Origin: a virus
Length of the DNA: 27,972 nucleotides
IMG/VR virus record: IMGVR_UViG_3300020162_000344
Span: 1 to 27,972 of that record
Reading direction: 5' to 3' (one strand)
Shown here: positions 1 through 27,972 of the stretch, piece by piece
How positions within the stretch are numbered: position 1 is the first letter of the stretch
Layout: every line of letters starts with the position of its first letter
Notes under the pieces: generated by a model
Told to the model about the DNA's origin: nothing
The model's input: only the letters and a program-made list of their open reading frames with translations
Databases searched by the model: none
Position numbers and translations under genes: made by a program

Positions 1-87
1 CAGATCAAGTTTAACTTGCTGAATACTGAAGACACTCCTGAACTTGACAAATCAAAAATTAACACAGATCAGAAGTATGACGCGTAA
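1..87 (+). CDS. C-terminal end of an upstream gene (partial)
   Basis: Frame 1 is open from the first base and stops at the TAA at 85-87. It encodes the last 28 residues of a protein whose start lies before the window; the tail is polar and acidic (for example TEDTPELDKSKINTD). The stop overlaps the ATG of the next gene at 77 by 11 bases, an arrangement seen throughout this window. That supports both this reading frame and the choice of start for the next gene. Nothing can be said about its function. Confidence 0.6.
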   Translation, partial: QIKFNLLNTEDTPELDKSKINTDQKYDA

Positions 88-334
88 GTTTAGAAAGAAA
101 CCTGTAGAGATAGAAGCTTTACAATGGACAGGAGAAAACACTAAAGAGATTGTAGCTTTTTGTTCTGATTGTTTTAGCTATCAAAAAGATAATGTGAATG
201 TTCTAGTTATCAATACTCTTGAAGGAACCATGAAAGGTTCAATAGGAGACTATGTAATCAAAGGTGTTAAAGGAGAGTTTTATGCATGTAAGCCAGATAT
301 CTTTTTGCTTACATATGAAGAAGTAACAAATTAA
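77..334 (+). CDS. Conserved small phage protein with a GDYVIKGVKGEFY motif
   Basis: This 85-residue protein has the pattern of a small protein widespread in unrelated tailed phages. It begins with a basic stretch (RKFRKKPVEIEALQWTG) and ends with GDYVIKGVKGEFY followed by a CKPDIF motif. The family is recognised from memory; its biochemical role is, as far as I know, unknown. An in-frame TTG at 44 would lengthen it, but the ATG at 77 starts exactly where homologues usually begin (MTRKFRKKP) and overlaps the stop of the upstream gene by 11 bases, so I use the ATG. It is the first complete gene of the short operon that ends at the terminator near 1240. It has no signal peptide or membrane segment. 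Confidence 0.75.
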   Translation: MTRKFRKKPVEIEALQWTGENTKEIVAFCSDCFSYQKDNVNVLVINTLEGTMKGSIGDYVIKGVKGEFYACKPDIFLLTYEEVTN

Positions 335-345
335 AATCAACAAAT

Positions 346-633
346 ATGAAACCGTTTAGTTTATTAAGAGGAAGAAGAATTATTATTAATGTTCCTGAGA
401 GAAAAGAATCAGCAATCAAGTTAAGTGAGAAAGATCAAGATGCTCTTATGTATGAAGCAATGAAAGCTTGGTTAAAATTAACAGTGTACGCAGTTGGTGA
501 CAAATGTGAGGATATAAAAGAAGGAGACATTGTTTATATTCCCTATGCATCATTAGAACATTCTGAGAAGATTGATCTTGATGGAACAGTGAGATTGATC
601 TTGAATGAAGGTGACGTTGCTATAGTTTGGTAA
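346..633 (+). CDS. GroES-like co-chaperonin
   Basis: This 95-residue protein has the outline of a GroES/Cpn10 subunit. Residues 5-15 (LLRGRRIIINV) match the first core strand. Residues 20-45 are a charged, flexible stretch where the GroEL-binding mobile loop would be. Residues 47-51 (VYAVG) match the GroES VLAVG strand. Residues 58-64 (IKEGDIV) and 73-77 (SEKID) match the GroES VKVGDIV and SEKID segments, and the last residues (EGDVAIVW) match the final ILAIV strand. The length is close to the family's roughly 95-100 residues. Phage co-chaperonins such as T4 gp31 replace GroES so that the host GroEL can fold the capsid protein; the role here is inferred. No partner GroEL gene is in the window. 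The match is strongest in the C-terminal half; the N-terminal half and loop are divergent. Confidence 0.65.
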   Translation: MKPFSLLRGRRIIINVPERKESAIKLSEKDQDALMYEAMKAWLKLTVYAVGDKCEDIKEGDIVYIPYASLEHSEKIDLDGTVRLILNEGDVAIVW

Positions 634-635
634 TC

Positions 636-1007
636 ATGGCAACTAGAGATAATAATAAATATACTCCTAGTCCAGGTGATGTATATTCTCCGTATAAAGG
701 TATGGCTGATAATGTTTATGGAAAGGACACATATATTAATAAACCATCTTGTCCTACAGCAACAGAAATAGACTGGCAGAAAAGAGTTGTAAACTTAGAT
801 CAAGGACCAAGACCTCTGTACTATGGAGGTGTAGACAATCCCTATGAAGTATTTAATGTTTTAGAAGCCTGGGAATTGGATGATGATTTCTACTTAGGTA
901 ACGTGATTAAGTATTTAGCTAGAGCTGGGAAGAAAAATAAATCTACAAAAAAAGAGGATTTACAAAAAGCTTTAGTATATTTACAAAGAAGAATTGATAA
1001 TTTATGA
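636..1007 (+). CDS. DUF3310-family protein
   Basis: The C-terminal half (residues about 60-122) shows the DUF3310 pattern common in phages: an HYGG-like motif (here YYGG) followed by NPYEVFNVLEAW, a GNVIKYLARAGKK helix, and a KKEDLQKALVYLQ helix. Homologues are often labelled nucleotide kinase, but I see no P-loop and do not support an enzymatic call. The first 60 residues are polar and low in predicted structure. I chose the ATG at 636, three bases after the previous stop, instead of the in-frame TTG at 627, which would overlap the upstream gene. The stop TGA overlaps the ATG of the next gene, so the two are likely translated together. Confidence 0.8.
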   Translation: MATRDNNKYTPSPGDVYSPYKGMADNVYGKDTYINKPSCPTATEIDWQKRVVNLDQGPRPLYYGGVDNPYEVFNVLEAWELDDDFYLGNVIKYLARAGKKNKSTKKEDLQKALVYLQRRIDNL

Positions 1008-1204
1008 TGCTTAAAGGTGTTTTATTTATATGTGGTTTACTAGCAATAGGGATTCTGTTTTTGTTACAGAATGCCTTTAGCAAACCTATTTATAATAAGA
1101 TGTCCAATGTATGGCAAGATGATCAAGATGGTAGACAAATGGCACACATCATGATTGTAGCTATGATAGTAATTGGATTCTTATTAGGTATTCTCGTCAG
1201 TTAA
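1004..1204 (+). CDS. Small membrane protein with two predicted helices
   Basis: This 66-residue protein has a hydrophobic helix at about residues 4-24, a polar loop of about 22 residues containing KMSNVWQDDQDGRQ, and a second hydrophobic helix at about 47-65. It starts at the ATGA overlap with the DUF3310 gene (a second ATG follows directly at 1007) and ends just before a strong terminator, so it is the last gene of its operon. The hairpin topology would fit a small inner-membrane protein, and a holin-like role cannot be excluded. It lies far from the lysis enzymes and I recognise no family. Confidence 0.65.
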   Translation: MMLKGVLFICGLLAIGILFLLQNAFSKPIYNKMSNVWQDDQDGRQMAHIMIVAMIVIGFLLGILVS

Positions 1205-1225
1205 TTCTGCTGTTCTCCCGGAAAC

Positions 1226-1255
1226 TCCCTAGAATTTTTTCTAGGGATTTTTTTT
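1226..1255 (+). terminator. Strong intrinsic terminator
   Basis: A perfect 9-base-pair stem (TCCCTAGAA paired with TTCTAGGGA) encloses a TTTT loop and is followed directly by eight T residues at 1248-1255. It ends the operon of the GroES-like, DUF3310 and small membrane genes and insulates it from the next promoter. Confidence 0.9.
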
Positions 1256-1264
1256 ATTCAATAA

Positions 1265-1290
1265 TTTTTTGTATATTATAGTAAGTATAT
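1265..1290 (+). promoter_or_regulatory. Candidate late promoter P1
   Basis: The sequence TTTTTTGTATATTATAGTAA lies between the terminator and the ATG at 1310. The core GTATATTA (1271-1278) begins 39 bases before the start codon. The same core with the same T-rich left flank and AGT on the right is found before 12041, 19776 and 27436. The block following it (GTATATATTTATAAA) is also nearly repeated after the copy near 27394. It resembles the Bacteroidota -7 element TAnnTTTG only loosely, and no clear -33 box is visible. Confidence 0.6.
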
Positions 1291-1309
1291 ATTTATAAAA
1301 TCAAATATC

Positions 1310-1753
1310 ATGAGCTTAGTAGAATATAAAAGCCCAGTTCTAAAGAAACCAAAGTTTGGCTGGCAAAGATATCAGTTCGGAAATAAGTCTGCAGCTGAAT
1401 TAAAGTTATCTCTTTGGGATGCTAATCTATCAGAAGAGTCTGTATCTGTCAATGTAGTTGCTGTACCAGGTGCACAAAAAGTAAAAGTTACTTTGAGTTT
1501 AAATATAACAAGTAAAGTTACAGGTACAGGTAGTCCTAAAAACTTTGTTGTAGTAGACATGACTATTTCTCCATATACAACACAAGCACAACTAGCAAGT
1601 GAATTAAATAAAGCTCTTCCTTATTTAGGACAGTTTGTTTATCATGATGACTTACAATCTATTGTATTAACTATTGATAAAACATACTTGAATAATAATC
1701 CTCTTGATGAGTTTGATCTTGTGTCATCATTTGGAATAGCACTCACACTATAA
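1310..1753 (+). CDS. Unknown protein, first gene of the fibre operon
   Basis: This 147-residue protein is not one I recognise. The N-terminal 25 residues are basic and aromatic (KPKFGWQRYQFG). The rest alternates hydrophobic and polar residues in likely beta strands (VSVNVVAVP, KVKVTLSLNI, NFVVVDMTI), followed by a helix (TQAQLASELNKALPYLG). There is no signal peptide, cysteine or membrane segment. As the first gene after a late promoter and upstream of fibre genes, it is probably a virion or assembly protein. It ends in a TAATG overlap with the next gene. Confidence 0.75.
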   Translation: MSLVEYKSPVLKKPKFGWQRYQFGNKSAAELKLSLWDANLSEESVSVNVVAVPGAQKVKVTLSLNITSKVTGTGSPKNFVVVDMTISPYTTQAQLASELNKALPYLGQFVYHDDLQSIVLTIDKTYLNNNPLDEFDLVSSFGIALTL

Positions 1754-1953
1754 TGGTAAAGTTTATAGCAATATCACCAGATCCATATCTAAAGACTGAG
1801 AATGATATGGCACCTGCTAAGTTTGGGCATCTTAATGCACTCTTAGCAAATATTAGAAGAGAATATCCAGACAATGCTGCGGCATGTCTAGCAGGATTAA
1901 AACCAGGAGAACTGTATAGTACTCCAGACGGAACAGTAAAAATTGTTAAATAA
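1753..1953 (+). CDS. Unknown small protein
   Basis: This 66-residue protein starts on the last base of the previous stop (TAATG) and is translationally coupled to it. It contains a likely amphipathic helix (AKFGHLNALLANIRREYP) and a C-terminal beta hairpin (GELYSTPDGTVKIVK). I see no cofactor-binding motif and recognise no family. The tight coupling and consistent codon use support a real gene. Confidence 0.65.
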   Translation: MVKFIAISPDPYLKTENDMAPAKFGHLNALLANIRREYPDNAAACLAGLKPGELYSTPDGTVKIVK

Positions 1954-1969
1954 TTAAATTATAGAAATT

Positions 1970-2311
1970 ATGCCAATTAAAGAAGAAGTAGCAGCACAAA
2001 GACCAGATGTTGCAGAAAGAAGACCTGTAGGTGTAACAGTAAAAACAATCACACCAACTGTATTTTTAACAGGATTATATACTGCAAATCCAGAAGCTAA
2101 AGCAACTGAGCTAACAAGACTTTTGCAAAATTTACTTGAATTTGGTATTTGGGAAAATGTACTAGATGCTGCTAAAAATGGTGTTCCAGCAGGAACATAT
2201 GTTGTAGTAGATGATCCTAAAACTCCAGCTAAAGATTTTTCAGTACAAATTGTACCAAAGATTTTTAAGAAAAGACCTGCAGATGCTGTTGAAGTTGGAC
2301 CAAGACAATAA
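1970..2311 (+). CDS. Unknown protein upstream of the fibre gene
   Basis: This 113-residue protein starts with a charged segment rich in R, E and P (residues 1-20). It continues with a strand (GVTVKTITPTVFLTGLY), a helical stretch (ATELTRLLQNLLEFG) and a C-terminal region of strands with several lysines. No family is recognised. It lies directly upstream of the repeat fibre, separated from it by a short hairpin, and may be a virion or assembly protein. Confidence 0.7.
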   Translation: MPIKEEVAAQRPDVAERRPVGVTVKTITPTVFLTGLYTANPEAKATELTRLLQNLLEFGIWENVLDAAKNGVPAGTYVVVDDPKTPAKDFSVQIVPKIFKKRPADAVEVGPRQ

Positions 2312-2319
2312 CTAAATTA

Positions 2320-2343
2320 AATACCCTGAGTAATCGGGGTATT
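2320..2343 (+). terminator. Weak hairpin before the fibre gene, possible attenuator
   Basis: A 7-base-pair stem (AATACCC paired with GGGTATT) with a loop of about ten bases lies in the 52-base gap between 2311 and 2364. It is followed by ATTTCTT, a poor U-tract. No promoter motif follows, so it is more likely a partial terminator or an RNA-processing or stabilising element than a full stop. Confidence 0.35.
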
Positions 2344-2363
2344 ATTTCTTAAAACTAAGAACC

Positions 2364-4229
2364 ATGTTAAATAACATATCAAACTTTTTTAGTCTTATCA
2401 CCGGAAGAAGAGTAAAGAAAACTCTTGCTCCTAATGATATGATTGCTATTGGTGTAAGAAACCCAGTAACTCAGTCTGACTTCCAACCGGCAGCTATCTT
2501 TTTTAAAGATCTAGAAGCACAACTTGGAGGTGGTGGTGCAACACCAACATTACAAACTGTAGTTAATGCAGGAAATAGTATTACTAACTTTGGTGGTATA
2601 GGTACTGCATCTATTAGCTCAACAAATTTTGTAAATAAAAGACAATTATTCTTAAATGATAATGGATATCCTACTATCAGAATTGTTGATAATCTAAATG
2701 CAGCAAATAATCTTCAGATTGATATTGATACTTTAACATTAGATGGAGTATCATACAACTGGTCAAGTATTGTAAATCAATTACCTTCTTGGTTAGAATA
2801 TAATGCTACTGATAAAACTATTTGGAATAATGGTCAAAGTAATCAGCAAACTAATACATCATATGGGGAATCTGCATTAAGATCTAATACATCAGGTCAA
2901 CAAAATGTAGCAATAGGTTTTAATGTATTACAATTTAATACTGGAGGTATTCAAAATACAGGAATAGGTTGTAATGCTATGTATAGTAACCTTAATGGTA
3001 ACTATAATACGGGTATTGGTAGAGGAGCATTATTTAGTAATAGTACAGGTTCTTTTAATACAGCATTAGGAGATGCAGCATTGCTTAATAGTAATGCTGC
3101 TGATAATACAGCTGTTGGTTATAGTTCACTAGTTAATAATACAACCGGTGCTAGAAATACAGCTATAGGTTCATTTGCATTAGGTAATACTACTACAGGT
3201 ATTAATAACACAGCACTAGGTGTGGATGCTCTTAGAAACAACACAATAGGTACTGAAAATGTAGCTATTAGTTATGAAGCATTAAGATCTAATACATTTG
3301 GATTTAGTAATATAGCAATTGGTACACAAGCACTTAGAGCTAATACAACCGGACTACAAAATATTGCAATTGGTACAAATGCATTAACTAGTAGTATTAC
3401 AGCAGATAACAATATTGCAATCGGAAGAGATAGTTTAAGAAATAACAGTTCTGGAACTCAAAATATTGGAATAGGTATCAATGCTTTGGTAACTAATACT
3501 ACAGGTGTTAATAATATTGCAATCGGTATATCTGCTTTGACCAATAATACAACAGGTTTTCAAAATGTTGCACTTGGTGTATCTGCTTTATCCAGTAATA
3601 GTTCTGGTATAAATAATACAGCAGTTGGTCAATCTGCATTACAAAACAATAGTACTGCAAGCAATAATACAGCTGTTGGAGTTCAAGGTTTAGCTAACAA
3701 TACAACAGGTTTTAGTAATACTGCTATTGGTTATCAAGCATCATATAATAATACTACAGCAACTGAAAATGTAGCAGTTGGAAGTGAGGCTTTAAGACTA
3801 AATTCAATAGGTAATGCAAATACAGCTATTGGTTGGAGAGCTTTACAAAATAATACTAATGCAGGTGGTAATACAGCTATAGGAAGAGGAGCTATGGCAA
3901 GTACTAGTACTGGTAGTAGCAACACTGCTGTTGGAACTGACGTATTATTTACAAATACAACCGGATTTAATAATGTAGCAATTGGAAATAGTGCTTTACT
4001 TGCAAATAGTACAGGATCTAGTAATACTGCTGTAGGTGTAAGCACATCATCTGGAAATTTTAATGGTAGTACAATTTTAGGATTTGGAGCTACAGCAACT
4101 GCAGCTAATCAATTTGTAGTAGGATCATCAAGTACTAATGCAGGCGCTGTTACAGCAGAAGTAAACACTTCTTCTAATGTTTGGAATGTAGTAATTAACG
4201 GAGTAGCAAGAAAAATTTTATTAGCATAA
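2364..4229 (+). CDS. Fibre protein with YadA-head-like 17-residue repeats
   Basis: This 621-residue protein has three parts. Residues 1-160 hold an N-terminal module (for example LAPNDMIAIGVRNP and FFKDLEAQLGGGG, a glycine hinge) likely to attach to the particle. Residues about 162-568 hold about 24 repeats of 17 residues, consensus NTAIGxxALxNNTTGxx. This is the pattern of left-handed parallel beta-roll heads in trimeric autotransporter adhesins (Hep_Hag/YadA head repeats). Residues 569-621 form a cap with NQFVVGSS and end in INGVARKILLA. The protein is probably trimeric, with the repeats forming a rigid shaft. No intramolecular chaperone of the endosialidase type follows. Because crAss-like phages carry fibres on head or tail, its exact place in the particle is open. 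Confidence 0.85.
   Translation: MLNNISNFFSLITGRRVKKTLAPNDMIAIGVRNPVTQSDFQPAAIFFKDLEAQLGGGGATPTLQTVVNAGNSITNFGGIGTASISSTNFVNKRQLFLNDNGYPTIRIVDNLNAANNLQIDIDTLTLDGVSYNWSSIVNQLPSWLEYNATDKTIWNNGQSNQQTNTSYGESALRSNTSGQQNVAIGFNVLQFNTGGIQNTGIGCNAMYSNLNGNYNTGIGRGALFSNSTGSFNTALGDAALLNSNAADNTAVGYSSLVNNTTGARNTAIGSFALGNTTTGINNTALGVDALRNNTIGTENVAISYEALRSNTFGFSNIAIGTQALRANTTGLQNIAIGTNALTSSITADNNIAIGRDSLRNNSSGTQNIGIGINALVTNTTGVNNIAIGISALTNNTTGFQNVALGVSALSSNSSGINNTAVGQSALQNNSTASNNTAVGVQGLANNTTGFSNTAIGYQASYNNTTATENVAVGSEALRLNSIGNANTAIGWRALQNNTNAGGNTAIGRGAMASTSTGSSNTAVGTDVLFTNTTGFNNVAIGNSALLANSTGSSNTAVGVSTSSGNFNGSTILGFGATATAANQFVVGSSSTNAGAVTAEVNTSSNVWNVVINGVARKILLA
2847..4067 (+). repeat. About 24 tandem 51-bp coding repeats (17-residue beta-roll units)
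   Basis: Units of 51 bases encode NTAIG-type repeats in one open frame. Nearly all units are exactly 17 codons; one unit starting at DNTAVG has 16. The DNA units are diverged (synonymous and conservative changes), so the array is old and kept by protein selection, not recently expanded. Confidence 0.85.
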
Positions 4230-4247
4230 TTATTAATATATTGAATC

Positions 4248-4472
4248 ATGGAAAATACAATCACATACACCCCAGAAGAAGTAGCACAATCAGTATCTGC
4301 TGCTTATGATAGTTTTAACTTAATTAATGAGTTAAATGCTAAAGAGAGTCTTACTGAAGAAGAGACAGCAACATTAGACCGTAATGTAGAGCACATCAGA
4401 ATTATGATAGGTAAAACTTGGTTTGTAGCCGGTCTTACTGATGTACAAATAACTGAGCTACAAGCAATATGA
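4248..4472 (+). CDS. Unknown small acidic helical protein
   Basis: This 74-residue protein is acidic and probably all-helical: a helix at TPEEVAQSVSAAYDSFNLIN, a turn rich in E (KESLTEEETATLD), then another helix (RNVEHIRIMIGKTWFVAG). It begins 18 bases after the fibre gene and overlaps the next start by ATGA. Such small proteins next to fibre genes can be fibre assembly factors, but nothing in the sequence proves that. Confidence 0.65.
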   Translation: MENTITYTPEEVAQSVSAAYDSFNLINELNAKESLTEEETATLDRNVEHIRIMIGKTWFVAGLTDVQITELQAI

Positions 4473-4618
4473 CAGAAGAACAAGCAATTGAAGTTCTAAA
4501 TCAAGCTTTAGATCAAGGGTTTAAAAAAGGAGTTTACTCACTACAAGATGCAGCATTTGTTGTACAAGCTCTTGTGGTGCTCTTTCCTCCTAAAGATATA
4601 GAAACAATAAAAACATAG
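4469..4618 (+). CDS. Tiny unknown protein (49 residues)
   Basis: An ATG overlapping the stop of the previous gene (ATGA at 4469-4472) opens 49 codons ending in TAG at 4616-4618, four bases before the next start. The product contains an acidic helix (TEEQAIEVLNQALDQG), a KKGVYSLQDA turn and a hydrophobic helix (AAFVVQALVVLF). The hydrophobic stretch is short, so an amphipathic or packing helix is as likely as a membrane anchor. Perfect fit between neighbours supports it as real. Confidence 0.6.
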   Translation: MTEEQAIEVLNQALDQGFKKGVYSLQDAAFVVQALVVLFPPKDIETIKT

Positions 4619-4622
4619 AACT

Positions 4623-5336
4623 ATGTCAAATAGTATAGGAAATTTAAAGAACAGTGGCCTACAAGGAAATAACTTTCCATGGCAACTTAAAATGTTGCAA
4701 GGTCTTCAAGCAATATATGATGAAGTAAAGCTACCATTGACATGTGCTGAAGACTCAGTAACTATATGTAGTCCTGCAGGCGGTTTAGATGTTAACTTAC
4801 ATGACGGAGCTGGAACTGCAATTACTAGTACAACTATTGGTGCGGATACAGGAGTTGATGTTAATATTATAGGTGGTGTTACATTAGAAGTTAATCTTGA
4901 TGCTGCTAATGATCAAGTTGGAATATATGGTTATACAAACCCAGCAGATCCTTCAACATATACAGGTATTAAAACAGATGCTTCTGGTGTTTTAGCAATT
5001 CAAGATAACGGAGGTTCTATTACTATAGATGCTACATCACTTCCTCTTCCTACAGGTGCAGCTACTGAAGTTACTCTAGCTGCAGTAAACACTAAACTTA
5101 CAGCAGCAACAAGAACTCCTGGTATTAGAACTTATGTGAATGTAACAGGTGCTGTAGTTTCTGGATTGTATAGCTTCTCAATTGCTAATGTTGGATCTGC
5201 TTCAGGTCTAGTTGATGGTGAAGTATTACCAGCAGGAGTTACAATTAACTTTGATGCAGGTGCCTTAAACAATACATTAGGAGGTTTATCATTTGATGCA
5301 ACTGGAACCACTTTTGTAGTAACAACTATATCTTAA
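4623..5336 (+). CDS. Virion protein, probable fibre or head-decoration component
   Basis: This 237-residue protein begins with a polar segment and the motif GNNFPWQLKMLQGLQAIYDEV, a start I associate with fibre or adaptor proteins of Bacteroidota phages. From about residue 45 it is rich in G, T, D and V with regular beta-strand periodicity (ITSTTIGADTGVDVN, GVTLEVNLDAANDQVG), typical of extended phage fibres. The C-terminal 70 residues form a compact beta domain. There is no cysteine cluster beyond two early cysteines. It forms a set with the next two genes; I infer an adsorption role from composition and context only. Confidence 0.7.
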   Translation: MSNSIGNLKNSGLQGNNFPWQLKMLQGLQAIYDEVKLPLTCAEDSVTICSPAGGLDVNLHDGAGTAITSTTIGADTGVDVNIIGGVTLEVNLDAANDQVGIYGYTNPADPSTYTGIKTDASGVLAIQDNGGSITIDATSLPLPTGAATEVTLAAVNTKLTAATRTPGIRTYVNVTGAVVSGLYSFSIANVGSASGLVDGEVLPAGVTINFDAGALNNTLGGLSFDATGTTFVVTTIS

Positions 5337-5340
5337 GATA

Positions 5341-6591
5341 ATGGGTACTATTATATCTTCATCAGGTTTATCTAGTCAATCTATATTGGTTAATGACCCA
5401 ATGCTTGCTGATGCATTTGGAAGACTAAGAGTATCTAATCCATTAACATTATTTGATTCATCTCATAGATATAGAGATAATGGATTATGGAATACATTTC
5501 CTACAAATGGAGGAACTGCTGTATTTAGTCCAAATGAGGGATTAGTAAACTTAAATATAACTGGTACAGCTGGATCTCAAGTAGTAAGAGAGACTGCAAA
5601 AGTATTTTCTTATCAACCTGGAAAGTCATTGCTAGTATTCAATACATTTGTAATGGCTCCTGCTCAAACTAATCTAAGACAAAGAGTAGGTTATTTTGGT
5701 ACTGATAATGGTTTATATATTCAACTTAACAATAGCACATTAAGCTTTGTAGAAAGAAGTTTAGTTACAGGAATAGTTACAGAGTCTGTTGTAAATCAAG
5801 CTTCTTGGAATGCAGATACAATGGATGGTAATGGACCATCAGGAGTAACTTTAGATATTACTAAAGCTCAGATATTCTTTATGGATATTGAGTGGTTAGG
5901 AGAAGGGACTGTAAGATTAGGATTTGTAATAGATGGTGATTTCATAGTTTGTCATAGATTCAATCATGCCAACTTAATTACATCTACTTATATTACTACT
6001 GCATCTCTACCATTAAGATATGAAATTACAAATACAGGAGTTACAGCAACAGCAAGCACATTAAAACAAGTTTGTTCTACTGTAATATCCGAAGGAGGAT
6101 ATGAGTTAAGAGGCGCGCAACAAGCTATTGGAACACCTATCTTAACTCCAAGAACATTTCCTGTAGCAGGAACATTCTATCCTATTGTAGGTATAAGATT
6201 AAAATCTACTAGATTAGATGCTATTGCTATTCTTACAGCTGTTTCATTGTTAGGATTAGGCAATGGTAAAAATTATGCTTGGAGAGTAGTTCAAGCAGCA
6301 ACTATAACTGGTGGAGCTTGGGCAACTACTGGAGCTGATTCTTCAGTAGAGTATAATTTAACAGGTGCATCTGCTGCTGGAGGTAGAATATTAGCACAAG
6401 GATATGTAAACTCATCTAACCAAGGTTCTCCAAGTATCAATATATTAAAAGAAGCTTTGTTTGCTACTCAACTAGAAAGAGATACATTTACAGGAGTAGC
6501 TTATGAAATAGTTATTGAAATGGCTATTGATGCTACAGGAGGAACTTTAGGAGCATATGCTTCAGTAGATTGGGAAGAAATAAGTAGATAA
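5341..6591 (+). CDS. Virion protein with an FGRLRVSNP motif
   Basis: This 416-residue protein carries DAFGRLRVSNPLTLFDSSH at about residues 24-42. I know this motif from structural proteins of many environmental and marine phages, where it marks a conserved N-terminal region of a large beta-rich virion protein. The rest is beta-rich with few charged residues and no membrane segment. It lies four bases after the preceding fibre-like gene and before the carbohydrate-binding-like fibre gene. It is best read as a fibre, baseplate-like or head-decoration protein; the exact position on the particle is unknown. Confidence 0.7.
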   Translation: MGTIISSSGLSSQSILVNDPMLADAFGRLRVSNPLTLFDSSHRYRDNGLWNTFPTNGGTAVFSPNEGLVNLNITGTAGSQVVRETAKVFSYQPGKSLLVFNTFVMAPAQTNLRQRVGYFGTDNGLYIQLNNSTLSFVERSLVTGIVTESVVNQASWNADTMDGNGPSGVTLDITKAQIFFMDIEWLGEGTVRLGFVIDGDFIVCHRFNHANLITSTYITTASLPLRYEITNTGVTATASTLKQVCSTVISEGGYELRGAQQAIGTPILTPRTFPVAGTFYPIVGIRLKSTRLDAIAILTAVSLLGLGNGKNYAWRVVQAATITGGAWATTGADSSVEYNLTGASAAGGRILAQGYVNSSNQGSPSINILKEALFATQLERDTFTGVAYEIVIEMAIDATGGTLGAYASVDWEEISR

Positions 6592-6601
6592 ATAAAAGGA
6601 T

Positions 6602-8008
6602 ATGAGTAGTATAATAAATAGAAATTTACCAGGTGATGCATATGATGCAGCTGTGGGTGCAAATACTCCATCTGGATCCAATCCTTATGCAACACAGTTA
6701 GATCTTGCAAATATTAATAACCCAGGCAATGCTAACTTATTAATATCTGGAGGAGCTTCTTGGTCTGGTACAGGTATGGTATTTAATGTATCAGCTTTAG
6801 TATACCAGATAGCAGGAATACAGTTTTCAGCAAATGCTCAGAATGTAACATTGCCGGCAAGTAATCCAACATTACCAAGATTTGATGCTATAGTTGTAAA
6901 TGAAAATGGTGTAGTTTCAGTAATTTCTGGAATTCCTGCTTCAAATCCTCTTACTCCTGCAGTAGATGAAAACTATGTACTTATCCAGTATGTATTAGTA
7001 GGAGCTGGTTCAACTACTCCTACAGTAACAAATCAGTTTGTTTATAGACAAGGTTCTACACCTGACTGGCTTACATCATCTGTTGCTGGTGCAGCACCTT
7101 CTTTATCAGTAAATTTTACAAGTACATTTCCAGTACCTTTTGAGGGAGCTGAGTGTACATTAATTACTGCTCCTACATATTCAAATAATTACAGTTTAAA
7201 ATATGTAGGTTATGCTAAACCAACTGGTAATATATCTAGATCAACATTTGCTTTTCTAACCTTTAGAGTTAATCTACCTGTTGCTTTACCATTAAGAAAT
7301 GTTATTGTAGTTCTTTATAATAATGCCACAATTATTGGAGCTATTTCTGCTACAAACTGGGGATTAAACATGACTAGCATAAATACTTGGCAATTAGTAT
7401 CTATACCTACAAATGCATTTGGAAATCTTGCAATAAGTACAATTACATCTGTTAGATTTTTAATGAGTGGTAATACAGCTAATACATTTGCTACAGGTTT
7501 TGATAGATATGCTCTAGATGATATTAAGTTTCAGTCAGGGTTTGGCCCTCAAGCAAATATAGCTACAATTGATCTTTCTGAAAATGCAACAAACATAGGT
7601 AGCACATCAAAAATAAATTTTATTTCAGGTGCTGGAGTAGAGTGGTCTGTTATAAATGATGCTATTAATAATAGAATAAATGTAGCAGCTAACTCTGTAA
7701 ATGCTTATGTAATACCTGAAATAAATTTTGCAGGAAGAAGTTTAATACCTGATGACGCTGGTAAATTTATTATAATAAATTCAGGAGCTGTCTCTGAAAC
7801 AATGTCAATACCTTTAAATACTGTACAACCTATAATGGTTGGTGCAGTAATAAAAATAGTTCAAGAAGGAGTTGCAACTGTGATAGTAGCGGCTGATCCT
7901 GGAGTAACCTTATATCCTGCATCTCCTAGTCCTTCTCCTAGCATTTATAAAGTAGCTACACTTACAAAAACAGATATAAATAAGTGGTATATAGAATATA
8001 GCAATTAA
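6602..8008 (+). CDS. Tail or head fibre with carbohydrate-binding-like domain
   Basis: This 468-residue protein reads as three modules. Residues 1-150 resemble fibre-base domains (for example RFDAIVVNENGVVSVISG and the NYVLIQYVLVG strand). Residues about 155-310 look like a jelly-roll carbohydrate-binding domain: a strand after PVPFEGAECTL, YSLKYVGYAKP, aromatic TWQLVSIP, and a closing YALDDIKF strand typical of such folds. Residues about 366-468 match a common phage fibre tip: DAGKFIIINSGA, MSIPLNT, GAVIKIVQEG, VIVAADPGVTLY, and a final KWYIEYSN. It is the strongest candidate in the window for host receptor binding. It immediately precedes the lysis cassette. Confidence 0.7.
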   Translation: MSSIINRNLPGDAYDAAVGANTPSGSNPYATQLDLANINNPGNANLLISGGASWSGTGMVFNVSALVYQIAGIQFSANAQNVTLPASNPTLPRFDAIVVNENGVVSVISGIPASNPLTPAVDENYVLIQYVLVGAGSTTPTVTNQFVYRQGSTPDWLTSSVAGAAPSLSVNFTSTFPVPFEGAECTLITAPTYSNNYSLKYVGYAKPTGNISRSTFAFLTFRVNLPVALPLRNVIVVLYNNATIIGAISATNWGLNMTSINTWQLVSIPTNAFGNLAISTITSVRFLMSGNTANTFATGFDRYALDDIKFQSGFGPQANIATIDLSENATNIGSTSKINFISGAGVEWSVINDAINNRINVAANSVNAYVIPEINFAGRSLIPDDAGKFIIINSGAVSETMSIPLNTVQPIMVGAVIKIVQEGVATVIVAADPGVTLYPASPSPSPSIYKVATLTKTDINKWYIEYSN

Positions 8009-8011
8009 GAT

Positions 8012-8557
8012 ATGAAAACAATATTTACAAAATTAGTAACATCAGCAGGGTATAGAGACATGAATCATTTTGTAGACAGTGCATTCCATCCACAGATGGC
8101 TGGAACTTGTGCTGGGTTTAGTGCTTTTTTTGCTGGAGTAGCTTATTATTTTAATGCCGTATTTGGTATTGTATTACCAGTAGGTATTGGTATTATACTC
8201 TTGTTTGCTCTTGAGTTCTATACAGGTCTTAAAGCTTCTAGAAAAGAAGGTAGAAAGTTTGATTCAGAATTGTTTGGTAAAGGTTGGTTTAAACTGTTTG
8301 TTTACATGTTGATGATTGGAATATCACATGCAATGTCAATTAATATAGAAATAAAACCTATCTTTGGAATGAAATTTAATGTTTATGAGTGGTTACATTA
8401 CGGGTTTTATAATTATATAATTATAAATTTGTTCTGGTCAAACTTAGAAAATTTTAAAAGATTGGGTTGGACAGAACATATTGCCTTATTAAAGCAACTA
8501 TCTAAATATGTAAAGGACGAACCAATAAAACCAAAAAATGAAGAAGAAAACTCTTAG
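8012..8557 (+). CDS. Holin-like membrane protein
   Basis: This 181-residue protein has about four hydrophobic segments (residues about 30-50, 52-72, 92-110 and 128-142). A short basic loop lies between the second and third (YTGLKASRKEGRKFDSE), and the tail is charged (KDEPIKPKNEEE). The segment LEFYTGLKASRKEG followed by KGWFKLFVYML is the pattern of the phage_holin_4 (toxin-secretion/phage lysis holin) family. Holins form inner-membrane lesions that let endolysins reach the wall. It is the first gene of the lysis cassette, three bases after the fibre gene. A later start at the Met at 8060 is possible. Confidence 0.7.
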   Translation: MKTIFTKLVTSAGYRDMNHFVDSAFHPQMAGTCAGFSAFFAGVAYYFNAVFGIVLPVGIGIILLFALEFYTGLKASRKEGRKFDSELFGKGWFKLFVYMLMIGISHAMSINIEIKPIFGMKFNVYEWLHYGFYNYIIINLFWSNLENFKRLGWTEHIALLKQLSKYVKDEPIKPKNEEENS

Positions 8558-8777
8558 AGAAAGGTGGAAAGCTAAAACACCTAAATTCTGGAAGAGAGTC
8601 CAAAGATGGGCTATCATTACAGGAACAGTAGCAGGAATTGTTATTGCAGCACCGGTAGCATTACCAGCTGCAGTTATTACAACTGCAACTTACTTAGCAA
8701 CAGTTAGTGCTACTATAGCAGCAACTTCCCAGTTAACTGTTGAAGATAATAAAGAAGAAAAAATTGTAAATCCCTAA
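8538..8777 (+). CDS. Small membrane protein of the lysis cassette
   Basis: This 79-residue protein overlaps the holin-like gene by 20 bases. Its N-terminal 23 residues are strongly basic (KKKTLRERWKAK, FWKRVQRW). One long or two short alanine/valine-rich hydrophobic segments follow at about residues 25-64, and the tail is acidic. The charge pattern predicts the basic end in the cytoplasm. It could be a holin partner, antiholin or spanin-like piece; no lipobox is present, so an outer-membrane lipoprotein is unlikely. Confidence 0.6.
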   Translation: MKKKTLRERWKAKTPKFWKRVQRWAIITGTVAGIVIAAPVALPAAVITTATYLATVSATIAATSQLTVEDNKEEKIVNP

Positions 8778-8788
8778 ATAAAATAAAA

Positions 8789-9088
8789 ATGGCAAAGAAA
8801 GAAGCAAAAATCAAAGACATTGAGGTTGAAGTAAAAACCAAAAAAGTCACTGCTAAAGTAAAAAAAGAAGGTAAGAATGTTGATGTAGTAGTTGACACTC
8901 CTAAAGTTGATGTAGAAGTTCATGCAACTGAAGAAAAAAAAGAATTTAAATTAGATAGTGAGAAGCTAGATGTTAATGTAGTTAAAACTGAAGAAGGTAC
9001 TACTGTAACAGTTGATGCTCAAAATCCTTTATTAAAAATAGCAGGTAAAATACTATCTAAAGTTTGGATTAAAAAATTCAAGAAATAA
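8789..9088 (+). CDS. Charged beta-repeat protein with cationic amphipathic tail
   Basis: This 99-residue protein has two parts. Residues 1-78 alternate V/I with charged residues (for example IEVEVKTKKVTAKVKK, DVVVDTPKVDVEV, KLDVNVV), suggesting an elongated beta repeat. Residues about 80-99 (PLLKIAGKILSKVWIKKFKK) form a likely amphipathic helix with lysines at regular four-residue spacing and a hydrophobic L/I/W/F face. That tail looks like a cationic membrane-active peptide. It has no signal peptide or cysteine. It sits in the lysis cassette between membrane proteins. A role in outer-membrane disruption is possible but unproven; the beta part could instead be a virion component. Confidence 0.65.
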   Translation: MAKKEAKIKDIEVEVKTKKVTAKVKKEGKNVDVVVDTPKVDVEVHATEEKKEFKLDSEKLDVNVVKTEEGTTVTVDAQNPLLKIAGKILSKVWIKKFKK

Positions 9089-9097
9089 TAACTTGTA

Positions 9098-10213
9098 GTG
9101 AAAAATCTCCCAAAAGAAGAGTTACTAAGTAGACTAGAAGCCATTAATAGAAGTAATGCTATTATCTACTTTGACCTTAGTGGTATTATACTAGGGGTTA
9201 ATGATATTTTTTTGGAGGCAATGGGTTATGGTAAAGGCAACCATGATGATATCATTGGTAAACATCATAGCATCTTTGTATGTGATGATTACTCAAGATC
9301 ACTTGAATATGAGAAGTTTTGGGACATCTTAAGAAGTGGTAAGTACTATACCGGTGAGTTTGAAAGAAGAAGAAAAGATGGAAGTCTTATTAATCTTCAA
9401 GCAACTTATAATCCTATTTTAAATGAGGAGGGTAAGATCACCAAAGTAATGAAGATTGCTACTGACATTAGTGCAATTGTCAATAGTAAGAAACAAATAG
9501 ATGCTATTAACAGAAGCACAGCTCTTATTGGTTTTAATATTGATGGTTTTATAACAGAAGTTAATTCTATATTCTTAGAAACTATGGGTTATAAAGCCAA
9601 TGAACAAAGTAAAGTCATTGGTAAGCATCATAGTGTTTTTGTTAGTTATGAGTATTCAAAGTCTGATGAGTATACTAAGTTCTGGGAAAGTTTAAGAAAA
9701 GGTAAGTACTTTGATGGAATATTTGAAAGAAGAAAAGTAGACGGCTCTGCTATTTATTTACAAGCATCTTATAATCCTGTAACGGACAGTAAAGGAAATA
9801 TCACAGATGTAGTTAAAATTGCAACTGATATTACTGAAGCTGTTACTAATAAGGCAAAAATAGAAGACCTTACAAAGAACTTGCAAATTGAACTTGCTAA
9901 TTCTCAAAAACTTAAAAATGCAATTGAGATAGAAAAAGATGCAGCTTTAAATGACTTAGATGTCATGATGAAGAAAAGTCAAAGTGAGTTGATAAAAATA
10001 ATTGTCAAAGTTGCGTTGTCTGTTATAGTAGGAGTAGGAGCTGTGACAACTGTGTTGTACTGGATGGCTATTGTAACAAATCAAGATACTCAGATCATTG
10101 GATCAACATGGAGTAACATGTTCAGTGTATTATTAACAAATGCTTTCTCTATAGTTGGTACAATCATGGGTATCAAGTATGCTACTCAAGAAGGCAGTAA
10201 AGAAAAAAAATAA
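9098..10213 (+). CDS. Tandem PAS sensor fused to coiled coil and membrane hairpin
   Basis: This 371-residue protein has PAS domain 1 at about residues 12-126 and PAS domain 2 at about 134-247. They are clear duplicates of each other (AINRSNAIIYFDLSGIILGV against AINRSTALIGFNIDGFITEV; IIGKHHSIFV against VIGKHHSVFV; ATYNPIL against ASYNPVT; KIATDI in both). This is the PAS type found in chemotaxis and biofilm-dispersal receptors such as BdlA. A coiled coil follows (about 250-297), then hydrophobic segments at about 299-326 and 338-361 and a short basic tail. No kinase, cyclase or methyl-accepting output domain is present. There is no signal peptide, so the PAS part should be cytoplasmic. The start is GTG at 9098, nine bases after the previous stop; the first downstream ATG would cut into PAS 1. 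It lies between holin-like genes and upstream of the lysozyme, which suggests a signal-responsive membrane or lysis protein. The ligand is unknown. Confidence 0.85.
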   Translation: MKNLPKEELLSRLEAINRSNAIIYFDLSGIILGVNDIFLEAMGYGKGNHDDIIGKHHSIFVCDDYSRSLEYEKFWDILRSGKYYTGEFERRRKDGSLINLQATYNPILNEEGKITKVMKIATDISAIVNSKKQIDAINRSTALIGFNIDGFITEVNSIFLETMGYKANEQSKVIGKHHSVFVSYEYSKSDEYTKFWESLRKGKYFDGIFERRKVDGSAIYLQASYNPVTDSKGNITDVVKIATDITEAVTNKAKIEDLTKNLQIELANSQKLKNAIEIEKDAALNDLDVMMKKSQSELIKIIVKVALSVIVGVGAVTTVLYWMAIVTNQDTQIIGSTWSNMFSVLLTNAFSIVGTIMGIKYATQEGSKEKK

Positions 10214-10217
10214 AAAT

Positions 10218-10493
10218 ATGAAAAAGATTTTTAAAGAGCTTGTCTCAGATAACAACCAAATAAATGAGCAATCATTTGTAGGAGTAGTAGCATTTTTTGC
10301 TATGGTATTTATTTTAATAGTTGATGTAGTTACAGGTATTTGGGGTAAAGAACTTGTCATAAAAGAATTTATCTTTGATGGCTTTATGATCATTACTCTT
10401 GGAGCATTTGGAATTACTACAGCAGGTAGAATCATGTCTTTAAACAAGAAGACAAAAGAAGAAGAAAGTACTAACGAAGAAGAAGTAGGTTAA
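10218..10493 (+). CDS. Second holin-like protein (two predicted membrane helices)
   Basis: This 91-residue protein has a short charged N-terminus (KKIFKELVSDNNQINE), hydrophobic helices at about residues 19-42 and 52-72, and a highly charged tail (NKKTKEEESTNEEE). Size, two-helix hairpin and charged tail fit class II holins. It ends one base before the lysozyme start, the classic holin-endolysin pairing. I chose the ATG at 10218 because an in-frame upstream start would overlap the PAS gene by about 60 bases, and the ATG follows its stop by four bases. Confidence 0.7.
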   Translation: MKKIFKELVSDNNQINEQSFVGVVAFFAMVFILIVDVVTGIWGKELVIKEFIFDGFMIITLGAFGITTAGRIMSLNKKTKEEESTNEEEVG

Positions 10494-10494
10494 T

Positions 10495-10953
10495 ATGAAA
10501 ATTACAAAAACAGGGAAAGCAGGAATTGAGATGATTAAAACATTTGAAGGATTCAGAGCGGCTCCTTACAAATGTTCTGCAGGTGTTCCTACAATTGGAT
10601 ACGGAGCTACTTTTTATCCGGGTGGTAAAAAGGTAACAATGACAGATGCAGCTATAACAGAAGAACAAGCTGTTGAACTATTAGCAAACATGCTTGTAAG
10701 CTTTGAGAAATATGTAGATAGCTACTGTGTAGATACTATTACACAGAATCAATTTGATGCATTAGTATCATTTGCTTACAACTTGGGACCAGCAAACTTA
10801 AAAGCTTCTACTCTACTTAAAAAAGTAAATGCTAATCCAAATGATGAGTCAATCAAATTAGAATTCCTAAAGTGGGTTAAAGCTGGAGGTAAAACATTAA
10901 AAGGTCTTGTGAGAAGAAGAGAGGCAGAAGCAGACTTATACTTTAAAAAATAA
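10495..10953 (+). CDS. GH24 lysozyme (T4-type endolysin)
   Basis: This 152-residue muramidase would cleave the N-acetylmuramic acid to N-acetylglucosamine bond of peptidoglycan. The active-site block is visible: KTFEGFRAAPY with catalytic Glu18, then CSAGVPTIGYGAT with Thr33. The position equal to Asp20 of T4 lysozyme (nine residues after the Glu) is Cys27, a known variant within GH24. Further family marks are QNQFDALVSFAYNLG at about residues 82-96 and LVRRREAEADLY near the C-terminus. There is no signal sequence, so it needs a holin for export. It sits directly after a holin-like gene and before a second wall-active enzyme. Confidence 0.92.
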   Translation: MKITKTGKAGIEMIKTFEGFRAAPYKCSAGVPTIGYGATFYPGGKKVTMTDAAITEEQAVELLANMLVSFEKYVDSYCVDTITQNQFDALVSFAYNLGPANLKASTLLKKVNANPNDESIKLEFLKWVKAGGKTLKGLVRRREAEADLYFKK

Positions 10954-10964
10954 ATAGAATAGTT

Positions 10965-11774
10965 ATGGTACTTAAAAAAGGAGACAACAATGATACTGTT
11001 AAGAAAATTCAAGCAGTATTAGGTGTAGAACAAATAGGAAACTTTGGACCAAAAACAGAAGCTGCTGTTATTGAGTTTCAAAAGAAACATGGACTTACTG
11101 CAGATGGAGTTGTTGGACCTGCTACATTAGCTAAGATGGGTATTACTGTAGACAGTAATCCTGTAGTTTCTAAACCAGCAGTTGCTACTAAATATACTGC
11201 AGCTCAAGTAAAAACTGCTGTTGCATCAAAAGGACATAAGTGGTTTGAAGGTAAAGATTTAATGTTAAATATTGTAGGAGTACGTAACTCTTCTACAGGT
11301 CAAAAAGTAACTAACTTATTTGATGATCATTTAACTTTAACTTATACAGTTAATGGTGTAGAACATTTTCATAGTTGGCCAGCAACCACAGATCCTGGAA
11401 CTAAAGGAGTTATGCAGTTTGGTAACAAAGCCGGTGTAGCTAGATTAGTTGAGGGTCAGTATATCAATTCTCACATCATGAGACTTCATGCAGGTAAGTA
11501 TGAGGCACTAGGACAAAACAAACCAGTTAAAGTTTTCCGTGATCCAAACAAAGATATGGTATATGATGAGAAGTCAATACAAGAAGGATTGTTTGGAATT
11601 AACATTCACAAAGCTGGAGCAGACTCAACCTTTGTAGAGAACTGGTCTGAAGGATGTCAGGTATTTAAAAAATCTGCAGACTTTGAAGAGTTTATGGCAA
11701 TCTGCCGTAGAGCAAAAGCTGTACATGGAAACAACTTTACATATACATTAATTGAATCAAATGATATTGTATGA
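10965..11774 (+). CDS. Peptidoglycan-binding, L,D-transpeptidase-like wall enzyme
   Basis: Residues 4-58 form a PG_binding_1 domain (KGDNNDTVKKIQAVLG, NFGPKTEAAVIEFQKKHGL, DGVVGPATLAKMG). After a linker, residues about 75-269 form a beta-rich domain with GINIHKAG (His215) and a WSEGCQVF motif (Cys231). This spacing resembles the catalytic His and Cys of YkuD-type L,D-transpeptidases (HX14-17[ST]HGCxN), with Glu where that family usually has His. It probably acts on the peptide part of peptidoglycan or helps anchor lysis to the wall; hydrolysis against transpeptidation cannot be told from sequence. No signal peptide. It follows the GH24 lysozyme by 11 bases and belongs to the same lysis unit. 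Confidence 0.75.
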   Translation: MVLKKGDNNDTVKKIQAVLGVEQIGNFGPKTEAAVIEFQKKHGLTADGVVGPATLAKMGITVDSNPVVSKPAVATKYTAAQVKTAVASKGHKWFEGKDLMLNIVGVRNSSTGQKVTNLFDDHLTLTYTVNGVEHFHSWPATTDPGTKGVMQFGNKAGVARLVEGQYINSHIMRLHAGKYEALGQNKPVKVFRDPNKDMVYDEKSIQEGLFGINIHKAGADSTFVENWSEGCQVFKKSADFEEFMAICRRAKAVHGNNFTYTLIESNDIV

Positions 11775-11929
11775 AATTTAGAAATAGCTGGAAAAGCCAC
11801 AAACCAAACTGGAAGACAATAACAATCAGATCCAGAATATCTTTAATAGACCTATTATCTATAGAGGTAGATCCATCAAGAAACTTTTATTCTTTCACAA
11901 TTCTAAATTTTACTATCAAAAATAGATAG
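11771..11929 (+). CDS. Tiny basic protein ending the lysis cassette
   Basis: An ATG overlapping the preceding TGA (ATGA at 11771-11774) opens 52 codons, ending with TAG at 11927-11929. The product is basic in its first half (MKFRNSWKSHKPNWKTITIR) and moderately hydrophobic later (ISLIDLLSIEVD, FYSFTILNFTIK). It lies just before a terminator. I recognise no family. The overlap with the previous stop favours a real gene, but the length leaves doubt. Confidence 0.45.
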   Translation: MKFRNSWKSHKPNWKTITIRSRISLIDLLSIEVDPSRNFYSFTILNFTIKNR

Positions 11930-11949
11930 ACCTATAGAACATATAGAAG

Positions 11950-11978
11950 TCCAGGTATATTGTATGCCTGGATTTTTT
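11950..11978 (+). terminator. Intrinsic terminator of the lysis operon
   Basis: TCCAGG (11950-11955) pairs with CCTGGA (11967-11972), extended inside by ATA/TAT pairing after a T-G opposition, and is followed by six T residues at 11973-11978. It separates the lysis cassette from the packaging operon. Confidence 0.85.
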
Positions 11979-12002
11979 GTTTAAATATATCTTGTTTAAA
12001 CT

Positions 12003-12023
12003 TTTCTTGTATATTTGTGTAAA
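12003..12023 (+). promoter_or_regulatory. Candidate late promoter P2
   Basis: TTTCTTGTATATTTGTGTAA lies between the terminator and the ATG at 12041. The core GTATATTT (12009-12016) starts 32 bases before the start codon. Here the core gives an exact Bacteroidota-type -7 element, TATATTTG (12010-12017). It is flanked by an 11-base direct repeat (TTTAAATATAT at 11980-11990 and 12025-12035). There is also a GTTTAAAC palindrome at 11994-12001. Confidence 0.65.
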
Positions 12024-12040
12024 CTTTAAATATATAAGAA

Positions 12041-12346
12041 ATGGAAAATGCAAATCAAGAAAGAGTGTTTACTCCGGAAGAACTAGAGGCAAAAAGAAAA
12101 GAGATGCTTAAATTTTATAAGGAATCAACACCTTATTTAAAAGCTCAGTACGAGCATGAAGAAATCTTAATGAAGATTGATGAAGTAAGATTTAAGAGAG
12201 CAAATATTCAGATGCAGTATGCAATGATGATGAATCAGATGGAAGAAGGACCAGAGCAAGAAGAGCCAAATGAAGAGTATCCTTTTCCAACACCATCTGA
12301 AATGAATGACTCAGAACCGGTTGCCAGAAAACTTAAAAAACAATAA
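12041..12346 (+). CDS. Small charged protein, first gene of the packaging operon
   Basis: This 101-residue protein is helical and charged over residues 1-68 (FTPEELEAKRKEMLKFYKES, then a coiled-coil-like stretch with EEILMKIDEVRFKRANIQMQ). A methionine-rich patch (YAMMMNQMEEG) follows, then an acidic, proline-rich disordered tail ending in KLKKQ. I recognise no named family. Position before the DNA-binding and packaging genes suggests a head or packaging-associated role, inferred from context only. Confidence 0.75.
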   Translation: MENANQERVFTPEELEAKRKEMLKFYKESTPYLKAQYEHEEILMKIDEVRFKRANIQMQYAMMMNQMEEGPEQEEPNEEYPFPTPSEMNDSEPVARKLKKQ

Positions 12347-12348
12347 TT

Positions 12349-12708
12349 ATGGCTATAGTAAATCAAGTACAGAAAAAAGTAATGATGTCTAAAAGAGATG
12401 TTGTTAAGTTTCAGATACTTACTCATTGTTATATCAATAGAATAACATTGAGTGATTCTGATCTGGAGTGCTTGACTTTGCTTAGTATAATTGGACCAAT
12501 TGAATTATCTAGTTTTTGTTTTGAAGCTTCTGATGAATATACAATTTTTAAATCAGAACAAACAGTTAGAAACTGCATCAATAAATGTGAGAAAAATGCA
12601 TTGGTTGTAAAGGATTCTAAAAACAAAAAAATTGTGATGATCAGTCCCAATTTAAAGATTCAGACTGAGGGGGATATTTTGTTAGATTATAAATTTCTTG
12701 GTAGATGA
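12349..12708 (+). CDS. Unknown protein, possible winged-helix fold
   Basis: This 119-residue protein has a basic N-terminus (NQVQKKVMMSKRDVVKFQI), helices around TLSDSDLECLTLLSIIG and SEQTVRNCINKCEKNALV, and a closing beta pair (KKIVMISPNLKIQ). The helix, turn, helix, beta-hairpin order (NALVVKDSKNKKIVMISP) is the outline of a winged-helix domain, so nucleic-acid binding is possible but not shown. Its stop overlaps the start of the HU/IHF-like gene (ATGA), so the two are probably made together. Confidence 0.7.
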   Translation: MAIVNQVQKKVMMSKRDVVKFQILTHCYINRITLSDSDLECLTLLSIIGPIELSSFCFEASDEYTIFKSEQTVRNCINKCEKNALVVKDSKNKKIVMISPNLKIQTEGDILLDYKFLGR

Positions 12709-13109
12709 TTCCAAAAAAATCAAATCAACTCTATAAGGAACTGGCAGAAGAAATTAATGTTCCAGTTGAACTTGTAGAAGATTTAATACAATCATACTAT
12801 AAGAATGTAAGAGATAATCTAACAAATCTCACTTATCCTAGAATCAATGTTGAAGGGTTAGGCCAATTTGTTGCTCGGCCAGGTTTAGTTAAAAAGTCAA
12901 TTCAGAGGTATACTAAAGCATTAGATTCTCATGACACTTCTACTTTTAGAGCATACTATAACAAGAAAATGCTTGAAGATAAAGTAGAGTGTCTTGAGAA
13001 CTTAAATAAAAAGCTGGATGAATTTGAAAGTAAAAAACAAGAATTTAAAAAACAAAAAAATGAAAACCAACTTAAAAGAGATTTGGAAGAACCGGAAGCA
13101 GATAGTTGA
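12705..13109 (+). CDS. HU/IHF-like DNA-binding protein
   Basis: This 134-residue protein has the bacterial DNA-binding (HU/IHF) layout in its first about 70 residues: a helix pair (YKELAEEINVPVELVEDLIQSYYKNVRDNL in segments), then RINVEGLGQFVARPG, which matches the beta strand that leads into the DNA-binding arm (family form IxLxGFGxFxxxxR). The arm itself appears shortened. A charged coiled coil with many K and E residues (about 90-134) is added at the C-terminus. IHF-like genes next to the nuclease and terminase are a known mark of crAss-like phages. Likely role: DNA bending in packaging or genome organisation. Confidence 0.7.
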   Translation: MIPKKSNQLYKELAEEINVPVELVEDLIQSYYKNVRDNLTNLTYPRINVEGLGQFVARPGLVKKSIQRYTKALDSHDTSTFRAYYNKKMLEDKVECLENLNKKLDEFESKKQEFKKQKNENQLKRDLEEPEADS

Positions 13110-13362
13110 AGGAATAACTAATACAGTTATCAAAAATGAATTTGTAGAACATGTATCTCAATTAAGAATGGAGATATGTAATGAGTGTCCAGATAAAGAC
13201 ATAGAAGGCAAAGAATGTGTAATGCCTGGAAGTCAGCCATGTTGTTCTATATGTGGATGTTCATTATCATTTAAAACAAGAGCTCTTTCTACAGCATGTC
13301 CGGCAAAGAAATGGGGATCAATAGTTTCAGAGAAAAAAGAAGATGAATTAGATAATTTATAA
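13060..13362 (+). CDS. Cysteine-rich zinc-binding protein
   Basis: This 100-residue protein has eight cysteines at about residues 40, 43, 53, 61, 62, 65, 67 and 80 (CNEC, then CCSICGC, then CP before AKKW). This fits one or two zinc sites of the ribbon type. The ending CPAKKW is seen in other small phage zinc proteins. The first 38 residues are helical and charged. I use the ATG at 13060; it overlaps the HU/IHF-like coding sequence by 50 bases, and an earlier in-frame ATG at 13018 would increase that overlap. The likely role is a nucleic-acid or protein adaptor in packaging; this is inference. Confidence 0.75.
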   Translation: MKTNLKEIWKNRKQIVEGITNTVIKNEFVEHVSQLRMEICNECPDKDIEGKECVMPGSQPCCSICGCSLSFKTRALSTACPAKKWGSIVSEKKEDELDNL

Positions 13363-13365
13363 AAG

Positions 13366-14202
13366 ATGAGTATATTTTTTAACGCAGAAGATCATAGTTA
13401 CAAGAGTGTAGATACTGAACATAATATTGCTTGGTATAGTGTAACAACAGTAGTGTCCTCTTTAAAGAAACCTTTTGATGCTAAGAAGACAGCACAACTT
13501 GTTTCTAAAAAGCAAGGATCTAAATGGCATGGGATTGAACCAGCTATCATTCAGGAGATCTGGTCAAATGAAGCCAAGAGAGCTACAGATTTAGGAACAT
13601 GGTATCATAATCAAAGAGAAGATGATTTATGTTCTTTAGCTTCAATTGAAAGAGAAGGAATTACAGTGCCAATATTTAAACCTCTTCCATTAAGAGATGG
13701 TATTAAATATGCACCAAATCAAAAACTTGAACCAGGTGTTTATCCAGAACATATGGTTTATTTAAAGTCTGCTGGTATTTGTGGCCAATCAGACTTGGTT
13801 GAAATAGTAAATGGTAGAGTCAATATTATTGACTACAAAACCAATAAAGAAATTAAGATGGAGTCATTTAAGAACTGGGAGGGAATTTCAGAGAAGATGC
13901 TCCATCCAATTTCTCATTTGGATGATTGTAACTTCTACCACTATGCTTTACAATTGAGTATTTATATGTATATTATACTTAAGCACAATCCTAAATTATT
14001 ACCTGGTACAATATATATCCACCACATTACTTTTGAAACAGATGGTAAAGATAACTGGGGATATCCTATTGCAAAGAAAGATGATAACGGGGATCCAATT
14101 GTTAAAGATGTTACACCAATCCCAGTACCTTATTTATATGATGAGGTGATTGCTGTAATTAATCATATAAAAGAAAGTCCTATCTTTATTAAAAAGAAAT
14201 AA
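13366..14202 (+). CDS. PD-(D/E)XK nuclease (RecB/Cas4-like)
   Basis: This 278-residue protein shows the RecB/Cas4-type nuclease core. It has a first helix with GTWYHNQRED (His81, the motif I histidine), GICGQSDLVEI with Asp143 (the GxxD motif), and NIIDYKTNKE with Asp156 and Lys158 (the D-x-K catalytic pair). A later helix, FYHYALQLSIYMYIL-like (residues about 200-212), matches the QxxxY motif that follows in this family. These enzymes cut or process DNA with a divalent metal. In crAss-like phages a PD-(D/E)XK gene lies near the terminase, and I infer a role in genome processing or packaging. No helicase domain is fused. Confidence 0.85.
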   Translation: MSIFFNAEDHSYKSVDTEHNIAWYSVTTVVSSLKKPFDAKKTAQLVSKKQGSKWHGIEPAIIQEIWSNEAKRATDLGTWYHNQREDDLCSLASIEREGITVPIFKPLPLRDGIKYAPNQKLEPGVYPEHMVYLKSAGICGQSDLVEIVNGRVNIIDYKTNKEIKMESFKNWEGISEKMLHPISHLDDCNFYHYALQLSIYMYIILKHNPKLLPGTIYIHHITFETDGKDNWGYPIAKKDDNGDPIVKDVTPIPVPYLYDEVIAVINHIKESPIFIKKK

Positions 14203-14203
14203 A

Positions 14204-14719
14204 ATGTTTGCAAAACTCTTTGATGTTCAAAATGGTAAAGTGATACCTACAGAACACTGTTATACATTAAAAGCTTTAAAAGATGTTATGGATGAATATC
14301 CAGAAGACTATTTAAAAGTTTACTTGTATTTGTTTTATATGTGCTGTCCTAATCCAGATATGAATCCTTTTTTCTTTGTCCCGGAGCAGGATAAAGAATA
14401 CATCATACTAAAAGAGATTGAAGCAGATTTCTCTACAGAGGATGACACTATCTTTGCAGCATTGAAGTTTTGTGAAAGAATGTATGAAACACCTACATCC
14501 AGAGCATATAAGGGTATTGCAACCATGTTAGATAGATTAGGTAGATATATGGAAAATACTCCTATTACACATGGACGGGATGGTAACTTTAATTCTTTAA
14601 TTGCTGCAGCCAAAAACTATGATGCAATTAGAGCTTCATTTAAGGGAGCCTATAAAGATTTACAAGAAGAACAATCCAGCAAGGTGCGCGGAGGACAAGG
14701 ACTAGCATATGATATGTAA
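14204..14719 (+). CDS. Unknown protein directly upstream of the large terminase
   Basis: This 171-residue protein appears mostly helical, with an aromatic and cysteine-containing stretch (YLYLFYMCCPNPDMNPFFFV), an acidic segment, and a C-terminal half with FNSLIAAAKNYDAIRASFKGA. Its stop overlaps the start of the terminase large subunit by one base (TAATG), so it is tightly coupled to it. The position is the usual one for a small terminase subunit. I see no clear helix-turn-helix, so that identity is only a suggestion. Confidence 0.75.
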   Translation: MFAKLFDVQNGKVIPTEHCYTLKALKDVMDEYPEDYLKVYLYLFYMCCPNPDMNPFFFVPEQDKEYIILKEIEADFSTEDDTIFAALKFCERMYETPTSRAYKGIATMLDRLGRYMENTPITHGRDGNFNSLIAAAKNYDAIRASFKGAYKDLQEEQSSKVRGGQGLAYDM

Positions 14720-16926
14720 TGAGTGAAATTTATCAAGACATACCAACCTATGACAATGGAGAATGGACAATTACAAGTTTTGAATCTAGAGAAGAATTCA
14801 AACAGTACATCCTTAACAGAATTTTCAAAATACCTGGAGAGTACAACTTCAACGAAACAACCAATGAAGTATTTATTTCAGAGTCAGTCAAGTTTAAAAA
14901 AGATGGAATATATTGTGCATCTCCCTTTAAATCCAAAGACTACATAAACTATTGGGATGACCAAAAGCTTAAATGCAGAAAAGGTATAATTGTTAAGGAT
15001 AAAGATCACGAATGGTTTGTATGTAGAGAGTATTACATGTGGTTAAACTTTCTTCCAATCTTTGATAAAGAACAACAGAAGTTTGACTTTGCTAAGATCC
15101 GAGATGCTCAGTATCATCTTGCTTTATATGAGTTACTTGCAGAGTTAAGTTACAAGCATTCAGCTATTCTTAAGAAAAGGCAGATTGCTTCTTCTTATTT
15201 TCACATGGGTAAGTTTATCAATCAGCAATGGTTTGAAGCAGGGGTTACTCTTAAAATTGGAGCTAGTCTTAAAGATTATATCAATGAGAAAGGTTCTTGG
15301 AAATTCTTACAAGAATATGCTGCCTTTCTAAATGAACATACTGCATGGTATAGACCAATGTCACCAGATAAGGTCATGATGTGGCAACAGAAGATTGAGG
15401 TAAGAAAAGGAGACAGAAAAAATGAAGTAGGTCTTAAAGGTACCATACAAGGTATGTCATTTGAGAAGGATCCAACAAATGGTGTAGGGGGTCCGGTTAA
15501 ATACTTCTTTCATGAAGAGGCAGGGATTGCTCCTAAGATGGATCAGACCTATGAGTATATGAGACCAGCAATGAGATCTGGTTTAATTACTACAGGGATG
15601 TTTATAGCTGCAGGATCTGTGGGTGACTTAGGTCAATGCTTACCTCTAAAAGATATGATCCTGAATCCTACAGCAAAAGATATTTATGCTGTAGAAACAG
15701 ACTTGATAGATGATAAAGGTACTACAGGTCTCTCAGGTTTATTTATTCCAGAGCAATGGTCAATGCCGCCATACATAGATGATTATGGTAATTCACTTGT
15801 AGAAGAAGCATTAGTAGCATTAAATGAGCAGTTTAAAAAATGGAAAGATGAACTTGCTCCAGAAGAGTACCAGTTAAGAATCTCTCAGCACCCTAGAAAC
15901 ATTCATGAAGCTTTTGCAAACAGAAGTGTGTCTGTTTTCCCTACACATTTACTTGCTGCACAACAAAGAAGAATTGAAGATAAAGATTATGGTTTTGAAT
16001 ACTTAGATATCTCTACAGATGAGAATGGAAAACCTTCTGTAAAAACAAGTAATAAGAGACCTATAATGGAATTCCCTATAAATAAGAAAACTGAAGATAA
16101 AACAGGATGTCTTGTTGTTTGGGAAAGACCTATAGATAATCCATCATTTGGCACTTACTATGCTTCTATTGACCCCGTAGGTGAAGGTAAAACAACTACT
16201 TCTGAATCATTATGTTCTATCTATATAATGAAAGCACCTGTTGAAGTAACAAAAGTTACCAGTGGGGAAACAGAAACTTATATAGAACAAGGTAAGATTG
16301 TAGCAGCATGGTGCGGTAGATATGATGATATTAATAAAACTCATCAAATGCTAGAGTTAATTATTGAATGGTATAATGCCTGGGCCCTGGTTGAGAATAA
16401 CATCTCTTACTTTATACAGTATATGATATCTAGAAGAAAACAAAGATATCTAGTACCTAAGAGTCAGATACTATTCTTAAAAGATCTTAGTGCTAATGGT
16501 AATGTATATCAAGAGTATGGATGGAAAAACACCGGTACATTATTTAAGGCACACATGTTAAGTTATGCTATTGAATACACTAAAGAAGAATTAGATATTG
16601 AAACAAAACCTGATGGGACAATTGTAAGAACCAAATATGGTATTGAAAGGATTCCTGATCCAATGTTAATTAGGGAAATGCAAGAATATTCAGATGGAGT
16701 CAACGTGGATAGGCTAGTATCTTTTGCAGCTCTTGTATCTTTTATGAAAATTCAGGAATCTAACAGAGGTTATTTAAGAAGACATATTACTGATGATAGC
16801 ACCAAAAACTTGCAAAAGTCAGAAAATTTGTTTAAATTAAATAAGAGTCCCTTTAGACACATGGGAAATAATGAGAAGAACACAATGAGCGGGTTTAGAA
16901 AATCTGCTTTCAAAAATTTTAAATAA
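14719..16926 (+). CDS. terL: Terminase large subunit
   Basis: This 735-residue protein is the DNA-packaging motor ATPase and nuclease. A degenerate Walker A is at about residues 152-160 (KKRQIASSY), the Walker B region is KYFFHEEAG (261-269, glutamates 266 and 267), and the coupling motif is FIAAGS (295-300). The nuclease half has ASIDPVGEGK (Asp485), LVENN (Glu559) and NVDRLVSF (Asp664), an RNase H-like acidic triad. The length and the large N-terminal region before the ATPase fit crAss-like terminases. The Walker A lacks the usual GK(T/S) and resembles the divergent KxRxxGxS form, with Ala where Gly is expected. It is followed by the portal gene after five bases. Confidence 0.9.
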   Translation: MSEIYQDIPTYDNGEWTITSFESREEFKQYILNRIFKIPGEYNFNETTNEVFISESVKFKKDGIYCASPFKSKDYINYWDDQKLKCRKGIIVKDKDHEWFVCREYYMWLNFLPIFDKEQQKFDFAKIRDAQYHLALYELLAELSYKHSAILKKRQIASSYFHMGKFINQQWFEAGVTLKIGASLKDYINEKGSWKFLQEYAAFLNEHTAWYRPMSPDKVMMWQQKIEVRKGDRKNEVGLKGTIQGMSFEKDPTNGVGGPVKYFFHEEAGIAPKMDQTYEYMRPAMRSGLITTGMFIAAGSVGDLGQCLPLKDMILNPTAKDIYAVETDLIDDKGTTGLSGLFIPEQWSMPPYIDDYGNSLVEEALVALNEQFKKWKDELAPEEYQLRISQHPRNIHEAFANRSVSVFPTHLLAAQQRRIEDKDYGFEYLDISTDENGKPSVKTSNKRPIMEFPINKKTEDKTGCLVVWERPIDNPSFGTYYASIDPVGEGKTTTSESLCSIYIMKAPVEVTKVTSGETETYIEQGKIVAAWCGRYDDINKTHQMLELIIEWYNAWALVENNISYFIQYMISRRKQRYLVPKSQILFLKDLSANGNVYQEYGWKNTGTLFKAHMLSYAIEYTKEELDIETKPDGTIVRTKYGIERIPDPMLIREMQEYSDGVNVDRLVSFAALVSFMKIQESNRGYLRRHITDDSTKNLQKSENLFKLNKSPFRHMGNNEKNTMSGFRKSAFKNFK

Positions 16927-16931
16927 GAGCT

Positions 16932-19682
16932 ATGCAGGTATATAACGCAATGCAATTAAAGAAGGGAGCCAAAGTTGAACATAACCGTTTAGGTAGTGTT
17001 ACTCAACCTCTTCAATTTCTTTCTAAGAAAGAAAAAGATGAACAGTGGGCTGCATGGAATTTGGATTGGTTAGAATGGCAAGGATTAAAACAAATCAGAA
17101 GAAATGCCCGCAGGTTGATGAAGAACTACAAACTTGCAAAAGGCATCATTGATAGAACAGATTATATTATTGAAGAGAACAATGAAATGAGAGACATTGT
17201 TGAAGCACTTACAAAAGAGGATGCTTCAGCATTAGAGTTAAAGTTCTATCCAATTATTCCAAATGTTATTAATGTTCTAGTAGCTGAATTTGCAAAAAGA
17301 TCTACTAAGTTAAATTACAGAGCTGTTGATGACATTTCATACAATGAAATGCTTGAGCAAAAAAGAATGATGATTGAGGAAACCTTGATGGCAGATGCTC
17401 AAACAAAAATAATTTCTGCTCTTATAGAACAAGGGATGGATCCAAATTCACCTGAAGCTCAAGAACAACTAGCACCAGAAAAACTTAAGTCACTTCCTGA
17501 AATTGAAAAGTTTTTCCAAAAAGATTATAGATCTGTTATTGAACAGTGGGCTTCTCACCAACATAAAGTAGATGTTGAAAGATTCAAAATGAATGAGTTA
17601 GAAGAAAGAGGTTTCAGAGACATGCTCATTACAGACAGAGAGTTTTGGCATTTCAGAATGATGGAAGATGATTATGATGTAGAATTATGGAATCCTGTAA
17701 TTACATTCTATCATAAATCTCCAGAGGTAAGATATATATCTCAAGGAAACTGGGTAGGTAAAACAGACATGTTTACTCCATCTGATGTAATTGACAAGTA
17801 TGGTTACTTGATGGATGAAGATCAGTTAGCTGCTTTAGAAGCAATTTATCCTATCAGATCTGCAGCATATAATATTGGAGGTTTACAAAATGATGGGACA
17901 TTCTATGATGCAACTAAATCTCATGACTGGAATACTAACATGCCTTCATTAGCATACAGACAGTACACGTCATTTATGGGAGGTAATGTATTAGATGGTT
18001 CAGATATCATTACACAAATACTTGCCGAGGGAGAAGACTATTATGATCAAGGAACAGCTTATCTACTTAGGGTAACTACAGCTTATTGGAAGTCTCAGAA
18101 GAAAGTGGGTCATCTAACTAAAATATCAGAGACCGGTGAAGTTACTACAGAAATTATAAGTGAAGATTATTCAGTAACAGATAAACCAATTTACGATACT
18201 AGGTTATTTAAAAATAAAACCAAGGATAATCTTATCTATGGTGAACATGTTGATTGGATCTGGATTAATGAAGTATGGGGTGGTGTTAAGATTGGACCAA
18301 ACATTCCTTCATTTTGGGGTATGAATAACCCTGGTGGATTTACTCCTATCTATATTGGAGTAGATAAACCAAAGATTGGATCATTAAGATTCCAATTTAA
18401 AGGTGATCAAAGTTTGTATGGATGTAAACTTCCAGTAGAAGGATCAGTGTTCTCTGATAGAAATACTAGATCTACAGCCTTACTTGACTTAATGAAACCA
18501 TACCAGATTGGATATAACATAGTAAATAACCAAATTGCAGATATCCTCGTAGATGAACTAGGAACAATCATTATGCTTGATCAGAATACTTTACCTCGTC
18601 ACTCATTAGGAGAAGACTGGGGGAAAGGTAATTTAGCTAAAGCATATGTGGCAATGAAGAATTTCCAGATGCTTCCTCTAGATACATCTATCACAAATAC
18701 AGAGAATGCATTAAACTTCCAACACTTCCAAAAACTAGATTTATCTCAGACAGAGAGATTAATGTCAAGAATACAATTGGCAAATCACTTTAAGCAACAG
18801 GCTTATGAAGTTATAGGGGTAAACCCTCAAAGGATGGGGCAGCAGTTATCTCAAATGACAGCTACTGGAGTTGAACAAGCTACAGCAGCATCATATGCTC
18901 AAACTGAAGTGTTCTTTATTCAACACTGTGATTATCTAATGCCTAGAGTACATCAGATGAGAACTGATCTTGCTCAGTACTATCACTCTACTAAACCTTC
19001 TACTAGGCTTACATACATTACAGAGGCAGATGAGAAAGTTACATTCCAGGTGGATGGTACTGATCTTCTAATGAGGGATCTCAATATTTTCTGTAGTACT
19101 AATGCAAACCATAGGGCAGTTCTAGAACAGTTAAAACAAATGGCTATTCAGAATAATACTACTGGAGCTTCTATATATGATCTTGGTAAAGTTGTTCAGT
19201 CAGATTCAATATCTGAGATCAATACTGTTCTTAAAATGTCTGAGCAGAGAAATCAAGAGCAGAAACAGCAAGAAATGCAACAGCAGCAGCAAATGCAGAC
19301 TGAACAATTACAATCTCAAGAGAAACAAAAACAAATGGAAATTGATGCTGCTTCTCAAAGAGATGATAAGATGATTCAGAAAGATATCACAGTTGCTGAA
19401 ATTAGAGCAGCTGGTTATGGTTCTATGGCTGATGTTAATCAAAACCAAGAGTCTGACTTTAAAGATGCCATGAAAGAAATCCGGGAGACTGAACAGTATC
19501 AAGGACAAATGGATGTACAAAGACAGAAGCAAAGTGATGATATGGTGAAGCATTCACAAAAGATGAATATGGAACAACAGAAGCTACAAGTACAAGAAGA
19601 CATAGCAAATAAACAGTTAGAAATTGCTAGAGTCAACAAAAACAAGTATGATTCTGGATCATCAAACAAAAAGAAAAAATAG
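16932..19682 (+). CDS. Portal protein
   Basis: This 916-residue protein is the size and place of crAss-like portals (following the large terminase). The N-terminal part has WAAWNLDWLEWQGLKQIRRN and FYPIIPNVINVLVAEFAKRS, which I associate with this portal family. The middle contains many aromatic residues and SLGEDWGKGNL. A helical region after about residue 700 (NTENALNFQHFQKLDLSQTE) would be the stem and crown part. The last about 140 residues are a Q/K-rich coiled coil (QEQKQQEMQQQQQMQ) with a lysine tail (NKKKK). Portals form the dodecameric ring through which DNA enters. The Q-rich extension may form a barrel reaching into the head. Confidence 0.85.
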   Translation: MQVYNAMQLKKGAKVEHNRLGSVTQPLQFLSKKEKDEQWAAWNLDWLEWQGLKQIRRNARRLMKNYKLAKGIIDRTDYIIEENNEMRDIVEALTKEDASALELKFYPIIPNVINVLVAEFAKRSTKLNYRAVDDISYNEMLEQKRMMIEETLMADAQTKIISALIEQGMDPNSPEAQEQLAPEKLKSLPEIEKFFQKDYRSVIEQWASHQHKVDVERFKMNELEERGFRDMLITDREFWHFRMMEDDYDVELWNPVITFYHKSPEVRYISQGNWVGKTDMFTPSDVIDKYGYLMDEDQLAALEAIYPIRSAAYNIGGLQNDGTFYDATKSHDWNTNMPSLAYRQYTSFMGGNVLDGSDIITQILAEGEDYYDQGTAYLLRVTTAYWKSQKKVGHLTKISETGEVTTEIISEDYSVTDKPIYDTRLFKNKTKDNLIYGEHVDWIWINEVWGGVKIGPNIPSFWGMNNPGGFTPIYIGVDKPKIGSLRFQFKGDQSLYGCKLPVEGSVFSDRNTRSTALLDLMKPYQIGYNIVNNQIADILVDELGTIIMLDQNTLPRHSLGEDWGKGNLAKAYVAMKNFQMLPLDTSITNTENALNFQHFQKLDLSQTERLMSRIQLANHFKQQAYEVIGVNPQRMGQQLSQMTATGVEQATAASYAQTEVFFIQHCDYLMPRVHQMRTDLAQYYHSTKPSTRLTYITEADEKVTFQVDGTDLLMRDLNIFCSTNANHRAVLEQLKQMAIQNNTTGASIYDLGKVVQSDSISEINTVLKMSEQRNQEQKQQEMQQQQQMQTEQLQSQEKQKQMEIDAASQRDDKMIQKDITVAEIRAAGYGSMADVNQNQESDFKDAMKEIRETEQYQGQMDVQRQKQSDDMVKHSQKMNMEQQKLQVQEDIANKQLEIARVNKNKYDSGSSNKKKK

Positions 19683-19735
19683 ACTTAGCTATATAGTGCA
19701 AAAAAAGAATTTTGAACTTTTAAATTTTCCAAGTT

Positions 19736-19756
19736 TATTTTGTATATTAAAGTATA
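19736..19756 (+). promoter_or_regulatory. Candidate late promoter P3
   Basis: TATTTTGTATATTAAAGTAT lies in the 93-base gap between portal and scaffold-like genes. The core GTATATTA (19742-19749) starts 34 bases before the ATG at 19776. No terminator is visible between 19683 and this motif, so transcription from upstream probably adds to it. The leader after it is A/C-rich (AAAAAACCAACAACA), as before other strongly expressed genes here. Confidence 0.6.
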
Positions 19757-19775
19757 ACATAAAAAACCAACAACA

Positions 19776-21041
19776 ATGAGTAAAGAAATAGATGACCTGA
19801 ATAACCAGGTCCAAGATTCTACAACGGTAGAACAAGTAGATGTAGACATTGATTCTCTTTTTGGAATGCCTGGTGCAGAAAGTATCATGTTACCAGATGA
19901 CCAAAAAGAACCAGAAAAGAAGTCTGTTTTCACAGCAGAAAAAACAGACATGTCGTTCTTTGACAATCCTGTAGCTCAATCTCAAGAAGAGAAACAAGAG
20001 GCTGCAGAAAAGAAAGCAGAAGTTGATGAGACTATTGCTGAGTTAGACAGTCTAATTAGTCAAGAAGAAGATGCTGGTAATAAAGGTAGACCTAAGTTAG
20101 ATAAGTCAGGTCTTTATGAGCTAGCTACTAAGATGATTGAAGAAGGTACACTTATGCCTTTTGATGATGAAAAGGCATTAGAGGAATATACTACCAAAGA
20201 CTTCAGAGAATTATTTGAAGCTAATTTCCAAGAGAGAGAAGCTGCAATTAGAGAAAATACTCCAAGAGAGTTTTTTCAATCTCTACCAGAAGAACTTCAG
20301 TATGCTGCAAAATATGTAGCAGATGGAGGACAAGATCTTAAAGGACTATTTAGAACATTAGCTCAAGTAGAAGAAATCAGAGAACTTGATCCATCAAATC
20401 AACATGATCAAGCTGAGATTGCAAGACAATATCTTTATGCTACTAGATTTGGTACACCTGAAGAAATTGAAGCTGAAGTTGAAGATTATGCTGAACTAGG
20501 TAGATTGGCTCAAAAGGCACAACAGTTTAAACCGAAGTTGGATAAAATGCAAGAGGATATAGTTAATAGACAACTTGCAGAACAAGAGTATAAGAGACAA
20601 CAACAAGCTGAACAAGCTAAAGCATACCAAGATAATGTCTATAATACACTTTCAGTAGGAGAACTTGGAGGAGTTAAACTAGATAGAAAAGTTCAAAGTC
20701 ATCTTTACTCTGGATTAGTTCAACCAAATTATCCATCAATTTCTGGTAAACAAACAAACTTACTTGGACACTTATTAGAGAAGTATCAGTTTGTAGAACC
20801 AAGACATGATCTTATTGCTGAAGCTCTTTGGTTACTTTCTGATCCAGATGGATACAGAACTAAGATAAAAGACCAAGGATCAAAAGCAGCTGTAGAAAAA
20901 ACAGTAAGACAATTAAAAACAGAAGAGAGTAGAAAAAATACTTCTTCTAATGGGGTAGATGATACTGAACAACAAAGAGGTTCATCTAAACCAACAAGAA
21001 CAATATCCCGTTCTAACAATAATATGTTTAAACGGTTTTAA
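19776..21041 (+). CDS. Scaffold-like protein upstream of the capsid gene
   Basis: This 421-residue protein lies between portal and major capsid protein, the usual place of a scaffold or core protein. It is highly charged: an acidic N-terminal third (DVDIDSLFGMPGAESIMLPDD, AELDSLISQEEDAG), a helical middle (REFFQSLPEELQYAAKYVADGG, EEIEAEVEDYAELGRLAQKA), a Q/E/K coiled coil at about 245-290, and a basic serine-rich end (SKPTRTISRSNNNMFKRF). Such a shape fits an internal scaffold with a basic capsid-binding tail. No protease is seen. The capsid gene follows after 28 bases. Confidence 0.7.
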   Translation: MSKEIDDLNNQVQDSTTVEQVDVDIDSLFGMPGAESIMLPDDQKEPEKKSVFTAEKTDMSFFDNPVAQSQEEKQEAAEKKAEVDETIAELDSLISQEEDAGNKGRPKLDKSGLYELATKMIEEGTLMPFDDEKALEEYTTKDFRELFEANFQEREAAIRENTPREFFQSLPEELQYAAKYVADGGQDLKGLFRTLAQVEEIRELDPSNQHDQAEIARQYLYATRFGTPEEIEAEVEDYAELGRLAQKAQQFKPKLDKMQEDIVNRQLAEQEYKRQQQAEQAKAYQDNVYNTLSVGELGGVKLDRKVQSHLYSGLVQPNYPSISGKQTNLLGHLLEKYQFVEPRHDLIAEALWLLSDPDGYRTKIKDQGSKAAVEKTVRQLKTEESRKNTSSNGVDDTEQQRGSSKPTRTISRSNNNMFKRF

Positions 21042-21069
21042 TTAGTAACAATTTAAAAACAAATAACAA

Positions 21070-22686
21070 ATGGCAACTCCAGTTTTAAACAATGGTATAT
21101 TCCTCCGGGATACCGCCTATCAAGCAAGTTCCCATGTGGATTCATACCACTTGGTTAACATGCTGAAAGATGCTGAACCTATGGATTTAGGTCCAGTTGA
21201 CCTTTGGGCTATGGCTCAAAAAGTAGAAATGCCTCTTTATCAAATGTCTTCATTTGGTGGGAAGAATGTAATCATGGTGGATAACCACCGTGGAGAGTAT
21301 AGATGGCAGACTCCTGTATCTATTGATCTTCCTTACATTATTGAGGATATTGAGGATCCAAACAGAATCCTTGGTACAGATGGTTCAACATTTAAAATCA
21401 AAGTTAACAGACGTGAGTTTGGACATGGTGATATCATCACTTATGACAAATACAACGGAGTTGAGATGTACATTACTGATGAAGATATCCTTCCTATCGG
21501 AGATGGTTTTATCTATACTGTACAGTTGGTTAACAATGACAACTACAAATTCCTAGACCACAAATATTTACTTAACGGTACTAAACTTTTCAGAAAAGGT
21601 TCTGCAAGAGGTGAGTATGGTGAAAGATTCTCTGACATTACTACAAGAACTTCATTCCGTGAGTTCTACAACTTTGTAGGTAATGCTGAGGCTCATGTTC
21701 ACTATTCTGTATCTTCTCGTGCTGACTTGATGATCAAGGGTGGTATGAATGCAGATGGTACAGTTCCTGTAACTGAGATCTGGAGAAACTTTGGTGCTAA
21801 CAATGATCCTTCTGTTTCTTCTTTGGAAGACATGATCAAAGTTATGGGTAAAGACAAAGTGAAAAAAGCATTTGACAATGGAGATCTTTCTAGAACTTTC
21901 TTGACTCAAATGGAAGCAGCTCACCTTTCTAAAATTGCTACTGATATTGAGACTTACTTAATGTGGGGACATGGAGGTAGAGTTCGTCAAGATGGTGCTG
22001 ATGACATGAGACTTTCTGTAGGTCTTTGGAAACAGTTGGATAACTCTTTCAAAAGAGTATACAACAAGAATAACTTTACATTGGATTTGTTCCGTGGAGA
22101 AATCTACAACTTCTTTAATGGTAAGGTTGAGTTCCAAGGTCCAGATCCAAAGAGATCTCTAGTAGTTCAAACTGGTATGGGTGGAATGAGAATGGTAAAT
22201 GAAGCTATCAAAAGAGAAGCAGTTGCTTCTGGTCTTTTGATTCAGGCTGCTGATATCGGTGCAATCACTGGTAAAGGTATGGACTTGAACTTTGGATTTG
22301 CTTACACTTCTTATGTTATTCCATTCTTGGCTAACGTGAAGTTTGTATTGAATCCTGCATTTGACAACATTCATACAAATGATATTGAGAACCCAATCAT
22401 TGATGGTTTCCCATTGTCTTCTTATTCATTCATTATCTTTGACATCACTGATAATACTAATGACAATATCTTCTTATTGAAGTTGTCTTGGGATAATCAA
22501 TTGAAATGGTGGTATCAAAATGGTACTATGGATTACATGGGCCGTACTCAAGGATTCCAGTCTTCTGGACAATTCAATGGATACCGAGTAATGATGACTC
22601 AAACTTTCCCAGCTATTTGGGTTAAGGATCCAACTAAAGTCCTTAAGATTGTTATGAGAAACCCAGTAACTGGTGGATCATTCTAA
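21070..22686 (+). CDS. Major capsid protein
   Basis: This 538-residue protein has features of crAss-like capsid proteins: an early ASSHVDSYHLVNMLKDAEPM segment, VDLWAMAQKVEMPLYQM, and a middle with ETYLMWGHGGRVRQDGADD. Its length and position (after the scaffold-like gene, before a strong terminator) support the call; an HK97 fold is known for the family but cannot be seen directly. Codon use differs from neighbours: CGT for arginine (for example 21412, 21658, 21718), and ATC, TTC and AAC are much commoner, a sign of very high expression. Its leader has no Shine-Dalgarno site but an A-rich stretch (AAAAACAAATAACAA). Confidence 0.88.
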   Translation: MATPVLNNGIFLRDTAYQASSHVDSYHLVNMLKDAEPMDLGPVDLWAMAQKVEMPLYQMSSFGGKNVIMVDNHRGEYRWQTPVSIDLPYIIEDIEDPNRILGTDGSTFKIKVNRREFGHGDIITYDKYNGVEMYITDEDILPIGDGFIYTVQLVNNDNYKFLDHKYLLNGTKLFRKGSARGEYGERFSDITTRTSFREFYNFVGNAEAHVHYSVSSRADLMIKGGMNADGTVPVTEIWRNFGANNDPSVSSLEDMIKVMGKDKVKKAFDNGDLSRTFLTQMEAAHLSKIATDIETYLMWGHGGRVRQDGADDMRLSVGLWKQLDNSFKRVYNKNNFTLDLFRGEIYNFFNGKVEFQGPDPKRSLVVQTGMGGMRMVNEAIKREAVASGLLIQAADIGAITGKGMDLNFGFAYTSYVIPFLANVKFVLNPAFDNIHTNDIENPIIDGFPLSSYSFIIFDITDNTNDNIFLLKLSWDNQLKWWYQNGTMDYMGRTQGFQSSGQFNGYRVMMTQTFPAIWVKDPTKVLKIVMRNPVTGGSF

Positions 22687-22706
22687 TCTACTATATAGAT
22701 AAATAC

Positions 22707-22734
22707 GGGAGGAGGAAACTCCTCCCTATTTTTT
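22707..22734 (+). terminator. Strong intrinsic terminator after the capsid gene
   Basis: GGGAGGAG pairs perfectly with CTCCTCCC around a GAAA tetraloop (a stable GNRA loop), followed by TATTTTTT. It closes the scaffold-capsid unit. No copy of the late promoter motif lies between it and the next ATG at 22768, so downstream genes seem to depend on read-through. Confidence 0.92.
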
Positions 22735-22767
22735 AAATTTAAAAAATCAACAAAAACAAAAACCAAC

Positions 22768-23781
22768 ATGGAAACACAATTTACAATGGTAGAAACTACT
22801 ACCAAAAGAAAAACAAAATTAGCTATCAGACCCTTTGTTGATAGCAACTCAAGTAACATGGGACTTGAAGAATATGGCTTAACTCTTTATGATGGTGTAA
22901 GACACCATGAGCAATTGGCATGTCTTGAAAACAATGGTGTTATTAGATACCTAACAGGTCTTAATGAATTTGCTCCAGAGATTAAACTTCTTCCACAAGA
23001 AGAAAGAGAATCTAGAGTAAAACAAATTAGAGAAACTATTGCAGACTTAGAAAAAGAATTGGCTGCAAATATTATTGACCCAGAAGATAAAGACTTTTGG
23101 AATCAAGTTAAATTACTTAAACCAGATAACGCAGAGTTCTGGAATAAGATTGAAATCAAATGTGGTAATGAACCACTTTTCTTAGATATAGCTAATCCTT
23201 TTGATAGAATCAAACTTATGGCAATTGAGGCTGGAGGTTTTTCTATTGTAGCAAAAAGCTATGATGATGCAAGATCAAGACCAGTTGCTCCTAAATTCTA
23301 TCTTGATAAAGAGGAAGAAACATCTATGATTAGAACTGAATACAAGAAGATGCGTAATAAGGCTCTTGCTGAACTTCAGAAATTATATGATAAAAATAGT
23401 ACTAAACTATTCTACATTGCTAAGGTGGTAGATGGTAATAGTACACAATATAGAAAATCTACTCCTTTAGATATTATCTATGAAAATATGGATAGACATA
23501 TCAATGGAGAAGGGTCTGAAGGAAACAAAGAAAGATCTGCTAGATCATTTATAGATGCATCTAATTTAGACATGGAAACATTAAAAATTAAATCAATTGT
23601 ACGTGATTCCAGTTTTTTTAAGTATATTATTAATAAGGCAGATGGATATATTTATCATGCTAAGTCAGGTTCCCTACTTGGTAGAAATGTATCAGATGTA
23701 ATTGAGCACTTGAAAAATCCTTTACATGAGGATATTTTGAATGAGCTTTCATCTTCTGTTGAGAAGATTTGGAACTCTTAA
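22768..23781 (+). CDS. Conserved head-region protein of unknown function
   Basis: This 337-residue protein follows the capsid gene, a place occupied in crAss-like phages by a conserved virion-region protein. It opens with a basic tail (TTTKRKTKLAIRPF), contains RHHEQLACLENNGVIRYLTG and a charged coiled-coil stretch with VKQIRETIADLEKELA (about residues 84-100), and later EYKKMRNKALAELQKLYD. The end is helical. There is no membrane segment or enzymatic motif. The leader (AAAAACAAAAACCAAC) matches that of the scaffold-like gene. It is likely a minor head or completion protein; this rests on position. Confidence 0.75.
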   Translation: METQFTMVETTTKRKTKLAIRPFVDSNSSNMGLEEYGLTLYDGVRHHEQLACLENNGVIRYLTGLNEFAPEIKLLPQEERESRVKQIRETIADLEKELAANIIDPEDKDFWNQVKLLKPDNAEFWNKIEIKCGNEPLFLDIANPFDRIKLMAIEAGGFSIVAKSYDDARSRPVAPKFYLDKEEETSMIRTEYKKMRNKALAELQKLYDKNSTKLFYIAKVVDGNSTQYRKSTPLDIIYENMDRHINGEGSEGNKERSARSFIDASNLDMETLKIKSIVRDSSFFKYIINKADGYIYHAKSGSLLGRNVSDVIEHLKNPLHEDILNELSSSVEKIWNS

Positions 23782-23793
23782 AACAAAAATAAA

Positions 23794-23946
23794 ATGGCAA
23801 CTAATGTAACTAAAACAAAGTCAAAAAAATTGACTAAAGCTGATAAGACCCCAGGTGGAAAAGTTGGTGGAATTTCTAAAGCTCCTAAAACAGCTATTCC
23901 AAAAGCTAAGTATGGTATGTCTATGAAAGGCAAAAAATCTTGCTAA
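23794..23946 (+). CDS. Tiny lysine-rich protein (50 residues)
   Basis: The ATG at 23794 opens 50 codons, ending at TAA 23944-23946, one base before the next ATG. About a quarter of residues are lysine. It contains DKTPGGKVGGISKAPKT and ends in KGKKSC. No hydrophobic core is visible, so it is probably disordered and could bind DNA. It is the first of a run of small cationic genes. Tight spacing on both sides supports it. Confidence 0.65.
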   Translation: MATNVTKTKSKKLTKADKTPGGKVGGISKAPKTAIPKAKYGMSMKGKKSC

Positions 23947-23947
23947 G

Positions 23948-24103
23948 ATGCCTAAGCAGATGCTAAAGAGAAAAGACGGTAGTTATTCCCAGAGAGGTCT
24001 CTGGGATAACATCCGTGCTAATGCAGGTTCTGGAAAGAAACCAACAAAGCAAATGCTGAAACAAGAGAAGAAAATTAAAGCAACTACTAAAAAGAAAAAG
24101 TAA
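23948..24103 (+). CDS. Tiny cationic protein with a DGSYSQRGLWDNIRA motif
   Basis: The ATG at 23948 opens 51 codons, ending in TAA at 24101-24103, where the last A is also the first base of the next ATG. The motif RKDGSYSQRGLWDNIRAN followed by GSGKKPTKQMLKQEKKI is one I associate with small conserved phage proteins from the head region. It ends in a run of five lysines. The function is unknown; a virion DNA-associated or internal protein is plausible. Confidence 0.75.
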   Translation: MPKQMLKRKDGSYSQRGLWDNIRANAGSGKKPTKQMLKQEKKIKATTKKKK

Positions 24104-24327
24104 TGGCGGTTAAGAAAACAACTACTAAAAAAGCACCTACTAAGAAAACTTCAGTAGGTATTTCTATTTCTGGTCCAGCTAAGGCAGAAATGAGAAGATG
24201 GGAAATTGAATCTGACTTGAACACATTAAAGAGAGCAGATGAGATTAGAAAGAATGCTCAAAAAATGAAAGATGTTAAAGCATTAGCTCAAGAACAAATG
24301 AATGTATTAAAAAACTTTAGTAAGTAA
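24103..24327 (+). CDS. Small lysine-rich protein (74 residues)
   Basis: The start overlaps the previous stop by one base (TAATG). Residues 1-16 are K/T-rich (KKTTTKKAPTKKTS), resembling histone-like tails. The rest forms one likely long amphipathic helix (EMRRWEIESDLNTLKRADEI onwards). It would suit a DNA-contacting tail joined to a helical assembly domain. No family is recognised. Confidence 0.7.
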   Translation: MAVKKTTTKKAPTKKTSVGISISGPAKAEMRRWEIESDLNTLKRADEIRKNAQKMKDVKALAQEQMNVLKNFSK

Positions 24328-24329
24328 TC

Positions 24330-24578
24330 ATGGCAAATCCAAAACCAAGTATAAAGTTTGTACCTAAGCCTATGGCTAAGATGAAACCAAAACCTTTTAA
24401 TCCAAAAACTCCTATTGGAAAAGATTTAAAAAAGGCTGATGATTTTTTAGAAAAAACTTATCCAAACATGACTAGTTCTTCAACTTATAAGAAACTTAAG
24501 TCTGGAGTTAAAGATCTTGCATCTGCAATGGGCTTTAAAAAAGGTGGTACTGTAAAAGCTAAAAAGAAAAAGAAGTAA
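24330..24578 (+). CDS. Small cationic protein with KKGGTVK tail
   Basis: This 82-residue protein has a proline/lysine-rich first third (FVPKPMAKMKPKPFNPKT), a helical middle, and the tail GFKKGGTVKAKKKKK. The KxGGxVKxKK tail is repeated at the end of the product of the 25664 gene. The stop overlaps the next ATG (TAATG). No known function; the basic tail may be a DNA-binding or virion-targeting element. Confidence 0.7.
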   Translation: MANPKPSIKFVPKPMAKMKPKPFNPKTPIGKDLKKADDFLEKTYPNMTSSSTYKKLKSGVKDLASAMGFKKGGTVKAKKKKK

Positions 24579-24841
24579 TGGCAAGAGTTACTGCAGATGG
24601 TGAAAAGCACAGGATTTACAAAAAGACCAATAAGATTGGTAAAGGTAAACCCGGTGATATAATGGTTAATCATCCTACGGAAGATAAAGGAAAGTGGGAT
24701 ACAATTAATCTTACCAAGAAAGCAGGAGCTAAAACTATTAAACAAGGTATAGCAGCTACAAAGAAATGGCATAAAGAAAATCCTTATCCTAAAAAGAAGA
24801 AAGATGGCAAAGTCAGCAACATGGCAAAGAAAAGAAGGTAA
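24578..24841 (+). CDS. Small basic protein with KWDTINLTKK motif
   Basis: This 87-residue protein has a compact core: KPGDIMVNHP, GKWDTINLTKKAGAKTIKQG and ATKKWHKENPYPKKKK. I recognise this as a recurring small phage protein type but know no assigned role. The last 38 bases overlap the start of the next gene in another frame. It ends in KKRR. Confidence 0.7.
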   Translation: MARVTADGEKHRIYKKTNKIGKGKPGDIMVNHPTEDKGKWDTINLTKKAGAKTIKQGIAATKKWHKENPYPKKKKDGKVSNMAKKRR

Positions 24842-25085
24842 GAATCCATCTGGGGGTCTTAATGCAAAAGGAGTTGCTTCTTACAGGAGAGAAAATCCAG
24901 GAAGTAAACTTAAGACAGCTGTGACTACCAAGCCTTCTAAACTTGATCCAGATAGTAAAGCTGCAAAAAGAAGAAAGAGTTTCTGCAGTAGAATGGAAGG
25001 GATGAAGAAAAAACTTACAAGTGCAAAGACTGCAAAAGATCCGGATTCAAGGATCAACAAGTCTTTAAGAAAATGGAATTGTTAA
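24804..25085 (+). CDS. DUF6321-like small phage protein
   Basis: This 93-residue protein carries TWQRKEGKNPSGGLNAKGVA at the start and RRKSFCSRMEGMKKKL followed by KDPDSRINKSLRKWNC at the end. I associate this full-length pattern with DUF6321, found in many tailed phages including cyanophages. It starts 38 bases inside the upstream gene in another frame. The conserved SFCSRM and the C-terminal Cys suggest a structured protein. Position in the head region suggests a virion component; function is unknown. Confidence 0.8.
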   Translation: MAKSATWQRKEGKNPSGGLNAKGVASYRRENPGSKLKTAVTTKPSKLDPDSKAAKRRKSFCSRMEGMKKKLTSAKTAKDPDSRINKSLRKWNC

Positions 25086-25097
25086 AAATTATATATC

Positions 25098-25325
25098 ATG
25101 GCAAAATTAGGATGCGCTAAATGTGGCGGACAAAAAATGAAAAAAGGTGGTATTACACAGGACATAGTTGGTATGCCTGGTTACAATGCTACTATTAGAC
25201 CAATGCAAATGAAAGCCGGTGGTGCTAAACCAAGTACAGTTGAAGCAGTAAAAACTGGATGTCCTCCAGGAACACAAAGATTGGCTAATGGTAAATGTGG
25301 TGAAAGACCACTATACGGAGGTTAA
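25098..25325 (+). CDS. Small cysteine-containing protein
   Basis: This 75-residue protein has a CAKCGG pair near the N-terminus and a later CPPGTQRLANGKCG pair, a possible four-cysteine metal site. Between them are KKGGIT and MKAGGAKP, variants of the KxGG motif seen in neighbours. No named family is recognised. The ATG at 25098 follows an A/T-rich gap of 12 bases. Confidence 0.65.
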   Translation: MAKLGCAKCGGQKMKKGGITQDIVGMPGYNATIRPMQMKAGGAKPSTVEAVKTGCPPGTQRLANGKCGERPLYGG

Positions 25326-25341
25326 TTATAAAACTGAAGTT

Positions 25342-25473
25342 ATGAAAAAGACAATAGTTAAAAAAACAAAGAGTGCTAAAAATGCTAAGTTAGCTGCAAT
25401 GGCTGCTCCTAAAGATAAGATTACAAGAGCTGATATTATCACAGCTGCTAAGAAAAATGGTAAAAAGAAATAG
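25342..25473 (+). CDS. Tiny lysine/alanine-rich protein (43 residues)
   Basis: The ATG at 25342 opens 43 codons of K/A-rich sequence (KKTIVKKTKSAKNAKLAAMA, then ITRADIITAAKKNGKKK), ending in TAG at 25471-25473. It resembles a histone-like tail. An upstream in-frame ATG would overlap the previous gene and add a sequence unlike the rest, so I use this start. Confidence 0.6.
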   Translation: MKKTIVKKTKSAKNAKLAAMAAPKDKITRADIITAAKKNGKKK

Positions 25474-25475
25474 TC

Positions 25476-25661
25476 ATGGCTGAAAAGAAATGGATACAAG
25501 GAGCTATTAAAAAACCTGGTGCTTTAAGAAAATCTCTTGGAGTAAAAGAAGGTGAGAAAATTCCTAAATCTAAATTAGAAGCTGCAGCTAAAAAAGGTGG
25601 TAAGCTTGGTCAAAGAGCAAGACTTGCTATCACACTTGGTAAAATACGTAAAAAGAAATAA
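25476..25661 (+). CDS. Conserved small basic phage protein (KKPGALRKSLGV)
   Basis: This 61-residue protein has the pattern WIQGAIKKPGALRKSLGV, KIPKSKLEAAAKKGG and LGQRARLAITLGK, ending in KKK. I recognise this type from many phages of diverse hosts; its role is unassigned. The regular spacing of basic residues on short helices suggests nucleic-acid contact. It lies two bases after the preceding stop. Confidence 0.8.
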   Translation: MAEKKWIQGAIKKPGALRKSLGVKEGEKIPKSKLEAAAKKGGKLGQRARLAITLGKIRKKK

Positions 25662-25663
25662 TT

Positions 25664-26209
25664 ATGAAAAAGACTAATAAACCAAATCCACTTAAAGTTT
25701 TTAATGACAATAAAGCAATGGCTTATAAAAAAGCTGGTGGAGAAATGGCTGCATATAAAAAATCTTTGAAGAAATTTCAAGGTGAGGGTGATAGTGAAGT
25801 TAATATGATGATTAACAAACCAGGATCTACTGGTGGTTATAAAAATTCAAGAAGTATTTTCTCTCCACCTGCAGGAATGAATGCGGCTGCTCTTGCTCAA
25901 GAAATGTCAAAATCAGCATCAAGTTCAAGAAATAATGTAGATATTGCAAATCAACAAGCACTGAATGCAAGATCTGCTGCTACTCAAGGATCTGTAATAA
26001 AACCTTCAGTAGATAGAATAAGACCTGCTTATGAAGAACCTAGACGTGAAATGGGAATGATTAATAGTATGTACCCAACACCAAGTAAATCTTCTAATAC
26101 TGTTAAAGGTGTTGTAGCAGGAGAACCGGCTGAATATACTTATGAGCAATTAAAAGCAATGGGTATTCAAAAAAGAGGTGGTGCTGTAAAAACTAAGAAA
26201 AGAAAATAA
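25664..26209 (+). CDS. Disordered basic virion-region protein
   Basis: This 181-residue protein is basic at both ends and rich in S, N, P and A in the middle. Near the start are YKKAGGEMAAYKKSLKKFQG and a GDSEVNMMINKPGS turn. It ends in GIQKRGGAVKTKKRK, nearly the same tail as that of the 24330 gene. Low complexity and few hydrophobics suggest an extended internal or linker protein. No family is recognised. Confidence 0.7.
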   Translation: MKKTNKPNPLKVFNDNKAMAYKKAGGEMAAYKKSLKKFQGEGDSEVNMMINKPGSTGGYKNSRSIFSPPAGMNAAALAQEMSKSASSSRNNVDIANQQALNARSAATQGSVIKPSVDRIRPAYEEPRREMGMINSMYPTPSKSSNTVKGVVAGEPAEYTYEQLKAMGIQKRGGAVKTKKRK

Positions 26210-26212
26210 GCT

Positions 26213-26911
26213 ATGCTTAATAGTACTCTTACCATAAAGATTAAACAAAGGCTTAACAAGCTAGACAGTCAAGATTATGACAACATAACTTGCTGGCAGA
26301 TTGTTGAGGCTTTTAATAAGGCTCAAGTTGAATGGGCCCGTAGACAACTTCATGGTATAAATCTTACTAAAGAAGGTGATGAGGGTTCAACAAGAAGAAA
26401 AGATGACATGCAGATATTGCTTGAAACATTTGATCTTAATGTAGCTGACAAAGAATATTACTACACAGCTCCACTACCTGAAGATTATCTTCAGTGGAAA
26501 AGAGTTGATGTTCTCAGTAAAAAGGGTTGTTGTGAAAAAAGACCTATGGTAGTTTATCTTGCTGAAGAAGGAAACTTAAGAGAACTACTTAGAGATAAAT
26601 CAAAGCAACCAAATTTTGAATGGGGTGAAACCTTTGCTACATTAAAAGGCGGGAATGCAAACATTTACACTAATGAGGAGTTTGATATTGAGGAAGCTGA
26701 CCTTATTTACTATAGACAGCCAATTAAGATACAAATCAATGGTTGTGTAGACCCTTATACAAACCTTGCTTCTACTGCAGAAGTACAGTGTGAGTTTAAG
26801 GATGATATAATTGAATTAATAATTGATGAGGCAGCTAGTATACTTGCTGGAGATATTGAGTCAGGAAACCAATTCTCTAGAGGTACAGAAGGTGCTGAAC
26901 GTAACAACTAA
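26213..26911 (+). CDS. Probable head-to-tail connector (ring) protein
   Basis: This 232-residue protein begins with helices (TIKIKQRLNKLDSQDYDN, CWQIVEAFNKAQVEWARRQL) and continues with a beta-rich middle holding YYYTAPLPEDYLQWKRVDVL and KGCCEKRPMVVYLAEEGNL. It ends with a helix (DDIIELIIDEAASILAGDIES). This helix, beta barrel, helix plan matches connector proteins, and the placement fits the ring proteins of crAss-like phages. It would form a ring beneath the portal. The identity is inferred from layout and context and not from a catalytic motif. Confidence 0.65.
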   Translation: MLNSTLTIKIKQRLNKLDSQDYDNITCWQIVEAFNKAQVEWARRQLHGINLTKEGDEGSTRRKDDMQILLETFDLNVADKEYYYTAPLPEDYLQWKRVDVLSKKGCCEKRPMVVYLAEEGNLRELLRDKSKQPNFEWGETFATLKGGNANIYTNEEFDIEEADLIYYRQPIKIQINGCVDPYTNLASTAEVQCEFKDDIIELIIDEAASILAGDIESGNQFSRGTEGAERNN

Positions 26912-26916
26912 TAGTA

Positions 26917-27369
26917 ATGGAAAAACCTAGAATGCTTAAGAGAGAGGCTGCATCAAATGCATCTTATGCAACTGCACCGGCAGGAGCAAATTGTGATACA
27001 ATGACAGCAGCTTGTGTATCTGAATTAATGAATGGTGCAACTAGCTTTCATAAGCTACATTTAAAAGTACAAGGTACTGGATCTTATGCTGCACACAAAG
27101 CACTTAATGATTTATATGATGCATTGCCTGGACATGCTGATGATTTAGCAGAAGGATATCAAGGAGCATCAAGTAAACTTCTTACATATGCAGAAGTGGC
27201 ACCAAGAAAACTAGAATCAGTAGCAGATGCTATATCATATTTAAATGATATGACTGCAATGGTAAATGGTTTACAATCTAAAATGCCTTACTCAGAACTG
27301 GTAAATTCATTAGATACTGTTAAGGACACAATTAACTCAGCAAGATATAAACTAACTTTCTTGAAATAA
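26917..27369 (+). CDS. Dps/ferritin-like phage protein (DUF5856 type)
   Basis: This 150-residue helical protein has FHKLHLKVQGTGSYAAHKAL followed by NDLYDALPGHADDLAEGYQG. Alignment by eye with E. coli Dps puts His48, His60, Asp75 and Glu79 on Dps His51, His63, Asp78 and Glu82 with identical spacing; Dps Asp67 corresponds to Asn64, with Asp65 beside it. I believe related phage proteins are filed as DUF5856. Dps proteins oxidise iron and protect or compact DNA. The C-terminal half (about 90-150) is also helical (VADAISYLNDMTAMVNGLQS), as a four-helix bundle needs. The N-terminus lacks the lysine tail of DNA-binding Dps. It is the last gene before promoter P4. Confidence 0.7.
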   Translation: MEKPRMLKREAASNASYATAPAGANCDTMTAACVSELMNGATSFHKLHLKVQGTGSYAAHKALNDLYDALPGHADDLAEGYQGASSKLLTYAEVAPRKLESVADAISYLNDMTAMVNGLQSKMPYSELVNSLDTVKDTINSARYKLTFLK

Positions 27370-27388
27370 ATTTTGTTATTTCAAAAAG

Positions 27389-27412
27389 ATTTAGTATATT
27401 ATAGTGTATATA
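27389..27412 (+). promoter_or_regulatory. Candidate late promoter P4
   Basis: ATTTAGTATATTATAGTGTA lies between the Dps-like gene and the ATG at 27436. The core GTATATTA (27394-27401) begins 42 bases before the ATG. The following GTATATATTTATTAA is almost identical to that after P1, so the shared block is longer here. A leader of CTAAAACAAAAAACA precedes the start codon. Confidence 0.6.
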
Positions 27413-27435
27413 TTTATTAACTAAAACAAAAAACA

Positions 27436-27972
27436 ATGTCTTATTTTAATCATGCCTTTAGAAAGGTCTTTGTAGCTACAAATGGCATTTCTCCATTGAC
27501 AGGGGTTCAATTAGGTACTTCAGTTGCAAATACTTTGCCTGCTGGGGAAATTACCTTTATTAATCCTAACAATTTTCAAGTTACTCCACAACCATCTGCT
27601 AACTTATCAGACTGCTGTGAATTAATTTTAGCTTCTGGATCATTAATGCAGAATGACAAAATTGGTCCTTTTGCTGGTGGTTACTTAGAGTCTAACAAAT
27701 CTAAAACAATCAAAGCTAAGTATGTTAGCAAGTTGTATTATGCATCTGCTAATGATGCTCAAAGATATGTTACTCACGTTGGTACTACTCCTTGGACAGT
27801 TGCAAATCCACCTTCAAGCTCTAATCCAGGAGAAACTGCTGGGGATTGTTGTAAGCCATTCTTGTGTGGTGAGACTTATTATCTACGTTTAGATGTTAAG
27901 GGTTCTCCTGCAATGAGATTGTTGAATCACAACTCTTATTTAACTCTTGAAGCTTATACTGGATGTTGTCCA
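27436..27972 (+). CDS. Virion structural protein, 3' end beyond the window (partial)
   Basis: The ATG at 27436 opens 179 codons without a stop up to the last base. The start, YFNHAFRKVFVATNGISPLTG, is one I associate with a virion protein of crAss-like phages, but I cannot name its place. The rest is rich in G, T, S and N with likely strands, and has three vicinal cysteine pairs (SDCCEL, GDCCKPFLCG, TGCCP). Its own promoter and A-rich leader suggest strong expression. The 3' part and full length are not visible. Confidence 0.75.
   Translation, partial: MSYFNHAFRKVFVATNGISPLTGVQLGTSVANTLPAGEITFINPNNFQVTPQPSANLSDCCELILASGSLMQNDKIGPFAGGYLESNKSKTIKAKYVSKLYYASANDAQRYVTHVGTTPWTVANPPSSSNPGETAGDCCKPFLCGETYYLRLDVKGSPAMRLLNHNSYLTLEAYTGCCP

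Follow-up and report, generated by a model that had tools for sequence, protein, structure and literature searches.

A PAS sensor joined to a nearly invariant membrane hairpin in phage lysis cassettes: a possible device for signal-controlled lysis timing

Introduction

The timing of phage lysis is usually explained by holin accumulation, and the one signal studied in depth is superinfection, in T4 and comparable phages. Class II holins and pinholins (e.g. S21) have two transmembrane (TM) helices, a small-residue face and a position in the lysis cassette. In T4 (antiholins RI/RIII with holin T) and ICP1 (ArrA with TeaA), membrane or soluble phage proteins make lysis time signal-dependent (PMC8385771, PMC7182436, PMC11413866), and lysis inhibition places the holin under a signal-dependent control that is sensitive to proton motive force (PMC7182436, PMC8385771). 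In bacterial hosts, LytSR with LrgAB likewise ties a kinase and a regulator to a holin-like function, with LytSR controlling lrgAB expression (PMC3507848). Among sensor proteins, Aer, MmoS and NifL all bind FAD in PAS domains; a Trp on helix F is the main determinant and His or Asn makes further contacts, the second contact being His in AerC and Aer, and Asn in NifL and Aer (PMC10468136).

Here we describe a gene at positions 9098–10213 of a 27,972-nucleotide viral DNA (IMG/VR record IMGVR_UViG_3300020162_000344), the whole of which is hereafter called the window. Its product combines a PAS sensor with a membrane hairpin inside a lysis cassette. By analogy, the nearest working counterpart is T4/ICP1 lysis inhibition, with different proteins: we see no sequence relation between the T4/ICP1 proteins and the sensor-hairpin proteins. 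Moreover, T4 RI, an antiholin of the periplasm, is believed to detect the DNA of superinfecting phages, whereas the inputs here are cytoplasmic, i.e. flavin-type PAS domains or, in sister phages, a kinase–receiver pair. Unlike LytSR, the phage receiver carries no DNA-binding domain and is encoded beside its presumed membrane target. We found no description of sensor-hairpin lysis genes in open-access papers, in agreement with an earlier note on this DNA that knew of no sensor-holin fusion of this kind.

The lysis cassette and the architecture of the PAS gene

The cassette surrounding the PAS gene contains the following genes:

8012–8557, plus strand: holin-like membrane protein (PF05105 Phage_holin_4_1, 9.7e-9; weak NCBIfam holin_1 match)
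8538–8777, plus strand: small hydrophobic protein, kept in the cassettes of related phages (cluster 9, 19 loci)
8789–9088, plus strand: charged 99-aa protein, conserved beside 8538–8777 (cluster 12, 18 loci)
9098–10213, plus strand: PAS-PAS-coiled coil-membrane hairpin gene, 371 aa, GTG start, at least 172 relatives
10218–10493, plus strand: small two-TM protein (cluster 1, 46 loci), the most frequent neighbour of the hairpin gene
10495–10953, plus strand: GH24 lysozyme, i.e. endolysin (PF00959 Phage_lysozyme, 7.6e-43; phrog_7)
10965–11774, plus strand: PG_binding_1 and phrog_3000 domains (Pfam, PHROG), probable second wall enzyme

Pfam matches of the neighbours place the PAS gene between a holin-like gene and a GH24 lysozyme, which bears out its location in a lysis cassette as read in the earlier note. 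For the two-TM protein, the ORF called mechanically starts at 10155 and the ATG lies at 10218. The successive gaps downstream of the PAS gene are only 4, 1 and 11 nt, so these genes form one packed operon.

Three other observations concern the neighbouring proteins. The pair directly upstream of the PAS gene (8538–8777 and 8789–9088) is conserved in 18–19 loci and has no family match. In the 10965–11774 protein, the Pfam match is limited to the binding part, while the phrog_3000 end (motif GINIH...SEGCQVF) recalls L,D-transpeptidase-like enzymes; its presence across loci is independent of the GH24 gene. The 2364–4229 protein has repeated N-N-T-T-G-x-x-N-x-A-I-G units and matches virion structural and tail spike PHROGs.

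The window has 34% GC, with a terminase gene at 14719–16926 and a portal gene at 16932–19682; Rfam and tRNA scans of its whole length returned nothing. Its terminase shares 25–27% identity with the terminases of crAss-like and Flavobacterium phages, which makes a host among the Bacteroidota likely. The many phages that carry the sensor-hairpin gene are probably Bacteroidota phages.

Within the PAS gene, we distinguish the following parts:

9131–9475, plus strand: PAS domain 1, residues 12–126 (Pfam; AlphaFold2 helix 69–79), with Trp75 on helix F and His57
9497–9838, plus strand: PAS domain 2, residues 134–247 (Pfam, AlphaFold2), with Trp196 and His178
9833–9991, plus strand: coiled coil, residues 246–298, continuous with TM helix 1 (AlphaFold2 helix 246–327)
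9992–10078, plus strand: TM helix 1 (TM1), residues about 299–327 (hydropathy peak 298–316; AlphaFold2)
10088–10186, plus strand: invariant turn and TM helix 2 (TM2), residues 331–363, identical in all 80 listed loci

The Pfam models PAS_3 (4.6e-24), PAS_9 and PAS each match two stretches of the product, the NCBIfam model sensory_box matches twice, and hydropathy places the TM segments at residues 298–316 and 341–359. The AlphaFold2 model, a single chain built from an alignment of 19 relatives (mean pLDDT 82), contains PAS1 (about 20–124) and PAS2 (about 141–245), and the latter runs into a single continuous helix (246–327, coiled coil and TM1), a short turn and TM2 (332–364); in the hairpin part of these single-chain models, pLDDT is just 70–77. 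Pfam and AlphaFold2 reveal no kinase, GGDEF, EAL or MCP domain after the PAS part, and the MCP signalling domain of a BdlA-like chemoreceptor is likewise absent, leaving only the coiled coil and the hairpin. The earlier note was therefore correct in reading two PAS domains, a coiled coil and a C-terminal two-helix hairpin at these positions, and in finding no known output domain after them.

Conservation of the membrane hairpin

Full-length relatives of the gene are present in at least 172 viral contigs of IMG/VR, and 80 listed loci among them (82–100% full-length identity) form the basis of all counts out of 80 given here. A second alignment search of viral contigs gave the same close relatives among its best 80 matches. 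The median dS is about 0.85, and dN/dS, taken along the entire gene, about 0.08. Together with the number of relatives, the latter value indicates that the ORF is not a chance one.

The hairpin is the most conserved part of the protein, its end more so than the PAS domains. While the 33 residues 331–363 are identical in all 80 loci, the underlying DNA occurs in 52 versions, and third-position entropy there is the highest in the gene. Because the protein is fixed while the DNA varies freely, selection acts on the protein, and recent copying does not account for the identity. A DNA-level element behind the invariant stretch is rejected, as third positions vary more there than elsewhere.

More distant forms were gathered by scanning viral contigs with a degenerate DNA pattern of the hairpin. 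In all forms compared, TM1 drifts among hydrophobic residues, whereas W338, S339, N340 and most of TM2 are fixed; since the pattern itself fixes part of TM2, the unbiased evidence for conservation is that of the 80 listed loci and of positions outside the pattern. The small or polar residues of TM2 (S339, N340, S343, T347, S351, G354 and G358) fall on a single face of the helix (P = 0.0013 compared with random placement), the pattern that a packing interface would give.

No holin or antiholin profile of Pfam, PHROG or NCBIfam matches the hairpin above cut-off (best phrog_11161, E 0.22; PF23809, E 0.02, is also below cut-off). A profile of unknown function, phrog_1544, matches it weakly at the C-terminus (0.0019), a similarity that may be TM-driven. 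Like a holin, the protein has at least one TM helix and is encoded in a lysis cassette; as for an antiholin, a separate holin candidate is encoded alongside, i.e. the PF05105 gene at 8012–8557 in the window and, in 44 of 46 loci, another small TM protein encoded within 3 kb on the same strand. PF05105 holin-like genes also occur separately in many cassettes.

Occurrence beside wall enzymes

Among the loci, wall enzymes of four kinds (i.e. GH24, M15, GH19 and PG_binding/phrog_3000) and several small membrane proteins are variably present, and the distant flanks change as well, while the PAS gene is constant. We quantified the linkage with Pfam models (GH19, M15_3 and GH24) on 40 larger records, independently of our own gene clusters. 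A match above cut-off is present in 30 records, and in 27 of these the distance from the hairpin gene to the nearest such enzyme is no more than 4 kb, where random placement would give 4.8 records (nominal P = 3.5e-21, which overstates independence because some of the records are related). In the remaining three, the recognised wall enzyme is about 9–10 kb away. Whole contigs of about 100–160 kb also typically have a wall enzyme adjoining the hairpin gene. Two divergent kinase–receiver–hairpin operons (G033 and G034; loci L172 and L173, on contigs of 105 and 126 kb) have no recognisable wall enzyme beside the hairpin gene. Overall, membership of the lysis cassette, as claimed at first, is upheld, and homologues are not found mainly away from lysis genes. 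Some hairpin loci are flanked by genes for glycosyltransferase or ribonucleotide reductase.

Each of the 40 larger records has exactly one hairpin gene; a second, free hairpin in PAS phages is therefore rejected. Among 50,697 INPHARED records of cultured phages, there is neither a full-length nor a hairpin match. Alignments of the hairpin gave no match in bacterial genomes, and the sole one obtained later, among 84,980 bacterial and archaeal genomes, is a MAG contig (L277, CAJQGZ010000002.1) with kinase, receiver and hairpin genes in the order of the sister operons described below, plus a PhoH-like gene; it is probably phage DNA that was binned with a bacterium. The best match to the PAS domains in the phage collection, MT836939.1 (L143), encodes a two-PAS MCP chemoreceptor and GGDEF/EAL-type proteins. 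Despite its GenBank label (Bacteriophage sp.), we rejected it as a phage relative, because it looks like a bacterial chromosome and contains an MCP.

Alternative input domains

The coiled coil and hairpin of the distant forms are mostly about 45–70% identical, and they are fused to three kinds of head: (i) two PAS domains (about 371 aa in total); (ii) one PAS domain (245–262 aa); or (iii) a short head of helices, about 70 residues long, with a coiled coil of variable length behind it (181–228 aa in total). The third form has no Pfam match above cut-off, and the fold of its head could not be placed.

A receiver gene (about 145 aa) lies directly upstream in 50 of the 57 short-head loci; the other seven are on contigs with less than 750 nt upstream. 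Receiver and hairpin genes overlap by 1 or 4 nt in 34 of the 50 pairs, and a membrane histidine kinase gene, visible in 43 loci, is likewise packed against the receiver gene. The order in these sister operons is thus kinase, single-domain response regulator and hairpin. Pfam identifies HATPase_c in the kinase, with or without PAS and GAF, and Response_reg (PF00072) in the receiver. The acidic pair, the phospho-acceptor Asp, the Ser and the Lys are invariant in 50 receiver sequences, and the kinases retain their H-box and ATP-binding (N/G box) motifs, with RHDMHSGIN and DNGxG present in nearly every sequence of sufficient length.

Among the 40 larger records, the receiver is present in all ten of the kinase type and in none of the 30 of the PAS type. 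In a tree built from the coiled-coil and hairpin region, one branch (100/99 support) separates the kinase type from the PAS type, and the second PAS domain has been repeatedly gained or lost within the PAS side. The AlphaFold2 model of the kinase-type protein likewise has an unbroken helix into TM1. Judged from these sequences, coiled coil and hairpin together make up an independent module, and its occurrence under interchangeable heads suggests that lysis cassettes feed two alternative inputs into a single membrane output. The first reading, which had missed the sister form, is extended by it: there the PAS domains give way to a histidine kinase and a response regulator. A separate kinase output, named in that reading as evidence against the proposal, is not what the sister form shows, as its kinase lies upstream as an input and is no alternative output.

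Putative cofactor of the PAS domains

The solved sequences closest to the PAS domains are those of E. coli Aer, MmoS and NifL, and the best fold match of the AlphaFold2 model (Foldseek) is the tandem PAS of MmoS, so that the model and Pfam agree on a PAS fold. W75 and W196, which align with the Trp of Aer, NifL and MmoS, are present in all 80 listed loci, as are H57 and H178; by reading of the alignment, Thr or Ser occupies the position of the Asn contact. The phage protein thus resembles the FAD-binding redox PAS sensors Aer, AerC, NifL and MmoS, and BdlA-type tandem PAS proteins, in PAS fold, helix F Trp and His, i.e. two of the three FAD contacts (PMC10468136). However, those proteins end in MCP, kinase or NifA-binding parts, whereas the phage protein ends in a membrane hairpin. 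Because Trp and His are kept and the nearest relatives are FAD proteins, FAD-based sensing of redox or energy state is our best guess for the PAS domains.

A model of signal-controlled lysis and its alternatives

We propose that the hairpin belongs to a modular device by which a signal controls lysis timing, and that it acts on a separate holin rather than being one. The two cytoplasmic FAD-type PAS domains would sense redox or energy state, and their change would travel via the continuous coiled-coil helix into TM1, altering the packing or oligomerization of a two-helix hairpin with a nearly invariant TM2. The state of the hairpin would restrain or trigger the opening of the membrane, with the cassette's separate small membrane proteins as the most likely intermediaries, and the opening would decide when the neighbouring endolysins get to the wall. 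In sister phages, the membrane histidine kinase and single-domain response regulator would feed the same hairpin instead of PAS domains. The sequences themselves show the architecture, the place in the cassette, the conservation, the interchangeability of the inputs, the intact residues of kinase and receiver, and the FAD-type residues; on balance we consider the whole scheme probable. Cofactor, signal direction, effect on lysis and the action of the hairpin on a holin, which is more likely than its being the holin, are the parts that we infer. A stricter version seems to us evenly balanced between acceptance and doubt: true signal transduction, through a kinase–receiver relay or flavin PAS domains, would time lysis by protein contact without transcription, acting on one hairpin that gates holin action and so tying lysis to the energetic state of the host.

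The earlier note had taken the hairpin itself for the output, as a holin or antiholin. That it is more than an anchor stands, since it is the most strongly conserved part and is retained under unrelated input domains. Calling it the holin exceeds the evidence, because it matches no holin profile above cut-off and nearly every locus encodes a further small membrane protein, often of PF05105; the same small TM proteins and separate PF05105 genes lead us to favour a regulator of a separate holin.

A hairpin that is itself the pore former, i.e. a sensor-gated holin or pinholin opening on a PAS or receiver switch, is the least unlikely alternative, albeit an unlikely one. The two TM helices of the hairpin, its N and C ends, both presumed to be cytoplasmic, and the invariant small/polar face of TM2 fit this reading. 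The two helices, the small-residue face and the cassette position recall class II holins. The weak sub-threshold likenesses to phrog_11161 and PF23809 also fit; in addition, at two loci (L053 and L062) the hairpin gene is flanked directly by a GH19 enzyme gene on one side and the gene of a GAF-like membrane protein on the other, and neither PF05105 nor a TM2small homologue is among its neighbours. Unlike class II holins, however, the hairpin has a large cytoplasmic sensor attached and other holin-like genes alongside, and a 371-aa holin of this build would be unusual.

We regard as distinctly improbable that the protein is a host-takeover or superinfection-exclusion sensor travelling by chance with the lysis cassette, its hairpin being an anchor or a binder of host membrane proteins. 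The operons of G033 and G034, and the glycosyltransferase or ribonucleotide reductase genes beside some loci, would agree with such a role, but the statistical link to wall enzymes is strong across differing phage contexts and holds for both input forms. Finally, it is hardly credible that a fragment of a host chemoreceptor or kinase was captured and serves as a decoy of host signalling: although the PAS domains closely resemble their counterparts in bacterial chemoreceptors (the two-PAS MCP of MT836939 being the nearest match in the phage collection), the protein has no MCP or kinase output and the hairpin occurs in no bacterial genome searched except one phage-like MAG contig, and the conservation pattern (low dN/dS along the whole length, and a hairpin end more conserved than the PAS domains) largely contradicts it.

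If a redox sensor or a full two-component relay is indeed wired to a membrane hairpin beside the endolysin in this widespread family, phages would gauge host physiology to pick the moment of lysis, which would provide a directly testable handle, and the response regulator would have an unusual output, a membrane hairpin instead of DNA or an enzyme. The presence of a sensor and a near-unchanging hairpin beside a cell-bursting enzyme in many uncultured phages suggests that host state is read before the burst is timed.

A second membrane-anchored protein

Near the hairpin gene or a wall enzyme, three loci (L053 7138–7740, L062 7138–7740 and L056 3520–4140) encode a membrane-anchored protein of about 200 aa, with relatives in L155, L163 and L249. 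It has no match above the Pfam cut-off, no PDB relative and a weak match to phrog_38864 (1.2e-6). Its invariant motif, QFHNGGHFYPTGKSI, appears GAF-like by eye, and the protein may be another sensor-membrane fusion of lysis cassettes.
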